From Runella sp. MFBS21 (GTDB lineage: Bacteria > Bacteroidota > Bacteroidia > Cytophagales > Spirosomataceae), in assembly GCF_029433105.1 (NCBI RefSeq), contig NZ_JARNTW010000001.1, positions 992,001 through 1,056,000 on the forward strand: a stretch of 64,000 nucleotides of DNA, read 5' to 3'. Under the pieces are notes generated by a model. The model saw only the letters and a program-made list of their open reading frames with translations, had not been told where the DNA came from and did not search any database. Of the stretch, positions 1 to 64,000 are shown one piece after another; the stretch's first letter is position 1; every line of letters begins with the position of its first letter. Position numbers and translations under genes: made by a program.

Positions 1-1223
1 TTGATTTTGTGAGTAACCTTGTACTGAAAATCCCAATAATTGGGGCGAATTGGTAAATCGATAGCCTTAAATAAAAACTGCAAATACGAACGTCTCACCG
101 AAGCTAAAAAAGTGGTTTTAGGCGAAAGCGGCCCCTCAAACGTTCCCGCTACTTCTGTAGAACTTACCCGTATATTGCCTTGAACTCGTTCGGGGTTTCC
201 TTCGCGTTGGCGAAATTGGAGCACCGAAGACAAGGCATTGTCATAACGCGCATTGAAACTACTCGAACTCAGCGTAGCATCTTCAATAAAAGATACGTTG
301 AGAATACCCGTAGGCCCGCCCGAGCTTCCTTGTGTAGCAAAGTGATTGATAACGGGAATTTCGATGCCGTCGAGGTAAAAGACGTTTTCGTTTGGCCCGC
401 CTCCTCTGATGATGAGATCATTGCGAAAACCTCCCACTGAGCCAGCCGTACCGCCTACTCCTGGCAGTACTTGAATCACCCGCGAAATATCAAAGTTACC
501 CCCTGGATTATTTTTGATTTCTTCGGTAGTAAGTTTCTGAATGGAGTTGGGCGTTTCGACTGAAGCCACTGAGATAGAGCGGTTAAATACCACCTTGGCT
601 TCTTCCAGCTGTAAAGCTTCCTCTTCCAGCTCAAAATTGATTTGTTGGGCATTGCCTGAGGTAAGTACCACATTAAACTTACTAGCCGCTTTATAGCCTA
701 CGAAACTAGCTTTTAGGTTGTAGCTTCCCACAGGGAGTGTAAGCTTAAATTTACCATCTGTATCTGTAGTGGTACCTAAGGTTGTATTTTCGGCTTGTAC
801 GGTTACACCCACTAGGGCTTCTTGGGTGCGTTTGTCTTTCACAATGCCCAAAATGGTACCATTGTTTTGGGACCAAGCTGTTTGCAAAAAAAATGTAAAG
901 AAAATCACTACGCTACCTAGCAAACCCCGCGAAGTGGATAGTGCTGTTGGTGTGTTTTGATGCTTATATAAATACTGCATAACCTTTTGAATTGTGTAAA
1001 GTTGACTATGTTTGTATGCTGGAATAGGGATAGAAAAGTGAGAGATAATACGCTGGATGAAAAGAGCTTGCCTTATTATATCAAAACCTAGGTCTCTGCT
1101 CAAATGAGCCTGGGGGTGAATCATCTCTATCGGTACGCAAAAGTCGCTGACGAGTATATCAATGATTTGGGTTCGGATAGATTTCAGACGGGCTATATTA
1201 TCTAATGTCAAGAATGGGTTCAT
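1..1223 (-). CDS. TonB-dependent receptor, N-terminal part, with acyl-carrier-like N-terminal extension (partial)
   Basis: The frame is open from an ATG at 1223 to the left edge, so the C-terminal beta-barrel lies outside the window. From a second in-frame ATG at 980 the product has a long signal peptide (hydrophobic run ending QTAWSQ), a CarboxypepD_reg-like beta-sandwich (GTILGIVKDKRTQEAL, then TDTDGKFKLTLPVGSYNL) and a TonB plug (IQKLTTEEI, DISRVIQVLPGV, DLIIRGGGPNENVFYLDG). Such receptors import bulky ligands across the outer membrane with TonB energy. The 81 codons between 1223 and 980 have no stop and read like an acyl carrier protein fold (HLSRDLGFD, then a long helix) in which the phosphopantetheine serine is Ile. 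An N-terminal folded domain before a signal peptide is hard to reconcile with export, so translation from 980 is the likelier start for the receptor. The receptor assignment is firm; the extension is discussed as a finding. Confidence 0.88.
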   Translation of the reverse strand, partial: MNPFLTLDNIARLKSIRTQIIDILVSDFCVPIEMIHPQAHLSRDLGFDIIRQALFIQRIISHFSIPIPAYKHSQLYTIQKVMQYLYKHQNTPTALSTSRGLLGSVVIFFTFFLQTAWSQNNGTILGIVKDKRTQEALVGVTVQAENTTLGTTTDTDGKFKLTLPVGSYNLKASFVGYKAASKFNVVLTSGNAQQINFELEEEALQLEEAKVVFNRSISVASVETPNSIQKLTTEEIKNNPGGNFDISRVIQVLPGVGGTAGSVGGFRNDLIIRGGGPNENVFYLDGIEIPVINHFATQGSSGGPTGILNVSFIEDATLSSSSFNARYDNALSSVLQFRQREGNPERVQGNIRVSSTEVAGTFEGPLSPKTTFLASVRRSYLQFLFKAIDLPIRPNYWDFQYKVTHKI

Positions 1224-1324
1224 GGCTGTTATCGGGTGGAGGTTTCTTTGAACATTATTCTTTTTTCTTTGTTTAAAGTATAGAATACAGTACAATAACA
1301 TACAATCTCAGAAATTGTTTGTAC

Positions 1325-1360
1325 GAAAACATAATATTTTCTAAATTTTAGAATGTTTTC
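1325..1360. promoter_or_regulatory. Palindromic operator-like site before the MarR gene
   Basis: A perfect 7-1-7 palindrome, TTCTAAATTTTAGAA (1339-1353), lies 16-30 bases before the marR-like start codon. It sits inside an outer inverted pair GAAAAC (1325-1330) / GTTTTC (1355-1360). Position and symmetry fit an autoregulatory site for the dimeric regulator encoded just downstream, which could also affect the divergent receptor gene. This is inference from sequence only. Confidence 0.5.
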
Positions 1361-1369
1361 ATATAATAT

Positions 1370-2005
1370 ATGAATTATGACCTTTTGCAACAATTGATAG
1401 TCCACTTGGCTGCTTATGAGGCACAGCGCCCTCCTAATCACCGAAACGACATGGAAAGTTTTGTGGCTTTCCTAAATCAGCAGGTATTCAGTAAGTCAAC
1501 GGCTGAGGCAGTACAGTTTGAAAATGGAGAAACCGTAGAGGCGCTATTGTCTCAGTTAATAGCGTTTTTGTATCGTTATGCAAAAGGATACATTAAAAAA
1601 GCCTTGGATCAAACCAATCTGATTACAGTGGATGATTTTGGCTATTTAGCGGGCATTTGGCAGCGTGGTGGCTGTACTAAAACCGAAATCATTGAAATGA
1701 ATATCCATGAAAAAACCACAGGTATGGAAGTAATCAAGAGATTGCTTAATCACGAGCTCATTGAGCAGATTGATGACACTCACGACCGCCGCAGTAAGCG
1801 GTTGCTTATTACAGACAAAGGAAGAGGAGTATTGTTTGGGACTTTTGGCGAGATGCGAAAGGCGAGTTTGATTATTGCAGGCAATCTAAATGAGGTCGAG
1901 AAGCTACAATTGTTGTATTTGCTTCAAAAATTACATCATTTTCACAAACCTCTTTTTTTGAACGATAAAGACAAGGGGCTTGACGAATTGTTGGGAAAAG
2001 GGTAA
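1370..2005 (+). CDS. MarR-family winged-helix transcriptional regulator
   Basis: A 211-residue protein. The core from about residue 60 to 180 has the MarR layout: dimerisation helix (LLSQLIAFLYRYAKGYIKKA), helix-turn-helix around residues 85-130 (TKTEIIEMN, then TTGMEVIKRLLNHELI), and the charged wing at about 135-151 (DDTHDRRSKRLLITDKG). MarR proteins bind palindromic operators as dimers and often release DNA on binding small phenolic or lipophilic ligands. It is transcribed divergently from the TonB-dependent receptor, so that receptor is the obvious candidate target. It is longer at the N-terminus than usual MarR proteins (about 140-150 residues), with about 55 extra helical residues. The ligand cannot be deduced. 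Confidence 0.85.
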   Translation: MNYDLLQQLIVHLAAYEAQRPPNHRNDMESFVAFLNQQVFSKSTAEAVQFENGETVEALLSQLIAFLYRYAKGYIKKALDQTNLITVDDFGYLAGIWQRGGCTKTEIIEMNIHEKTTGMEVIKRLLNHELIEQIDDTHDRRSKRLLITDKGRGVLFGTFGEMRKASLIIAGNLNEVEKLQLLYLLQKLHHFHKPLFLNDKDKGLDELLGKG

Positions 2006-2007
2006 AA

Positions 2008-2042
2008 TTTAAAAGGCTAGGACAGAATCCTAGCCTTTTAAA
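2008..2042. terminator. Bidirectional terminator between marR-like gene and membrane protein gene
   Basis: A perfect 14-bp inverted repeat (TTTAAAAGGCTAGG and its complement) with a 7-base loop starts just after the stop codon of the MarR gene and before the convergent membrane protein gene. The A-rich and T-rich flanks would give a U-tract in either direction. Confidence 0.85.
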
Positions 2043-2063
2043 TATAAACTGTAAATTCTTAAA

Positions 2064-2513
2064 TTATAGATATTTTTCGCGGACTTGAAATAAAATCCAG
2101 CCTCCGATTACAAAAGTTAAAATTAGACTAAAAATCCCCCCAGAGAAACTACCAAAAATACTTACTACTCCATTGATAAGCGAAAGGAGAAAAACATAAT
2201 AAAGGTAATCCCAGCCTTTTTTCTGTCGCTTCATAAGCGGCGATATAGCCATCGCTTCCAAGGCAACCATCGCGGCCAAAAACAACATTGATATCCAGTA
2301 AATCCCCATCCCACCGTAGGCCGCTGCGCCAATAGCGGATACTCCTACGCCTAGGCCAAAGGCCGCTAGTAGGCCTAGGCCACCAAATACTACTCCTATG
2401 ATACAGAGATAGGGGGAAATTTTGACTAGAATTTCCTTAATGTTGTCAGGGAAAGCGGGAAATTTGGCAAAAATGTCTGAGATTTCTTTTTCTAAAGGGA
2501 GGAGTTGTGCCAT
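2064..2513 (-). CDS. Small integral membrane protein of unknown function
   Basis: 149 residues. After a short amphipathic N-terminus (residues 1-30, possible cytosolic helix) there are four hydrophobic segments, roughly at residues 33-58, 65-92, 103-122 and 124-142. The first is very rich in Gly and Ala (GVVFGGLGLLAAFGLGVGVS). A basic loop (MKRQKKGWDY) separates the second and third. I do not recognise the family. It is a stand-alone gene between two terminators, upstream of none of its neighbours in an operon sense. Its codon usage resembles the surrounding genes and there is no sign of transfer. Confidence 0.7.
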   Translation of the reverse strand: MAQLLPLEKEISDIFAKFPAFPDNIKEILVKISPYLCIIGVVFGGLGLLAAFGLGVGVSAIGAAAYGGMGIYWISMLFLAAMVALEAMAISPLMKRQKKGWDYLYYVFLLSLINGVVSIFGSFSGGIFSLILTFVIGGWILFQVREKYL

Positions 2514-2544
2514 TGTGTTGAGTGATAAGGTTTAGTAATAAAAA

Positions 2545-2570
2545 AGGTTCGGTAAAACTTTACCGAACCT
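2545..2570 (-). terminator. Rho-independent terminator of the symporter gene
   Basis: AGGTTCGGTAAA and its exact complement TTTACCGAACCT, separated by two bases, form a strong hairpin about 40 bases after the stop of the leftward symporter gene. It is followed on the minus strand by a run of five T. The other flank also has a T-run, so it may work in both directions. Confidence 0.8.
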
Positions 2571-2610
2571 AAACTTTTTTTATCAAACAAAAAAGCTTTT
2601 AAGTTAATTT

Positions 2611-4002
2611 TTAAGGAGTTACTACTTGATCAGAAGCGTGCATCTTTTCGTCGTCGAGCTCGCCTTCCCACCGTCCAATCACCGCAGTAGCTAGGCAGTT
2701 GCCGATTACATTTACCGAGGTACGGGCCATGTCCATCAATTCGTCGATGCCCATAATAAGTAATACCGGCCACTCGGGCAATCCGAAGTTGGCCACCGCA
2801 CCTAAAAGAATCACGAGCGTGGCACGTGGAATACCCGCTACGCCTTTGCTGGTGAGCATTAGCAACAATACCATGGTAATTTGCTGGCCTATCGGAAACT
2901 CCGTACCCGATGCTTGAGCTACGAAAATCGTCGCCAAGGCCAAATAAAGCGTGGAGCCGTCGAGGTTGAAACTATACCCTGTAGGCATTACAAAAGATAC
3001 AATTTGACGAGGTACGCCAAATTTTTCCATTTGTTCCATAGCTTTGGGCAATGCCGACTCCGAACTGGTAGTGGCAAATGCAATAGAAACAGGTTCGGAA
3101 ATTTGCTTGGCAAATTTGAAAACAGGAATACGTGCAACAAGGGCTACTGGAGTGAGCACTAACAATAAAAATGCTAACAGTGCGCAGTATAAAGTGGCTA
3201 GGAGCATCGCTAGATTTTTGAGAACATCAATACCCATATGCCCTACAGTCTCGGCAATAGCGGCACCTACCCCAATAGGGGCAAAAAGCATCACGATTTT
3301 TGTAAATTTAAACATTACTTCGGCCAATAGTTCCACTCCATGTACCATTTTGGTCTTCTTGGCGGCTGGTAGCAATGCCAAACTTACCCCAAAGATGATG
3401 CTGAATACCACAATTTGTAATACCTGACCTTCATAGATAGATTTGGCAATGTTTTCAGGAAAAGCATGCAAAATAATATCTTGCCAATTTTGTTGGTGAA
3501 CTTTAGGTAACTCATCATGAAAATCTTTAGGAGGAGCGATGCCAGCACCTGGCTGGAACCAATTGGCAAAAAACAATCCTATAAAAAGGGCAATCGTGGT
3601 AACTACCTCAAAATAAAGCAGTGATTTCCAACCCATGCGCCCCACTTGCTTCAAATCAGAGTGCCCTGCAATCCCTGCTACTAATGTCGCAAAAAGCAAA
3701 GGCGCAATGATAGTTTTAATCATTTGCAAGAAAATCTTCCGTAAAAACTTGAGGTTTTGGGCTAGCTCAGGAAAATCGTAGCCAATTTCGGTACCTACTA
3801 GCATCGCTACTAAGATAGAAGTAGTAAGATTTTGCTTGATAAAAGCGTGAATGACTAATCCTGTTAATGCCAGCCAACGAAGGGTAATAAGAATACTATC
3901 ACTAAAGTGTATGATTTCATACTTATCAAGCACTGTAGCAAGCGCTGCCAATGTAACCAGTACCCAGTTGACGATAAAAAGACGATGTTTGAGGTTGTTC
4001 AT
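2611..4002 (-). CDS. Dicarboxylate/amino acid:cation symporter (DAACS family)
   Basis: 463 residues, close to the length of GltP/GltT/DctA proteins. These inner membrane elevator transporters take up glutamate, aspartate or C4-dicarboxylates with H+ or Na+. The family signatures are present: MIKTIIAPLLFATLVAGIAG near residues 94-113, the serine-rich re-entrant loop TTSSESALPKAMEQM at 311-325, and the substrate/Na+ motif PTGYSFNLDGS at 340-350. Seven to eight hydrophobic segments are visible. It is a single-gene unit with its own terminator. Whether it carries glutamate or C4-dicarboxylates cannot be decided from sequence alone. Confidence 0.93.
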   Translation of the reverse strand: MNNLKHRLFIVNWVLVTLAALATVLDKYEIIHFSDSILITLRWLALTGLVIHAFIKQNLTTSILVAMLVGTEIGYDFPELAQNLKFLRKIFLQMIKTIIAPLLFATLVAGIAGHSDLKQVGRMGWKSLLYFEVVTTIALFIGLFFANWFQPGAGIAPPKDFHDELPKVHQQNWQDIILHAFPENIAKSIYEGQVLQIVVFSIIFGVSLALLPAAKKTKMVHGVELLAEVMFKFTKIVMLFAPIGVGAAIAETVGHMGIDVLKNLAMLLATLYCALLAFLLLVLTPVALVARIPVFKFAKQISEPVSIAFATTSSESALPKAMEQMEKFGVPRQIVSFVMPTGYSFNLDGSTLYLALATIFVAQASGTEFPIGQQITMVLLLMLTSKGVAGIPRATLVILLGAVANFGLPEWPVLLIMGIDELMDMARTSVNVIGNCLATAVIGRWEGELDDEKMHASDQVVTP

Positions 4003-4235
4003 AAAAAGTCAGTTGTGAAGAAATTAAGGTCAGGTTGAGAGAATCTAATTATTAAAGGGGCTCTTCTCATCTTATTTCTTGAATAATTTGGTATTTGAGA
4101 AGGAATGATTAAGATAAATTCGGGTTTAGAAATGGAAAAATTTGATTTTGCCACAAATTAGAAAAAAAACAAAGATAAGAGAAGTATAGCCTAAAAAAGT
4201 AGAAGGCTAGGAGGTCAGGCAGCTTAGCAAAGCAA

Positions 4236-4263
4236 AGAGGCTGTCTCAACAGAGACAGCCTCT
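4236..4263 (-). terminator. Rho-independent terminator of dxs
   Basis: A 12-bp inverted repeat (AGAGGCTGTCTC and complement) with loop AACA lies 33 bases beyond the dxs stop codon. The 290-base gap between this gene and the symporter gene otherwise shows only A+T-rich sequence, presumably holding the symporter promoter. Confidence 0.75.
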
Positions 4264-4295
4264 CAATACAATATTTATTTCAATAGTGTAGGCCT

Positions 4296-6227
4296 TCAAA
4301 TTGTTACTGCTATAGCGGTCATTTCGCGAGCTGTTCTGGCAATACCTTCAGGATCAAAACCACATTCGCGATGAAGCTCAAGTTGCTCTCCGTGCTCCAC
4401 TACTCGATCAGGAATGCCTAGGCGTTTGAGTTTGGCATGATAACCATGGTCAGCCATAAACTCTAGTACGGCACTTCCCATACCTCCTTGTAAGCATCCA
4501 TCTTCGACGGTGATCACTTTATCGAATTTAGTAAACACCTCATGCAAGAGGGTTTCGTCAAGTGGTTTGACAAATCTTAAATCATAATGAGCCGCTTGAA
4601 TACCTTCTAGTTCTAGCATTTTACAGCTTTCGACGGCATAATTGCCAATGTGACCAATGGTTAAAATCGCAATATCTTCGCCATCTCTTACTTTGCGACC
4701 TTTTCCGATTTCTATTTTTTCAAAAGGAGTACGCCATTGTGACATTACGCCTTCTCCTCTTGGATAGCGTATCGTAAAAGCTTTTTTCTGATTTTGTACC
4801 TCGTCAAGTTGTGCAGTATACATCAAATTGCGCAGCTCTTGCTCATTCATGGGAGAAGCTACTACCATGTTGGGGATACAGCGCATGTAAGCGATGTCGT
4901 AAGCACCGTGGTGAGTAGGACCGTCTGCACCCGCAAATCCAGCTCTATCTAAACAAAAAATAACTGGCAACTCCTGAATACAAGCATCGTGAATGACTTG
5001 GTCATAAGCGCGCTGCATAAAAGTGCTGTATATATTACAATACACCACTGAGCCTTGCGTAGCCATCCCTGCTGAGAAAGTTACTGCATGCTGCTCAGCG
5101 ATGCCCACGTCAAAGGCCCGATGTGGCATGGCTTTCATCATGATATTGAGTGAAGAGCCAGAAGGCATTGCTGGGGTTACACCTACTATTTTTTGATTTT
5201 GTTGGGCAAGCTCAACCAAGGTATTTCCAAACACATCTTGATATTTGGGTGGTTGAGGTTTATCAGGAATTTTTTTGAAAATTTCACCTGTTATCTTATC
5301 AAATTTTCCTGGTGAATGCCATTTAGTTTGGTCTTTTTCGGCAGGCCCAAATCCTTTTCCTTTCACTGTTACACAGTGAAGAAGTTTGGGGCCAGGGATA
5401 TTTTTTAGATCGTTGAGCACATGTACAAGATGATCTACATCATGCCCATCAATGGGTCCAAAATAACGCAGATTAAGGGATTCAAAAAGGTTGCTTTGGC
5501 GCAAGAGTGTTGCTTTTAGGCCATCTTCTACTCTGGATACAATCTCACGGGCATTTTTGCCAAATTGGCTCATCTTACCAAGCAAGTTCCAGACTTCGTC
5601 TTTGACGCGGTTGTAGGTATGAGAAGTCGTAATATCCGTAAGATACTCTTTGAGGGCCCCCACGTTGGGGTCTATACTCATGCAATTATCATTGAGAATG
5701 ATAAGCAAATTGGAGTTTTTGAGTGACCCTGCATGATTCATTGCTTCAAAAGCCATGCCGCCTGTCATGGCGCCATCTCCAATTACTGCAATAGAATGTT
5801 GATGTTTTTTGCCCTCCAATTGAGCTCCTACCGCCATCCCAAGTGCTGCCGAAATGGAAGTAGAAGAATGCCCTACTCCAAAAGAATCATAATCACTTTC
5901 TTTTCTTTTAGGAAAACCCGAAATACCACCATATAGACGATTGGTATGAAAAACGTCTCTGCGCCCAGTAAGTATTTTGTGACCATAAGCTTGGTGTCCT
6001 ACATCCCATACGAGCTGGTCTTCGGGGGTATTGAAGACATAATGCAAGGCTACTGTCAGCTCGACTACGCCTAGACTAGAACCAAAATGGCCACCATAGA
6101 CCGACACCAAGTCAATAATATATTGGCGAAGCTCTTGAGAGACCTGTGGCAGTAACACTGAATCTAACTTTCGCAGGTCTTCAGGCGTACTGATTTGCGA
6201 TAGTAATTTACCGGGAGTGATGAGCAT
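4296..6227 (-). CDS. dxs: 1-deoxy-D-xylulose-5-phosphate synthase
   Basis: Condenses pyruvate and glyceraldehyde 3-phosphate to DXP, the first step of the MEP isoprenoid pathway, with TPP and Mg2+ in the cytoplasm. From the ATG at 6227 it is 643 residues, typical for DXS; a longer in-frame start at 6290 adds 21 non-homologous residues and is less likely. Seen: WDVGHQAYGHKI (residues 74-85), the TPP/Mg motif GDGAMTGG (150-157) with LNDN about 22 residues later, the transketolase pyrimidine domain (DVGIAEQHAVTFSAG), YSTFMQRAYDQVIHD, and a C-terminal transketolase domain. It is the last gene of a leftward run mutL - rhomboid - rhomboid - dxs, with a terminator after it. Confidence 0.97.
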   Translation of the reverse strand: MLITPGKLLSQISTPEDLRKLDSVLLPQVSQELRQYIIDLVSVYGGHFGSSLGVVELTVALHYVFNTPEDQLVWDVGHQAYGHKILTGRRDVFHTNRLYGGISGFPKRKESDYDSFGVGHSSTSISAALGMAVGAQLEGKKHQHSIAVIGDGAMTGGMAFEAMNHAGSLKNSNLLIILNDNCMSIDPNVGALKEYLTDITTSHTYNRVKDEVWNLLGKMSQFGKNAREIVSRVEDGLKATLLRQSNLFESLNLRYFGPIDGHDVDHLVHVLNDLKNIPGPKLLHCVTVKGKGFGPAEKDQTKWHSPGKFDKITGEIFKKIPDKPQPPKYQDVFGNTLVELAQQNQKIVGVTPAMPSGSSLNIMMKAMPHRAFDVGIAEQHAVTFSAGMATQGSVVYCNIYSTFMQRAYDQVIHDACIQELPVIFCLDRAGFAGADGPTHHGAYDIAYMRCIPNMVVASPMNEQELRNLMYTAQLDEVQNQKKAFTIRYPRGEGVMSQWRTPFEKIEIGKGRKVRDGEDIAILTIGHIGNYAVESCKMLELEGIQAAHYDLRFVKPLDETLLHEVFTKFDKVITVEDGCLQGGMGSAVLEFMADHGYHAKLKRLGIPDRVVEHGEQLELHRECGFDPEGIARTAREMTAIAVTI

Positions 6228-6340
6228 CTTTGAATGGCTTGAAACAAAACGTAGTACTATAACTAGCTTGCTAACAAAAGTGTTTGGCAAAAGTACAAAA
6301 AAAGACGCTCAGTCTACATACAATTTAAGATAGGCATAAA

Positions 6341-7258
6341 TTACTGTTGGCTGGCTTTGTATAATTTTTGTTTTTCTTCGCGCGTCAAGCTTTCATAGCC
6401 TGATTTCGAAATTTTATCTAAAATGGCATCAATTTCGTCTTGGTTAGGAATCACAATTGAGGCATTCTCGCTTGAAGTTGTAAATCGGCGATTAGAAGAT
6501 GTAGTGGTAGCGCGAGCGCGTTGAGGAACTTGCAAGTTAGCTTTACGACTAAAGATTTTTTGAAAAAAGTCCCCAACCGCATAAATAGGAGTACCCCAAT
6601 CCCAACCATTTTTGAGCGATTTTATAAATCCGAATCCCACTAGCGCGCCGGCTAAATGAGCTAAGTTACCTCCCGCATTGGGCCCTACAAGCTGCGCCAT
6701 AGAGATGATTATACACAACGCGGCGATATATTTTAGTCTAACGGCACCGATTAAAAATACAAAAAAAGTATGATCGGGCAGAAGAGTAGCTGCTCCTACA
6801 ATGATGGCAAAAACTGCCCCTGAGGCTCCTACGAGCGTGGTACTAGACAAAACGGGCTGAAAATAGGGCAGAGAATTGTACAACGCTAAAAAAAGCACAC
6901 CTCCGCCAAGACCTCCTAAAATAAACATACCCACCAAGCGACGGCTACCTAGATATTCTTCAATTATTTGCCCAAACCAATACAAGGAGAGCATATTGAA
7001 GAAAATATGAAAAGGTCCTTGATGTATAAAAAAATTGGTAAATAATGTCCAAGGCCGGTAAATAAAAGTGTTGAAATTGGCAGGCAGACTTAGCTGCTCC
7101 ATGATCAGTCCAAAATAGTATTGGTGCTGACTAAACATAAAAACCACGTAAAGTATCATCACCACTACAAACACAAGAACGTTGAGCAATATGAGCTTAA
7201 TGACCGCATTATTGGTCTTCGAAAACTCTCCTCTTACATCGTCAAAAATGCTACCCAT
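6341..7258 (-). CDS. Rhomboid-family intramembrane serine protease (second of pair)
   Basis: 305 residues. Rhomboids cleave transmembrane segments inside the membrane using a Ser-His dyad. Seen: an N-terminal hydrophobic helix (ILLNVLVFVVVMILYVVFMF), the loop PWTLFTNFFIHQGPFHIFFNML containing the conserved HxxxN, the nucleophile motif GASGA and the histidine in NLAHLAGALVGFG. A soluble tail of about 90 residues follows the membrane core and ends in the short helical motif EIDAILDKISKSGYESLTRE, commonly found at the end of Bacteroidota rhomboids. It lies about 110 bases after the other rhomboid gene. Substrates are unknown. Confidence 0.93.
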   Translation of the reverse strand: MGSIFDDVRGEFSKTNNAVIKLILLNVLVFVVVMILYVVFMFSQHQYYFGLIMEQLSLPANFNTFIYRPWTLFTNFFIHQGPFHIFFNMLSLYWFGQIIEEYLGSRRLVGMFILGGLGGGVLFLALYNSLPYFQPVLSSTTLVGASGAVFAIIVGAATLLPDHTFFVFLIGAVRLKYIAALCIIISMAQLVGPNAGGNLAHLAGALVGFGFIKSLKNGWDWGTPIYAVGDFFQKIFSRKANLQVPQRARATTTSSNRRFTTSSENASIVIPNQDEIDAILDKISKSGYESLTREEKQKLYKASQQ

Positions 7259-7364
7259 ACCTATTTTGCCGTTAGAGATTCTTAGTCAATATTTATTCAA
7301 ACAACACCTATCTTTATCGAAAATTCTTGAACGAAAGTTAAAAAATAATCTATAAATCCACAAA

Positions 7365-8144
7365 TCAGTACATGCGTCGGACGTTCCACATTTTCAATAA
7401 AATATAAGCAAAAATCATGCCTCCAAGGTGTGCAAAATGCGCTACTCCCGAATCTCTGATGTGTACGCCTGCATATAGCTCATACAATGCATAAACTGAA
7501 ACAAAATATTTGGCTTTGATAGGAACAGGAAAAAAAAGCAACATCATTTCCATATTGGGGAAAATTAACCCAAAAGCCGCAATAATGCCAAACACTGCCC
7601 CCGATGCACCAAGCATTGGTACACTGAGGCGTTGGGTATACATCTGTTTTACGAAAGCCAAGCTTTCATTGATATACGCTATATTTTGAGGTTTATCTTC
7701 AAAGTCATTCAAAAAATTATAGGCATTCCTTTTAAACTCTGGTGCAAAGCGGGTTACAAAGTCCAAAAAAGCTTCGGGCGAAGGATATTGGGTATAGAGA
7801 TCTACCGCATGCCTAAGTTGAATGAGCTCATAGTAGTTGATACCTGCGTACAACAAACCAGCACCAATACCTGTCACAAAATAAAAAGTTACGAATCGTC
7901 TAGTGCCTAAAACATGTTGTTCGAGCAAAGGAGCAAAAAAAATCAACCCAAGCATGTTGCTAAACAAGTGCCCAAATCCCCCGTGCAAAAACATGTATGT
8001 CACAAATTGGTAGGGTTGAAAGTCCGGGCCTGTTATAGGGTATAAAGCAAACCAGTTGATTATTTGAGGGCTTAAGCTTTGTAGGATAAATATGACAACG
8101 TTCAGAATTAATAAATTTCTTACGACGGGGGTGATGTTTAACAT
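7365..8144 (-). CDS. Rhomboid-family intramembrane serine protease (first of pair)
   Basis: 259 residues. Seen: membrane entry helix at the N-terminus, YQFVTYMFLHGGFGHLFSNM (the conserved HGxxHLxxN-type loop), nucleophile motif MLGASGAVFG, and a catalytic histidine in VAHFAHLGGMIFAYIL. A soluble loop of about 75 residues (residues 85-160, charged, with DFVTRFAPEFKRN) is inserted between early helices and the GASGA helix; this is longer than in minimal bacterial rhomboids. It follows mutL by about 43 bases and is probably cotranscribed with it and the next rhomboid, an arrangement common in Bacteroidota. Confidence 0.93.
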   Translation of the reverse strand: MLNITPVVRNLLILNVVIFILQSLSPQIINWFALYPITGPDFQPYQFVTYMFLHGGFGHLFSNMLGLIFFAPLLEQHVLGTRRFVTFYFVTGIGAGLLYAGINYYELIQLRHAVDLYTQYPSPEAFLDFVTRFAPEFKRNAYNFLNDFEDKPQNIAYINESLAFVKQMYTQRLSVPMLGASGAVFGIIAAFGLIFPNMEMMLLFFPVPIKAKYFVSVYALYELYAGVHIRDSGVAHFAHLGGMIFAYILLKMWNVRRMY

Positions 8145-8187
8145 GCTAAAGTCAAGTTTGAGGTTGAGGTAGTGATTGAAACGATTA

Positions 8188-10056
8188 CTATCCTCCTTTT
8201 ATTAAATTAGATATCTTGTCTAACGCCAAAACTGTAAAAATCGGTTCGCCACTAGGTGTATTATTTGGGTTGGAAGATACAAATAATTGGTTAATTAATT
8301 TTTCAAGTTCTTCTGATGAAAGCATTACCAAATATCTATGAGCAAAACGTTTAGCCAGAGTTCGAGCAGTAGTTTCGGCGCGATTGAGTTGCAAGTCTGA
8401 GTAGTTGGAACGAAGCTGCTCAGTTAAATCCTCAAAAATCTGCTGGATATCTTCGCTCGGAAGATCCGTTGGAATACTTCTCACAACTAGCGTACCGGGT
8501 CCTAATGCATCGAAATCAAAGCCAAGAGCTGCGATTTCGTCGCGTATTTCGAGCAAAAGCGGGATGTCTGCTAAAGGTAATTGTACCGTGGCTGGAAAAA
8601 GTAATTGTTGCGAAACTGTATTTTGGGTAGTGAGTTGTTTGATATAGCGGTCATACAGCACCCGTTCGTAGGCTGCGCGTTGGTCAATGACCATCATACC
8701 TGATTTTACAGCTGATATTACATAGCGATTTTGAATTTGCACCGCTAAGCGGCGATTTTTTAAATTTTCTTCATCAGCATTGACTTCATTGGCTCTGCTT
8801 CCAAGGGTAGACGACGAGATTTCTTCTGTCGTTGTCTCTCCTAGATCTAATTCGGGTTGAGAAGCGCTTGGCATGGGCTTCTGAAATCCTTCAAACAATT
8901 TTTCCCAATTGGATAGGTTATCACTTTCTCGTTTGGTAGGTGCCGAAGCTGTAGAAGGTGAAGGCGAATAACTTGACGTATTTGTTTGAATAGGAGTGTT
9001 GGTCCGGGCCTGTGAAATGGGGCTCAGAAAATTGACATTGAGATCAAAATCAATCGACGGAGCAAGGTGATTGACACTGATTGCCTTTCGGATAGCGGCC
9101 ATCAAGAGAGCATACACTGAGCGCTCATCGTCAAATTTTATTTCGGTTTTGGTGGGGTGAATATTAATATCAATATGAGACGGGTCAATGTCAAGCATTA
9201 AAACATAAAAGGGATGATTGCCATCCGAAATCGTTCCTTCATAAGCCGACAGTACGGCATGGTGAAGGTAGCTATGTTTGACAAAGCGATCATTGACGAA
9301 AAAAAACTGTTCGCCGCGTGTTTTACGAGCAAAATCAGGTTTTCCTATGTATCCTTTGACCGTTACATAAGGTGTTTCTTCTTGACAATAAACGAGTTGT
9401 TCGCGGTAATTTTTGCCAAACATGTCTACGATGCGTCGGCTCATTTTGCCTGCGTATAGGTTGTATACTTCGGTATCGTTGTGGTACAAAGAAAAACTTA
9501 CTTCCGAATGTGCCAATGCTACCCTTTGAAATTCGTCGAGAATGTGACGCATTTCGACCGAATTAGTTTTTAGGAAATTGCGTCTTGCGGGGACATTAAA
9601 AAAGAGATTTTTTACCAAAATATTAGTACCAGGCAAACACGCCACTGATTCTTGGGATTTTACTTCAGAGCCTTCAATACGGAGAAGAACGCCGATTTCG
9701 TCGGTAGGTCGCCGCGTTCGCATTTCTATTTGGGCTACCGCTGCGATAGACGCCAACGCTTCGCCACGGAAGCCCATGGTACGAATCCGAAATAAATCAT
9801 CGGCATGGCGTATTTTGGAGGTAGCATGGCGTTCAAAACTCATACGAGCGTCGGTCTCAGACATGCCACAGCCGTCATCAATGATTTGAATCAGCGTACG
9901 ACCCGCGTCTTTGATAATTACTTGTATATTCTTAGCTTGAGCATCGATGGCGTTTTCCAACAGCTCCTTTACAACAGAAGCAGGGCGTTGTACTACTTCC
10001 CCAGCTGCGATTTGGTTGGCGATAGCATCAGGTAGTAGGCGTATGACGTCTTGCAT
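8188..10056 (-). CDS. mutL: DNA mismatch repair protein MutL
   Basis: 622 residues. MutL links mismatch recognition by MutS to strand removal. GHKL ATPase motifs are intact: ENAIDA (34-39), DDGCGM (60-65), GFRGEAL (95-101). A transducer domain follows (HVDIDINIHPTK-like region HIDINIHPTKTEIKF), then a low-complexity Ser/Thr/Pro linker (about 345-430) and the C-terminal dimerisation domain. The nuclease motif DQHA(x)2E(x)4E reads DQRAAYERVLYD (458-469): His is Arg and the last Glu is Asp. The C-terminal CPHGRP-type zinc motif reads TPSGEP (602-607 region), without Cys or His. So the C-terminal endonuclease metal site looks degraded. First gene of the run toward dxs. Confidence 0.96.
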   Translation of the reverse strand: MQDVIRLLPDAIANQIAAGEVVQRPASVVKELLENAIDAQAKNIQVIIKDAGRTLIQIIDDGCGMSETDARMSFERHATSKIRHADDLFRIRTMGFRGEALASIAAVAQIEMRTRRPTDEIGVLLRIEGSEVKSQESVACLPGTNILVKNLFFNVPARRNFLKTNSVEMRHILDEFQRVALAHSEVSFSLYHNDTEVYNLYAGKMSRRIVDMFGKNYREQLVYCQEETPYVTVKGYIGKPDFARKTRGEQFFFVNDRFVKHSYLHHAVLSAYEGTISDGNHPFYVLMLDIDPSHIDINIHPTKTEIKFDDERSVYALLMAAIRKAISVNHLAPSIDFDLNVNFLSPISQARTNTPIQTNTSSYSPSPSTASAPTKRESDNLSNWEKLFEGFQKPMPSASQPELDLGETTTEEISSSTLGSRANEVNADEENLKNRRLAVQIQNRYVISAVKSGMMVIDQRAAYERVLYDRYIKQLTTQNTVSQQLLFPATVQLPLADIPLLLEIRDEIAALGFDFDALGPGTLVVRSIPTDLPSEDIQQIFEDLTEQLRSNYSDLQLNRAETTARTLAKRFAHRYLVMLSSEELEKLINQLFVSSNPNNTPSGEPIFTVLALDKISNLIKGG

Positions 10057-10341
10057 ATTTGGTCAGGTGGTTTGGTAAGACAACAACAGAAAGGCAGTAA
10101 AACGTTTGCCAAGTATAAATTTTAAATGGTCTTTTCTAAACATATAAAAATAATTCTTGGTTATATGATTAAATAAGTAAATATTTTGACTTTATTGGGA
10201 ATATTGGCAAATGCTGATTATGTTTGTTAATAAAAATAATTTACCTCATAAAATACTTTGGCACATTGTTTGAAGAAAGCTATATTAACAGTGTAAATAT
10301 CTTTCTTTTAAATAGTTGTGGACATTTAATATGAATTAAGA

Positions 10342-10521
10342 ATGAAGAAGCCTAACATGCATCTGGCTTTTCAGTGGCTCATTTTCCTACCCATAATCTT
10401 GCCACTGTGTATTGTATTTGGAGCCCTTCAGGGGGTGGTTAATACAGTAGAGCAAATGGCCCACCAAATGTGGACCGACGTATCAACAGTTGAAAAAAAT
10501 GTAGAGCCGTCAGAATTATGA
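10342..10521 (+). CDS. Small single-pass membrane protein, unknown
   Basis: A 59-residue ORF with ATG at 10342 and TGA at 10519-10521. It starts MKKPNMHLAFQWLIFLPIIL, has one strongly hydrophobic helix (residues 9-30) and a short polar tail (TDVSTVEKNVEPSEL). It lies alone in the roughly 460-base space between mutL and the next leftward gene and overlaps the 3' end of the latter by a few bases. The composition (a clear membrane helix with a charged tail) looks like a real protein, but no family is recognised and there is no independent support. Confidence 0.45.
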   Translation: MKKPNMHLAFQWLIFLPIILPLCIVFGALQGVVNTVEQMAHQMWTDVSTVEKNVEPSEL

Positions 10522-10821
10522 GTGTTTGCGAGAGAATAAGTTCATCAGGCGCCTGAACATTTTCTGCTCGAAAGCCCAAAAAAAAGCGAATTGTCCGAAG
10601 AGCCACCCGTATACCAACAAGATAACTTGGTAAAGGGGTAGTATTACAAGGATATTAAATAACCAAATTGCCCATGTGCTTTCGATACGAAGCCATTGGG
10701 AAACCCATCTCTTGGTATACATAACTGTGAAGCCTGTACAGGCAAATACCAGTAGTATTACCAGTACCTGCCATCCATTTTTGACTCCCCACCTATTTTT
10801 TAGTTTCTCTATCCAAGACAT
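10516..10821 (-). CDS. Small membrane protein (DUF6787-like)
   Basis: 101 residues: a basic N-terminus (MSWIEKLKNRWGVKNGWQ), two hydrophobic helices (about residues 19-36 and 50-75) separated by TKRWVSQWLRIES, then an aromatic segment and a basic C-terminus (KMFRRLMNLFSRKHS). The pattern IEKLKNRWGV...GWQVLVILLVFACTG resembles DUF6787 proteins of Bacteroidota, sometimes mislabelled as prolipoprotein diacylglyceryl transferase; that match is from memory. It sits directly upstream of the pseudouridine synthase in the opposite reading order (transcribed away from it with a 60-base gap). Confidence 0.65.
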   Translation of the reverse strand: MSWIEKLKNRWGVKNGWQVLVILLVFACTGFTVMYTKRWVSQWLRIESTWAIWLFNILVILPLYQVILLVYGWLFGQFAFFWAFEQKMFRRLMNLFSRKHS

Positions 10822-10883
10822 TGACTAATAATCTGGTTGTTAGACAGCTATATGTTTAAAAAAGAGCCAATCTAAGTTTCTTT

Positions 10884-11612
10884 TTACTCATGTAAAAAAG
10901 CCAAATGCTCTGGGCCAATTTCTTCGGGGTCAAGCTCCAAAAACTCCTCCCAAAAAGGTTCAGGAGGCAAAGCGGCGCGACATAAAATAGATTCTTTTTT
11001 TACAGGGTGTACAAAAAACAATCGCCTAGCGTGGAGATTGATATTGCCATCTGAATTGGGCTTTGAAAAACCATACTTTACATCTCCTCTGATAGGACAA
11101 CCCATTTGAGACAGCTGCACTCTGATTTGATGAGGACGGCCAGTGAGGGGGGTCACTTCCAACAAAAAATGGCGATTGATTTCTCCCACCACTCGATAGG
11201 TAAGTTCTGCTTTTTGGGCATTGGGTGCGGGGTAGTCATAAGCAGTCACAACATTCCGTGACTCATCTTTTACAAGCCAACTTACCAGTTTATCTTGCTT
11301 TTTGGGAGGGTGTTTGCGTACTACTGCCCAGTAGGTCTTCTGAACATCTCTTTTACGAAAAATCTCGTTCATGCGTTCGAGGGCTTTGGAGGTACGAGCA
11401 AACACCACCAATCCACTTACTGGACGGTCGATGCGATGAACTGTTCCTAAAAAAACCTCTCCCGGTTTTTCGTATTTTTGTTTGATATAATCTTTTACTA
11501 AGTCGAGCAAACATACATCGCCAGTGGCATCCCCTTGCACAAGGAGACCTGGGGCTTTATTGACAATGATAAGGTGGTTGTCTTCGTAAACAACGTGAAA
11601 TGGCTTGGCCAT
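10884..11612 (-). CDS. RluA-family pseudouridine synthase
   Basis: 242 residues. Isomerises specific uridines in rRNA or tRNA. Seen: DNHLIIVNKAPGLLVQGD (motif I), the catalytic motif HRIDRPVSGLVVFARTSKAL with the essential Asp around residue 64, KTYWAVV, TPLTGRPHQIRVQL (motif II) and HARRLFFVHP (motif III). There is no N-terminal S4 domain, so it resembles the RluA/TruC-like subgroup rather than RluC/RluD. The target uridine cannot be assigned. It reads left ahead of the small membrane ORFs and is separated from panB by a small convergent ORF. Confidence 0.93.
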   Translation of the reverse strand: MAKPFHVVYEDNHLIIVNKAPGLLVQGDATGDVCLLDLVKDYIKQKYEKPGEVFLGTVHRIDRPVSGLVVFARTSKALERMNEIFRKRDVQKTYWAVVRKHPPKKQDKLVSWLVKDESRNVVTAYDYPAPNAQKAELTYRVVGEINRHFLLEVTPLTGRPHQIRVQLSQMGCPIRGDVKYGFSKPNSDGNINLHARRLFFVHPVKKESILCRAALPPEPFWEEFLELDPEEIGPEHLAFLHE

Positions 11613-11633
11613 TGTTATTAAAATTTAGTTGTA

Positions 11634-11771
11634 ATGAATAAACTTGAAAAGTTTGTAAAAGAAATCAACTTGGCTTTGATAAATGAGCCTAGTTGGCAAA
11701 CCTTCGTTGATATAGAATACAAAGATTCTATGTTTTTCTTCAACGGCCAAGAATTAGTGATAGTTCAATAG
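11634..11771 (+). CDS. Very small ORF, unknown (tentative)
   Basis: A 45-residue ORF, ATG 11634 to TAG 11769-11771, beginning [20 protein letters not shown] and continuing into an acidic/aromatic C-terminus ([20 protein letters not shown]). It fills most of the space between the pseudouridine synthase start and panB and overlaps the convergent panB stop by 7 bases. Its regular amphipathic start and hydrophilic composition suggest a genuine small protein. No family is recognised; it could be a chance ORF. Confidence 0.4.
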
Positions 11772-12589
11772 GATTCTTTTTCGTTGGGGAAATCATTGCT
11801 TTTCACATCTTTAACGTAATTAGAGACGGCGTCGGTCATGACAGTATGCAAATCTGCATAACGCCTGAGAAAGCGTGGTTTGAATTCTTTTGTAATCCCA
11901 AGCATATCATGTAGGACGAGTATTTGGCCATCAGCATAGGGGCCTGCTCCTATACCAATAGTAGGAATACTCACACTTGTCGAAACTTTTTGGGTAAGGT
12001 GAGAAGGAATTTTTTCTAGTACCATCCCAAAGCATCCGATTTCGTCGAGCATTTTGGCGTCTTCGAGTAGTTTATCTGCTTCCGACGATTCTTTGGCTCT
12101 TACGGAATACGTCCCAAACTTATAAATCGATTGAGGAGTAAGCCCTAGGTGCCCCATTACGGGTACGCCTGCGCTAAGAATTCTCGTAATCGAATCTTTG
12201 ATTTCCAATCCACCCTCCAATTTGACAGCATGAGCTCCTGATTCCTTCATGATTCGGATAGCCGAATCAAGGGCTGCGCGTGAGTTGCCTTGATAAGAAC
12301 CAAACGGCAAATCTACCACCACAAAAGCACGTTTGACTGCTTTTACCACTGCTTGCGCATGGTATATCATTTGGTCTAAAGTAATAGGAAGGGTGGTTTC
12401 ATGGCCTGCAATGACGTTGGAAGCTGAGTCTCCTACCAAAATGATATCGATACCCGCTGCATCTACGATGCGAGCCATGGAGTAATCGTAAGCAGTAAGA
12501 GCCGAGATTTTTTCGCCCCTATTTTTCATTTCTTGAATAATATGGGTCGTAACACGTTTTGCTTCAACGGAAGAGAGTTGAGTTGACAT
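11765..12589 (-). CDS. panB: 3-methyl-2-oxobutanoate hydroxymethyltransferase (ketopantoate hydroxymethyltransferase)
   Basis: Transfers a hydroxymethyl group from 5,10-methylene-THF to 2-oxoisovalerate, the first committed step to pantothenate and CoA. From ATG 12589 it is 274 residues, the usual length; an in-frame ATG 27 bases further upstream is possible. Signatures: [28 protein letters not shown] (metal-binding Asp), [44 protein letters not shown] and [20 protein letters not shown]. No other pantothenate genes are nearby. Confidence 0.97.
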
Positions 12590-12683
12590 CAAATGAATCG
12601 TTAAGTGCTCGCGCACAATTAATAGATTGACTGTTAATCGGGTTGATTATCAGGTTTGTGAGGATAAATAAAAAAACAAAATA

Positions 12684-14108
12684 CTAGCGTGAGCGAAGCC
12701 ATACTTCAGGGTTAAGCTTGCTGGTATTTTTCCAAATTTGGAAATTTACTTCTGATACCCCGTCTGCGTCGGTGGCTACTACTCCGATGGTTTCACGAGC
12801 TTTTAGTTTTTGTCCTGGACGAACATTCACATTTTTCAGTTTTGCGTATACGGTGTAAAAGTCTCCGTGTTGGACAAATACCACATTACGCATTACCCCA
12901 AAGTTAGTTACTTCCATCACCACTCCATCATACACAGTTTTAACTGATGTATTGGCATTGGTCTGAATATCAATCCCTTGGTTTTCTTGATATACATTTT
13001 TCAAAACTTCTTTGGTTCCAAAACCGTCAGAAATAAAACCGGGTACTGGCCAAGGCAAACGGCCACGGTTGGCCGCAAATGACGAAGCCAGGGTTACTTC
13101 TTCTTCGTTCATTCCTTCTTCATTGATTTCGACTTTTTTAGGCTCAGGTTTGGGCGGTTCTACTTTGGCGACTTCTTCCGAAGATTCGCCTTTGTTTTTA
13201 GCTTTTTCGGCCTCACGAGCGCGGGCAGCGGCAGCTTCGCGTTCTGCTTTTTCGCGGGCGGCTTTTTCACGCGCTGCTGCACGGGCCCGTTCGCGGCGTT
13301 CTTCTATTTCTTTTTGAATAATTCTGGTCAAATTATTCTCAATTTGTTTGTTGGCTTTGCGTACTTCAGCTACTTCGGCCTTAATCTCGCTCTCACGTCC
13401 ACTAAGCTCTTTTACTACTTTGTCTTGGTCGCCACGTAGTTTTTCGAGGTTTTTGTTCTCTGCTATTTTGCTTTGAAGGGCACTTTGTTGTTCTTTCTTT
13501 TTATTGGATATACTGGTCGTTTTGGCAATCATCATCGATTGCACTTTTTTCATTTGTTGTACTTGCTTTTTACGCTCGTCAGTATATTGTTTTAGGTATT
13601 TATATCTAATCAAAAATTGGTTAAAATTAGGGGCAGAGAAAAGAAAGCTAAGTTCGTTGAGGCTATTGTTTCGCTTTGAAGCGTTATAAATCATCTTAGC
13701 GTACTCTTCGCGTAGTTTGCTTAAGTCATTGTCCAATTCTACTTTGGCTTTCTGTAATTCCTTAAGCTCCGAATCCATCAATTCTATATCATCATTGATG
13801 AGTTCAATTTTGCGGTTTTGTGCCGAAATTTGTTGTTTGATGGCTTTGAGCTGTCCCAAAGTAGCGCGTTTTTGTTCGCTAGTTTGTTTGAGGATATTCT
13901 GTAGTTGCTGTAGTTTCTCGATATTTTCTTTTTTTTCTTTCTCAAGCTGTTGGCGACTTTTTTGGGCAAAAACCGATAAAGAAGGAATGAAAAAAAAGCA
14001 TCCAATCCAAAGAGCTAACTTCCAAGTCAATTTATTATTGACACCAAATGGGCTACTTTGCTGCAAATAGGAGTCTTTTGACCGACACAAAATCAAATGT
14101 TTACTCAT
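12684..14108 (-). CDS. EnvC-like murein hydrolase activator (degenerate M23/LytM protein)
   Basis: Start taken at ATG 14108 (474 residues; a start at 14138 is also open). Signal peptide ends IPSLSVFAQ. Residues about 50-250 are a long coiled coil (EKEKKENIEKLQQLQNILK and heptads after), then a Lys/Glu/Ala-rich helix with Pro-rich linker, then a C-terminal LytM (M23) fold (RGRLPWPVPG, GIDIQTNANTSVKTVYDG, VFVQHGDFYTVYAKL, VNFQIWKN). The zinc ligands of active LytM are changed: HxG(I/V)D-type His is Asn/Gln, the HL in YxHL is KL, and LHFE is VNFQ. As in E. coli EnvC this predicts a regulator of cell-division amidases, not an enzyme. Third gene of the envelope block. Confidence 0.9.
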   Translation of the reverse strand: MSKHLILCRSKDSYLQQSSPFGVNNKLTWKLALWIGCFFFIPSLSVFAQKSRQQLEKEKKENIEKLQQLQNILKQTSEQKRATLGQLKAIKQQISAQNRKIELINDDIELMDSELKELQKAKVELDNDLSKLREEYAKMIYNASKRNNSLNELSFLFSAPNFNQFLIRYKYLKQYTDERKKQVQQMKKVQSMMIAKTTSISNKKKEQQSALQSKIAENKNLEKLRGDQDKVVKELSGRESEIKAEVAEVRKANKQIENNLTRIIQKEIEERRERARAAAREKAAREKAEREAAAARAREAEKAKNKGESSEEVAKVEPPKPEPKKVEINEEGMNEEEVTLASSFAANRGRLPWPVPGFISDGFGTKEVLKNVYQENQGIDIQTNANTSVKTVYDGVVMEVTNFGVMRNVVFVQHGDFYTVYAKLKNVNVRPGQKLKARETIGVVATDADGVSEVNFQIWKNTSKLNPEVWLRSR

Positions 14109-14146
14109 AAGTAGTTTCTTCAAACTGCAAGAATACACCTTTTTGG

Positions 14147-15001
14147 CTATTTTTTTTGGTATTTAGAAGGAATACTAAATGGAAACGAAAGGGGCTTTTC
14201 GCTCAGTTCTACTTTTTGGTGTTTGATTCTAAATACCGTTTGGTAAAGTTCATTGTCTTTATTTGATTTATAATCCAGCTCAATCAGGCTAGTATAAGGA
14301 AAGAGGTAGTTGTTGAGTTGGGTAAAATCATCGTAGTCAAGTTTTAGCGAATTTTTGGTAGGCTGCTCTGTCACCAAGAGTTTTTTGAGGCGGCGATTTT
14401 GCTCTCCTATATAATTTTCCAGTGAGATTTTCCCCTCTTCTTGGCGTAGCATAAAATAATCATTTTCTTTCTTAAATCTCTCCCCTGGTTTTTTGGGAAT
14501 GGGCATATTGCCGACCAAGATAGATTGGATAAGGTCAAAACTTAACTGAAAATTAAATTTTTGACTAAGAGTAGCAAAATCGTATTGATAGTATTCTTTG
14601 TGATAGCGATCCACAAGTTGAATCGAATCGCGAGTGATAAGTCCTCTTACTACTTCAATAGGACCCGCTACGATAGACAGCCATAAGACGCTATCTTTTC
14701 GCATACGGATATTGACATTGGCATTGTCGATATCTTGGTCTTTACTTTTAAAAGATATTTTTGATTTGGCAGACAAGTATTTAAAGTCGACATTTTCTAC
14801 CTTGACTTTAATATCTTCTGATTCAGTCTTGGGAAGAGCAGCTATTGAGTCTATCGGAATAGCTATCACTACCGAATCTTTGGGTGCAAGTGCAAGGCTA
14901 TCTGTGCGGGTAGGAGTCTCACTTTTTTGGCGTGGACGGTGACAGGCCGACAAACAACCCAATACTACGAGAGAAATATACTTTAGTTTTAAGGTAGTCA
15001 T
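14147..15001 (-). CDS. DUF4292 lipoprotein
   Basis: 284 residues. A lipoprotein signal with lipobox LSAC (cysteine about residue 20) predicts lipidation at the cell envelope. The mature part (VDFKYLSAKSKISFKSKD, RMRKDSVLWLSIVAGPIEVVRGLITRDSIQLVDR) is the DUF4292 pattern, an open-barrel-like lipid-handling fold reminiscent of LolA/LolB-type proteins; functional equivalence is only inference. It lies 8 bases before the EnvC-like gene's upstream boundary and follows the TPR gene, a conserved Bacteroidota neighbourhood pointing to outer membrane or lipoprotein handling. Confidence 0.85.
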   Translation of the reverse strand: MTTLKLKYISLVVLGCLSACHRPRQKSETPTRTDSLALAPKDSVVIAIPIDSIAALPKTESEDIKVKVENVDFKYLSAKSKISFKSKDQDIDNANVNIRMRKDSVLWLSIVAGPIEVVRGLITRDSIQLVDRYHKEYYQYDFATLSQKFNFQLSFDLIQSILVGNMPIPKKPGERFKKENDYFMLRQEEGKISLENYIGEQNRRLKKLLVTEQPTKNSLKLDYDDFTQLNNYLFPYTSLIELDYKSNKDNELYQTVFRIKHQKVELSEKPLSFPFSIPSKYQKK

Positions 15002-15127
15002 ATTATTCTTATCATGCCGAAAAAGTTTTGAAACATATACAAATGACCCTAAGGAACTATTTGTTGTATAAAGGCAGCTTAACTTTTTGGCATTTTAGGA
15101 TATTGGACTAAGGCAGTCTTACAAAGG

Positions 15128-16843
15128 TTATTCTACCAACTGTCCGGTCGCTATTTTTTTGTCAATTTGTGGGGTGTTTTCCCCCATACTTTTTGCTTTT
15201 TTCCACTGCTCTACTGCTTTTTCTCTCTCTCCCAATTGGTAGAGTACATCTCCGTAATGTTCTATGATAGTGCCACTTACACTTTTACCAGAAGCAATGG
15301 CTTTTTCTAAGTTGAGGCGTGCATTTTTATAGTCTTTCATCACATAAAGTACCCAAGCATAAGTATCAAGATAAGTGGCATTGTCGGGGTGTCGGGCTAC
15401 TACACTTGCGGCCATTTCTTTGGCTCTTTCGAGTTTATCTTTTCTCAATGACAGAAAATAGCTGTAGTTGTTGAGAACATGGTCGTTGTTAGGTTCTATT
15501 TTGAGGGCCGCTTCGTACGAATCATCTGATTTTTCGTGTTCACCTATCCCGTGGTAAGCGTCTCCCAGTTGGGCAAAAATCGCATTTTGAAGCTCTTTGT
15601 TGTCCGAAGTTAGTTTTTGCGCTTCTTCAAGGGCATCTACGGCTTTTTGGTAGTTTCGTTTGACTAAATTTGCTGAGCCATTTGAATACCAAAACAATCC
15701 TTGATTGGGGAAGTTTTCGATAGCCAAATCAGAGTGAGCCAATATGCTGTCGATTTGGTTGAGTTCGCCGTCGAGTTGGAGCACAGCGCCCCAGACTTCA
15801 TACATAGAGCTATTGATCCGTACGGCGTTCATATAGGCATCGCGAGCTTCGGCTTTTCGGTTGGCTTTTACCAGCAAGTCGGCATAGACTACGTAGGCTC
15901 GCATGTCTTTGGGATGGGCCTTTACGATTTCTGATGCGCGCGCCAGCACTTCTTGGCGAGTGGCTTCATCTTTGGCTTCGCGTAGCAAGTTGACCAATGC
16001 TTGCATTTTGGTATCGATATCAGCATTGGGATTGTTAAACATCTGCCCCATCTGCTGTTCGGCCGATTTGGTGTCACCACTTTGGCGATAAATCTCCGCT
16101 AGCATCATGCGGGCATCTGCCTGGTCAGGATTGATTGTGAGGGCTTTTTCGAGCTGTTCTTTGGCTTCTTGAGGGCGTTTGGCAATCATCAGAAGCTGCG
16201 CCAATTCTACTACATACTGAGCTTCGCTGGGTTCAGCATTGATAAGTTTTTTTGCTTCTTCGATGGCTTTGTTGGGCTTATCAAGTTTGATGTAGATGCG
16301 TTGCTTTTGATGTGTCAAGTCTTCGTCTATCCCTAGAGATTTTTCGACTTCATCGTAGGCTTTGAGTGCTTCTTCGTATTTTTCATCTAAAATATAAACC
16401 GCTGCTAGTTCTAGACCGTACTCGGCGTTGTCGGAGCTTTGGCGGATGATTTCACGATAAAGATCAGCGGCCTTGTTGTATCTGCGCTGTTGGGTATAAA
16501 TTTCGGCTAATTGGATGCCATAAAACTTATTTTCGGGAGTAAGCTGAAAAGCCTTTTGCGAAAATATAGCGGCCTCGTCGAGTTTTTCTCTTTTGAGCAA
16601 AGTACGCGCCAGTTCATAATTAATGGCGGCCACATTGGGGTTGATTTTTAAAGCCAAACGAAATACACTATCAGCCCTTTGGTATTCTTCCATGGCCGAA
16701 TACTTCAGACCTTCGGTCAATAAAAATTCAAGTTCAAATCGTTGGGCTTTTTGAGCTTCAGTTTCACCAATAGGCTTATTTTTTTGAGCAAAAACCAATT
16801 GACTCAAAAAAAGTATGACCCAGATATAGGGTTTGTGTTTCAT
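15128..16843 (-). CDS. Tetratricopeptide-repeat protein, secreted or periplasmic
   Basis: From ATG 16843 the product is 571 residues with a signal peptide ending SQLVFAQ; an upstream in-frame ATG (16897) would bury it, so the shorter form is preferred. The rest is a near-continuous array of TPR units (for example ADSVFRLALKINPNVAAINYELA, KAADLYREIIRQ, AKEQLEKALTINPDQADARM, DSYEAALKIEPNNDHVLNNY), about a dozen repeats. TPR arrays serve as protein-binding scaffolds. It is the first gene of the TPR - DUF4292 - EnvC-like block; the partner is not evident. Confidence 0.9.
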   Translation of the reverse strand: MKHKPYIWVILFLSQLVFAQKNKPIGETEAQKAQRFELEFLLTEGLKYSAMEEYQRADSVFRLALKINPNVAAINYELARTLLKREKLDEAAIFSQKAFQLTPENKFYGIQLAEIYTQQRRYNKAADLYREIIRQSSDNAEYGLELAAVYILDEKYEEALKAYDEVEKSLGIDEDLTHQKQRIYIKLDKPNKAIEEAKKLINAEPSEAQYVVELAQLLMIAKRPQEAKEQLEKALTINPDQADARMMLAEIYRQSGDTKSAEQQMGQMFNNPNADIDTKMQALVNLLREAKDEATRQEVLARASEIVKAHPKDMRAYVVYADLLVKANRKAEARDAYMNAVRINSSMYEVWGAVLQLDGELNQIDSILAHSDLAIENFPNQGLFWYSNGSANLVKRNYQKAVDALEEAQKLTSDNKELQNAIFAQLGDAYHGIGEHEKSDDSYEAALKIEPNNDHVLNNYSYFLSLRKDKLERAKEMAASVVARHPDNATYLDTYAWVLYVMKDYKNARLNLEKAIASGKSVSGTIIEHYGDVLYQLGEREKAVEQWKKAKSMGENTPQIDKKIATGQLVE

Positions 16844-16995
16844 CGCTTTTAAGAAAATCTCGTTGATGGGTGTGATAAATAACGAAATTAGGTTCAATCT
16901 ATCATAAAAAACGAGATTATTGAAGCAAAATTGGAAGAATTTAGTGGTTTTACCAAAATAAACCTAAAGAGTATGAGTCAATATCAAAAATTTAG

Positions 16996-17763
16996 TTAAA
17001 TATCAACTTCTAACCATACTGGACAGTGGTCTGAATGTACTGCGTCGGTAAGCTGACGACAGGCCACCAAATGAGGGCGTAGATTGTCAGTAACGGATAA
17101 GTAATCAATACGCCATCCTTTGTTGTTGGGGCGGGCATTGGCTCGGTAGCTCCACCAACTATACTCTACGAGTTCGGGATTGAGATAACGAAAAGCATCA
17201 GTAAATCCTCCCCCAAACCACTGGGTCATCCAAGTACGTTCTTCGGGCAAAAAACCAGTCGTATTTTTGTTTCGAATGGGGTCATGAATGTCTATTTCTT
17301 GATGAGCAATGTTATAATCACCCACTACTATTACGTGTTTTTGGGTCTGTTTTAGCTGTAAAATCCATTCCTGAAAATCGCTTAAAAACTGCATTTTGAT
17401 TCCTTGGCGTTCGTCGCCGCTTGTACCAGAAGGAAAATAAGCGTTGACAATCGTAAGCTCACCAATATCAGCCCTAATCACTCGCCCTTCGTAGTCATAC
17501 TGCTCAATGCCACAGCCAATGACGCAGCGGCTAGTCGGAATTTTAGAAAAAATCGCAACGCCGCTATAGCCCTTTTTTTGGGCGGCATTCCAGCCGACAA
17601 GCTGATAACCCAAAGCTTCAAATTCGAGGAGGTTGACTTGGTCGGGGGTGGCTTTTACTTCTTGAAAGCAGAGTACATCAAAAGATTTGTCGGCTAGCCA
17701 TTCAATCAGACCGTTGCGCATCGCTGCGCGAATACCGTTGATGTTGTAGGATAAAATTTGCAT
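16996..17763 (-). CDS. xth: Exodeoxyribonuclease III
   Basis: 255 residues. AP endonuclease and 3'-5' exonuclease of base excision repair. The exonuclease-endonuclease-phosphatase signatures are present: ILSYNINGIRAA at the N-terminus, DVLCFQEVKA (metal-binding Glu), SGVAIFSKI, VVGDYNIAHQEIDIHDP (catalytic Asp/Asn), RIDYLSVT and the C-terminal HSDHCPVWLEV with the catalytic histidine. It is followed by a short gap and then the terminator that serves the gene upstream on the same strand lies before its start, so it has its own promoter. Confidence 0.96.
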   Translation of the reverse strand: MQILSYNINGIRAAMRNGLIEWLADKSFDVLCFQEVKATPDQVNLLEFEALGYQLVGWNAAQKKGYSGVAIFSKIPTSRCVIGCGIEQYDYEGRVIRADIGELTIVNAYFPSGTSGDERQGIKMQFLSDFQEWILQLKQTQKHVIVVGDYNIAHQEIDIHDPIRNKNTTGFLPEERTWMTQWFGGGFTDAFRYLNPELVEYSWWSYRANARPNNKGWRIDYLSVTDNLRPHLVACRQLTDAVHSDHCPVWLEVDI

Positions 17764-17780
17764 GAAGGCAGGAAAAATAA

Positions 17781-17808
17781 CGTCGGCAAGGAAGTTTCCT
17801 AGCCGACG
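17781..17808. terminator. Terminator between nucleoside symporter and xth
   Basis: Stem CGTCGGC / GCCGACG extended by AGGAA / TTCCT with one A-A mismatch and a GT turn. The minus strand then runs TTATTTTTCC, the plus strand GGTTTTTT, so it can stop transcription either way. It ends the leftward symporter transcript before the xth start codon. Confidence 0.8.
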
Positions 17809-17862
17809 CTTGGTTTTTTAAAGATTAAATAAAACTGTGAAAGTCTTAGTTTGATACAAAAA

Positions 17863-19065
17863 TCAATGACTAACCTCCACATTGTCGCTGGACTTATCAT
17901 TAAAAAAAATCAAGAACAATACTAAAACTACGGCGGCAATGCCTGCAGGCACAGTCCAGACACTCAGCCAATTGGTAACATTGGCTGCGTCGGTATTGGC
18001 GGCTAATACTTTTCCGCCAAGCCATGACCCAATCCCCATCCCGAGGCCATAGGTAGCAAGCGTGATAAGCCCTTGCGCCTGCGACTTGATGCGTTCTCCT
18101 GCTTTGGTATCGGTATAAATCTGACCTGTCACGAAAAAGAAATCAAAACACACACCGTGTAACAAAATAGCGACGTAGAGTATCCACTCACTCGTTGCGG
18201 CATCTCCGTAGCCAAAGCACAAAAAGCGGATAATCCACGCGATAAGCCCCACGCCCAACATCCATTTTACGCCCAATCTACTAAACGCGAAAGGAATCAA
18301 AAGCATAAAACCCACTTCTGAGACTTGCCCTAGCGACATTTTGTTTTCTACAAATTCCATTCCTGATGCTCGCAACGAAGGATTGGCGAAGGCATAGTAA
18401 AACGACAATGGAATACAAATTGCTACCGACGAAATAAAGAAAATGGCAAAGGAGCGATTTTTGAACAAACTAAAAGCATCGGCTCCGATGATTTGACCTA
18501 TATTCATAGGGCCAGTAGCACGAGGAGGGGTATTGGGCAAAGTAAACGCCAACAATCCTAACAAGATAGAAGTAAAGATAGAGATTTGAAAAATCGTAAC
18601 TTTATCTCCTACGTTCAAGAAACCGATAAGGTTAGTGACAGCAATCCAAGCGATAGTACCCATGACACGAATGGTAGGAAAGTCTTTTTCGGGCGAAGCA
18701 ATATGACGCATCGAAATCGAAGTTGTAAGCGCAATACAAGGGGCAAAACAAAGACAATAGCCTAAAATCACCCAGAAGAAAGTCCCGGCGTCGTTGATTT
18801 GAGAAATCAAAAACAATAAACCCGCTCCTACTAAATTGAGTACGCCAAGCACCTTTTGAGCTGCAAAATAGCGGTCGGCTACTGCCCCAATAAAAGGAGA
18901 AATAATCATGGCAATCGAAAAAGCTAAGTAAGCATTCCCGATTTGGTCGCCTGTGGCGTTGAGTTGTTTACCAAGATAAACGCTCATTTGACCGTACCAT
19001 GACCCCCACGTAAAAAATTGGAGGAACATCATGAGCATTAATTGTATCCGGACGGAAGACTTCAT
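17863..19065 (-). CDS. Nucleoside:H+ symporter, MFS (NHS family)
   Basis: From ATG 19065 the protein has 400 residues, with about 12 hydrophobic segments; an upstream in-frame start at 19119 adds a non-membrane tail and is less likely. The N-terminal signature IQLMLMMFLQFFTWGSWYGQ and GAVADRYFAAQKVLG match the NupG/XapB nucleoside permease group of the major facilitator superfamily. It would import nucleosides across the inner membrane with protons. No nucleoside catabolic gene is adjacent. A DUF2905 gene is divergent. Confidence 0.88.
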   Translation of the reverse strand: MKSSVRIQLMLMMFLQFFTWGSWYGQMSVYLGKQLNATGDQIGNAYLAFSIAMIISPFIGAVADRYFAAQKVLGVLNLVGAGLLFLISQINDAGTFFWVILGYCLCFAPCIALTTSISMRHIASPEKDFPTIRVMGTIAWIAVTNLIGFLNVGDKVTIFQISIFTSILLGLLAFTLPNTPPRATGPMNIGQIIGADAFSLFKNRSFAIFFISSVAICIPLSFYYAFANPSLRASGMEFVENKMSLGQVSEVGFMLLIPFAFSRLGVKWMLGVGLIAWIIRFLCFGYGDAATSEWILYVAILLHGVCFDFFFVTGQIYTDTKAGERIKSQAQGLITLATYGLGMGIGSWLGGKVLAANTDAANVTNWLSVWTVPAGIAAVVLVLFLIFFNDKSSDNVEVSH

Positions 19066-19148
19066 AAGTGTTTTAGGGTTTATGGTTTTGAAACGGCGAA
19101 AATGAAGGTTTTTGCTCAAAAATTCAAATGCTTCGTAAATTTGGCGTC

Positions 19149-19373
19149 ATGAATCCTTCACTTGGCAAATATCTCATGGGAATTGGCCTCCTGCTATTGG
19201 TAGTGGGAGCTATGATTTACTTTTTTTCGGACAAACTTCATTGGCTGGGGCGTCTTCCAGGCGATATACGTATTAAGCGTGATGGCTTTGGGTTTTACTT
19301 TCCATTGGTCACTTGTATTGTGTTGAGTTTGATTCTTAATTTGATTATTTGGTTGGTAAGACGATTTTTTTAA
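19149..19373 (+). CDS. DUF2905 family membrane protein
   Basis: 74 residues from ATG 19149 (an ATG at 19128 is also in frame). Two hydrophobic helices flank the family signature LHWLGRLPGDIRIKRDGFGFYFPL. The family is widespread, small and of unknown function. It ends 55 bases before the next rightward gene and may be cotranscribed with it. Confidence 0.88.
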   Translation: MNPSLGKYLMGIGLLLLVVGAMIYFFSDKLHWLGRLPGDIRIKRDGFGFYFPLVTCIVLSLILNLIIWLVRRFF

Positions 19374-19427
19374 ACCATTCGCCAAAAGGCATTTGTTAAC
19401 TTTGCGGCCTTTGATGCACAATACCCC

Positions 19428-21545
19428 ATGAAGCAACTTATCCAAAATCTTAAAAACGGGCAAACGATATTAGAAGAAGTGCCAGCTCCACAAGTAAAAC
19501 GCGGCACCATCCTCATCAAAACTACACGAAGCTTAGTATCTCTTGGAACGGAGCGAATGCTCGTTGAATTTGGGAAAGCAAACCTGTTGGAAAAAGCTCG
19601 CCAACAGCCCGATAGGGTGAAAATGGTGCTTGATAAAATCAAATCGGATGGTTTGATGCCAACGCTCGAAGCGGTTTTTAACAAGCTTGGGCAGCCGTTG
19701 CCGTTGGGATATTGTAATGTAGGGGAGGTCATCGCGATAGGGGAAGGAATCACCGACCTCAAAGTGGGAGACAGAGTTGCTTCTAATGGGTCACATGCAG
19801 AAGTGGTGTGTGTACCTCGAAATTTGGCCGTAAAAATCCCCGATAATGTGACCGATGAGGAGGCTGCTTTTACGGTTATAGGGGCGATTGGTCTGCAAGG
19901 GATCAGATTGCTCAATCCTTCGCTGGGCGAGACAGTAGTAGTGATTGGACTAGGGCTGATAGGGCTGCTTACTGCTGAGTTATTGCGCCTAAATGGTTGT
20001 AGAGTAATAGGGTTTGATTTTGATGAAAACAAGCTCAATATAGCGCGTCAGAAGGGGATTGTGGTGGCCAATCCATCGGCGGGTACCGACCCCGTTAAGT
20101 GGGTACAGTCGTTGACCAAAGGTGTAGGTGCTGATGGCGTAATCATCACTGCCTCTGCTAAAAGCGATGAGATAATCTCTCAAGCGGCACAAATGTCGCG
20201 GAAGCGCGGTAAAATTATCTTGGTAGGGGTGATAGGGCTCAACTTAAGTCGTGCAGAGTTTTACGAAAAAGAATTGTCTTTTCAGGTATCATGTTCGTAT
20301 GGTCCAGGACGCTACGATGATGACTACGAGCAAAAAGGGGTAGATTATCCTTTACCTTTTGTGAGGTGGACCGAAAATCGCAATTTTCAGACCATTTTAC
20401 AGCTCATTGAAAGCGGGTTGCTAGATGTAAAACCTTTAATAACAGAAGTAGTACCCCTTGAAGAGTATCAAAAAATATACGGGGATATGGGTAAAGGCGG
20501 GGCAATTGCCTCCTTGCTTTCTTATCCCAAAGAGTTTATACAGGCGTCTACGGTACGTTATCACTCTCAGTCTTTTGCAGGCAAGAAAGGAATTGTTGGG
20601 ATTATTGGGGCAGGGAATTTTACCAAAATGACTCTATTGCCTGCTCTAAAAAACAGTGCTTCTATCAAATTTATTGCAAGTGCAAATGGACTTTCGGGAA
20701 CCGCTCTTGCCCAAAAACATGGTATCACTTTTAGTACGACTGATTATAAAGAAATTCTGAAAGATGACGAAGTAGACTTAGTAATGATTACAACAAGGCA
20801 CCATCAACACGCTCGCCTTGTGATTGAAGCATTGAAAGCTGGGAAACACGTTTTTGTAGAAAAACCGTTGGCCATTTTTGAAGATGAATTTGAAGAATTG
20901 ATTCAGACATATGCGGAAATTTCTTCCGCTGCTCCAAGTATAACGGTTGGGTTTAATCGTCGTTTTTCGCCACATGTTCAAAAAATGAAAAGTCTGCTTG
21001 GTGAAGCGTCCATGAATGTAATCGCCACAATGAACGCCGGTTTTATTCCTTCTACTTCATGGGTACACGATAGAGCCGTGGGGGGAGGAAGGATTTTGGG
21101 GGAGGCGTGTCATTTTATTGACTTGATTACTTACCTGACAGGGAGTCGCATCACAGCCGTATGCATGAATGCCATGGGGCTACAACCTACCGAAACATCA
21201 GACAATGCTAGTATTTTGTTGCGATACGAGAATGGTTCAACGGGCGTGATTAATTATTTCTCAAACGGTCATAAATCCTACTCCAAAGAAAGAGTAGAAG
21301 TATATTCTCAAGAGCGGACATTTATCCTTGATAATTTCAGGACTTTAGAAGGGTATGGTTTTAAAGGATTTTCTAAACTTAAAACGACTCAGGATAAAGG
21401 GCATCAAGCCCAATTTCAACAACTGCTCAGTTGGATTCAGTCAGGAGGGGAGCCACTTATTCCTTTTGATGAGATTGTGAATACGACCCAAGCTACTTTT
21501 GCTGCTCTTAGGAGTTTGAAAGAAGGAGCTTGGGTGGTTGTATAA
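19428..21545 (+). CDS. Two-domain oxidoreductase: zinc-type alcohol dehydrogenase fused to Gfo/Idh/MocA domain
   Basis: 705 residues. Residues 1-350 form a medium-chain dehydrogenase: GroES-like part (RGTILIKTTRSLVSLGTERM), LPLGYCNVGEVIAIGEGI and the Rossmann motif VVIGLGLIGLLTAELLRLNG. Residues 380-705 are a Gfo/Idh/MocA NAD(P)-dependent oxidoreductase: GIVGIIGAGNFTKMTLLPAL, HVFVEKPLA (the EKP lysine) and GGGRILGEACHFIDLITYL (catalytic histidine region). This fusion type is known, usually near surface-polysaccharide genes; here it stands alone. Substrate is unknown, probably a nucleotide sugar or glycan-derived sugar. Confidence 0.9.
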   Translation: MKQLIQNLKNGQTILEEVPAPQVKRGTILIKTTRSLVSLGTERMLVEFGKANLLEKARQQPDRVKMVLDKIKSDGLMPTLEAVFNKLGQPLPLGYCNVGEVIAIGEGITDLKVGDRVASNGSHAEVVCVPRNLAVKIPDNVTDEEAAFTVIGAIGLQGIRLLNPSLGETVVVIGLGLIGLLTAELLRLNGCRVIGFDFDENKLNIARQKGIVVANPSAGTDPVKWVQSLTKGVGADGVIITASAKSDEIISQAAQMSRKRGKIILVGVIGLNLSRAEFYEKELSFQVSCSYGPGRYDDDYEQKGVDYPLPFVRWTENRNFQTILQLIESGLLDVKPLITEVVPLEEYQKIYGDMGKGGAIASLLSYPKEFIQASTVRYHSQSFAGKKGIVGIIGAGNFTKMTLLPALKNSASIKFIASANGLSGTALAQKHGITFSTTDYKEILKDDEVDLVMITTRHHQHARLVIEALKAGKHVFVEKPLAIFEDEFEELIQTYAEISSAAPSITVGFNRRFSPHVQKMKSLLGEASMNVIATMNAGFIPSTSWVHDRAVGGGRILGEACHFIDLITYLTGSRITAVCMNAMGLQPTETSDNASILLRYENGSTGVINYFSNGHKSYSKERVEVYSQERTFILDNFRTLEGYGFKGFSKLKTTQDKGHQAQFQQLLSWIQSGGEPLIPFDEIVNTTQATFAALRSLKEGAWVVV

Positions 21546-21606
21546 AAAAATTTATGCCGCGTTTTGAAGCTTAATCGTCTATTTAATCTTGAATAACGAT
21601 AGGCCC

Positions 21607-22794
21607 TTATTCTGTTTTTTCAATCAAACTAATTTCTTTTTTGTCCAACATTAGACCTACCATCATTACTAAAGCTGACAAGATAACTACTTGTATGATA
21701 AGAGATTTGTTGACTAGTGGGATGATTTGAGGAGTAGGTATGCTCAAAAAAAGTAAGATAGTAATAAGACCGCGAGGAGCAATAAACACAAGCGGTGAAA
21801 GTTCAGTTTTGTAGAGTTTCAATATCAACAACCTAATCAGATAGATACCTGCCACAATCCCCACAGCCCACACAAAAGTCTGGGGGTTGAGGATTTCGGA
21901 AGTTTCCATCAAGTAGCCAAAGAGTAGAAAAAAGAGTACTCTTATAATAAACGTAGCTTCAATTGTTATTTCTTTAAACTTCTTTACTTCCCGATTGAGC
22001 AATTCTGGTTTTAGCCATTCGATGACAGGCAGTTGCTTCATTTCGTCTAGATTCCCTAAAAACAACCCAAAAATAAGAATGAAAATAAGAGCAGGGAGAT
22101 GGTATATTTTGGAGATATTATAAATCAAAATCACTAATACGATGATGGGGGCAAACTTGATGTGAGTATTGATTTTATTGAGCAAATAAGAAAGCCCGCC
22201 TGTGGCAATAAAAGAGATAATAATAATACCCAATAGTTCTCCCAAAAAATCCCAAATAGTTTTGATACCGAAGGTGTTGTTAAGAGCTACAAAATTAAAA
22301 AAAACCACCCCAATGATATCCGACAAACTACTTTCGTAAATGATAAATTCTTTTTGAGAGCCTGATAAATTTTTGACGCTTGGAATGGCAATAGCACTAC
22401 TTATGACACAGAGCGGAATAATATTGGTAAGGCCTGTTTTGAAATCAATGCCATATCCAAAGTAAAATATACTTGCAAATATTATGGCCAACAAAACGAT
22501 TGGAAGCAAAGCCACCATGAAAGATTTTTTTACCAACGAAAACTTAGAAGGGTTTAGCTCAAGTTCAAGAGAGCCTTCTAATACGATGAGAATCAGTCCA
22601 ATCGTTCCTAAAATAGGTAAAATAGGGTTAAGGTTAGGTATTCGGATACCGACCGTAGTCGAAATTTGTTTGACTAGCCACCCAAGCAATAGCAATAAAA
22701 TTACTGAAGGAACTTTGGTTTTTGAAGAAGTAATGTCAAAAACGTAAGCGATAAGAATCAATATACAAATCGTAATAATGATAGCTGTTGTCAT
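21607..22794 (-). CDS. Na+/H+ antiporter, CPA-type membrane domain
   Basis: 395 residues and about 12 hydrophobic segments, matching the Na_H_Exchanger domain. Seen: KVPSVILLLLLGWLVKQ, LGTIGLILIVLEGSLELEL, the discontinuous-helix motif IPLCVISSAIAIPSVKNL, and ESSLSDIIGVVFFNFVAL where the S-D pair sits at the ion-binding position usually occupied by ND or DD. There is no C-terminal RCK/TrkA domain. It probably exchanges Na+ or K+ for H+ across the inner membrane; the ion is not certain. Single gene. Confidence 0.87.
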   Translation of the reverse strand: MTTAIIITICILILIAYVFDITSSKTKVPSVILLLLLGWLVKQISTTVGIRIPNLNPILPILGTIGLILIVLEGSLELELNPSKFSLVKKSFMVALLPIVLLAIIFASIFYFGYGIDFKTGLTNIIPLCVISSAIAIPSVKNLSGSQKEFIIYESSLSDIIGVVFFNFVALNNTFGIKTIWDFLGELLGIIIISFIATGGLSYLLNKINTHIKFAPIIVLVILIYNISKIYHLPALIFILIFGLFLGNLDEMKQLPVIEWLKPELLNREVKKFKEITIEATFIIRVLFFLLFGYLMETSEILNPQTFVWAVGIVAGIYLIRLLILKLYKTELSPLVFIAPRGLITILLFLSIPTPQIIPLVNKSLIIQVVILSALVMMVGLMLDKKEISLIEKTE

Positions 22795-22843
22795 TCACTA
22801 TGAGGTTGAATATTTATACAATAGTACTAAAGCATTTTGTAAA

Positions 22844-22878
22844 ACAAAAGGGTGAGTCTTGCTGACCCACCCTTTTGT
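22844..22878 (-). terminator. Rho-independent terminator of the DegP-like gene
   Basis: ACAAAAGGGTGAGTC pairs with GACCCACCCTTTTGT over 15 bp with one mismatch and loop TTGCT, about 20 bases past the stop of the leftward protease gene. On the minus strand it is followed by TTTTAC and T-rich sequence. Confidence 0.8.
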
Positions 22879-22898
22879 AAAAGATAAAAACTTAAGAT

Positions 22899-24413
22899 TT
22901 AAAGATTGAATCCAAACGAATACACATCTTCTGGATAATCTAGGTACAAGCCTTCCATTTGGACGCGTGTCCCTTTTTTAGACGAAAGTGCAGCCTTAAT
23001 CTCTTTTACAGAGCGTACCGCTTTACTATTTACTTTCGTAATCACAAAACCTTCTTCTACTCCTACTCGCGCTAGTTTTCCAGCTTGCATGGCAGTGACT
23101 TTCACTCCTCCTTCAATATTGGCACGTTGAAGGCGTTGAAGTTCGCGTTGATTGAGGTCGCTAAACTGTGCACCTAGAGAATTAAGGGCTACATCTGCTT
23201 CATCTGTTTTGATGATTTCGCGGCCACCTTCACGATTACGAAGTGTCACAGTATAATCTTTCACAGAACCGGCGCGGTTTACGGTCAATACTACACTTTC
23301 GCCAGGGCGTTTGCGAGCTACTAACTCACGGAATTTAGGGTCAGAATCAACATCAATACCGTCTACTTTTGTAATCACATCACCTACTTTAAGGCCAGCG
23401 TCTTTGGCGGCGCTATTGCCTTCGCCAAATCCTTGAACATAAATACCGGTTGATACTTTTACATCGTATTGGTCTGCTTTTTTGCTATCCAATTCTTCAG
23501 GAATAATACCGATATAGCCACGTTGTACGCCACCAAATTTGATAATGTCAGTTGAAACTTTTTTGACTAAGCTAGAAGGTACTGCAAAAGCGTATCCAGC
23601 ATAGCTACCTGTAGGGCTTGCGATAGCGGTATTGATACCTACAAGTTCTCCTTTGAGATTGACCAAAGCGCCACCAGAGTTACCAGGATTCACTACGGCG
23701 TCGGTTTGAATAAAAGATTCAAGAGGAGTATCACCTTTGAGTTGATTGCCATTGCTGCGGAATTTTTCGGCTAAGATACCAATACCACGGCCTTTGGCAC
23801 TTACAATACCCGCCGTAACAGTCGATTCAAGGTTGAAGGGGTTTCCTACTGCTACTACCCATTCACCTACTTTGATTGCGTCGGAGTTTCCGAATGCCAG
23901 AGCAGGAAGGTCTTTGGCTGGAATCTGAATAACCGCAATGTCAGTAGAAGGGTCTGTCCCAATTACTTTGGCTTTGTAAGTACGTTTGTTTGACATTACT
24001 ACTTCAAGTTCTTCGGCACCTTCTACCACGTGGTTGTTGGTGACGATATAGCCATCAGGGCTTACAATTACACCTGAGCCTGAAGATTCTTGTTTTTGAG
24101 GGCCACCACGACGCATTCCAAACTCTTCTCCGAAGAAGTCAAAAATATCCATGCCTCTTTGTTGAGCTTGGCGCATTGCAGAGGCTTTGATGTGTACTAC
24201 CGCAGGCGTAGAAACTTCGGCAGCATAGGTAAAATCAGCAGCTGCGCCGCTTGGAGCGCTGCCATTCGTAAAGCGGGTAAGGGAAGGCGTGCTAGCCTCT
24301 GTGAAGATGACATCTTTGGTGTCGTTAAGACCGCCAAGCAACTTAACGCTTCCGACGGTTACTGCACTCGAAATGAGTCCAACCAATGCCAACGATTTCC
24401 AATTTTGGTTCAT
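22899..24413 (-). CDS. Do-family periplasmic serine protease (DegP/DegQ-like)
   Basis: 504 residues. An N-terminal membrane or signal segment (SLALVGLISSAVTVGSVKLL) precedes a trypsin-like domain with the full triad: His in GYIVTNNHVVEG, Asp in DPSTDIAVIQI, Ser in VNPGNSGGALVN. Two PDZ domains follow (about residues 290-385 and 410-500; GYIGIIPEEL, GLKVGDVITKVDG, then EGGVKVTAMQAG, VEEGFVITKVN). Such proteases degrade or refold misfolded envelope proteins. Between protease start and residue 70 there is a Ser/Ala-rich linker. Single gene with its own terminator. Confidence 0.96.
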   Translation of the reverse strand: MNQNWKSLALVGLISSAVTVGSVKLLGGLNDTKDVIFTEASTPSLTRFTNGSAPSGAAADFTYAAEVSTPAVVHIKASAMRQAQQRGMDIFDFFGEEFGMRRGGPQKQESSGSGVIVSPDGYIVTNNHVVEGAEELEVVMSNKRTYKAKVIGTDPSTDIAVIQIPAKDLPALAFGNSDAIKVGEWVVAVGNPFNLESTVTAGIVSAKGRGIGILAEKFRSNGNQLKGDTPLESFIQTDAVVNPGNSGGALVNLKGELVGINTAIASPTGSYAGYAFAVPSSLVKKVSTDIIKFGGVQRGYIGIIPEELDSKKADQYDVKVSTGIYVQGFGEGNSAAKDAGLKVGDVITKVDGIDVDSDPKFRELVARKRPGESVVLTVNRAGSVKDYTVTLRNREGGREIIKTDEADVALNSLGAQFSDLNQRELQRLQRANIEGGVKVTAMQAGKLARVGVEEGFVITKVNSKAVRSVKEIKAALSSKKGTRVQMEGLYLDYPEDVYSFGFNL

Positions 24414-24846
24414 GACTTTATGTGATTTGGTTTTGGTTTTTTAAAACAAAGATTTGTGAAAGGGTTTTCTAACAAACCATTGGCCGAAAGGCATCGACAT
24501 AACGCCATTCACTAAAAAAAGAGTGCCCAAATTTCTTATTTTTAACAATATTTAACAAGCAAATGTTTGGGCAATTTTTAGGCGTCTATTATATCCCTAA
24601 AATAATAATGCTAGGCGATGTAAACTGTCAAAATGTCATAGAATAAAGGTTTTTTTGTAAGTGCCTTCTCCTGAATCCTGCCGATTTTTCTGCTATATTT
24701 GCAGCAAAGTTGGTTTTTCTCTCTGAAATCAAAGTTTGAGAGGCTGGCAAGGGCTTACATCTGTTTTAGGATATCAAAACCGTTGATTGCCAGTTTGTTG
24801 ACTTTTTTCCACATAATGAGGAAATGTTTTTTAAAAAAAAGTACAA
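24414..24846. other. Intergenic region between degP-like gene and ruvX
   Basis: 433 bases with no convincing gene. It contains a Bacteroidota-type -7 box TATATTTG at 24694-24701 reading right, which would give ruvX a leader of about 140 bases; the matching -33 TTTG is not clear. The rest is A+T-rich and must hold the protease promoter on the other strand. No stable hairpin was noted. Confidence 0.4.
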
Positions 24847-25260
24847 GTGGGTAGAATTTTGGCCATAGATTACGGAGCTAAGCGAACTGGATTGGCGGTT
24901 ACGGATCCGTTGCAGATTATAGCAACGGCGCTAGACACAGTGCGCTCGCATGACTTAATGGAGTTTTTGAAGCGTTATGCTAGTCAAGAATCTTTGGAGG
25001 CATTTGTGATAGGAATGCCCCGTAATCTTGATAGCACTGATACCAATAACACCCCGCTCGTCAAAGGTTTTATCAAACAGCTTAAGAAAGTATTTCCGGA
25101 TACGCCTATCTATGAGCATGATGAGCGTTTTACGAGCCGAATGGCATTAGATGCTATGATTGCGGCGGGTTCCAAAAAAAGTGACCGACGTGATAAGTCA
25201 AATATTGACAAAATAAGTGCAACGATTATACTACAGTCTTTTTTAGAAAGTCGTCGTTGA
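24847..25260 (+). CDS. ruvX: Putative Holliday junction resolvase / pre-16S rRNA nuclease
   Basis: 137 residues from a GTG start (no ATG is available upstream in frame before non-homologous sequence). RNase H-like fold with ILAIDYGAKRTGLAVTDPL (first catalytic Asp), EAFVIGMPRNLDSTD (Glu/strand region) and YEHDERFTSRMA (DER motif), typical of the YqgF/RuvX family, which acts on rRNA maturation and perhaps recombination intermediates. It is the first of three rightward genes (ruvX, def, exonuclease) with gaps of about 45-55 bases. Confidence 0.94.
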   Translation: MGRILAIDYGAKRTGLAVTDPLQIIATALDTVRSHDLMEFLKRYASQESLEAFVIGMPRNLDSTDTNNTPLVKGFIKQLKKVFPDTPIYEHDERFTSRMALDAMIAAGSKKSDRRDKSNIDKISATIILQSFLESRR

Positions 25261-25306
25261 GAAAAACTCAGAAAAATTTTATCAGATTAATATTGCATAG
25301 ACAACA

Positions 25307-25879
25307 ATGATTTTTCCTATAGTAGCATATGGCGATCCCGTGTTGAGAAAAGTGGCACGCCCTATTGAGAAAGATGAATTCAATTTGCCCGAATTAGTCG
25401 AAAATATGTACCAGACTATGTATGATTCATCGGGTATCGGGCTGGCAGCTCCCCAAATCGGACAGAGTATTCGATTGTTTATTGTGGATGGTACCCCTCT
25501 CAACGAAGATGAAGAAGAGGAAGACAAAGACCCTAGTTTGGAGGGATTTAAAAAGGTATTTATCAATCCCCAAATCTTACAAGAAGAGGGGGAAGAATGG
25601 GCTTTTGAAGAGGGGTGTTTGAGTATTCCGGGCATCAGAGCGGATGTGTATCGTCCCGAAAAAGTAAAGATTAAATACCGCGACTTGGACTGGAATGAGC
25701 ACATTGAAGAATACGATAATATGGCTGCGCGCATTATTCAGCACGAATATGACCATTTAGAAGGCAAACTTTTTACCGATTATTTGCCTATGTTGAAGCG
25801 TCAGATGCTTAAAAAACGCTTGGCCGATATTTCTAAAGGCAATGTAAAAGTGGATTATAAAATGAGGTTTCCCAAATAA
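25307..25879 (+). CDS. def: Peptide deformylase
   Basis: 190 residues. Removes the N-formyl group from nascent proteins. All three motifs are intact: GIGLAAPQIGQ, EEGCLSIPGI (metal-binding Cys) and QHEYDHLEGKLFTDYL (HExxH metal ligands and catalytic Glu). An acidic stretch (EDEEEEDKDPSLEG) is inserted after the first motif, as in other Bacteroidota deformylases. Lies between ruvX and a nuclease gene. Confidence 0.97.
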   Translation: MIFPIVAYGDPVLRKVARPIEKDEFNLPELVENMYQTMYDSSGIGLAAPQIGQSIRLFIVDGTPLNEDEEEEDKDPSLEGFKKVFINPQILQEEGEEWAFEEGCLSIPGIRADVYRPEKVKIKYRDLDWNEHIEEYDNMAARIIQHEYDHLEGKLFTDYLPMLKRQMLKKRLADISKGNVKVDYKMRFPK

Positions 25880-25934
25880 TTATCACAACAGAGACGGAGC
25901 TTGTTAGGCTTCGTCTTTTTAATAGCTTATCACC

Positions 25935-26666
25935 ATGCAAGACCTTCGCCAAAAAGCTAAAAATATTTTGTTTATCGATATCGAAACCGTATCGGGTAAA
26001 GCGTCGTTGGATTTGTTTGATGAACGAATGCAAGAGCAATGGGAACGCAAAGCGATCAATATCCGCAACGATGATCACGTGTCAGCTTTTGATTTGTTTT
26101 ATCGTAGAGCGGCGATTTACTCTGAGTTCGGCAAAATCATTTGCATTGGTGTAGGAGCCTTGTATTGGACTAGTAGTGACGACAATCCTCGCTTTAAGGT
26201 AAAATCTATTGCGGGAGACGACGAAAGAGCTATCCTGTTGGAATTTAAGGAATTGGTAGAAAAATATCCGCAAAATCAACTAGCCCTGTGTGCACACAAT
26301 GGCAAAGAATTTGATTTCCCGTATTTGTGTCGTCGGATGCTCATCAATAAAATCAAACTCCCTGAATCATTGCAGATTTCAGGCAAAAAACCTTGGGAAA
26401 TTCTCCACCAAGATACGCTAGATATGTGGCGTTTTGGCGATTATAAAAGTTTTGCTCAGTTGGATTTATTGGCGGCGCTATTTGGTATTCCAAGCAGTAA
26501 GTCGGACATCAGTGGTGAGGATGTAACACGGGTCTACTATGCCGAAAAAGACCTCGCTCGCATTCGTAGATATTGTAAAGAAGACGTAGTCGTCTTGGCG
26601 CAGCTTTGGCTTTGTCTTAACCAGTATGACACCATAAAACCCGAGCTCATTGTAAGAGCTGAATAA
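25935..26666 (+). CDS. Predicted 3'-5' exonuclease related to PolB exonuclease domain
   Basis: 243 residues. DEDD-type nuclease fold: NILFIDIETVSGK (Exo I, Asp and Glu), LALCAHNGKEFDFPYLCRRM (Exo II, Asp) and ARIRRYCKEDVVVLAQLW (Exo III with the YC.xD arrangement of DEDDy enzymes). This is the stand-alone PolB-exonuclease-like family; it is not fused to a polymerase. DNA substrate and cellular role are unknown. It ends 26 bases before the convergent thioredoxin-like gene. Confidence 0.87.
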   Translation: MQDLRQKAKNILFIDIETVSGKASLDLFDERMQEQWERKAINIRNDDHVSAFDLFYRRAAIYSEFGKIICIGVGALYWTSSDDNPRFKVKSIAGDDERAILLEFKELVEKYPQNQLALCAHNGKEFDFPYLCRRMLINKIKLPESLQISGKKPWEILHQDTLDMWRFGDYKSFAQLDLLAALFGIPSSKSDISGEDVTRVYYAEKDLARIRRYCKEDVVVLAQLWLCLNQYDTIKPELIVRAE

Positions 26667-26692
26667 GACAGAACTGTGATTAAGATTGAATT

Positions 26693-27970
26693 TTAGTCAA
26701 CCAATTTTAAGATTTCACTGAGTGTATCAGGAAAGCTTGGTCGGGGCGCATTGGGTAAAACTACATTGCCTTTTTTGTCGATAATCATGTATCTTGGGAT
26801 ACTGTCGATGGCGTATTTGCGAAGGAGTTGGGCATTGAGATTTATATTCACATGTCCATGCTCGCCGGGTAGTTCAAGCGCCTGAAGAGCTTGCTTCCAA
26901 GCGCCTGAATTTTGGTCGATTGAAATATACAGAAAGACCACCTTTTTTTGTTGTTTTTCGGTAAGCTTTTCGTGGAGTGCTTTTGAGTACGGAAACTCTT
27001 TGCGACACGGCCCACACCAGCTTGCCCAAAAATCTACATATACCACTTTCCCTTTAAAATCAGATAAGTAAAAAGGTTTTCCGTCTATAGTTTGGAATAC
27101 AATATCTTCACCTTTTTTAGGTGTAAGAGTGCTTTCTTTGGTAGGAGTGGGGGTAGCAGCTGCTATTTCTTCTTTTCGATTAAGAGTTTCTTGACATTTT
27201 TCGGTAGCAAGCTGTACATAGCGTTCACTTTGTGGGAGGCGTTTTAATTCATCAATGGTATTGATAACCGCATCTTTGGGAGTATTGGTACAATTTTCTC
27301 GCACCAATCGACAGAGGTAATAAGGCAATAGCGGGCCTGATAAGTACTTTTTTGCAAATGCCGCCTTGTCATTCATTGCTACTCCTAGGTTGGTATATTT
27401 CTCAAAACCGCGTTGACGAGAATTGAAATAAGTGACAAAAACCATTAGAAAATCACGGTAAGAAGTACTTAAAAAAGCTTCTTCGTTTGCTATTTTTTTG
27501 GGATCTAACGCTTCTATCATGACGTTAGGCAACGAGGCCATCTTTAAGTTACGAGCATCAGCATTGCTTCGAGAAACGGCATAATTGAGAAGCTGATACC
27601 AATAGTTCCACCGAATTGTATTTTCGACGTAGTGTTTGAATGAGTCCGAAAGTTGTGAAGATAGAGGATGGTTTTTCAAGAAGGTGGTTTGGGCATTTCT
27701 TGTTTTGAATAATTCTATTTCACGGGTGTCGATGTTTTGAGTGAAAGTTAATTGGTATTGTTTTTGCGGATCAAAATCTGACGCAAACTTTTGTTGAAAC
27801 TCCTGCCAAAATTCTTTATGGGATGAGTTTTGCCATAGCATTTCGTATTGTTGAACCAAACTATTGGCGGCACCTTCCTTGAATATATCGATGCTATCTT
27901 TGGGTGAATTTTGGGCAAAAAGACCTCCTATTACAAAAAAACACCATGAAAACAACCACAAAAGCTTCAT
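26693..27970 (-). CDS. TlpA-family thioredoxin-like protein with long N-terminal region
   Basis: 425 residues. Signal peptide ends GGLFAQ, so the protein acts outside the cytoplasm. Residues about 285-425 form a thioredoxin/AhpC-TSA fold: YLSDFKGKVVYVDFWASWCG followed by PC, i.e. the CGPC redox motif, and YAIDSIPRYMIIDKKGNVV with the cis-Pro. The first 280 residues are helical and without recognised motif. Proteins of this layout reduce or oxidise envelope thiols in Bacteroidota. Stand-alone gene. Confidence 0.9.
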   Translation of the reverse strand: MKLLWLFSWCFFVIGGLFAQNSPKDSIDIFKEGAANSLVQQYEMLWQNSSHKEFWQEFQQKFASDFDPQKQYQLTFTQNIDTREIELFKTRNAQTTFLKNHPLSSQLSDSFKHYVENTIRWNYWYQLLNYAVSRSNADARNLKMASLPNVMIEALDPKKIANEEAFLSTSYRDFLMVFVTYFNSRQRGFEKYTNLGVAMNDKAAFAKKYLSGPLLPYYLCRLVRENCTNTPKDAVINTIDELKRLPQSERYVQLATEKCQETLNRKEEIAAATPTPTKESTLTPKKGEDIVFQTIDGKPFYLSDFKGKVVYVDFWASWCGPCRKEFPYSKALHEKLTEKQQKKVVFLYISIDQNSGAWKQALQALELPGEHGHVNINLNAQLLRKYAIDSIPRYMIIDKKGNVVLPNAPRPSFPDTLSEILKLVD

Positions 27971-28061
27971 TTGAAAAATCAGGTTTGAAGATTAGAAATT
28001 ACCAATCCAATGATAGTACATTAATCATACCATAAGTCTCTGCAAGATTTTTTTCATAAAA

Positions 28062-28096
28062 AAGACTTTCTAAGTTATCATAACTTAAAAAGTCTT
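28062..28096 (-). terminator. Terminator of the glucuronate locus
   Basis: AAGACTTT-C-TAAGTTA pairs with TAACTTA-A-AAAGTCTT around a TCA loop, one mismatch, about 20 bases after the SDR stop codon. The minus strand then reads TTTTTATGAAAAAA. Confidence 0.65.
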
Positions 28097-28118
28097 AAAG
28101 TGGATGTGGAAAGGCTTA

Positions 28119-28877
28119 TTAAAAACCAATCGAATTACCCCCGTCTACAGGAAGTGAAACGCCCGTCACGTACTTAGCCGCCTCCGATGATAAATACACT
28201 GCCGCCCAACCAATATCTTCGGGCTTACCAAAATATCCTATTGGTGTACGGTCGAGGGCCTTGTTCATACGATCGGGGTCACTACTCATGGCGGTCTTCA
28301 TCATAGCTGTTTCGATAAACCCAGGCGCAATGGCGTTTACTCGAACGTTGAACTTCGAAAATTCGGAGGTGAGTACTTGTACCATCCCTTCTACGCCCGA
28401 CTTAGATGCCCCATAAGCCACCACCCGGTCAATGCCATAATAGGCGGCCATGGACGAAATCATTAATATAGAACCGATTTGGCGCGCCACCATGCGCTTG
28501 GCACAGGCCCGCGTTAGCGAAAATACGGCACTTAAATTGGTATGGATAATTCGGTGAAAGTCTTCATCTGATACCTCCAAAGCAGGTTTTTTCATGTTGA
28601 TACCCGCGTTGTTTACCAACACATCAATCGGCCCTATGTTTGACTCTATCTGCTCTACCAACGCTTCTAATTGCGACAAATCGGTAACGTCATTCACAAC
28701 GTAATGCGCTTTTTCGCCCAATTCAGCGACCGCTTCTTGAAGTGGGGTTTCGCGGCGACCTGTGATCACGACCGTTGCTCCCGACGCAATCATACATTTT
28801 GCGATGGCATTGCCAATACCACTACCACCACCAGTAATGAGGGCTATTTTGCCCTCTAACGAAAAAATTGGGTTCAT
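28119..28877 (-). CDS. SDR-family oxidoreductase, candidate fructuronate reductase
   Basis: 252 residues, classical short-chain dehydrogenase: NAD(P) motif ALITGGGSGIGNAIAK, structural NNAGIN, catalytic Ser in ILMISSMAAYYG and YxxxK in VAYGASKSGVEGM, C-terminal VTGVSLPVDGGNS. Close in style to gluconate 5-dehydrogenase/KduD proteins. The locus has alpha-glucuronidase and mannonate dehydratase but no UxuB-type (long-chain) fructuronate reductase, so this enzyme may interconvert fructuronate and mannonate. Family is certain; substrate is inference from context. Confidence 0.9.
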   Translation of the reverse strand: MNPIFSLEGKIALITGGGSGIGNAIAKCMIASGATVVITGRRETPLQEAVAELGEKAHYVVNDVTDLSQLEALVEQIESNIGPIDVLVNNAGINMKKPALEVSDEDFHRIIHTNLSAVFSLTRACAKRMVARQIGSILMISSMAAYYGIDRVVAYGASKSGVEGMVQVLTSEFSKFNVRVNAIAPGFIETAMMKTAMSSDPDRMNKALDRTPIGYFGKPEDIGWAAVYLSSEAAKYVTGVSLPVDGGNSIGF

Positions 28878-28916
28878 TTATTTGGTAATTTTTTGGATTG
28901 CTTTTATTAGAAAACT

Positions 28917-28990
28917 CGCCCCGACATTTTGTTGAGGTAAACGCGGTTCAACTCTCGTATCGACATCTTGTCGGGACGGGCATGGTTTAA
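28917..28990. repeat. Intergenic palindromic repeat, copy 1
   Basis: The gap between the SDR and glucuronidase genes contains GCCCCGACATTTTGT and, 30 bases later, GACATCTTGTCGGGACGGG followed by CATGGTT. The second arm recurs with two changes at 32425-32453, and the first arm is its inverted partial copy. It looks like a dispersed intergenic repeat of this genome. Confidence 0.55.
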
Positions 28991-29001
28991 CGTCTCTGAC
29001 G

Positions 29002-31101
29002 TTATCGTAAATGATAAATCTCGGTCAACTTCTTCACCTCATCTAAGGTTCGAGTAGGAGGCACAAGCGGCTTAGGAATTGGGAGTTTACTAAATTCACC
29101 AAAATACAGCACGCAAGCATCACGCCACCACAACGCCTCTCGTTCTTGGATTTTCAGGCGGCCTTTCACGTTTTCAAACGTCTCGGTATCAATATCTGAC
29201 TTTACACTTTCCCAAGCTGTTTGCAATTTGCCTACTTGCCCCACTCCGTCGTAATAACGGTGACAAAGTTCGTCCCAAAGACTGCGTCCGGTGCTTAGCT
29301 TGTGGCTCCAAGGTACGTGATGAAACCACAGTAAATAATCCAACGGACACTTGTCATGACTCCCCCAAAGTTGTTGTACCTCAGGGCTATACAATTGAAG
29401 CGCATTGCTCACTTTTCCCGTACGGTCAAATCCTAAACCGATGGAATCGGCACGATGATAATAAATCGAAGTCCAGTCGGGACGGGCGGCTTTGGTGAGC
29501 CACGGCTCAGGGCCGTAGTGATGCCCCTCTCCCATCATGTGTGATGTTCCCAAGGGGTAGGTATAGCTCACATAGATAGGATGCGACTTGAGCATCATGT
29601 CCGTAATTTTTTGTACCGACTGTGGTTTTCGAGTCAGCGTCATTCGGGTCCATTCCTCCGCGATTTGTTCCGGCGAAAGTGTGTAGTCCCACGCCAAGCG
29701 ACCAAAAGCGTACCAGTTGCTTTGGTTAAATGGATGCCCGCACCAATTGGCATCAGAGCCTGTATTGGCCACCCCCGCCATTAAAGAGAGGGTATGATTT
29801 TCGGTACTACCATCGATTATTTTAGCGACGGTGGTTCCTTTTCCTTGGGCATAGGTGTCGGAATCAAGGCATTCCTTAAACATGGGGGCGAGGTAAGTCA
29901 AGTGAGTCGATTGCCCCAAATATTCTTGCGTAATCTGAAATTCCATGCCCAAGGTCGTCTTAGGGAATGCCCCAAACATGGGGTGAAACGGCTCACGCGG
30001 CATAAAATCAATCGGGCCATTTTTGACCTGTACAATTACTTTTGGGTCAAACATCCCATCCAAAGGCTTAAACTGAGCATAACCTTCCTTAAATCGGTCG
30101 CCTTTGGGGTCGGCATTGTAGACAAATGCCCGCCAAATGACGATACCGCTATAAGGCCGCATGGCTTCGGCCAGCATATTGGCTCCATCGGCGTGGGTGC
30201 GTCCATAATCTTGGGGGCCAGGCTCTCCTTCTGAATTTGCTTTGACTAAATAACCTCCAAAATCAGGGATGTAACGGTGAATCTCTTTGGTTTTCTCATT
30301 CCACCATTTGCGCACTTCTGGGTCGAGTGGGTCAGATGTTTTTAATCCTCCCAATGTACGCGGTGAACGGAAATTGACCGAAATAAAAACCTTGATTCCG
30401 TAAGGGCGAAGCACATCGGCAACGGCTTTGATTTTTTCGAGGTACTCATCCGTTAAAAAACGAGAACTGGCATTGACGTTATTAATCGACGTGGCATTGA
30501 TACCTAAAGAAGCATTGGCACGGGCATAGGCAATATAACGCGGATCTATGCGAAAAGGAAGTTCATTCCATTTCCACATCGATGACCCTGCATAGCCGCG
30601 CTCTACGGTTCCGTTGGCATTGTCCCAATGGTTCAACATTCGCAGCTTAATTTTTGGGCTGCTGCTTATTGAAAGCTTAGTGATTGTTTTTCCCGTTTGA
30701 ATATGGCGTAGCAGTTCAAATACTCCGTACAAAACCCCTACTTCTGACTGAGAAGAAATAACGATGTTGCCTTTTTCCGTAAATAAATCAAAGCCATCGG
30801 ATGCCGTTGTCGAAGGAGAATTAGGAACTACAGTGAGGATAATTCCGCCCGTTTTTGTTGCTGTTTTAACTACCAATGGTGTTTTTCCTAGCAATCCTTT
30901 TAGCCCCATTTCCAATTCTTGTATGGATACTTTCACCGTAGGATGAGAGGAGTTACTTGCCACAAATTGCGTCATTTTTGTATAAGCTTCGCGCTGTTGT
31001 CCGTCAGATAACAGATCGTATTTGAGCCAAAGCCGCGAACCGTCGTCGGCGAGAACTGCCGTTGAAACTAATATCAGAAATAGAAACAAATATTTTATCA
31101 T
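29002..31101 (-). CDS. Alpha-glucuronidase, GH67
   Basis: 699 residues with a signal peptide (FLFLILVSTAVLADDG). GH67 enzymes release (4-O-methyl-)glucuronic acid from the non-reducing end of xylo-oligosaccharides. Seen: N-terminal domain (SRLWLKYDLL), catalytic barrel region KLRMLNHWDNANGTVERGYAG, FGGYLVKANSEGEPGPQDYG (acid region), GIVIWRAFVYNAD and GMEFQITQEYLGQSTHLTYL (conserved Glu/Asp catalytic base region), and C-terminal helices (SLWDELCHRYYDGVGQV). With mannonate dehydratase and SDR downstream it defines a glucuronoxylan-fragment pathway. The predicted export places cleavage in the periplasm. Confidence 0.95.
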   Translation of the reverse strand: MIKYLFLFLILVSTAVLADDGSRLWLKYDLLSDGQQREAYTKMTQFVASNSSHPTVKVSIQELEMGLKGLLGKTPLVVKTATKTGGIILTVVPNSPSTTASDGFDLFTEKGNIVISSQSEVGVLYGVFELLRHIQTGKTITKLSISSSPKIKLRMLNHWDNANGTVERGYAGSSMWKWNELPFRIDPRYIAYARANASLGINATSINNVNASSRFLTDEYLEKIKAVADVLRPYGIKVFISVNFRSPRTLGGLKTSDPLDPEVRKWWNEKTKEIHRYIPDFGGYLVKANSEGEPGPQDYGRTHADGANMLAEAMRPYSGIVIWRAFVYNADPKGDRFKEGYAQFKPLDGMFDPKVIVQVKNGPIDFMPREPFHPMFGAFPKTTLGMEFQITQEYLGQSTHLTYLAPMFKECLDSDTYAQGKGTTVAKIIDGSTENHTLSLMAGVANTGSDANWCGHPFNQSNWYAFGRLAWDYTLSPEQIAEEWTRMTLTRKPQSVQKITDMMLKSHPIYVSYTYPLGTSHMMGEGHHYGPEPWLTKAARPDWTSIYYHRADSIGLGFDRTGKVSNALQLYSPEVQQLWGSHDKCPLDYLLWFHHVPWSHKLSTGRSLWDELCHRYYDGVGQVGKLQTAWESVKSDIDTETFENVKGRLKIQEREALWWRDACVLYFGEFSKLPIPKPLVPPTRTLDEVKKLTEIYHLR

Positions 31102-31149
31102 TGATTTTATTTGGTTATCTCCAGTTAAAGCAGGAGGTAATTTATAAAG

Positions 31150-32370
31150 CTAGAGGCTTCTCTCAATCGCCAATTCCAATCCTCTTAACTCCGCCAATCC
31201 TCTCAAACGTCCAATCGCCGAGTATCCGGGGTATGATTTATCTTTTCCTGTTTTTGGTAAATCATCTAGCATTTGATGTCCGTGGTCGGGGCGCATCGGA
31301 ATGTGCACATTAGGTCGTCCCAATTCATGGCGTTTTTTACTTTCTCTTACAAATGCTTTCACCACGGCATACATATCTACATCGCCAGTAAGGTGATCGG
31401 CTTCGTGAAATATCAACTGATTATCTTCGGAGGCTTCGCGTTTGGTTGCTCTCAAATGGACAAAATGGATTCGGTGCCCAAATCGCTCTGCAATTCCAGC
31501 AAGGTCGTTATCAGCACGAACGCCCAACGAACCAGTACAAAACGTAATACCATTGGCCTGTACATCACAAGCCTCCATGAGTTGCGCTAAGTCACTCTCG
31601 ATACTCACTACACGCGGCAATCCTAGTAATGGCATCGGAGGGTCGTCGGGGTGAATACAGAGATTGACACCCACTTCTTGGGCAACTGGCGCTACTTGTT
31701 GGATAAAATAGTACAAGTTAGTCCTTAATTCGGCATCACCAATGTGTTTATAATTGTCTAATAGACCTTGAAAAGTAGCCAACTCAAACGCCTCATTGGA
31801 GCCAGGTAAACCCAAAAGTACCGTATTTTGAAGCATGGCTATTTCTTCTGGGCTCATTTGGGCAAACTTAGCACGGGCTTTTTCCTGAATCGCTTCTGAG
31901 TAGTCTGCTTCTGCATTGGGGCGTTTTAAAATACATAAATCAAAAGTCGCAAAATCTTCCCACACAAAACGCAAGGCCAATGAACCATCGGGCATCCGAT
32001 AATTCAAATTCGTACGCGACCAATCGAGTACTGGCATAAAATTGTAACAAACCGTTTTGATACCACAAGCAGCTAGGTTCCGTAACGACGTTTTGTAATT
32101 TTCGATGTATTTTTCTCGACTGGGAAGTCCTTTTTTTATGTCTTCATGTACGGGCAAACTTTCTACCACCTCCCACGTCAGAGGGGTATAGAGGTGGTTT
32201 TCTGCCTCAATTAGCTGAATACGACGTTGAATTTCTTCTACGCTCCATACTTCTCCTACGGGAATTTGATGCAACGCCGATACCACTCCTGTGCATCCCG
32301 CTTGTCGAATATCCCTTAAAGACACAGGATCGTTGGGGCCAAACCAACGCATAGTTTGAACAAATGCCAT
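31150..32370 (-). CDS. uxuA: Mannonate dehydratase
   Basis: 406 residues. Converts D-mannonate to 2-keto-3-deoxygluconate in glucuronate breakdown. TIM-barrel signatures at the N-terminus ([36 protein letters not shown]) and metal-binding residues: Asn/Cys/Asp/His region [45 protein letters not shown] and [10 protein letters not shown]. It lies 48 bases upstream of the glucuronidase gene in reading direction, consistent with an operon. Confidence 0.96.
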
Positions 32371-32394
32371 TTTGTATTTATTAAATTCTTAAAA

Positions 32395-32555
32395 AGTCAA
32401 AGACTTTAGACAGATGCTCGTCTGGACATCTTGTCGGGGCGGGTATGGTACAAAATCTCCGACTTTAGATAACACATTAATCAATTTTATTAAGCTCTAA
32501 AAATCCAGCGACTTTAGACCATTACCGCCCCAATTTGAAATTGGGGCGAGCGCAG
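32395..32555. repeat. Intergenic repeat cluster, copy 2
   Basis: Contains GACATCTTGTCGGGGCGGG + TATGGTA (32425-32450), matching the copy at 28961-28986, several short variants of CGACTTTAGA, and a perfect inverted repeat at 32526-32548 (CGCCCCAATTT, one base, AAATTGGGGCG). It fills most of the 262-base gap between uxuA and the DUF6807 gene. Confidence 0.5.
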
Positions 32556-32632
32556 ATAGACTTTCCAAGTTTTAAGCTCATGCCTTTGAGAATCAACAGA
32601 GTTTTAAACTTGAAACGTCTAAGAAATCCTAC

Positions 32633-33529
32633 TTATTCACTTTTATATTTTTCAAAAAGACTTGCCACATTAGCCGTTTTGTGGTCCCCTGCGTGCACCA
32701 GTACACGGTAGCGCAACGATAACTTTTCACCTTTTTTCAACACCGTAGCTTTATCATCTTGAGGCCAGTACATGGGAGTTGGTGAAAAAAAGCCGTAATC
32801 TCTTGTAAACCAAGGAGACGGATACCAAGGATTAGACGGATGTTGCATAATAGTAAGTCCTTCTATTTTATCCCCTCTTTTTCCTGAGCAATCAATCCAC
32901 GGTGATTTCACACCAAACGTCCCCTTTTCTCCCGTATTTCCTTCGGTGTTAATCATCGTTCCGCCGTTAATCACTGCCAAATCGGGATCCATTCGCCCGC
33001 TAAAAAGCGAGTGATTGGTTTTCAAAATCGTGACGTCCATGAGCATTTCCATGGTTACATCAAAATCAATTTGGTACAAATCTTTCGACGGGGCAGTAAT
33101 GGTTATCGTACGAAAGTCTTTGATAGGCGCATTGGCATTGGGGCGTCGCCAAATACATTCATTTTCAATCACTACTTTTTCTCCGCCCGATTGCACAATG
33201 TCGGTACGGAGGGCAATAATCTGCCCTTTTTCTAATCCTTCCTGCCAATAATTGCCTTCATTTACTCTATCACACCCAAAAAACAGCGAACTGTGGTGGG
33301 GATAATTTCCGTTTCGTATCGACGTCACGCTGGCATTTGAAGGGCCATTGACAGGGAAGAAAAAAGGATATTTTTCATCTTGTGAAAAGATGTAACTCGT
33401 AAAAAAGTTATTATTGATCGTAATGTCAATTTTAGAATTAAGCTTTTGGGCTGTAATTTTTGTTTGAGCCCAACCTTTCACAGACGAAAATACGACTGCT
33501 ACAAAGAGAATACGTTTTAAATAATGCAT
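32633..33529 (-). CDS. DUF6807 (PmoA-like) secreted protein
   Basis: 298 residues from ATG 33529, giving a clean signal peptide (MHYLKRILFVAVVF to GWAQ). A longer in-frame reading to 33655 runs through the intergenic palindromic repeats and is rejected. Seen: SYIFSQDEKYPFFFPVNGPS, NYPHHSSLFFGCDRVNEGN, NEGNYWQEGL and GEKLSLRYRVLVHAGD, the pattern of a family often called methane oxygenase PmoA or DUF6807, frequent in glycan and Gfo/Idh/MocA loci of Bacteroidota. Enzymatic role is unknown. Confidence 0.8.
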   Translation of the reverse strand: MHYLKRILFVAVVFSSVKGWAQTKITAQKLNSKIDITINNNFFTSYIFSQDEKYPFFFPVNGPSNASVTSIRNGNYPHHSSLFFGCDRVNEGNYWQEGLEKGQIIALRTDIVQSGGEKVVIENECIWRRPNANAPIKDFRTITITAPSKDLYQIDFDVTMEMLMDVTILKTNHSLFSGRMDPDLAVINGGTMINTEGNTGEKGTFGVKSPWIDCSGKRGDKIEGLTIMQHPSNPWYPSPWFTRDYGFFSPTPMYWPQDDKATVLKKGEKLSLRYRVLVHAGDHKTANVASLFEKYKSE

Positions 33530-33564
33530 GTATAAAAATGAATGGCGTAAATAATTTTTTTGGG

Positions 33565-33726
33565 GGTAGGGGCAGGCCTTGCGTCTGCCCACTGTAAGGT
33601 TGTTCCTGACTCGCGTCTGCCCCACTCTTGATGTAAGGGCAGGCATAGGGTTCACTGCTGACGTAAGGGTAGACGCAAGGCATGCTCCACTCCTGACGTA
33701 GGGGCAGACGCAAGGCCTGCCCCTAC
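33565..33726. repeat. Cluster of palindromic GTAGGGGCAG repeats
   Basis: Full 29-bp element at 33698-33726: arms GTAGGGGCAG and CTGCCCCTAC around loop ACGCAAGGC. A nearly full copy in the opposite orientation is at 33565-33590, with degraded pieces at 33612-33624, 33633-33645 and 33663-33684. The last copy supplies the stop codon (33723-33725) of the adjacent oxidoreductase gene. Identical elements occur inside the NFACT gene. Confidence 0.85.
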
Positions 33727-34892
33727 GCTTTGTTCAACGTGATTTTTTGCGCTTGCTTTTGGGCTTTGATAGCCAATTCGGTAGCCAACAAGCAATGCGC
33801 TTGGGTCATGGCAGTCTCTGTACGGTTGAGAATATCATCCACGAGTTGGCGGCCATAAGGCAATTCTTGCTGTGAGCAGTCGATATAACGTGTCTCTTTG
33901 TGATCGGTCAGGAAGAGGTGATTTCCGCCAGAGCGGCCACCGATGTCGATGTTTTTTCGAATTTCAATGAAACCATCCGTACCTAAAATCGTCAAGCGAC
34001 CATCTCCCCATGTTTTGAGGCCGTCGGGCGTGAACCAATCGACTCGGATATAACCCATGCCGCCATTGCCACGCAGCATCACATCGCCAAAATCTTCAAA
34101 TTGTGGATATTGGGGATAATGCGTATTGCCTACTTGCGATGCCACAATATTGGCCTGCGTGGAGTTGGTAAAGAAGAGATATTGGTCAAATTGGTGAGAA
34201 CCAATGTCACAAATAATACCCCCAAATTGTTCCTTGTTAAAAAACCACTCAGGACGCGTTTTAGGATTCATGCGGTGGGGACCCAAACCAATCGTCTGAA
34301 TTACTTTTCCTATCGCACCTTCTTTTACAAGTTCTCCTGCTTTGACAGTAGCGCGGTTTTCAAAGCGTTCGCTATACATGATAGAATAAATACGACCCGT
34401 TTGTTTCTGAACGCGGCGTACTTCGGCAAGTTGCTCTAGGGTAGTAATTCCGGGCTTATCGGCCATGAAATCTTTCCCGCTTTTCATTACTCTGATGCCT
34501 AGAGGGGCACGCTCATTGGCTATCGCCGAGCTCAAAACCAACTGAATAGACTTGTCGTCTAAAATCTCTTTTTCGCCTGAAGCAAGCTTGGCTTGAGGAT
34601 AACGTTTGGCAAAGGCGGCCACCAAATCTGGCTCTTTGGCATAATACGACACCAACTGCCCACCACCACGGACCACGGCTTCTACTTGACCATAGATATG
34701 GCCGTGATTCATGCCAATCACCGCAAACTTAATGCGGGGCGATTCGTATTGAATGGAAGGTGAGGGGGCTACTTTTTCGGTTTTGATATGTCCAAGGGCG
34801 TCTGAAGAAAACATAGGCAAAGTCATTAGCCCTGCTGCTGATGCCATTGACTCTTTCAAAAACGTACGACGTTGGTTATGAGATTTTTTCAT
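33723..34892 (-). CDS. Gfo/Idh/MocA-family oxidoreductase, Tat signal
   Basis: 389 residues. N-terminus has a Tat-type signal: basic QRRTFLKES followed by a small-residue hydrophobic run MASAAGLMTLPM. The dehydrogenase part has FAVIGMNHGHIYGQVEAVV, KDFMADKPGITTLEQL (the lysine of the EKP-type motif is in DKP) and GGIICDIGSHQFDQYLFF. Exported Gfo/Idh/MocA proteins carry bound NAD(P) and act on sugars. Its stop codon is provided by the palindromic repeat, so the C-terminus may be slightly altered compared with relatives. Confidence 0.9.
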   Translation of the reverse strand: MKKSHNQRRTFLKESMASAAGLMTLPMFSSDALGHIKTEKVAPSPSIQYESPRIKFAVIGMNHGHIYGQVEAVVRGGGQLVSYYAKEPDLVAAFAKRYPQAKLASGEKEILDDKSIQLVLSSAIANERAPLGIRVMKSGKDFMADKPGITTLEQLAEVRRVQKQTGRIYSIMYSERFENRATVKAGELVKEGAIGKVIQTIGLGPHRMNPKTRPEWFFNKEQFGGIICDIGSHQFDQYLFFTNSTQANIVASQVGNTHYPQYPQFEDFGDVMLRGNGGMGYIRVDWFTPDGLKTWGDGRLTILGTDGFIEIRKNIDIGGRSGGNHLFLTDHKETRYIDCSQQELPYGRQLVDDILNRTETAMTQAHCLLATELAIKAQKQAQKITLNKA

Positions 34893-34907
34893 TTGGGTGA
34901 TTTATTA

Positions 34908-34940
34908 AATCCTGATAAGACTTTAAATCTTATCAGGATT
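34908..34940 (-). terminator. Hairpin between the two Gfo/Idh/MocA genes
   Basis: A perfect 13-bp stem (AATCCTGATAAGA and complement) with loop CTTTAAA lies five bases after the stop codon of the upstream oxidoreductase. No clear U-tract follows, so it may be an intercistronic stabiliser or weak terminator. Confidence 0.55.
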
Positions 34941-34945
34941 GGGGG

Positions 34946-36352
34946 TTACATTTTAATATTGGTAGTTCCGTAAGGCTTGCGTTGTGGACGGCTCAACATG
35001 GCGTTGGCTTCTTTGTCATTGACAAAACGCTCTGCTTTAGGATCCCATTGAAGTTTGCGAGGCAGTTTCATAGCGATATGGCTCACCAAACATACGCTAC
35101 AAGCTCGGTGGCCAATTTCTACGGGCGAAATCGGCGCTTTGCGTGATTTGACACATTCTAGCCAATTGCCGTGCTGTTCGTCACTTTTGTATAAATGAAT
35201 TTCGTTTTCTCCAATTACAGATGTCAAAATTTTGGGGTCGCTCGCGTCAAGCGCTTTACTACTTTTGGCTTTAGAGACAGGGTCGCTTGCCGAAGCCACA
35301 TAATCCCCACGTGATACAAAAATCCAGCCTTCAGTACCTTCATATCGGATACCATTAGGAAAACCTCCACTAGTATACATCGTAATGCCGTTGGCGTATT
35401 CGGCTTTGACCATGAAATCGCCATGCACATTCCAAAGGCCTGATTTCGGAAACTCCGCTACGGCTTGTACATAAATAGGGCCGGTATATTCGGTATCCAT
35501 CCCCCATGCTGCCGAATCAAAATGGTGCTGTCCCCATCCCGTAATCATCCCTGCGCCGTATTGCTCTAAGCGCAACCATCCCGGACGGCCGTAGCCCTGC
35601 TGAGGATGAACGCCGATTTCGGTATAAGGCACTTCGGGTGTAGAGCCTAACCACATATCATAATTGAAACCTGCCGGCACAGGCATTGGGGCGGCCGAAG
35701 GACCAGAAGGGTCTCCGGGCAACCCCACCTTCACGGTATGAAGTTTACCGATTCGGCCATTGCGTACAAGTTCGGCCGCAATCCTAAATTGAGGCGAAGA
35801 GCGTTGCTGAGTCCCTACTTGAAGAATGGTGCCTTTTTTCTGAATAATATCGCTCAACATCCGTCCTTCGGCAATAGTGAGTGAAGTGGGTTTTTGTAAG
35901 TAAACATCTTTTCCTGCCAAAGCCGCTTCAATCGCGGGTTGTGAATGCCAGTGGTCAGGTGTACTGATGACTACGGCATCTATGTCTTTGTTGAGCAACA
36001 TCTCGCGATAGTCGTCGTACATTTTGGCATCGACGTAATTGGCATTACCTGTTTTCTTGGTATAATAGCTTTCTACGAGTTTTTTGCCGTCTTGTAGGCG
36101 ATTTTTATCGAGGTCGCAAACCGCAATCATGCGCGCTGCTTCATGCTGCATAGTGCCGGGCATGTCGTGGTCGCGTGCGATGCGTCCACAGCCAATCTGC
36201 CCAATATTGATTTTATTGCTAGGGGCGTTTTTGCCGAATACCGATGAGGGTACAATCGTAGGAACTCCAATCACCGTAGAAGCTGCGGCTCCTTTGGCGG
36301 TAAGCTCAAGGAATTTTCTGCGGGAAACGGAAGGTTGTGAGGCTTTTGACAT
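34946..36352 (-). CDS. Gfo/Idh/MocA-family oxidoreductase, Tat signal
   Basis: 468 residues from ATG 36352; a longer in-frame start at 36424 would bury the signal. Tat signal: SVSRRKFLELTAKGAAASTV. Dehydrogenase motifs: INIGQIGCGRIARDHDMPG, DAVVISTPDHWHSQPAIEAALAG (split here for length), DVYLQKPTSLTIAEG with the catalytic-site lysine, and GWGQHHFDSAAWGMD (histidine). The C-terminal region resembles the long GFO group common beside glycoside hydrolases. It reads away from the LacI-type regulator and probably begins the leftward catabolic transcript. Confidence 0.9.
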   Translation of the reverse strand: MSKASQPSVSRRKFLELTAKGAAASTVIGVPTIVPSSVFGKNAPSNKINIGQIGCGRIARDHDMPGTMQHEAARMIAVCDLDKNRLQDGKKLVESYYTKKTGNANYVDAKMYDDYREMLLNKDIDAVVISTPDHWHSQPAIEAALAGKDVYLQKPTSLTIAEGRMLSDIIQKKGTILQVGTQQRSSPQFRIAAELVRNGRIGKLHTVKVGLPGDPSGPSAAPMPVPAGFNYDMWLGSTPEVPYTEIGVHPQQGYGRPGWLRLEQYGAGMITGWGQHHFDSAAWGMDTEYTGPIYVQAVAEFPKSGLWNVHGDFMVKAEYANGITMYTSGGFPNGIRYEGTEGWIFVSRGDYVASASDPVSKAKSSKALDASDPKILTSVIGENEIHLYKSDEQHGNWLECVKSRKAPISPVEIGHRACSVCLVSHIAMKLPRKLQWDPKAERFVNDKEANAMLSRPQRKPYGTTNIKM

Positions 36353-36707
36353 AGAAATGTTTAGGATTTCTTTATGGTGAAATTTCAGGAAATTGGTTCG
36401 GTTTAAGACATTAGAATTGTACAATTTGATTTTTTTCTTAGGTACGTTCTATAAAAACGGAAGTGAAACCCCCAAAATCAAATTGTAGTTAATGTTAGGA
36501 GAAGATGGCTAAGATTCAAAAATATCTCGAAATTATTTTACTAAAAAATATTTTTATCTATCGAAAACGTTTTCGGAAACGCCACCGATAGCTATTTTAG
36601 ACTCAAATATTTTATATAAATTTGTGAAATTGTATAAAACTCCTTTCCCTTTTTTGGAAGTGAGTAGATACTGACGATTTAGTTGAACTTGGAAAAATAT
36701 AATTTTA
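36353..36707. other. Divergent regulatory region of the glucuronate locus
   Basis: 355 bases between the leftward oxidoreductase and the rightward regulator. It holds the 14-bp operator at 36562-36575 and a Bacteroidota-type -7 box TAAATTTG at 36617-36624 reading toward the regulator. No gene is visible; the rest is A+T-rich. Confidence 0.5.
36562..36575. promoter_or_regulatory. LacI-type operator
   Basis: CGAAAACGTTTTCG is a perfect 14-bp palindrome with the central CG typical of LacI/GalR-family operators. It lies 133 bases before the regulator's start, 210 bases before the divergent oxidoreductase and about 40 bases upstream of the regulator's -7 box, so it could control either direction. 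Confidence 0.7.
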
Positions 36708-37859
36708 ATGGTGCCTTGTAAGAAGTGTAGAACAGCTCATAATGTAGTGAAGGCTGGATTTGTAAGGGGCAAACAACGCTTGTTTTGTAAAACCTGTGAA
36801 CTACATTTTACGGTATCTTTGCCACAACACGAAGAGCCAAAAGCGGCTCGTCAAACTACTATTGTGGATGTGGCTAGGGCATTGGGGGTAGCTCCTTCCA
36901 CGGTATCGCGGGCACTAAATGGCAGTACAGACATTAATTCTTTTACACGTCAAGAAATCTTACGTGTGGCTACGGAGATGGATTATCGCCCCAATCTATT
37001 GGCGCAGAGCCTTCACCGTGGCGAAACACACACAATTGGAGTGGTGATTCCCGATATTGAACGTCCTTTTTTTGCGGGTGTATTGGCAGGAATTCAGAAA
37101 GTCGCTACTGAGGCAGGCTATCGTGTAATGATTTGCCAATCCAACGAATCACATTCTACCGAAACCCTCAACGTACAAGCTTTGGTGGCGAGCCGAGTGG
37201 ATGGGCTCCTTATCAGTCATTCCAAAGAAACTACTTCCTTTGAACACATTAAACTCCAACTGAAAAAGGGATTGCCAATTGTGCATTTTGATAGGGTGTG
37301 TGATGAAGTTGACACTGCCAAGGTGGTTCAAGAGGATTTTGAAGGAAGTTTTGCGCTAGTTGAGCATCTGATTGGCCAGGGCTGTCGTCGGATTGCGGTA
37401 TGTGCAGGCCCACGTGAGCTACTCATTAGTAGTGCTCGACTTCAGGGCTACAAAGCGGCTTTAGAAAAGCATGGTATTGAGCTAGACGAATCCTTGATTT
37501 ATCATAGTCACTTCAAGAAAGGAGAGCCATTGTTGGCTTTAGAAAAATGGCTTGCGCTTGATGCCCGACCTGACGGAATTTTTGCGGTACATTATGCCAA
37601 TGCCATCGAAATAATGGTAGAATTGAAAAAAAGAAATTTTCAAATTCCTCAGGAAGTAGCAATAGTGGGTTTTGGTGATGAGTTGATTGCGGAGTTGATT
37701 GAACCTTCGTTGACGGTTTTTCATCTTTTCCCATTTGCAATGGGCGAAGCCGCGGCCTCACTGCTCATCGACAACATCATTCATCGTGATACATTTATGG
37801 CTTCCACTCAAAAAATGCGGGGTGAATTACGAATCCGACAATCATCATTGCGGTCATAA
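36708..37859 (+). CDS. LacI-family transcriptional regulator with N-terminal zinc ribbon
   Basis: 383 residues. Residues 1-40 form a four-cysteine ribbon (C4, C7, C27, C30; VRGKQRLFCKTCELHFTV), similar to the N-terminal zinc-binding domain of IS1-type transposases. Residues 51-105 are a complete LacI headpiece (TIVDVARALGVAPSTVSRAL, then YRPNLLAQSLHRG with the hinge helix), and residues 110-380 a periplasmic-binding-like effector domain (TIGVVIPDIERPFFAGVLAG). Effector is probably a sugar from the adjacent catabolic locus. The ribbon precedes the headpiece and is unusual for LacI proteins. The 3' end overlaps the convergent NFACT gene by six bases. Confidence 0.92.
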   Translation: MVPCKKCRTAHNVVKAGFVRGKQRLFCKTCELHFTVSLPQHEEPKAARQTTIVDVARALGVAPSTVSRALNGSTDINSFTRQEILRVATEMDYRPNLLAQSLHRGETHTIGVVIPDIERPFFAGVLAGIQKVATEAGYRVMICQSNESHSTETLNVQALVASRVDGLLISHSKETTSFEHIKLQLKKGLPIVHFDRVCDEVDTAKVVQEDFEGSFALVEHLIGQGCRRIAVCAGPRELLISSARLQGYKAALEKHGIELDESLIYHSHFKKGEPLLALEKWLALDARPDGIFAVHYANAIEIMVELKKRNFQIPQEVAIVGFGDELIAELIEPSLTVFHLFPFAMGEAAASLLIDNIIHRDTFMASTQKMRGELRIRQSSLRS

Positions 37860-39806
37860 ACCGCGTGGTTGAACCATTACGACCTCTTCTTTGTCTAAAA
37901 TTACTTCTCCTTCAGGTAAGCCTTTAGGTTTTCTGACAAATTTTTTCGGGGTTACGATTACCGGACAAAGCGTTTCATTGCGGCGTTTCGAGTACCAAGC
38001 GGCGATTTGAGCGGCGCGCTCAACGACGCTATTAGGAATTTTTTTGCCTGCTTTGTATTTCACTACTACATGGGAGCCAGCTACATCGCGGGCATGTAGC
38101 CAAAGGTCTTCCTTATAGGCGTATTTTTTGGTGAGGAGGTCGTTGTTTTTTGCATTTTTTCCAATCAAAATCACATATCCATCAAACTCGGTGTGCTTGA
38201 AAAGTTGGGTAGGAGATAGGACGGGCGCATCGCTGAGAAGATTATTATTTTTAAGGTATTTGCGCAATAGTTTGAGTGATTCAAATGCTTCAATAATGCT
38301 GACGTGGTTTTTGAGTTCTTCCAGTTCGCCTTCCCTTAAAGCGATATTCTCTTGCAATTTTTCAATTTCGATGCGCTCATTTTTTGATTTTCGATAATAG
38401 CTTTCGGCGTTGCGTTGTGGGGTTAAGTCTGGTTTTAGCTTGATATCGATGTCTTGATTGCGATAAAAATCAAACAATGTTACCCGTTCGGCACGCTCCG
38501 GAATTTGGTGAAGATTGGCCATTAAAATATGTCCAATTTCCTCATTTTTGATATTGCTATCAATGTCTAATAATTTCTGAAAAGCTTCTTCCAAATAATG
38601 CTCAGTTCGTTGGATACGCTTCTGAATCATTTTGAGGGCTTCGCTTTTTTCTTTTGCAATGACTCCTATGCGATTGTAAGTAGTATAGAAATCATTGAGA
38701 GCGATAATGGGGTCGGTATGTTCGCGAACGACCTCCCCCAGCGGTACAAGCGAAAGAGTAGGTTGATGATTCCAGAGGCTAATACGAAATGTAGGATTTG
38801 AAAGAAGCATCAACGTATTTTGGATGATTTGCCAACGGTGTTTCGTAGGGGCAGGCCTTGCGTCTGCCCCTACTACGGCTTGAGAGTCTGCGCTTACGGC
38901 TTGAGAGTCTGCGCTTACAGCTTGTGCGTCTGCCCCTACGGCTTGTGCGTCTGCCCCTACAGCTTGTGCGTCTGCCCCTACGGCTTGAGAGTCTGCCCCT
39001 ACGGCTTGAGAGTCTGCCCCTACGGTTTGTGAGTCTGCGCTTACGGCTTGAGAGTCTGCGCTTACAGCTTGTGCGTCTGCCCCTACGGCTTGTGAGTCTG
39101 CCCCTACGGCTTGTGCGTCTGCCCCTACAATATCGCCTATGGCGTCAGGTGTGGGCTTTGTGCCAATGTCTATTTGAGTTTGTGCAGACGCAGTAGGGGC
39201 AGACGCAGCAGCAAGGGCAGACGCAAGGCCTGCCCCTACATGGGTAAATTGCTTTTCCAGATATGCATTTATTTCCTTTCCAAACGTGGGGAATATTTTA
39301 CGATGGTCATAATTGGCAGCTTCATAAGCTTCCCAAGATTGGTCGAGAGAGCGGTCAAGCTGCGAGAGTTTTAGAGTATTGTCAGAAACAAGTTTATTGT
39401 GAAAAAGGTCGATGACTAGGTCGTTCTCAAACAATACTGCGTTTGAGCGATTGCCAAATAATTTGAAAACGAGCGTGAAATTCTTGTCGAGTACAATCCC
39501 CAACGCTCGTTCATTATGAAATTGTCGTATCTCTGTGACCTCCAAATCATAGAGATTTTCGAATAAATCTACGCTATTTTGGCGAGCGCGGTTAAATTCG
39601 TCAGGGAAGTTGAAGCAAGCAAAATCAGGTCGTAACATCGCCCGAATAAAAAACGGACGATAGTAATTGTTTTTGCCGCGAGCTTGAGCCAATACGATGA
39701 CCAACTCATCTTTTTCTTGACTAAAACATTCCATAAACTTCAACCCTTTGGTCAAGGGACGAAGCGCTTCGGTCAAATGTTTTAAAAAATGATAGTTTTG
39801 ATGCAT
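37854..39806 (-). CDS. NFACT/RqcH ribosome quality control protein with repeat insertion
   Basis: From ATG 39806 it is 650 residues; a longer frame to 39884 is not homologous. RqcH/Rqc2 proteins bind obstructed 50S-peptidyl-tRNA complexes and recruit tRNA-Ala to add C-terminal alanine tails. NFACT-N: GLKFMECFSQEKDELVIVL, YYRPFFIRAMLRPDFACFNF, EFNRARQNSVDLFENL. A coiled coil follows (IKNEEIGHILMANLHQIPER, IEKLQENIALREGELEELK), then the C-terminal NFACT-R domain (KEDLWLHARDVAGSHVVVK, then GKKIPNSVVERAAQIAAWYS). Between NFACT-N and the coiled coil sits about 130 residues of tandem seven-residue units V(G/S)AD(A/S)QA, encoded by a 21-bp repeat bounded by palindromic elements. Those residues are absent from the family elsewhere. 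Confidence 0.92.
   Translation of the reverse strand: MHQNYHFLKHLTEALRPLTKGLKFMECFSQEKDELVIVLAQARGKNNYYRPFFIRAMLRPDFACFNFPDEFNRARQNSVDLFENLYDLEVTEIRQFHNERALGIVLDKNFTLVFKLFGNRSNAVLFENDLVIDLFHNKLVSDNTLKLSQLDRSLDQSWEAYEAANYDHRKIFPTFGKEINAYLEKQFTHVGAGLASALAAASAPTASAQTQIDIGTKPTPDAIGDIVGADAQAVGADSQAVGADAQAVSADSQAVSADSQTVGADSQAVGADSQAVGADAQAVGADAQAVGADAQAVSADSQAVSADSQAVVGADARPAPTKHRWQIIQNTLMLLSNPTFRISLWNHQPTLSLVPLGEVVREHTDPIIALNDFYTTYNRIGVIAKEKSEALKMIQKRIQRTEHYLEEAFQKLLDIDSNIKNEEIGHILMANLHQIPERAERVTLFDFYRNQDIDIKLKPDLTPQRNAESYYRKSKNERIEIEKLQENIALREGELEELKNHVSIIEAFESLKLLRKYLKNNNLLSDAPVLSPTQLFKHTEFDGYVILIGKNAKNNDLLTKKYAYKEDLWLHARDVAGSHVVVKYKAGKKIPNSVVERAAQIAAWYSKRRNETLCPVIVTPKKFVRKPKGLPEGEVILDKEEVVMVQPRGL
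38845..38873. repeat. 29-bp palindromic element inside the NFACT gene, left copy
   Basis: GTAGGGGCAG - loop GCCTTGCGT - CTGCCCCTAC. It is the exact reverse complement of the intergenic element at 33698-33726. Confidence 0.9.
38874..39125. repeat. 21-bp tandem repeat (minisatellite) in NFACT coding sequence
   Basis: Twelve head-to-tail 21-bp units, each starting TACGGCTTG or TACAGCTTG and ending GTCTGCCCC or GTCTGCGCT on the plus strand. Each encodes seven residues on the minus strand (VGADAQA, VGADSQA, VSADSQA). Units fall into at least four sequence types that alternate, suggesting slippage and recombination. Every unit is a multiple of three, so the reading frame is kept. Confidence 0.95.
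39212..39240. repeat. 29-bp palindromic element inside the NFACT gene, right copy
   Basis: AAGGGCAG - loop ACGCAAGGC - CTGCCCCTAC, opposite in orientation to the left copy at 38845 and slightly shortened at its 5' arm. A further half-copy (GTAGGGGCAGACGCAG) lies at 39193-39208. Confidence 0.85.
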
Positions 39807-39860
39807 ACCGCAAAGGTAGTAAGCAAGGGGCAGTAAGTAGTATTTTTGGCACAAAAACGC

Positions 39861-39894
39861 AAAAGGCGGCGTGGATTTTTCCACGTCGCCTTTT
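39861..39894 (-). terminator. Rho-independent terminator of clpP
   Basis: AAAAGGCGGCGTGG pairs with CCACGTCGCCTTTT over 14 bp (one mismatch or wobble) with loop ATTTTT, about 20 bases past the clpP stop. It lies just upstream of the NFACT start codon's longer frame. Confidence 0.8.
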
Positions 39895-39914
39895 GTAAAA
39901 AAATAAGTAATCGC

Positions 39915-40589
39915 CTATTTTTCTCTTACCAATACTTCGTCGATTAAGCCGTACTCCTTAGCTTCTTCGGCGCGCATCCATTTATCGCGGTCGGAGTCTT
40001 TTTCGATAATTTCGACTGACTTACCAGTGTGGCTTGCCAAAATATCGTACAATTCTCCCCGAAGTTTCACGATTTCGCGAGCAGTGATTTCGATGTCAAC
40101 TGACTGTCCTTGGGCACCGCCTGAAGGCTGGTGAATCATAATACGAGCGTGAGGAAGTGCGGCACGTTTGCCAGCGGCACCACCTGCTAGTAATACAGCT
40201 CCCATAGAAGCCGCCAAACTGGTACAAACCGTAGCTACATCAGGACGGACATATTGCATGGTATCATAAATACCCAAGCCTGCGTACACGGAGCCACCAG
40301 GGCTATTGATATACATCAAAATATCTTTTTTGGGGTCGGCAGATTCCAAAAACAACAACTGAGCTACTACGATGTTAGCGATTTGGTCATCTACGGGCAT
40401 TCCAAAGAAGATGATACGGTCGGCCATAAGGCGCGAAAATACATCTACTTCGCGGAAATTCATTGGGCGCTCTTCGATGATAGCGCGGGTCATGTTTTCT
40501 ACGGTATGGTTTACGTAGCCATCAACGGTCAGGCCGTTCATGCCTAAATGTTTTACTGCGTACTTTCTAAATTCTTGTCCGTGATTCAT
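39915..40589 (-). CDS. clpP: ATP-dependent Clp protease proteolytic subunit
   Basis: 224 residues. Forms the tetradecameric proteolytic chamber used with ClpX or ClpA/C. Catalytic Ser128 in [12 protein letters not shown], His153 in [14 protein letters not shown], and Asp in the EKDSDRDKW segment; [19 protein letters not shown] and [19 protein letters not shown] are the usual handle and pore segments. There is no clpX next to it in the window (the gene upstream on the minus strand is absent). Start ATG gives the typical N-terminal propeptide-like region (residues 1-20). Confidence 0.96.
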
Positions 40590-40729
40590 TGTGTTTTACT
40601 TTAATAGTTAATCTTTGTATTTTCAGAACATAAATCTTATTCTCTTGGTTCGGTGGACAAAAATGCAGAATTTAGCGTTTGATTGTTGTTTGTTTTACCA
40701 ACAAAATATCGGTGGAAGCGAGATTTGTC

Positions 40730-41323
40730 ATGCGAAGCATTTTAGAGGGGCATATTCCGGCATCTGCCGTGGAGTATTGTTATGGATTGTGGGAACGCTA
40801 TCAATTTGATTTTGTGGCTTCTAGGCCACGCCGAACTCGTCTTGGCGATTTTACGGCTCAGTCTGGGCAGCGCGAACGTATCACGGTCAATGTCAATCTA
40901 AATCCCTATAATTTTTTGATTACGTATCTTCACGAAGTAGCTCATTTGGAGGTATATCGAGGATACAAGCGTCGCCAACCTCCGCACGGGAAAGCATGGA
41001 AAAATCATTTTAGCCTCTTGCTCCAGCCTGTTTTGAATGAGCAAAATTTCCCTTTGTCGGTTTTGGCTCCGTTGCTACATTATGCCCAAAACCCCACGGC
41101 TTCTACCGGAACCCACTTGCCTCTCATGCAAGCGCTCAAAAACATTGATGCGCCTCAAACCCATCTTGTAATGGTAAGTCAGCTAAATGAAGGACAGACT
41201 TTCTTGCTGAATCAAAAAATGTTTGTGAGAGGTACGCTAAGACGTACGCGGGTCGTTTGTATAGAAAAAGCCTCACAAAAAAAATATTTGGTGGCGGCAC
41301 ATGCTTGGGTTGAGAAAGTGTAA
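40730..41323 (+). CDS. SprT-like zinc metalloprotease-domain protein
   Basis: From ATG 40730 it is 197 residues (a TTG at 40679 and GTG at 40712 are also in frame). SprT-like domain: SAVEYCYGLWERYQFDF, NVNLNPYNFLITYLHEVAHL with the HExxH zinc motif, and HGKAWKNHF with a further histidine ligand. The C-terminal half (residues 115-197) is not part of the catalytic core and has FVRGTLRRTRVVCIEKASQK. The family is related to SPRTN-type DNA-protein crosslink proteases, but function in bacteria is unknown. It ends 12 bases before porU. Confidence 0.85.
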   Translation: MRSILEGHIPASAVEYCYGLWERYQFDFVASRPRRTRLGDFTAQSGQRERITVNVNLNPYNFLITYLHEVAHLEVYRGYKRRQPPHGKAWKNHFSLLLQPVLNEQNFPLSVLAPLLHYAQNPTASTGTHLPLMQALKNIDAPQTHLVMVSQLNEGQTFLLNQKMFVRGTLRRTRVVCIEKASQKKYLVAAHAWVEKV

Positions 41324-41335
41324 ATAAAGAATAAG

Positions 41336-44300
41336 GTGCAATTTGGGCAACAACTACGGGTGAAAAACAGGTTTGTTTTATACGAAAGACTTTTTCAGGT
41401 TATTTGGGAACTTTGTGGGACAAAAACCCCCATCTATTTAGTTTTACTATGGGGGTTGGGAAATCAAAGTTTTGCCCAAAACTCAGTATTATCTTCTGGA
41501 CAATGGTTTAAGATAGGAGTTACTCAAACGGGTGTATATAAAATTGACGCTGCTTATCTGAAACAAATGGGTGTTGACCCTTCCCAAATCAATCCTAAAC
41601 ACTTACGACTTTTTGGAAATGGAGGAGGTATGCTTCCTCAGTCTAATCAAATACCCCGTGCTGCTGACCTCATCGAAAATGCAGTCTACGTAAAAGGCGA
41701 AGCCGATAGCCGTTTTGATGAAGCAGACGCTCTTTGGTTTTTTGGGCAAAGCCCGCACGAAATTAAATACAATGCCGTCGAAAACCGCCTCGAACATCAG
41801 CTCAATCTCTATAATGACACTACTTTTTATTTTCTTCAGATAGGGAATGAAGCGGGAAGGAGGATTGTGTCACAATCTGCCGGAAAAAGTGGCGCTTTGA
41901 TTACGACCTTTGACGATTACGTCTTCAAAGAGAGTGAGTTATATAATCGTACTCAATCAGGGCGTGAGTGGTGGGGAGAATATTTTGGCAGCCAAACTCG
42001 TCAAGAATTTAAGGCAGATTTGCCAGGGCTGTTGCCAGATAGCCCCTTCAAATTTACGGCCGCAACGGTGGCTGCTGCGCAAGTGGTCACTAAGTTTGGT
42101 TTTGCAATAAATGGACAGGCGATTGGCGAACAAACCATGGGTACAGTTACGACGTACCGTTATGATTCTAAAGGTCAACGTACACAGCGTACTTATGAAG
42201 GCAAACTATCAGGGGCTGCTAATACCGTAAGTATGGTACTGACTTTTGATAAAGCAGGACAAGCTAGTGCGGAAGGTTACTTAGATTTTTTGGGGATTCA
42301 GTTACAGCGGAATTTAAGGTTATATAGCCAACCTACGATTTTTCAGAGTCTCGCTGCTTTGGCACAAGATTCTGTCAAATATGTGATAAGTCAAGCTACG
42401 GCTCAAATGCAACTTTGGGATATCACGATACCGCAGCGGCCACTTCAACAAAGCTATCAGCTCAATGGCACCGAGGCTACCTTTGGAAAAGAAGGAAAAA
42501 CCATAAAACGTTTTGTGGTATTTACTGAAGAACAACTCCAAAAACCTCTTTCTTTTAGAGCCATTGCAAATCAGAATATACGGGCCATGAAGGCTCCTAA
42601 TATGCTGATAGTAACGCCTATGGTTTGGCAAAAACAAGCTCAAAAGTTGGCAGATTTTCGAAGCCAAAACGATGGTTTAGAGGTAGCAGTAGTGCCTATT
42701 TCTCAGGTATACAATGAATTTGGATCGGGGCAGGCTGACCCTACGGCTATTCGGGATTTTGTAAGGTATATGTACCAAAAAGACCCGCAAAAATTGAAAT
42801 ATCTACTGCTGTTGGGCGATGCAAGTTATGATTATAAAAATAACCTGAAAGCACTGTCTCCTCAAGAGATGAGTTTGTTTGTTCCTACCTATGAGAGTCG
42901 CGAGTCATCACAGCCGGTATTGAGTTTTGGATCTGATGATTATTATGGTTTTTTGGAAGATAACGAAGGCGAATGGGGAGAAGACTATAGCGGAAATCAT
43001 ACGTTAGATGTTGGCGTGGGCAGGCTGCCTATTAAGTCAGTAGAAGAGGCTGAAGCGGTTGTCAATAAATTGATGAGATATAACACTAAGCGGTCTAGGG
43101 GAAATTGGCGCCAAAAAATCGTATTTGTAGCTGATGATGGAGATAGTAATCTTCATCAGCAAGATGCTGATAATTTGTCTAAAGTAGTAGCAAAACTTTC
43201 TCCTACCTATGATTTACGAAAATTGTATGTAGATGCTTATCCCCAAATAGGCACTACAAGTCAACATGCCCCTGAAGTGGGAAAGGCTATTGACAGATAC
43301 ATAAAGGAAGGTGCGTTTATAGTAAACTATACAGGACATGGCGGTACTTCGATATGGGCCGATGAGCAAATTGTTACTCTTCAAAACTTGCTCAGTTGGC
43401 GCAATCTCGATAATATGCCTTTGATTATTACGGCCACTTGTGAGTTTGGTCGTTTTGATAATCCTGCCGAGGTGTCGGGAGCCGAAATTGCCGTTTTAAG
43501 CCGCACGGGAGGAGCTATCGCAATGCTTACTACTGCCAGGCCCGTGTATGCAAGTACCAATTACCTGTTAAATAATGCTTTTTACGAAGCGGCTTTTCAA
43601 AAATCAAGCGGTGAAGTTCCGCGCCTTGGTGATTTGATGAAACATACCAAAAACAACAGCTTTAGTGGCGTGTTTAATCGAAACTTTACGCTTCTCGGAG
43701 ATCCTTCTCTCAGACTTAATTATCCCGACTATTCGATTGAAATAACTGCAAAAGATACGCTAAGAGCGGGCGGAAAAAGCCAGATTGTGGGAGAGGTTAA
43801 AAATGGAGATACCCTCGTTGCAGACTTTAATGGACTCGCACGTGTGACGGTGTTTGGTCCCGAAAACAAAATCGAGACTCTTGGAAATGAAGGCAGTAAA
43901 ATGGTGTATGGCGAATATAATACGCGCCTTTTTGAAGGGTGGGTCAGTGTCAAAGCCGGAAAGTTTAGCACGGATTTTATCGTACCAAAAAATGTGGAGG
44001 AAAAACTAGCCAAAGGCCGAGTGCAAGTGTACGCCGTGAGGGAAGATAGCCTAGTCGACGCAAGTGGTGGGAGTAATCAAATATGGGTAGGTGGAAAAGC
44101 GGCAACAGTCGTAGATAATACTCCTCCTCAACTTTCTATGTACCTAAACGATGGCACGTTTGTTGATGGAAATGAAGTAGAAGATAGCCCTGTATTGATT
44201 GCTGAAATAGCGGATGAAAATGGTATAAATCTTTCGACAGATATGGTGTTGACCTTAAATGACACCCTTTCGATGGTGGTGAATCAGTACTTTGTGGCCG

Positions 44301-44755
44301 ATAAAGACGACTACCGCAAAGGCACTGTTAACTACCCATTTTATAAACTTTCAGCTGGAGAGTATATACTTACTTTAAAAATAGAAGATACATACAATAA
44401 TTCAAGTACTCAGACGTTGAGATTTAGAGTAGGAAGCCAGATACGATTAATCAAAAACCTCATTGCATATCCGAATCCATTTGTCGAGCAAACTAAATTA
44501 CAAATTGAGCTAGTAGATGAAGGAGATGACATCGACATCAAAACTCAAATATTCGACTTGAATGGTCAGCTAATTCGGACTTCAAATCAAACTATCTATC
44601 ACTCTGATAAAATCATAGAAGCATTTAATTGGGATGGAACTAACAATGCCGGACAAGCAATACCTAAAGGAATGTATGTGTACAAAGTTAGTATCTATTC
44701 GCTTACAAGACAATATACGCAAAATCTAGGATGCAAGTTGGTACTTCTAAAGTAG
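41336..44755 (+). CDS. porU: Type IX secretion system sortase PorU
   Basis: 1139 residues from a GTG start; no ATG occurs in the first 70 codons, and another GTG at 41360 is possible. Signal peptide ends NQSFAQ. A gingipain-type C25 peptidase domain carries the catalytic dyad: His668 in NYTGHGGTSIWADE and Cys702 in ITATCEFGRF. Before it is a beta-rich propeptide-like region (FKIGVTQTGVYKIDAAYLKQ). The C-terminus is a type IX CTD-like domain (LIAYPNPFVEQTKLQIEL, WDGTNNAGQAIPKGMYVYKV). PorU sits on the outer surface, cuts CTD signals and joins cargo to A-LPS. Followed by porV. Confidence 0.93.
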   Translation: MQFGQQLRVKNRFVLYERLFQVIWELCGTKTPIYLVLLWGLGNQSFAQNSVLSSGQWFKIGVTQTGVYKIDAAYLKQMGVDPSQINPKHLRLFGNGGGMLPQSNQIPRAADLIENAVYVKGEADSRFDEADALWFFGQSPHEIKYNAVENRLEHQLNLYNDTTFYFLQIGNEAGRRIVSQSAGKSGALITTFDDYVFKESELYNRTQSGREWWGEYFGSQTRQEFKADLPGLLPDSPFKFTAATVAAAQVVTKFGFAINGQAIGEQTMGTVTTYRYDSKGQRTQRTYEGKLSGAANTVSMVLTFDKAGQASAEGYLDFLGIQLQRNLRLYSQPTIFQSLAALAQDSVKYVISQATAQMQLWDITIPQRPLQQSYQLNGTEATFGKEGKTIKRFVVFTEEQLQKPLSFRAIANQNIRAMKAPNMLIVTPMVWQKQAQKLADFRSQNDGLEVAVVPISQVYNEFGSGQADPTAIRDFVRYMYQKDPQKLKYLLLLGDASYDYKNNLKALSPQEMSLFVPTYESRESSQPVLSFGSDDYYGFLEDNEGEWGEDYSGNHTLDVGVGRLPIKSVEEAEAVVNKLMRYNTKRSRGNWRQKIVFVADDGDSNLHQQDADNLSKVVAKLSPTYDLRKLYVDAYPQIGTTSQHAPEVGKAIDRYIKEGAFIVNYTGHGGTSIWADEQIVTLQNLLSWRNLDNMPLIITATCEFGRFDNPAEVSGAEIAVLSRTGGAIAMLTTARPVYASTNYLLNNAFYEAAFQKSSGEVPRLGDLMKHTKNNSFSGVFNRNFTLLGDPSLRLNYPDYSIEITAKDTLRAGGKSQIVGEVKNGDTLVADFNGLARVTVFGPENKIETLGNEGSKMVYGEYNTRLFEGWVSVKAGKFSTDFIVPKNVEEKLAKGRVQVYAVREDSLVDASGGSNQIWVGGKAATVVDNTPPQLSMYLNDGTFVDGNEVEDSPVLIAEIADENGINLSTDMVLTLNDTLSMVVNQYFVADKDDYRKGTVNYPFYKLSAGEYILTLKIEDTYNNSSTQTLRFRVGSQIRLIKNLIAYPNPFVEQTKLQIELVDEGDDIDIKTQIFDLNGQLIRTSNQTIYHSDKIIEAFNWDGTNNAGQAIPKGMYVYKVSIYSLTRQYTQNLGCKLVLLK

Positions 44756-44775
44756 ATTTTGAAAATACAAATTAA

Positions 44776-44783
44776 TATCTTTG
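44776..44783 (+). promoter_or_regulatory. Possible porV promoter -7 box
   Basis: TATCTTTG fits the Bacteroidota -7 consensus TAnnTTTG, 83 bases before the porV start. An upstream TTTG (44758-44761) is a little too close for the ideal -33 spacing. Suggests that porV can be made apart from porU. Confidence 0.35.
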
Positions 44784-44865
44784 CAGTTTATAAAACAGAA
44801 ATGCTATTTTTGACTCGCCCATGTCTTCAAGTTTTAATGGGTAATGTTGGCAAACCAATTTCCTT

Positions 44866-46035
44866 ATGATAAGAAAAATTTCTCCCGTCGCTACATTGTT
44901 GGTGGGTTTTTGTTCTTCTTTCGTTGTTTCGGCTCAAATTACTTCTGCTGGACAAGATAGTACGCTACGTGCTGTGATACCTTCAGTACCTTTTGCTGCT
45001 TTTACACCAGATGCACGAAGTGCCGCTATGGGTGATGCAGGTGTAGCACTTAGTCCCGATGCCAACTCTGTATATTGGGGATCAGCCAAATTGGCTCAAT
45101 CTACCAAGGATTATGGTGTAGCTGTGTCGTATACTCCTTGGTTAAGAAACATAACCGACGACATGTATTTTGCAAACGTATCAGGGTTCAAAAAAATTGG
45201 CAAAGACCAAGCGATTGGAATAAGCTTAATGTATTTTGACCACGGCAAATTTGAAGCAAGAAACAACTTCGGAACTTCCTTGGGAGACTATTATTCCAAT
45301 GAATTTTATGGTACTTTAGCCTATTCTCGTAAATTATCGGATAAGTTTTCGATGGGAATTAATTTAAAGTACTTAAACTCAAACCTTGCTGGAAACATTG
45401 CAGTGGGAGGCGTTTCGCTCAAGCCTGGACAAACTGTAGCGGGTGATATTAGTGCGTTCTATCAAACTGAAGAAATCGACGAAGGAACCGGCAAAGGTTG
45501 GAATTATTCGTTTGGTTTGATGCTTCAGAATATCGGAGGAAAAATTAATTATGGTGGAACCGAAAGCGGTTTTATTCCCACCACTTTCAAATTGGGAGGA
45601 GCTGCAACGCGCTTTATTGATACGCACAATAAACTAACTTTTGCTTTAGATCTCAATAAACTTATGATTCCTACTCCTGGTGGAACCAAAGGTAACAATC
45701 AAGGCACTATCGCAGCTATGTTTAGTTCTTTTGGGGATGCTCCTGGTGGATTTTCGGAGGAGTTGCGTGAGTTTATGATTTCGGCAGGGGCTGAGTATTG
45801 GTACAATGAAGTATTTGCAGTACGCTTAGGGTATTTCAACGAAGCTCGTAGCAAAGGCGATCGTAAATATTTTACAGTGGGTTTTGGCGCTCGTGTTCAG
45901 AATCGTTATGGAATAGACTTTGCTTATTTGATGCCTCAGAAACAAGGAAGCCCTTTGGCCAATACATTCCGTATTTCTTTGGTGATAGATATGTTTAAGA
46001 AAGCGGCCGATTTGGCAATCGATTCTGAAGAGTAA
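44866..46035 (+). CDS. porV: Type IX secretion outer membrane protein PorV (LptO)
   Basis: 389 residues with signal peptide (VATLLVGFCSSFVVSAQ). FadL-like beta-barrel of the type IX system: FAAFTPDARSAAMGDAGVAL, then SPDANSVYWGSAKLAQS, DYGVAVSYTPWLRNITDDM, IGISLMYFDHGKFE and the terminal strand NTFRISLVIDMFKKA. PorV carries CTD cargo from the SprA/Sov translocon to PorU; the two genes are neighbours here, as in many Bacteroidota. A strong terminator follows. Confidence 0.94.
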   Translation: MIRKISPVATLLVGFCSSFVVSAQITSAGQDSTLRAVIPSVPFAAFTPDARSAAMGDAGVALSPDANSVYWGSAKLAQSTKDYGVAVSYTPWLRNITDDMYFANVSGFKKIGKDQAIGISLMYFDHGKFEARNNFGTSLGDYYSNEFYGTLAYSRKLSDKFSMGINLKYLNSNLAGNIAVGGVSLKPGQTVAGDISAFYQTEEIDEGTGKGWNYSFGLMLQNIGGKINYGGTESGFIPTTFKLGGAATRFIDTHNKLTFALDLNKLMIPTPGGTKGNNQGTIAAMFSSFGDAPGGFSEELREFMISAGAEYWYNEVFAVRLGYFNEARSKGDRKYFTVGFGARVQNRYGIDFAYLMPQKQGSPLANTFRISLVIDMFKKAADLAIDSEE

Positions 46036-46053
46036 GCGATAAATAATTACAGA

Positions 46054-46102
46054 AAAAAAGCAAGCGCGTCGAATTATCAAAATTCGACGCGCTTGCTTTT
46101 TT
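46054..46102. terminator. Strong bidirectional terminator after porV
   Basis: GCAAGCGCGTCGAATT and its exact complement, extended by A-runs and T-runs to about 22 bp, with loop ATCAA. It separates porV from the convergent lipoprotein gene. Confidence 0.9.
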
Positions 46103-46119
46103 GTTTATACTTTGATTCT

Positions 46120-46641
46120 TTATTGAAGTAGATGCACCGAAATCGTATCACTTTCTATTACATTGCTGACATTGAGTGCCCGATCTCGTACTCTAATTTG
46201 GAACTTTACGGTAGTAGGGCGCGAATTATTAGAATGAGGGAAATAATGTGAGTAATCTAATCGACCTTCGATAGGGCCTTTTTTGCCGTCAGGTTTTAAA
46301 ATTGGAAAAAACAGCTTATTGTTGCCTGGAAGGGGAAACTCTACAAATTGGTTTCCCGTTGTTCTTCTTAGCGTTTTTAATTCATAATTTCCCCACTCTC
46401 CATAGCGTGGATCGTCGCGATTAGCCGGACTTTCACCCAAATCGCCGTCGCCATCTTTAAATTCAATAGTAATAATGACCGAATCCTGTTTTGCTTTTGA
46501 AAAAGGTTCAATAACTTCAAATTTGTCCATACTATTGAATGCAATTTCAGGGACGGGACTGTAATCTGGTGGAGTAAAACATCCGGTGGTAGCCGATGCC
46601 AACAAAGTTATGGTTAGTAAAAAACGAACGAAGCCCTTCAT
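46120..46641 (-). CDS. Predicted lipoprotein of unknown function
   Basis: 173 residues from ATG 46641 (upstream ATG 46671 also open). The signal ends at a lipobox-like ASATTGC, so the cysteine near residue 20 is probably lipidated. The mature protein has VIITIEFKDGDGDLGESPAN, then a strand-rich C-terminus (RPTTVKFQIRVRDRALNVSN), giving an immunoglobulin-like impression. The DGDGDLG pattern is common in Bacteroidota lipoproteins of unknown role. No partner gene is evident. Confidence 0.75.
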   Translation of the reverse strand: MKGFVRFLLTITLLASATTGCFTPPDYSPVPEIAFNSMDKFEVIEPFSKAKQDSVIITIEFKDGDGDLGESPANRDDPRYGEWGNYELKTLRRTTGNQFVEFPLPGNNKLFFPILKPDGKKGPIEGRLDYSHYFPHSNNSRPTTVKFQIRVRDRALNVSNVIESDTISVHLLQ

Positions 46642-46747
46642 GTTTATTTTTAATTTTGTTCTAAAGTACAAAAAGTGATTATAGTTTAAACTTGTATGCG
46701 GTGGATTTTTTCAACGCTTAACAACAACTACCTAAAGTTTGTTTTAT

Positions 46748-47779
46748 ATGTTTACTCGTCAGGATTTGCAAGATGCCATTCTCCACATTACACACCCTAC
46801 TTTTGAGGAGGTGGCTTTGATGGTTTTTAAGTGGCAAGCTATACAAAATCCACTTTACAGCCAATATTTGAGCTATTTGGGAGTTTCCAGTACTCAAGTG
46901 ACGACTTTGTCGGATATCCCTTTTTTGCCTATTAGCTTTTTTAAGAATCACACTGTTTTGAGTGCTGCGCCAAAAATACAAACTACTTTTGAGAGTAGTG
47001 GTACTACCGGAAGCCAGACGAGCCGTCATCATGTGAGTGACTTGGGATGGTATGACCAAATCAGTACCCGTATTTTTGAAACTACGTATGGGGAGTTGAC
47101 AAACTACCATTTGTTAGCGTTGCTACCTTCTTACCTTGAACGAAATAATTCGTCTTTGGTGTATATGGTTCAACAATTTATTGCGCAAACTCGCTCTCCA
47201 TTTTCAGGTTTTTTTTTGCATAATACAGATGAGCTACTAAAAGTGCTTCAACAAATAGTAAGGCAAGCTGATGGCCGAAAAATAATACTGTGGGGCGTCA
47301 CGTTTGCTTTGTTGGATTTGGCCGAATCGGGGAGGTACAAGGCATCAGAAGACTTGCGGGATTTTTCAGGGCTAATAGTCATGGAAACGGGCGGTATGAA
47401 AGGACGTCGCCGTGAAATGCTTCGAGAAGAAGTGCATCAGATACTGACAGAGGCTTTCAATGTGAAAGTAATTCACTCCGAATACGGGATGACAGAGCTG
47501 TTGTCGCAATCGTATTCAGAAGGGGAAGGGATATTTGAAATGTCGGCTACGATGCGGATTCTCTTGAGGGATATCAACGACCCTCGCACTGTATATGCTC
47601 CTCCTGACACCAAACTTCGCTATGGTGGTATCAATGTAATAGACCTGGCCAATATTGATTCTTGCGCTTTTATCGAAACCCAAGATTTAGGCCGTTTTAT
47701 AGGTCAAACAGGGACACAGTTTGAGGTCATCGGACGTTTTGATAATTCCGATATAAGAGGTTGTAATCTACTGCTTTAA
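46748..47779 (+). CDS. LuxE/PaaK-like acyl-protein synthetase domain protein
   Basis: 343 residues from ATG 46748 (a TTG nine bases earlier is in frame). Matches the LuxE acyl-protein synthetase fold: FLPISFFKNHTV, TFESSGTTGSQTSRH (adenylate-forming phosphate loop), YMVQQFIAQT, KIILWGVTFALLDLAE, VMETGGMKGRRREM, VIHSEYGMTELLSQSYSEG and the C-terminal IDLANIDSCAFIETQDLGR. LuxE activates fatty acids as acyl-AMP; here no luxCDABE neighbours exist. Genomic relatives in Bacteroidota sit as single genes. Convergent with the rubredoxin gene, two bases apart. Confidence 0.87.
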   Translation: MFTRQDLQDAILHITHPTFEEVALMVFKWQAIQNPLYSQYLSYLGVSSTQVTTLSDIPFLPISFFKNHTVLSAAPKIQTTFESSGTTGSQTSRHHVSDLGWYDQISTRIFETTYGELTNYHLLALLPSYLERNNSSLVYMVQQFIAQTRSPFSGFFLHNTDELLKVLQQIVRQADGRKIILWGVTFALLDLAESGRYKASEDLRDFSGLIVMETGGMKGRRREMLREEVHQILTEAFNVKVIHSEYGMTELLSQSYSEGEGIFEMSATMRILLRDINDPRTVYAPPDTKLRYGGINVIDLANIDSCAFIETQDLGRFIGQTGTQFEVIGRFDNSDIRGCNLLL

Positions 47780-47781
47780 CT

Positions 47782-49161
47782 TTAAGAAATAGCTTCCAAC
47801 ATTACTTCTACAAAATCTCCAGCGGGAGCATTACAAGTCGGACATACATAAGAGGCTGGTAAAGGGGCGGGTATATCAGCTATGGTAAGGCAATGTTTGC
47901 ATTGCATAACTTTTTCCATAATGATAGGCTGCAACCCAGGGGTTTTACGGGTAAGGGTGGTTTTTTTGTCGGTCGAAAGTTGTTCATAATACTTTTGAGT
48001 AAGACGTCTTAAAACCTCTGGGAGATTTTTGCGAGCTACATCACCGGCAAAAGTTTCCCATTCGCTATTGCCGATATAAAAATCAGGCGAGTGAATCACT
48101 CTAAAACGCTCATAATCGTCGGACAGGGGTTCTATAACAATAGTAGAAGTGGTATCGGGGCTTCGCTCTCCTATGCTAAAACTTAGACTAGAGGTACGTA
48201 TCCGAGTGCGCTCAAAAGCATCTACAAGTTCGGTTTTGAGGCGCAAAGCTGCGGCGTCAGCATCAGGTAGCTGCCAGTTGAGCTCAAGAAAGGAATAATG
48301 AGTGTGTACGCCCCAAAGCCCCAAGAGTTTTTCCCATTGATAAATGGTCTCTTTTGGAATGTCTCTAATAACAAAAGTTTTGAAGGGGGTCGTATAAATA
48401 CGGCCAATTTTGGTGTCTTTGCAAAGTTGAGACAATGCCTCTATGAAGGGCGCTTCAAATTCATTGGTACGTTGATAAAGCCCAATCCAATAATGTCCAT
48501 CATAGCGATAAATACCTTCGTGGCGGGGATAAGGCTTAGGTGTAAGTCTCACTTCTTGCTCAATACGACGAGTACGGCCCGAAAATTTGGAACAAACTTG
48601 CTGGAAAAATTCCTCAAAATTTACGAGAGGAGTAGAATTGTAGAGAACAGACTCAATGGTTTTGACCCATTGGGCGATTTGTTCGCCATCAAGCAACTCA
48701 GGCCATACGCGCATTTTTCCTAACGCAGGGATTTTTATCACTAAATACCAAAAGGAAGGGGTGGCAGAGGCAATAAAATTGAGCTCGCCCGTAAGCGGTC
48801 GGATCAACTCTTGGGTGGGGTCAATAAGATTGATTTTGAGGCGAGGTTCAAAATCAAAAGAATCAATAATATCTAAATAATCTCCCGAACGTAGCCATGA
48901 TAATTTAGGAAAAATATTCTGAGCTACTACCGACGATACGATGTTGGGATGTGCTGAGTTGGCTTCTTCCACCTTAAACCCATATTCAGCGAGTTGGTGA
49001 CGTAAAATAGGTAGCTGCCCATCTGAAGAAGGTATCAATAAATCTTGTCGGAAACCTACTTCTATTTTGCCTAGTGCATATTGTCTCGTCAAAGAGGCTA
49101 GCCTTTGAAGTTCGTCGGGGGTAATTACCCCGCCTGGGGTCAAGATGCGAAGAAAAGTCAT
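47782..49161 (-). CDS. NiR/SiR-like protein with C-terminal rubredoxin domain
   Basis: 459 residues from ATG 49161. Residues 1-400 show two halves with the ferredoxin-like fold of siroheme nitrite/sulfite reductases (TPGGVITPDELQRLASLTRQ, EVGFRQDLLIP; then HEGIYRYDGHYWIGLYQRTN). The four cysteines that hold the 4Fe-4S-siroheme centre are missing: the only Cys before residue 400 are isolated (QQVCSK, LSQLCKD). Residues 418-453 are a rubredoxin: CKHC and YVCPTCNAPAGDF. Last gene of the nitrate operon. It may transfer electrons or act as a non-catalytic partner; function is inferred. Confidence 0.8.
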   Translation of the reverse strand: MTFLRILTPGGVITPDELQRLASLTRQYALGKIEVGFRQDLLIPSSDGQLPILRHQLAEYGFKVEEANSAHPNIVSSVVAQNIFPKLSWLRSGDYLDIIDSFDFEPRLKINLIDPTQELIRPLTGELNFIASATPSFWYLVIKIPALGKMRVWPELLDGEQIAQWVKTIESVLYNSTPLVNFEEFFQQVCSKFSGRTRRIEQEVRLTPKPYPRHEGIYRYDGHYWIGLYQRTNEFEAPFIEALSQLCKDTKIGRIYTTPFKTFVIRDIPKETIYQWEKLLGLWGVHTHYSFLELNWQLPDADAAALRLKTELVDAFERTRIRTSSLSFSIGERSPDTTSTIVIEPLSDDYERFRVIHSPDFYIGNSEWETFAGDVARKNLPEVLRRLTQKYYEQLSTDKKTTLTRKTPGLQPIIMEKVMQCKHCLTIADIPAPLPASYVCPTCNAPAGDFVEVMLEAIS

Positions 49162-49219
49162 GTTATTTTTAAAGGGAAGGGTGAGGTGGGAGTTGAACAA
49201 CTTCGATTACTAAATTTAC

Positions 49220-50086
49220 TTACATTTTTTCTATTTCTGTTAAGAATTCTTTCACAGATTTTTCAGCCTCTGATTTTAGGTCAATATTAGATTCAAATAA
49301 TACCAAACGAAGCTCTTGATACATGGCAATAGCCTGCCACAGAGCTTGGGTTAGTTCTTGGGCCGTCATACCACCTATGGTTTTTCTAAGTTGAGTTAAG
49401 TCTTGCGCCGATAGTTTGGTTTCTACTTTCCGTACACCGCGTGGTTGATTACCGTTTTTGATATGAAGCAGAGGGCCGAGTACTACCATTCGTAGAAAAC
49501 CTAAAAAATCGAAGGCTTCAAAGAATTCTCCCCGGCCTATTTTTAGTGAAGCATAATGTATCCATACCCAAAATCTGTCCTCAATCCACTGGTAATCAGG
49601 GTATGGCCAAGTGGCTTGGGTTGTTTGAATAATCTGACTGAGGATATGATCGCGTTCCCAGACGATAAGGGGATTTTCGATGCGTTGATAAAATTCGTTG
49701 GGCGTTAAAAACTTGATATCCACATGCAAGAGAGGATTGGCATAGAGACAAATGAGGAGCCGAGGTTCGCCTACGTGCTCGCCAGTGAAAGCTGACAATA
49801 CCGTACCAAGTTGATGAGCGATGTTTTTCATTTGATTGACATCGCTTGAGTAGGGATGTTGAGATACCAATACCAAATCTAAATCTGAAAAAGAGTCGGT
49901 TTCTTTGGTGATGTGAGAACCAGCTACGGCGAGGCCAACCATATCAGGAAGGGGGCTTAAAACCTCGATAGCATGTGCAATAAAATCATCGAAAATAGAG
50001 TGTTGCATAGCTTGTTCGTTTTGGGCAATTATCTCAAAACTTTTTTGCGGATTTGAAAGTTCGGACAAGGCACACTTTATTTTCAA
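49220..50086 (-). CDS. Nucleotidyltransferase-domain protein in the nitrate operon
   Basis: 288 residues. A nucleotidyltransferase core near residues 45-75: GLAVAGSHITKETDSFSDLD followed by LVLV, i.e. the GS...DxD pattern that binds metal and NTP. The rest is helical (FFEAFDFLGFLRMVVLGPLL). It resembles aminoglycoside-adenylyltransferase-like or MNT proteins more than GlnD or GlnE. Its position between the nitrate reductase and the rubredoxin gene, on the same strand with short gaps, suggests a role in nitrate assimilation, perhaps regulation by nucleotidylation. Unproven. Confidence 0.75.
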   Translation of the reverse strand: MKIKCALSELSNPQKSFEIIAQNEQAMQHSIFDDFIAHAIEVLSPLPDMVGLAVAGSHITKETDSFSDLDLVLVSQHPYSSDVNQMKNIAHQLGTVLSAFTGEHVGEPRLLICLYANPLLHVDIKFLTPNEFYQRIENPLIVWERDHILSQIIQTTQATWPYPDYQWIEDRFWVWIHYASLKIGRGEFFEAFDFLGFLRMVVLGPLLHIKNGNQPRGVRKVETKLSAQDLTQLRKTIGGMTAQELTQALWQAIAMYQELRLVLFESNIDLKSEAEKSVKEFLTEIEKM

Positions 50087-50144
50087 GTATTGGGCAGTGG
50101 GCTACTCACCGCTGGGCAAGTAGTGCATTGTGGCGTTTGTAAAC

Positions 50145-53100
50145 TTAACGAATAAGTTGGTTTTCGACTGGCCAGGTTTTAGCATTTTCTAATATCATTT
50201 TGATTTCGGGTTTACAGCTACCACAGCCTGTACCTGCTCCGGTTTGTTGGCATAGGGAGGGCAAATCGCTACAACCGGCTCTAATAGCATCTTGTAAATT
50301 CCCCTCTCCGATGTTGTTGCAGGAGCATATTACTTTTCCTTTGACTGGTGTCGTGCTTTGACCACTTCGAAGTAGTTTAAGACGTTTTTCGGATAATTCG
50401 GTTTTTTGTTGAATCAAAGATTTGAATTCCACAAACTCGGACTTATCTCCTACGAGTATAGCCCCTACTAGGCGGTCGTTATAAATAATACACTTTTTAT
50501 AATACCTTTTTGTTCTATCCATAAAAATCACTTCTTCATAGTTGGTACTTGCTCCATTGACTGGAATCTCGGTGATTCCTAAAGAACATAAATCTAACCC
50601 GTCTATTTTCAAAATGTTCATAGAGATAGTGGGTCGGTAGTAGCTTTGGATATCGCCACTGAGATAGGCACAGAGAGCTTCGGCTTGTTGCTCTGCGGCG
50701 GCAGTAATGCCAAATTGCTGCCCTTCAAATTCGGCTACTTCACCCACCGCAAAAATAAAAGGGTCAGAAGTTTGGAGATAGGCATTGACGACGATACCCC
50801 GCTGAACTTCCAAACCCACTTGACGAGCTATTTCTAGGTTTGGAGTCGTGCCCATGGTAAATATTACGGCATCGCAAGTGAGGATTTGACCAGAAGTAAG
50901 GCGAAGTCCAGTTGCTTTTTTTTGGGTTTCGATGATATACTTTACTTCGTCATTATAATAAATATCAATACCACGGTCTCGAAGTTCCTCGTGCAAAAGA
51001 GTACTTGCTGTAGAATCTAATTGGCGATTCATAAGGCGAGAAGCGCGATGAATTACCGTGACACGTTGAGAGCGCTGTCGTAAAGAAGCTGCTAATTCTA
51101 AGCCTAACAACCCTCCTCCCACAATCACCACGTTTTTGGTAGAGGGCTTGCTATATTTTTCTTCAATGGCTAAGTATTGCATTAGTTTATCAGCGTCTTG
51201 GCGAGTTCTCATCGTAAATACCCCCTCTAGTTTTGTATCTAAATCACGAGGAGTAGACGCGCGACTTCCCGTAGCAATGATGAGGCGGTCGTAATGATGC
51301 ATTTGGCCCCTTGAATCATAAACTACCTTGTGAGTTCGGTCAATCTTCCCAATACTTATGCCTTCGTGCAAGTGAATCAAGGCGCGTTCATCATCTTGCA
51401 TTTTGAGAAGTTTTTCCCATTTCATAGCCCCACTGACATAATCGGGGAGCATTACGCGGTTGTAGAAGGCGAAGGTCTCTTTGCTAAACACGTGGATTTC
51501 GTCGGTAAGATTCCATTGTCGATGAGTAGTGACAAACTTATAGGCGGCTGCCCCTGCCCCTATCACAATGATACGTTCTTTAGGCTTTCTGAATTTTTTT
51601 ACTTCAACGGCAGCATATTTAAAGTCTGGCTCCTTGGAGAAAGGATCTAATAAATCGCTGGTTAGGTTGTTGGCACGAGCCGCACTCTGATGAAGAATCT
51701 TGCCCCAGTGCATGGGCAGGAAAACTACGCCTGGCCGAATATCGTCCGTGATTTTGGCCGGGACTTGCACTTTGCCGCGTGTATTTTCAATGATTACTAT
51801 TTGACCTTCTTTGATGCCTCTTTCTACGGCGTCTTGAGGGTTTATTTCGAGTACAGCTTTAGGGATATGCTGGGTAAGCTTGTTGACTTTACCCGTTTTG
51901 GTCATGGTGTGCCATTGGTCGCGTAGGCGCCCAGTGGTAAGAATCAAAGGGAAGTCGTCACTCAACGCTTCGGATTGATTTTCATCAGGTACGGTTTTGA
52001 TTTGGGCTTTGCGAGAAGGAGTAAAAAACTGATGGTCCGCAAAAAGCCGAGCAGTTCCACTAGAATCACGACTAGGAACTGGCCATTGAAGCGTGCCTTG
52101 TGTACGTAGGCGCTCGTGCGACACCCCGCTGATGTCGATGTGCGTACCTTGGGTAAGGCGAACGTGCTCGTCGTAGATTTCTGCTACATTTTGGTAGTTA
52201 AAAGCGTCACCAAATCCCATTTTATGGGCAAATTTGACAATAATTTCACTGTCGGGGAGTGCTTCTCCTACAGGCTCGCTAAATTGGGATAAGTAAGAAA
52301 TACGACGTTCGGAATTGGTCATAGTGCCAGTTTTTTCGCCCCAAGCTGCCGCAGGGAGTACTAGGTCGGCATAGGCTAGGGTATCCGAACGATTAGAGAT
52401 ATCTTGGACAATCACAAATTTGGCCGCTTTCAAAGCTTCTTCTACCAAATGCACATTGGGTAAACTTACGAGCGGATTAGTACACATAATCCAAATAGCT
52501 TTCATTCGCCCGTCTTTGAGTGCTTCAAACATTTCGGTAGCTGTAAATCCGGGCTTAGGATTGAGTGACGGAACACCCCAAAAATCAGCCACTTCTTGTC
52601 GGTGGGTAGGGTCGGCCAAATTGCGATGTGCTGGTAGAAGATTGGATAGCCCACCTACTTCTCTTCCACCCATTGCGTTGGGTTGGCCTGTCAAGGAGAA
52701 CGGCCCCGACCCTGCCTTACCGATATGCCCCGTAATCAAATGGAGATTGAGCAAAGCTAGATTTTTGTTGACCCCAATGACACTCTGATTGAACCCCATA
52801 GCCCACATAGAAATAAATCCTTTGGATTTGCCAATGTACTCTACCGCTTGGTGAATATCATGCAGGCTGATGCCGCAGATTTTGGCCGCCTCTCGCATGT
52901 CGCGTTGGGCTACTTGAACTCGGTAAGAATCAAAACCTTCGGTGTGATTTCTGATGAATTGTTCATCAATGTATCCCCTCGAAATCAGTCCCTTGGCGAG
53001 AGCGTTGAGCAATACCACATCCGTGCCAGGTTTGATTTGAAGGTGAAGGTCGGCCATACGGGCAGTATCAGTACGGCGGGGGTCTATCACCACAAATTTA

Positions 53101-53693
53101 ACACGCGGATTGGCCGCTTTATGGGCTTCCATCCGACGAAATACAATAGGATGATTCCAAGCGGGATTGGAGCCAGCAATCAAAAAACAGTCAGCAAGTT
53201 CGATGTCTTCATAACTACACGGCACAGAGTCTTCCCCTAGCGCCATTTTGTATCCTACCACCGCCGACGACATACAGAGGCGAGAGTTGGTATCAATGTT
53301 GTTGGAGCCTATAAAACCTTTGATAAGTTTATTGACCACGTAGTATTCTTCGGTGAGGCATTGCCCTGAGGCATAAAATCCTACGGAATCGGGGCCGTAT
53401 TTCTCAATAAATGTCTTAAATACAGCTGCTGCTCGTTCTAGTGCCGTATCCCAGCTGACGCGTTGGGGTGGTGATTGTCGATTGCGGCGCATTTGGGGAT
53501 ACAGCAGTCGATCGGAAGTATCCATCACAGTATAATGCAAATTCCTTCCTTTTGAACAAAGCATTCCTTGGCTTGAAGGGTGGCTAGGGTCGCCTTCTAC
53601 GGAGATATTGCCGTTGCGACTTTTCTGAACCACTACCCCGCAGCCTACGCCACAGTAGCAACAAGTGGTTTTGTATGAGGTTGTTTCGTTCAT
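50145..53693 (-). CDS. Assimilatory nitrate reductase fused to NirB-like FAD and BFD [2Fe-2S] domains
   Basis: 1182 residues, three parts. Residues 1-690: molybdopterin oxidoreductase with a 4Fe-4S cysteine motif at the start (CCYCGVGCG, then SQGMLCSKGRN), FIAGSNPAWNHP-type Mo-cofactor binding (FLIAGSNPAWNHPIVFRR), and a dinucleotide-binding C-domain (TGRLRDQWHTMTKTGKVN). Residues about 715-1100: FAD/NAD(P) reductase like the NirB N-terminus (RIIVIGAGAAAYKF, NVVIVGGGLLGLELAASL). Residues 1119-1165: BFD-type cluster domain (VICSCNNIGEGNL, TGCGSCKP). This predicts an NAD(P)H-dependent cytoplasmic nitrate reductase on one chain. No siroheme nitrite reductase with intact cysteines is present in the window. 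Confidence 0.9.
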   Translation of the reverse strand: MNETTSYKTTCCYCGVGCGVVVQKSRNGNISVEGDPSHPSSQGMLCSKGRNLHYTVMDTSDRLLYPQMRRNRQSPPQRVSWDTALERAAAVFKTFIEKYGPDSVGFYASGQCLTEEYYVVNKLIKGFIGSNNIDTNSRLCMSSAVVGYKMALGEDSVPCSYEDIELADCFLIAGSNPAWNHPIVFRRMEAHKAANPRVKFVVIDPRRTDTARMADLHLQIKPGTDVVLLNALAKGLISRGYIDEQFIRNHTEGFDSYRVQVAQRDMREAAKICGISLHDIHQAVEYIGKSKGFISMWAMGFNQSVIGVNKNLALLNLHLITGHIGKAGSGPFSLTGQPNAMGGREVGGLSNLLPAHRNLADPTHRQEVADFWGVPSLNPKPGFTATEMFEALKDGRMKAIWIMCTNPLVSLPNVHLVEEALKAAKFVIVQDISNRSDTLAYADLVLPAAAWGEKTGTMTNSERRISYLSQFSEPVGEALPDSEIIVKFAHKMGFGDAFNYQNVAEIYDEHVRLTQGTHIDISGVSHERLRTQGTLQWPVPSRDSSGTARLFADHQFFTPSRKAQIKTVPDENQSEALSDDFPLILTTGRLRDQWHTMTKTGKVNKLTQHIPKAVLEINPQDAVERGIKEGQIVIIENTRGKVQVPAKITDDIRPGVVFLPMHWGKILHQSAARANNLTSDLLDPFSKEPDFKYAAVEVKKFRKPKERIIVIGAGAAAYKFVTTHRQWNLTDEIHVFSKETFAFYNRVMLPDYVSGAMKWEKLLKMQDDERALIHLHEGISIGKIDRTHKVVYDSRGQMHHYDRLIIATGSRASTPRDLDTKLEGVFTMRTRQDADKLMQYLAIEEKYSKPSTKNVVIVGGGLLGLELAASLRQRSQRVTVIHRASRLMNRQLDSTASTLLHEELRDRGIDIYYNDEVKYIIETQKKATGLRLTSGQILTCDAVIFTMGTTPNLEIARQVGLEVQRGIVVNAYLQTSDPFIFAVGEVAEFEGQQFGITAAAEQQAEALCAYLSGDIQSYYRPTISMNILKIDGLDLCSLGITEIPVNGASTNYEEVIFMDRTKRYYKKCIIYNDRLVGAILVGDKSEFVEFKSLIQQKTELSEKRLKLLRSGQSTTPVKGKVICSCNNIGEGNLQDAIRAGCSDLPSLCQQTGAGTGCGSCKPEIKMILENAKTWPVENQLIR

Positions 53694-53716
53694 AATTTCC
53701 CGTTTGAAAAAAATAC

Positions 53717-55012
53717 TTAGGCTGCCTGTAATTCTGTTTCGGTTTGTTTGAGGGTAACAGTTTTACCAAAATTTACTAAAAACAATAGCACCCCCGTAAT
53801 AGCCACTATGCCTCCGATATACATGAAGGCTTGTCCATAAGAAATAGATTGAGATTTAAACAAAAAGCCCATGAGCATTCCACCTACATTTCCGCCAGCT
53901 CCTACTACGCCCGAAATTACACCTACGGCTTTGGGATTAATGAAGGGTACAATGGCGTAAGTACCACCGTTGGCCATTTTCAGAAACATCGCAAACGTAA
54001 GCATAGATAAAATAGCGAGGGTCAAATTGCCTGCTTGGGCAAACAACAAGATGCCAATACCTTCCAGCAACAGCATAGAAGCAAGCAAAATCCCTTTACC
54101 CCTCATTCCAAATTTTTGTCCTACTTTGTCGGCAACAATACCACCTACGGCACGGGCAAAAATATTCATAAACCCAAATAGCATTGCCCAAAACCCTGCC
54201 TCGGTTTCTTCCATGTGGAAGTTGTCGAAAAAATAAAGCGCTGCTACGCCGTCAAAGGTGATTTCCATTCCAAAGCAGCAAGCATAGGCAATGGCCAACG
54301 CCCAAACCCGAATGTCAGAGCAAGCTTTCCAAAAAGAAACGGTTGATTGAGAGGTATTTGTGTGGTTAATTTCGTCGTAGTTTCCGGCAGGAGTATCTTT
54401 GGTATATTTCCAGTAGACCCAAGCCATAAGAAGCATCATAAGACCCGGCACAATCATCGCCAGCCGCCAAGCATCTGCTTTTACAAAACCAAATCCCATA
54501 ATAGTAGCCATAATGAGAGGCATAGCAAGCTGCGTAATACCGCCGCCTAGATTTCCCCAACCTCCTGCAACGGCATTGGCTGTACCTTTGATAGTAGGCG
54601 CAAACATCATAGAAGTATGAAACTGCGTAATCACAAACGAAGCGCCAATCACGCCAATCGCCAAACGAAACAATAAAAATGAAGTATAATCTTTGGCCAA
54701 GCCCACGAGCATGACGGGCAAAGCACCCACTATCAAAAGAGCAGTATAAGTTTTGCGAGGCCCCCAAGTATCACATAATTTACCGATAATGAGCCGTGCG
54801 AAAATCGTAGCTGATACCGCCGCAATGATAGTATTGCCGACTTGAGGTTTGGTAAGTCCTAAATCGGCTCGAATGGCAGGCATTAAGGGTGCTATTCCAA
54901 ACCAACCAAAAAAACACACAAAGAAAGTAAGCCACGTGATGTGGAAAGTGCGCATCTGAATGCCACTAAAACTAAAAATATTGAGCTGAGAAAGAGGTTT
55001 ATTAGAAGTCAT
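53717..55012 (-). CDS. Nitrate/nitrite transporter, MFS (NarK/NasA-like)
   Basis: 431 residues, 12 hydrophobic segments. Nitrate porter signatures: FHITWLTFFVCFFGWFGIAP, RLIIGKLCDTWGPRKTYTAL and the glycine-rich signature GGWGNLGGGITQLAMP. It imports nitrate (and perhaps exports nitrite) across the inner membrane. It lies 23 bases upstream of the nitrate reductase gene in reading direction, which fits cotranscription. Confidence 0.94.
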   Translation of the reverse strand: MTSNKPLSQLNIFSFSGIQMRTFHITWLTFFVCFFGWFGIAPLMPAIRADLGLTKPQVGNTIIAAVSATIFARLIIGKLCDTWGPRKTYTALLIVGALPVMLVGLAKDYTSFLLFRLAIGVIGASFVITQFHTSMMFAPTIKGTANAVAGGWGNLGGGITQLAMPLIMATIMGFGFVKADAWRLAMIVPGLMMLLMAWVYWKYTKDTPAGNYDEINHTNTSQSTVSFWKACSDIRVWALAIAYACCFGMEITFDGVAALYFFDNFHMEETEAGFWAMLFGFMNIFARAVGGIVADKVGQKFGMRGKGILLASMLLLEGIGILLFAQAGNLTLAILSMLTFAMFLKMANGGTYAIVPFINPKAVGVISGVVGAGGNVGGMLMGFLFKSQSISYGQAFMYIGGIVAITGVLLFLVNFGKTVTLKQTETELQAA

Positions 55013-55045
55013 GGGATTTCAGTAGTTTAAAGATTTTGGGAAAGA

Positions 55046-56581
55046 TTACTTTGCAGCTTTGGTCGTAAGGAAATCGGGGCGTATGTTGAGCATGATATAA
55101 GCCCAATGAGCACGGCGTTTGGTTTGGCCAATAGTACCTAGTTTGGCGTATTCGAGACTATCTGAGCCTTTGAGGAAAGAATACCCTACTTCAAGGTTCG
55201 TAAATTTGTTGAGGCTATAATTCATGATACAGTCCACTTCATTGCCTAGTTGGCGGTTTAGTTTTCCCGCCGAAGCATCTAGCCCATTTTTCATATCGTT
55301 GGCTAAAGCAAAGTGGTGAAAGTCCAATGTGAAATATAAATTCGGATTGGCTGTATATTTGGTTTTGAGGAAAGCATTGGCCAATCCACCTGCTGCCGAG
55401 CCCGTACCTACATAAAAATAATCCATGTATCCCCAATGCTTGTGTGGAGTACCATAGAGCGGGTCGAAGCGGTGGTCTTTGCCGTCGGGAGTAAGGGTAT
55501 TGCTGCCCGAAAGCAATTCATAGCCTGGTCCTATAGAAAGCCGTCCTTGTTGAATTGATACGTTGGCACCATAATGAAAAGCACTCAATGCCTGACCGTC
55601 ACGGTTTTTGCCTTGTTGTAAATAACCAAAGGCTTGCCAAGTAATTTTACCTAGTTTTTTGGCGAGCGGATTGAGTAGCCCAGTGAGCATGGCACCATAA
55701 GTAAAGCGGCTATGGACACCATTTACATCGTATCGGCGGCCATAAACTAGGCCATTGGAAGCATTACCGATACTATCTATTCTATACTTTTGAAAATCAT
55801 CTTTGAAGAAAAGCCCCGCAAATTTTGTAGTTCCGAATTTTCGGCTCAGATACACCATCTGCATTGATTTAAACATTTGATTTTGTCCATTGGTACTGAG
55901 AGGAGAGGTTAGGAGAGGAGCCCCTCCTTTAGAAGTAGTAGGAATAAAATCACTAGGAAGGCTGATATAGTCACCTTTAGAATTGGCGATAGTGGTGGGA
56001 GTATTGGCAGCTACATAAAAAGTGCCCGTACGTCCAAAAGCATCGCTATTTTGATTAAAAGCAGCTCCAATATCTATTTGCCAGCCTTTCTTTTGGGCTT
56101 TGAGCAAAGCCATATCAAAACGACGCCCTTGCTGGAGCCAATCCAAATTCCCAAGCAATCGTACATCATCGTAGATCAACTCTTGCCGTCCTATTTTGAG
56201 CGATAAGCGCTCAAAGGCCTTGGTTTTGAAGGAGGTATCGTTTGCGTTGGCCAGTATGATTTCGGCCCAAGCCTCGTGTAAAAACAATTTTGAGCCGTCG
56301 GAGTTGTTGATCGAAGAGGCATCTTGCCCCCATACCCTTACATCGCGGATATTGACTCCGAAGGTGAGTCGATCCCACCGATATCCAAAATTCAAGCTTG
56401 TTCGTTGGGAAGTAAATGTCGCTGCTTTAGCACCCAATTTGGCGAGGTTTCCGAGGCCGTCTCTTACCTCTGTACGGGTTCTTACTTGCCCTTGCAGGCT
56501 CATTTGAGCCTGCGCCGATTTGACTAGTAAGAATGTGAAAAGAAGTATCGTATACGATTGTACGTATAACAATTTTTTCAT
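55046..56581 (-). CDS. Outer membrane porin, alginate-export-like
   Basis: 511 residues with a signal peptide ending SAQAQ. A beta-barrel of the alginate export/porin type: LNFGYRWDRLTFGVNIRDVR, LSLKIGRQELIYDDVRLLGN, VGYSFLKGSDSLEY and a last strand AHWAYIMLNIRPDFL with a terminal aromatic pattern. As first gene of the nitrate transcript it is the likely outer membrane route for nitrate. Substrate assignment rests on context. Confidence 0.85.
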   Translation of the reverse strand: MKKLLYVQSYTILLFTFLLVKSAQAQMSLQGQVRTRTEVRDGLGNLAKLGAKAATFTSQRTSLNFGYRWDRLTFGVNIRDVRVWGQDASSINNSDGSKLFLHEAWAEIILANANDTSFKTKAFERLSLKIGRQELIYDDVRLLGNLDWLQQGRRFDMALLKAQKKGWQIDIGAAFNQNSDAFGRTGTFYVAANTPTTIANSKGDYISLPSDFIPTTSKGGAPLLTSPLSTNGQNQMFKSMQMVYLSRKFGTTKFAGLFFKDDFQKYRIDSIGNASNGLVYGRRYDVNGVHSRFTYGAMLTGLLNPLAKKLGKITWQAFGYLQQGKNRDGQALSAFHYGANVSIQQGRLSIGPGYELLSGSNTLTPDGKDHRFDPLYGTPHKHWGYMDYFYVGTGSAAGGLANAFLKTKYTANPNLYFTLDFHHFALANDMKNGLDASAGKLNRQLGNEVDCIMNYSLNKFTNLEVGYSFLKGSDSLEYAKLGTIGQTKRRAHWAYIMLNIRPDFLTTKAAK

Positions 56582-57090
56582 AAGTTTGTAAGGTTTTAAG
56601 TTAATCCCTAATTTAAGACTTCACAATACCCCGCCAGAACCGCCATTCTGCGGGGTTTTCTTTTTCCTTCCTAATAGGCGTCCGCCAACGCTATTGGAAG
56701 TTTACGTAAGAGCTACCAGAGTATATAAGGTGGGTGATTTTTATTTCTTGAAAAAATACTATTTATATAGAGTATTGATGGTTTTGAGGGGATTTTTTAA
56801 AATGAGTTAATTAAAAAATATAGTTTTTCAAAACAAGGTTGTAGAAAAAGTTTATATATTTACTATTGTACTTGTCAAAATAAAATTCTTATGTGTAGGT
56901 TGCTTAAAAATTTTACTTAAAAGTATGTTATAAATGTATATTTGCAAAATTTTGGTTGATAAATTCGCGTAAACAATCAAATATTCTTCATATTTTATAA
57001 ATATTTCTTTGAAATAGAACTATTTTAGGTTTAAAAAATGTGTAAATGATTAATTTTAGTTTTTGAAAACTAAGTAATTTTTAAGTAATT
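56582..57090. other. Divergent region of the nitrate locus
   Basis: 509 bases between porin and the trpD-like gene. The porin-proximal part (56628-56695) holds two bulged hairpins. The remainder (56720-57090) is very A+T-rich, with a TATATTTG box at 56937-56944 reading right that could drive the trpD-like gene. No gene is seen and no leftward -7 box could be identified. Confidence 0.5.
56628..56695 (-). promoter_or_regulatory. Twin hexaloop hairpins in the leader of the nitrate genes
   Basis: Read on the minus strand, hairpin 1 (56695-56673) is AATAGCGT, loop TGGCGG, ACGCCTATT; hairpin 2 (56656-56628) is ACCCCGCAGAA, loop TGGCGG, TTCTGGCGGGGT. Each has a one-base bulge on the 3' side of its stem, 3 or 4 bp below the loop. 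They are 16 bases apart and end 46 bases before the porin start codon. Two stems of unlike sequence with identical loops suggest an RNA bound by a regulator. Seen directly; function inferred. Confidence 0.55.
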
Positions 57091-58365
57091 GTGACTACTA
57101 TCGATTTCGCTATAAAATACAATTTAGATACTCCCCTAGCTAGAGGAATCAAGCAGGTGGGTATAGGAAAGCATGGAAGCAAACCCCTCGCGCCAGAGCT
57201 TGTGGAAGAGTGTTTGCGAGAGCTAATCCAAGGGCATTGTCATCCTTTACAAAAAGGGGCCTTCTTTGGGGCATTGATGATGAAAGGCCCTACCGATGCA
57301 GAGCTGAAACTAGAAACCTATATAGGAAGGCATGCCTTTTCGAATCCTGTATTTTTTTTAAATAAACTTTGCCCTGATTTGCCCCAAAATATGTTTCCGA
57401 TTGGTGTGAAATTACTAAGTGGAAAATCACTACAAGTATCTGAAGCGCATCAACTAGGCGATTTTTTATTGTCTGATGAACCTTGCGAAACTTTTAAAGG
57501 AATGGCAGTGAGTATTCTTCGAGTACGCTATGAAACCAACGACGAATACGAAGGACTGCATGAGGCAGTCATGAGTACTTATACGCCCGGTTTTCAGCGC
57601 CGTGTCAAAACCAAGTTCCCGATTATTCAATTGGCCGAACCCTTCGATGGTGTGGAGCATTCCTACATGATTACGCCTTTGCTGGCGTATTTTTTTCAGG
57701 AACGTAACTATAACGCAGTGACAGCACTAGGGCGCTCTTCAGGTCCTAAATATAAATTTAACTCCCACGATTTGTATCTTTATTTAGGAAGTTGGCTTCT
57801 GGCCGACAACCACGAATTATTGGAGATGAATCCTACGTTTGGGTGGGTCTTGGACCAAAAATCGCTTTCGCCTGCCCTTGACCAATGGGTAGAGCGCCGC
57901 CGAACTACGTTGAAAAGACCGTTTTTGGCCACGCTCGAAAAAGTGCTTAATCCCTGTGGTGCTCGTATTTTGGTCACGTCAGTATTTCATATTACCTATC
58001 AGATGAAGATGGCTGAGCTGGCACTTATGGCAGGTTTTGACGGCGTAATGGTGCTCAAACGAGGCTTAGAAGGGAGTTTGGCTCCTTCTACCTCCAAAGC
58101 AAGCGGTCTGCTGTGTGCGGTACGGAATGCCAACAATCATCTGTTTTTTACGCGATTGGAGCATGATTTTCCCGCTTTTGCAGCTTATCGTACGGAGACT
58201 GATGACGAAATCGAAAACCCTACCGCCGAAATCAATGCGACTTTGATTAGAAAATACCTTCATAATGGGCGTACCGACTATCATGATTTTGACAATAGAG
58301 TAGGGTATGCCAAGGCTTTATATATGAGAGGGTTGGACTGGATTGAGAGTCAAATAGGCTACTGA
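57091..58365 (+). CDS. Anthranilate phosphoribosyltransferase-like protein
   Basis: 424 residues from a GTG start. Belongs to the glycosyltransferase family 3 / TrpD fold: N-terminal helical bundle (ELVEECLRELIQGHCHPLQK, GAFFGALMMKGPTDAELK), central barrel region (SSGPKYKFNSHDL, NPTFGWVLD) and GFDGVMVLKRGLEGSLAPST. The phosphoribosyl-binding GTGG motif typical of TrpD is not clear, so tryptophan synthesis is doubtful; no trp genes are near. It is divergent from the nitrate genes, and such proteins are often found next to Bacteroidota nitrate loci. Substrate unknown. Confidence 0.75.
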   Translation: MTTIDFAIKYNLDTPLARGIKQVGIGKHGSKPLAPELVEECLRELIQGHCHPLQKGAFFGALMMKGPTDAELKLETYIGRHAFSNPVFFLNKLCPDLPQNMFPIGVKLLSGKSLQVSEAHQLGDFLLSDEPCETFKGMAVSILRVRYETNDEYEGLHEAVMSTYTPGFQRRVKTKFPIIQLAEPFDGVEHSYMITPLLAYFFQERNYNAVTALGRSSGPKYKFNSHDLYLYLGSWLLADNHELLEMNPTFGWVLDQKSLSPALDQWVERRRTTLKRPFLATLEKVLNPCGARILVTSVFHITYQMKMAELALMAGFDGVMVLKRGLEGSLAPSTSKASGLLCAVRNANNHLFFTRLEHDFPAFAAYRTETDDEIENPTAEINATLIRKYLHNGRTDYHDFDNRVGYAKALYMRGLDWIESQIGY

Positions 58366-58373
58366 AATAAGAG

Positions 58374-58400
58374 GCTGTCGGCGCTTAGAGCGCCAACAGC
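58374..58400. terminator. Hairpin between trpD-like gene and mnmA
   Basis: GCTGT-C-GGCGCT pairs with AGCGCC-A-ACAGC around a three-base loop, one mismatch, between two convergent genes. No clear U-tract, so a moderate call. Confidence 0.55.
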
Positions 58401-58414
58401 GTTAGAAATACTAT

Positions 58415-59518
58415 TTATTGACGAAAGCTTTTGCTAATCCATCCGCCACCTACTACATCATCGCCTTCATAAAAGACCGCAGCTTGTCCTGGCGCAATCG
58501 CACTTACAGATTCTTGAAAAAGAACCTTGATACGGTCATCAGCTTCTTGAACGATAGTGGCAGGGGCACCTTCGTGTTTGTACCTTACTTTGGTGATGGT
58601 ATCCAAAGAGGCATCAATACGAGCGTATTTCTGAAGATTGAGCTTTGAGACGTACATACCATCTCGTTCGAGGTCTTTGTCGCGCCCGAGTACTACTTCG
58701 TTGGTATCTTTGCGGATTTCGGTCACAAACACTGGATAGCCGAGGGCGATGCCAAGCCCTTTGCGTTGACCAATCGTATAAAAAGGATAACCTTCATGTT
58801 TTCCTACGACGGTTCCGTCTTGTAACACATAATTGCCCCCCGCTACTTGGCTTTCAAGTTCGGGCAAGCGGCGTTTGAGAAAGCCACGGTAATCATTGTC
58901 GGGAACAAAACAAATCTCGTAACTTTCTGATTTGTTGACCAAATCCATAAAACCACGTTCTTTGGCCATTTCGCGGATTTCGGCTTTTCTCAAGTGCCCT
59001 AGGGGTAGTTTGGTACGGGCCAAGCTTTCTTGAGATACTCCCCAAAGTACGTAGCTTTGGTCTTTCCAAGTATCAATTCCTTTGGATACCACATAGCGAC
59101 CGTTTTCTTGTCGTACGTGGGCGTAGTGGCCGGTGGCAATATATTCACAATCTAAGCGGTCGGCGCGGCGAAGCAGTGCATCCCATTTGATATGAGTGTT
59201 GCAAAGTACACAAGGATTAGGGGTGCGGCCTTCGAGATATTCACCCGTAAAATGATCAATGACATAGTCACCAAATTCGTTACGAATATCCAAAATGTAA
59301 TGAGGAAAACCCAACTCGACGGCCACCGTGCGGGCATCGTTGATAGAGTCGAGAGAGCAGCAACCTGTTTCTTTTTTGGAGCCGCCGCTACTGGCATAGT
59401 CCCAAGTTTTCATGGTCATGCCAATGACTTCATAGCCTTGTTCGTGGAGGAGGACAGAAGCGAGAGAACTGTCGATGCCGCCACTCATGGCGACTAAAAT
59501 GCGTCCGTGTTTGCTCAT
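58415..59518 (-). CDS. mnmA: tRNA-specific 2-thiouridylase
   Basis: 367 residues. Introduces the 2-thio group at wobble U34 of tRNA Lys, Glu and Gln. Seen: PP-loop ILVAMSGGIDSSLASVLL (adenylation), TPNPCVLCNTHIKWD and SYEICFVPDNDYRGFL with the two catalytic Cys, and C-terminal beta-barrel domains (VGKHEGYPFYTIGQRKGLGI, GQAAVFYEGDDVVGGG). The start ATG precedes the loop directly, as usual. The integrated element begins upstream of it, in the next 245 bases. Confidence 0.97.
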   Translation of the reverse strand: MSKHGRILVAMSGGIDSSLASVLLHEQGYEVIGMTMKTWDYASSGGSKKETGCCSLDSINDARTVAVELGFPHYILDIRNEFGDYVIDHFTGEYLEGRTPNPCVLCNTHIKWDALLRRADRLDCEYIATGHYAHVRQENGRYVVSKGIDTWKDQSYVLWGVSQESLARTKLPLGHLRKAEIREMAKERGFMDLVNKSESYEICFVPDNDYRGFLKRRLPELESQVAGGNYVLQDGTVVGKHEGYPFYTIGQRKGLGIALGYPVFVTEIRKDTNEVVLGRDKDLERDGMYVSKLNLQKYARIDASLDTITKVRYKHEGAPATIVQEADDRIKVLFQESVSAIAPGQAAVFYEGDDVVGGGWISKSFRQ

Positions 59519-59650
59519 AATTGTATCTGACCGAGGTTCAAAGCCTCGCGATGTTTGGTTTGATATGTATTGATTTGTATTAATATTTGCTGATTATCAG
59601 CGCTTTGTGTTTTTAATAAAATCAGGATAAAACAAGGAAAACCAAGATTT

Positions 59651-59687
59651 GTTGTACCTATGTTGTACCAATTTTTTTTTATCTTTG
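59651..59687 (+). promoter_or_regulatory. Promoter-like region and direct repeats before the integrase gene
   Basis: GTTGTACC occurs twice (59651-59658 and 59662-59669) in an 11-base period, followed by a -7 box TATCTTTG at 59680-59687. The direct repeats may be regulator or recombinase arm sites. The gap 59519-59763 contains no gene. Confidence 0.35.
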
Positions 59688-59763
59688 TAATAGATTACAG
59701 TTGAGTGTTAGTATGGGCTAACAATTTTTTTTTAAAATCAATTCACTCTATCCTGATAATTTT

Positions 59764-60984
59764 ATGGCCTCCTCTCTGAAAGCTGTCTTGCGAAAAAAAA
59801 CTAATCAGGACGGCACGTTTCCTTTGGCAATTCGCGTAACCGTGGATCGGAAGTCCTCTTACATCTATTTAGGTCAGCATTTAAAAACCTCTGACTGGGA
59901 TGCTGTAGGGCAGAAAGTCCGTAAAATTCACCCTAATTCGGCAAGAATTAATAATCTTATTCTCCAAAAAAAAGCAGAGATTAATGAGAAGTTGCTGGAA
60001 ATCTCTTCACAGCATAAAGAGGTGTCTTCTCAAATTGTTCGTAAACAAGTTAAATCAAAAAGCGGCGCGTCGTTTTTTGACCAAGCTGCTACATTTGTGG
60101 AGACCTTACGCAAACAAGGAAAGTACAATCGCGTAAGTACTGAACAACCTAGAATTAATCGATTTCATGAGTTTCTGAAAGGGAAGGATATTGCCTTTGC
60201 TGACATTACTGTGCCTTTGATTACAAGATTTAAAGCTTACTTGAAAGGAACTCGTCAGGTAGGAGAGCGAACAATAATGAATCATCTTATCACGATTCGA
60301 ACTATTTATAATCAAGGGATAGCCGAAGGGCTGGTAGAAGTAAAACATTATCCGTTTGGAAAAGGGAAAATCAAGATTAAATTGCCCGATTCAATAAAAA
60401 TAGGATTGAATATTGAAGAAGTGAAATTATTAGAAGAGGTAGGTTTGTCCCAAAACTCACGCTTGGAACATGCAAGGAATCTATGGTTGTTGTCCTTCTA
60501 TTTTGCTGGAATGCGAGTCTCTGATGTTTTGAGATTAAAATGGACCGATTTTCAAAACGACCGTCTGCATTATAAGATGGGGAAGAATGAAAAAACAGGC
60601 TCGCTAAAAGTTTCTGATAAGGTACGCACTATTCTTAACCAGTACCCTAAAAATGGAAGGCATGATTTGATTTTTCCTGAGTTACAAGTGTTAGAGAATT
60701 TAAAAGATACGTATGAAGTGCAAAAGAAAATAGCAAATGCTATTCGTCGATTAGATAATCATTTACACCAAGTGGCTAAATTGGCAGGGATTCATAAGAC
60801 GCTAACCATGCATATAGCGCGTCATACCTTTGGTAACATTTCAGGCGACAAGATACCTATTCAATTGTTACAGAAGTTATATCGTCATACATCGGTTACG
60901 ACGACCATTGGTTATCAAAGCAATTTTATCCACAAAGATGCCGATGACGCTTTGGATGCTGTTCTAAACAATAGAGGTGATTAA
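59764..60984 (+). CDS. Tyrosine recombinase (integrase) of a mobile element
   Basis: 406 residues. Bacteroidota-type integrase: N-terminal arm-binding region (SLKAVLRKKTNQDGTFPLAI, YIYLGQHLKTSDWD), SAM-like core-binding domain (residues 100-200) and catalytic domain with Arg in FAGMRVSDVLRLKW, Lys in YKMGKNEKTG, HxxR in MHIARHTFGN, His in YRHTSVTTT and the nucleophile Tyr in TTIGYQS. All catalytic residues are present, so it should be active. It marks the left end of an integrated element lying to its right; att sites could not be identified. Confidence 0.93.
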   Translation: MASSLKAVLRKKTNQDGTFPLAIRVTVDRKSSYIYLGQHLKTSDWDAVGQKVRKIHPNSARINNLILQKKAEINEKLLEISSQHKEVSSQIVRKQVKSKSGASFFDQAATFVETLRKQGKYNRVSTEQPRINRFHEFLKGKDIAFADITVPLITRFKAYLKGTRQVGERTIMNHLITIRTIYNQGIAEGLVEVKHYPFGKGKIKIKLPDSIKIGLNIEEVKLLEEVGLSQNSRLEHARNLWLLSFYFAGMRVSDVLRLKWTDFQNDRLHYKMGKNEKTGSLKVSDKVRTILNQYPKNGRHDLIFPELQVLENLKDTYEVQKKIANAIRRLDNHLHQVAKLAGIHKTLTMHIARHTFGNISGDKIPIQLLQKLYRHTSVTTTIGYQSNFIHKDADDALDAVLNNRGD

Positions 60985-61044
60985 GGGTGAAGTTGCAGAT
61001 TTATTATATGTGTATGCATCAATTTTTATTATTTCAAACAAATT

Positions 61045-61476
61045 ATGAATAGGGGCGTCGTTTCATTGGATACGCACCGACGGAAGAAAGACGGCACTTG
61101 CCCGATCATTATGCGTTTAGGGCATAATGAGAAAACCACCTCCATTCCTGTTGGCATCAGCATTGAGCAAAAGGATTGAGATGAGAAAAAACGCCTCATT
61201 AGAAATTCCTACAAAGGTACAGGCTCAGTGGCCAGGCTTAATAACCAGATTCAAAAAACGAAAGCGGATGAGATGGATATTATTCGAATCGAGATAGTTC
61301 TTCAAACCTTATCGTCACTGAAAAACAAGTAAACCCTACGACATCAAGATTACACCACCGCTTGAAAAAATATTGGGGCATTTCATACAACAGAATACTG
61401 ACTCTAAATTTATATTCCCAATCCTGAAAAGAAATACCCCGGCTCTTCGTGAAAGGGATATTTGGAGTGGTCCTCA
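61045..61476 (+). pseudogene. Decayed second tyrosine recombinase gene
   Basis: ATG 61045 begins an integrase arm domain (VVSLDTHRRKKDGTCPIIMR, TTSIPVGISIEQKD) that meets TGA where relatives have the Trp of a KDWDE-type motif, then continues in frame (DEKKRLIRNSYKGTGSVARL) to a TAA at 61330-61332. After an internal deletion and frame change, a piece of the catalytic domain follows (YDIKITPPLEKILGHFI, SKFIFPILKRN) up to about 61476, where the IS3 fragment begins. Nonfunctional. Confidence 0.75.
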
Positions 61477-62013
61477 CTTGACGGACACTTTACTTTGCAG
61501 ATTTAGTAATAGATTTTGGTTAAATATTTCTTCAAATTTCTCCGGACTTTGGTAACCTAAAGATGAGTGTCTCCGCTTACGATTATAATAGACTTCAATA
61601 TACTCAAATACCTCTGTTTTAGCATCTTCCAAACTATCAAAAGCCCCCTTTTCTAGCATTTCGCGCTTGATAGTGGCCCAAATTGATTCCGCGTAAGCAT
61701 TTTCATAAACAGATTTTTTGCCTGCCATACTTTGTTTAAAAAAGTGTTTGTCAACGAGTTGTTTGAATTTAGCTCCAAAATACTGACCACCTCTGTCAGA
61801 ATGGACCGTAAGCTCTGAGGGCGGTCTGTGACGATCTATTCCATTTTTCAGTGCTATCGTCACCAGTTCCTGCGTCATACTTACATCCAGGTGCCACCCT
61901 ACAATTCTGCGTGTGTACAAGTCCATCCATGCCGCCAAATAAGTCCATTTTCCGTCTTTGAGAGGGATGTACGTTATATCGGATAACTTGCTCTGAAATT
62001 TGTTGAGTCTGAG
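61474..62013 (-). mobile_element. IS3-family transposase fragment (OrfB C-terminal part)
   Basis: 179 codons without N-terminus: LSDITYIPLKDGKWTYLAAW (first catalytic Asp), GWHLDVSMTQELVTIAL, HSDRGGQYFGAKF (second Asp), ENAYAESIWATIKREM (Glu) and YYNRKRRHSSLGYQSPEKF. The D-D-E triad is kept but OrfA and the start of OrfB are missing, so it is a remnant. The end next to 61478 (TGACGGACACTTTA) may be the terminal repeat. At 62013/62014 it abuts a truncated gene. Confidence 0.88.
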
Positions 62014-62146
62014 CTAACGGAACAATATCTACACCAAAGTAACGGCTTTGCTTATATGAGAATACAACAATATCTTTGTTTGGTAACTCTTCCTTTTCAA
62101 ATCCGTAAGATTGGTAAATTTTAATTAAATCATCTACGTTGATCAT
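62014..62146 (-). pseudogene. 5' fragment of an unknown gene cut by the IS3 fragment
   Basis: ATG 62146 opens 44 residues (MINVDDLIKIYQSYGFEKEE ... SRYFGVDIVPL) of a protein I do not recognise, after which the frame runs into antisense-shifted IS3 sequence (hybrid frame to 61796). The start codon and upstream A+T-rich region remain intact, so a short hybrid peptide could still be made. It is probably an accessory gene of the element. Confidence 0.6.
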
Positions 62147-62327
62147 TTATATATATTTATAAATTTAGCTATTCAAAATCAGCACCACATAGTTAGCAAT
62201 TTGTCAAAATAAATAGTTATAACAAAACTATTCGAAATTATTATAATTACTTTGTGTATGAATGAGATGGGGCTCTTGAGCCAAACACATATAACTTTTT
62301 GCTTATACAACCAATTCGCTTTATTTC

Positions 62328-62597
62328 ATGCAAGTCATCTGCCTAGAAGAAGCCGCCTTCTACACCTTGATCGAGCAGGTAGTGGCCCGTTTGAAAGAAA
62401 CTCACGGCGAAGAGAAAGAAAAGTGGATTTCGGACGAACAGGCCATGCAATTGCTCAATATCAAATCCAAAACCACCCTGCAAAAACTGCGGGATGAAGG
62501 AAAAATACGCTTTTCTCAACCCCAAAAGAAAATCATCCTCTACGACCGCGATTCCATTGAGGCTTATTTACAACAACACGCCCGTAACACCTTTTAA
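62328..62597 (+). CDS. Helix-turn-helix (excisionase-like) protein
   Basis: 89 residues. The central part WISDEQAMQLLNIKSKTTLQ with KLRDEGKIRFSQ and the strand KKIILYDRDSIEAYL fits the MerR-like/excisionase HTH_17 fold. In Bacteroidota mobile elements such a gene usually lies near the integrase and directs excision or mobilisation. First gene of the G+C-rich segment; two bases before the next gene. Confidence 0.8.
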   Translation: MQVICLEEAAFYTLIEQVVARLKETHGEEKEKWISDEQAMQLLNIKSKTTLQKLRDEGKIRFSQPQKKIILYDRDSIEAYLQQHARNTF

Positions 62598-62599
62598 TC

Positions 62600-62872
62600 A
62601 TGGAAGAACAAAACACCTCCGTTCCGCCCGAGTACCAAAAACGTTTTAATGAAGGCTATACCATCGCCAAGTACATGCCCGAACTGGCCCGGCAGCTCAC
62701 TGCGGCGATGAAAGACAAAGAACCCAACGGTTTTCAGGACGGACAGCGTCAGTTTTTAAGCGAACAGCCCAAAGATAAACGCCCGGCCTGGCTCACTGGC
62801 AACCGTCCCGCCAAAGCCGAACCGCAGCCCGACAAAAACAAAGACCGCGACATTGAACCCGAACTTGACTAA
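62600..62872 (+). CDS. Small hydrophilic protein of a mobile element, unknown
   Basis: 90 residues: acidic start (MEEQNTSVPPEYQKRFNEGY), helical core (TIAKYMPELARQLTAAMKDK), then a Pro/Lys/Asp-rich disordered tail (RPAKAEPQPDKNKDRDIEPELD region). Starts two bases after the HTH gene stop and overlaps the convergent next gene by three bases. Not recognised; probably cotranscribed with the HTH gene. Confidence 0.65.
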   Translation: MEEQNTSVPPEYQKRFNEGYTIAKYMPELARQLTAAMKDKEPNGFQDGQRQFLSEQPKDKRPAWLTGNRPAKAEPQPDKNKDRDIEPELD

Positions 62873-63648
62873 TCTTTGTCGGGTGATTTATCTTCCTTGG
62901 TTTTGGTAGGACTAGGTTTCTCCGCCGATTTTTCCAACGCTTTGGTGTAGCTCAGCGACTGCGAAAACCGCTCCGACATCGACATCGTCGGTTGCGCTCT
63001 GGCCTCTTCTTTCCCCGACGTTGGAGGTTGTTCCGCTGCTTTCTCCGCCCCGCGCTCTTTCACGGCGGCTATTTGCCGCTGCATAAATTCCTGCGAGTTA
63101 TTCAGTTCTTTTTCCGTTTTGGCCGCATCCCTATTAATTTCTTCGGGAGATTTGGGATCTCTCGGGGGACCTTCCCTAAAATTCTTCATCTGAGCTCGCA
63201 TGTAGTCCTGGGAGGTATTGATATCCTTTTCCGACTTCCCCAAACGTTCCAACTCTTTTTCGCCCTTGCCTTCAAAGACATTGGGGTGCAGTTTATCCAT
63301 CACCGTCTGACGTATCTGTTTCGCCGTTTCGGGATCGGTCTCCATCACCTGCAGTTGCAGCTCAATTCGTTCATTGATACCGGTTTCAATCTGGGTTTTC
63401 TCCGCCTCCAACTTCCCCATTGTGAAGTCTTTATTGCCCGCAGGCCGCCCTGTGACAAAACCAGGAGGCGCATACTTGAGGCTATGTTTGGGGGGCTTGG
63501 AAGCCTCTTTCGACAAGGCTTCGAGTTGTTTGTCAATTTCTTGCCGACGTTCCAAGCCCTGTTTCATCAGGTCATCTAGGTATTCATAACCTTCTGGAAA
63601 GGCAGATTTCTGCTTTTTATCTTTGTCGTCATCATCTTTGCCGCTCAT
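62869..63648 (-). CDS. Hydrophilic protein with internal repeat, unknown
   Basis: 259 residues, highly charged, no signal or membrane segment. Starts MSGKDDDDKDKKQKSAFPEG, then YLDDLMKQGLERRQEIDKQL (helical) and PPGFVTGRPAGNKDFTMGKL. A duplicated unit occurs at about residues 138-165 and 176-203 (EKDINTSQDYMRAQMKNFRE versus EKELNNSQEFMQRQIAAVKE). The C-terminus is Lys/Glu/Pro-rich. Family not recognised; likely a component of the mobile element, convergent with the small gene before it. Confidence 0.65.
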   Translation of the reverse strand: MSGKDDDDKDKKQKSAFPEGYEYLDDLMKQGLERRQEIDKQLEALSKEASKPPKHSLKYAPPGFVTGRPAGNKDFTMGKLEAEKTQIETGINERIELQLQVMETDPETAKQIRQTVMDKLHPNVFEGKGEKELERLGKSEKDINTSQDYMRAQMKNFREGPPRDPKSPEEINRDAAKTEKELNNSQEFMQRQIAAVKERGAEKAAEQPPTSGKEEARAQPTMSMSERFSQSLSYTKALEKSAEKPSPTKTKEDKSPDKD

Positions 63649-63726
63649 AACTTTCGGGGTTTAGGACTTGATTTTCGGGGGAATTATGCTAACCTAATGA
63701 ATCTTTTACTTTACCGGGGGAATGTT

Positions 63727-64000
63727 ATGGATTGGCGACAACAGACCATTGAAAACGTCTTTGGCGGCGACGAAAAACGCTTTGAGAACGCCTACCAAAC
63801 CGCCGTCACCGAAGCCATCAGCGAGGCCGTGGCTTGGAAAGACCTGGCCCTCAACGCCACCCTACTGCCCCATTTAGAAGACGCCACCCACCAACTCATC
63901 GAACAGCGCTTGGGCTATGTGCCTCACCCTTCCGTAAGTCTGCCCTACGCGCCTTACCTGCGGGCACTGCTGCAAAGCTATCATCAGGGAACGCTGTCTC
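63727..64000 (+). CDS. Unknown protein of the mobile element (partial, runs off window)
   Basis: Open frame from ATG 63727 to the right edge, 91 codons: MDWRQQTIENVFGGDEKRFE, a helical acidic start, then LLPHLEDATHQLIEQRLGYV and LPYAPYLRALLQSYHQ. Divergent from the previous gene. G+C content is near 60 percent over representative lines, clearly above the core genome here. Function unknown; C-terminus not seen. Confidence 0.6.
   Translation, partial: MDWRQQTIENVFGGDEKRFENAYQTAVTEAISEAVAWKDLALNATLLPHLEDATHQLIEQRLGYVPHPSVSLPYAPYLRALLQSYHQGTLS

Follow-up and report, generated by a model that had tools for sequence, protein, structure and literature searches.

The window, a 64,000-nt stretch of a Runella genome, carries a nitrate operon on its minus strand, and two small hairpins lie ahead of the operon's first gene. 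The features discussed below are:

50145..53693, minus strand: assimilatory nitrate reductase, C-terminal NAD(P)H-oxidoreductase part (domain scan; tblastn partners annotated as nitrate reductase)
53717..55012, minus strand: NarK-type MFS transporter (Pfam MFS_1; aligns with NarK-family neighbours)
55046..56581, minus strand: porin (Pfam Alginate_exp), the first gene 3' of the hairpins
56605..56616, minus strand: linear stretch TTAAATTAGGGA, also present in the nirB and cobA leaders of Runella G001
56628..56656, minus strand: hairpin 2, ACCCCGCAGAA-UGGCGG-UUCUGGCGGGGU, loop at 56640-56645, 3' bulge
56657..56666, minus strand: purine-rich linker of 10 nt from hairpin 1 to hairpin 2 (from the sequence; aligned in the Runella leaders)
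56667..56700, minus strand: hairpin 1, CUUCCAAUAGCGU-UGGCGG-ACGCCUAUUAGGAAG, loop at 56682-56687
57091-58365, plus strand: gene for a TrpD2/YbiB-like protein, divergent to the nitrate operon

Twin hairpins ahead of a nitrate operon

The initial annotation had described two hairpins with the same UGGCGG loop on stems of different sequence, and this description held. Each hairpin also has the 3'-side bulge near the loop that the annotation mentioned, a single base lying three to four pairs off the loop. Hairpin 2 ends 46 nt before the porin ATG (56581), just as had been estimated, and its loop starts 64 nt ahead of that codon. The spacing of 16 bases given for the two hairpins applies to shorter stems; with the stems drawn in full, it is 10 nt.

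Judged by folding energy alone, hairpin 1 (-10.9 kcal/mol) was equalled in 6 of 200 shuffles, hairpin 2 (-19.0 kcal/mol) in none of 200, and the two jointly in 2 of 200. A pair test addressed the shared loop: it asked for two hairpins within 80 nt, each with E <= -10 and both with an identical hexaloop of any sequence. Such a pair appeared in 0 of 1,000 dinucleotide shuffles of the 509-nt intergenic region and in 0 of 20 shuffles of the whole window. Beyond the twin hairpins and their mirror image, the real window holds one more identical-loop pair (CCCCTA near 38954, plus strand).

The annotation had also raised the possibility of a dispersed DNA repeat. The 201-nt hairpin region matched only itself in its own genome, which speaks against this, and a covariance model (R1) agreed. 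R1 was trained on a set that contains both window hairpins and leaves out the nirB and cobA sites of Runella, and up to 150 candidates per genome were scored. In the window, it found just hairpin 1 (26.6 bits) and hairpin 2 (22 bits). Among the 150 of 299 candidates scored in the own genome, hairpin 2 came out on top (22 bits, E 0.036), and one other match reached E <= 10 (14.8 bits), hairpin 1 not being among those listed. No Rfam 15 family reached its gathering score in the window or in 17 loci of relatives, and the permissive Rfam matches had a best E of at least 1.

A consensus scan of 56400-57200 returned no intrinsic terminator on either strand. The minus strand continues with AUUGUGAAG after hairpin 2 and with GAAAAAGAAA after hairpin 1, neither of which contains a U-run, in line with the annotation's remark that no terminator follows. 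Read on the plus strand, hairpin 2 is followed by TTTTCTTTTTCC, and an A-run stands 5' of many of the relatives' hairpins, features that would suit an intrinsic terminator of rightward transcription. We give this reading a negligible probability, as there is no plus-strand gene that ends there, the scan scored no terminator, and the conserved loop, hairpin 1 and the nirB site described below would be left unexplained.

The short linear stretch TTAAATTAGGGA lies shortly 5' of start codons, at the porin in G000, G003 and G009 and at nirB and cobA in G001. Four Runella genomes contain eight exact copies, three of them at unrelated places, and the backwards control also has eight copies, i.e. the stretch shows no genome-wide enrichment in these four genomes relative to that control. 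A different stretch, ACAGGGTTT, is common to Spirosoma-type porin and nirB leaders at a similar position. In Runella, as in G028 and G040, the TrpD2/YbiB-like gene on the other side of the intergenic region is oriented away from the nitrate operon; in G050, it adjoins two-component genes.

Sites at the porin, nirB and cobA in Runella

Of 13 Runella genomes, our own included, 10 yielded the porin. All 10 porin leaders contain both hairpins with unchanged UGGCGG loops, and hairpin 1 varies by clade in its lower stem. The nitrite reductase gene nirB was likewise found in 10 of the 13, the three genomes without it being the same three that have no porin. It is located elsewhere in the genome, away from the porin operon, and no UGGCGG hairpin was found in its Runella leader. 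The loop occurs inside the gene, where nucleotides 76-97 form an 8-pair stem around UGGCGG in all 10 Runella nirB genes. Seven genes have the form AAAGCGGG-UGGCGG-CUCGUUUU and three have AAAGUAGG-UGGCGG-CCUAUUUU. Between the two variants, two pairs are altered on both sides (C-G to U-A and G-C to A-U) and one G-U becomes G-C, so that pairing is kept throughout.

Of the first 58 codons of nirB, 16 differ between G000 and G001, and 14 of these differences are silent. The sole amino-acid changes, at codons 27 (A to V) and 31 (S to L), both fall in codons that form the stem. It appears that the RNA stem dictates two amino acids of the enzyme, which would make nirB a clear-cut case of selection acting on the structure of an mRNA within a gene. 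The double pair change is one event, common to three genomes, and the stem score was equalled by 40 of 500 shuffles (four distinct rows); the argument therefore rests on the pattern of changes and not on the shuffles. R1 matched the nirB-internal site partially, in 3 of the 10 genes.

A third type of site precedes cobA, which is divergent to nirB in 8 of 10 Runella loci. All eight leaders contain a UGGCGG hairpin whose stem varies between clades, and R1 matched all eight, with individually weak scores (12.2-17 bits, E 0.012-0.48). These eight were among 12 R1 matches in the Runella nirB and cobA loci, the remainder being the nirB sites of three genes and one site that we could not explain. In our own genome and in G008, cobA was matched only by another paralogue, which sits behind a different gene and has no such hairpin. 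Two further signals at cobA were set aside: a GTGGGGGC stretch near its start is coding sequence (LVGAG), and hairpins at its 3' end are possibly a coincidence of coding (GVGAPA).

Elsewhere, R1 also matched in or beside unrelated genes (L133, L142-L145, L147, L148 and L150). We read L133 and the seven matches in relatives as chance. One match (L146), at a nitrate locus and 0.3 kb past nrtC, may be real.

Loop types across the Bacteroidota

We compared the best 80 of 549 NarK loci, together with 20 stretches from relatives. A loop-blind scan of the NarK strand yielded 2,669 strong hairpins (E <= -12), and the commonest hexaloops in the best 80 of 549 loci were TGGGGG (15), TGGCAG (13), GTCGCA (12) and ATGCCA (11). 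The last was discarded as a signal because it is nasA coding sequence (TGQPNAMGG); some hairpins with the other three loops also fall within coding sequence. The loops follow lineage: UGGCGG in Runella, Xanthocytophaga and G028; UGGGGG in Spirosoma and Larkinella; UGGCAG in Niastella, Chitinophaga and Flavisolibacter; and GUCGCA in Mucilaginibacter. Rarer loops, partly picked out by eye, were UGAGGG, CGGGGG, UGGGGA, CGGCAA, CUGCCA, CGGCCA, UAACAA and GUGGAG.

A strong hexa- or heptaloop hairpin was present in 42 of the 80 leaders of first transport genes (best 80 of 549 loci), compared with 31 of 330 after shuffling. Several of these 42 leaders bear loops outside the recognised types, and in 20 the loop begins 61-72 nt 5' of the assigned start, a range that includes the 64 nt of the window. 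In the other 38 of 80 loci no strong hairpin was seen, a number that is an upper bound on true absence, since the start was sometimes wrongly assigned and a part of the hairpins falls beyond the stretch examined. Across sites chosen for folding, pairing was found in 88.6% of cells (42.8% when shuffled), and the covariation score was 1.09 (0.22 when shuffled). Extra 3' bases in 28 of 46 sites make the bulge common, not universal. CUGCCA, in a sense-strand loop with a 5'-side bulge, occurs in four genomes (G040, two Segetibacter and Paracnuella). Pairs of hairpins are not the rule: many leaders have a single one and L041 has three. In several Chitinophagaceae, the hairpin follows the nirD stop codon by no more than some tens of bases and precedes the porin. 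This position, like the site inside nirB of Runella, bears indirectly on the annotation's refuting condition that the sequence might fall outside the transcript.

The orientation of the hairpins bears on whether the signal is one of RNA or of DNA. Around NarK (E <= -10), sense sites outnumber antisense sites by 17:1 for UGGGGG, 9:1 for UGGCGG and 15:3 for UGGCAG. A double-stranded DNA site for a nitrate two-component or Crp-type regulator could be imagined, as genes for such regulators lie within many of the clusters. We hold this to be highly improbable: stem sequence varies while pairing is kept, the sense bias is strong for UGGGGG and UGGCGG, one site is inside nirB, and the regulator type differs between orders that both have the hairpins. 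Pairing kept on varying stems, placement on the sense strand and the site inside nirB thus favour a signal read as RNA over one read as duplex DNA.

Several loci repeat one loop at more than one gene. UGGGGG hairpins are found at narK, porin and nrtA in L032, and once at narK and twice at the porin in L036. UGGCGG occurs twice ahead of the porin and once ahead of narK in L050, and three times ahead of the porin in L041. In Mucilaginibacter-type loci, GUCGCA precedes nirB by 55-58 nt (L079, L092) or by 23 nt (L069, with a doubtful start assignment), and precedes the porin, or an unassigned gene in the porin's place, by 60-64 nt. Adhaeribacter aerolatus (L122) has CGGCAA at both of these positions. 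Taking the best hairpin per leader, nirB and transport loops agreed in at least five of six bases in 7 of 71 loci, against a permuted mean of 2.1 and with 5 of 2,000 permutations as high, a modest excess in a test devised after seeing the sequences; a stricter test of exact-loop sharing gave 4 of 79, against 1.2 when permuted. In G028, which belongs to another genus, nirB contains ACCGA-UGGCGG-UCGGU about 90 nt into the gene, in a sequence context unlike that of Runella, and its cobA leader contains UGGCGG in poorly paired surroundings. No UGGCGG hairpin was seen in the leader of either nirB or cobA in Xanthocytophaga or G040.

These patterns can be set against a rival reading, namely that a partner-free cis hairpin shields or paces mRNA by the nitrate genes, with loops alike only by descent or copying. 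The stems are indeed stable, and many sites are intercistronic or just 5' of a gene. Such a reading is unlikely in view of the loop's retention on differing stems within one genome, in leaders as well as inside nirB, and of the way the loop type shifts in step at nirB and the porin in several lineages.

The Chitinophagaceae nirB leaders yielded no hairpin with the porin loop of their own locus, and several of them contain CUGCCA, the complement of UGGCAG, in linear form. Together with the constant, exposed, G-rich loops, this would suit a loop that is recognised by a small RNA pairing with it in trans and not by a protein. We regard such pairing as decidedly improbable, given how short a pairing six-base loops allow. 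A recurring TTGCCTGCC-like stretch in nirB leaders of Chitinophagaceae and relatives (L068, L070, L082, L091, L103, L105, L110, L123) contains or adjoins CTGCCA, the complement of the porin UGGCAG loop.

Some lineages show further peculiarities around the element. In the porin leaders of Spirosoma and relatives (L013-L016, L025-L028, L058, L104, L115, L120), most have a conserved short ORF, e.g. MLNTNDSKKMKKIR, about 25 nt past the UGGGGG hairpin. The porin start lies much farther 3' in these leaders, and the frame of the short ORF differs in L013 and L016; the ORF may encode a leader peptide, or it may be what is left of an earlier porin start. In L034 and L042, an extra coding stretch in the 3' part of cobA folds a UGGGGG hairpin (L034:10865, L042:10800), as if the gene had accommodated the RNA element. 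Nitrate assimilation clusters are also found on plasmids of Spirosoma oryzicola (L156) and Hymenobacter volaticus (L157), and the former retains a UGGGGG hairpin between cobA and the porin (L156:10710).

A putative RNA recognition element and known systems

The hairpin signal is real, conserved and common to several nitrate-assimilation genes. On the sequence evidence, the twin hairpins are probably copies of a regulon-wide mRNA recognition element for nitrate and nitrite assimilation in the Bacteroidota, read by a putative trans-acting RNA-binding factor. The hairpins themselves, their recurrence, the one loop on changing stems and the compensatory change inside a gene appear in the sequences compared. 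A loop that stays constant on freely varying stems across the genes of one genome, and changes between lineages, suggests a trans-acting reader. Support for regulon-wide reading is tempered by the weak scores of single sites. The new RNA motif for nitrate genes of Bacteroidota that the initial annotation had proposed gains support from the lack of an Rfam match and from the compensatory change in relatives. The literature searched contained no RNA-level control of nitrate assimilation in this phylum; a 224-motif catalogue (10.1093/nar/gkx699) may hold an earlier description.

Beyond the alignments, we infer that the hairpins are transcribed, that a factor reads them and that some step of expression is controlled. 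In the mechanism we propose, the mRNA would display a short stem capped by an invariant loop typical of the lineage (UGGCGG in Runella), often over a small bulge. A trans-acting RNA-binding factor would recognise the loop and thereby place transport, reductase and siroheme genes under joint control. The factor may act on the elongating polymerase or on the fate of the mRNA, by antitermination of the LoaP or nut kind or by protection. We tentatively favour this mode of action over the blocking of one start codon because the hairpins lie in leaders, some 60 nt 5' of starts, as well as between genes and, in nirB, about 80 nt into the coding sequence, a distribution ill suited to simple interference with ribosome binding. 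A bolder version, which we put forward as a speculative possibility, is a shared RNA code in which a non-ANTAR RNA-binding factor shifts its loop specificity by lineage and the target loops follow, with sites in leaders, between genes and inside frames serving nut-like control of elongation.

No candidate for the reader was identified among the neighbours conserved across the nitrate loci, which we take to be a Crp-type regulator, two-component proteins, molybdenum-cofactor genes and a DUF7009 protein. The two-component system and the Crp-type regulator were rejected as RNA partners, since they have DNA-binding output domains (one example of each was scanned) and their type varies by order. 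A Crp-family regulator with an N-terminal cysteine cluster occurs in 38 fetched loci, often beside nirB or cobA (e.g. L060:4292-4978, minus strand); it belongs to nitrate loci of Sphingobacteriales and Chitinophagaceae, and its place in Cytophagales is taken by a PilJ-domain kinase and a LuxR-type regulator. The TrpD2/YbiB-like neighbour was also rejected. It is present in 22 of 59 genomes, is missing from nine genomes with hairpins (G013, G015, G017, G021, G023, G027, G029, G032, G036), and does occur in Runella G005-G007, three genomes that yielded no copy of this porin and no nirB. Its E. coli relative YbiB is described as a DNA-binding TrpD2 protein (PMC10123104). A hairpin whose loop is lineage-specific and yet agrees among its targets offers a handle for finding a new RNA-binding regulator, through affinity purification or phylogenetic profiling.

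The closest comparison is with ANTAR targets, which the initial annotation had invoked. As described in PMC3369931, the targets of NasR, NasT and EutV resemble the window in being hexaloop stem-loops, sometimes paired, ahead of nitrate-type genes and with their identity in the loop. An ANTAR dimer would bind both loops and prevent a terminator. The window has the two adjacent hexaloop stem-loops, and its 10-nt linker, measured between full stems, lies within the roughly 5-12 nt that this paper gives for eut leaders. The rule stated there (PMC3369931) calls for A at loop position 1 and G at position 4. UGGCGG has U1 and C4, as the annotation had recognised, and is invariant in the 10 Runella leaders. 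No terminator was found at the second hairpin, a terminator being usual but not obligatory in ANTAR systems. The Bacteroidota hairpins further differ from the targets described there in their single and intragenic copies and their lineage-specific loops. A profile search for ANTAR (PF03861) put no protein above the cut-off of 27.3 bits in any of 21 Bacteroidota genomes (best 12.9 bits in our own genome and 22.7 overall; positive control W01, 78 bits), and single-sequence searches gave no significant match in 12 Bacteroidota genomes. With the loops, the terminator, the protein and the single hairpins of other leaders all pointing away from it, the ANTAR comparison did not survive, and we consider an ANTAR-type target very improbable.

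The boxB/nut sites of phage lambda are short hairpins in leaders or genes that load an antiterminator, in a phage system with pentaloops and boxA. The present hairpins are alike in being short and in lying in leaders and genes; they differ in their hexaloops, and antitermination is not indicated by the sequence. LoaP and its dfn target (PMC12691694) also combine a small leader hairpin, a trans factor and control of a whole operon. The dfn hairpin is of UNCG type with a leader terminator, whereas the hairpins described here have UGGCGG hexaloops, several per regulon, and no terminator was found. In a survey of 104 motifs (PMC2864571), the main text does not contain the words nitrate or nitrite, and a table names a GUCCY-hairpin. 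That survey likewise presents candidate RNAs found by comparison, several of them restricted to Bacteroidetes.
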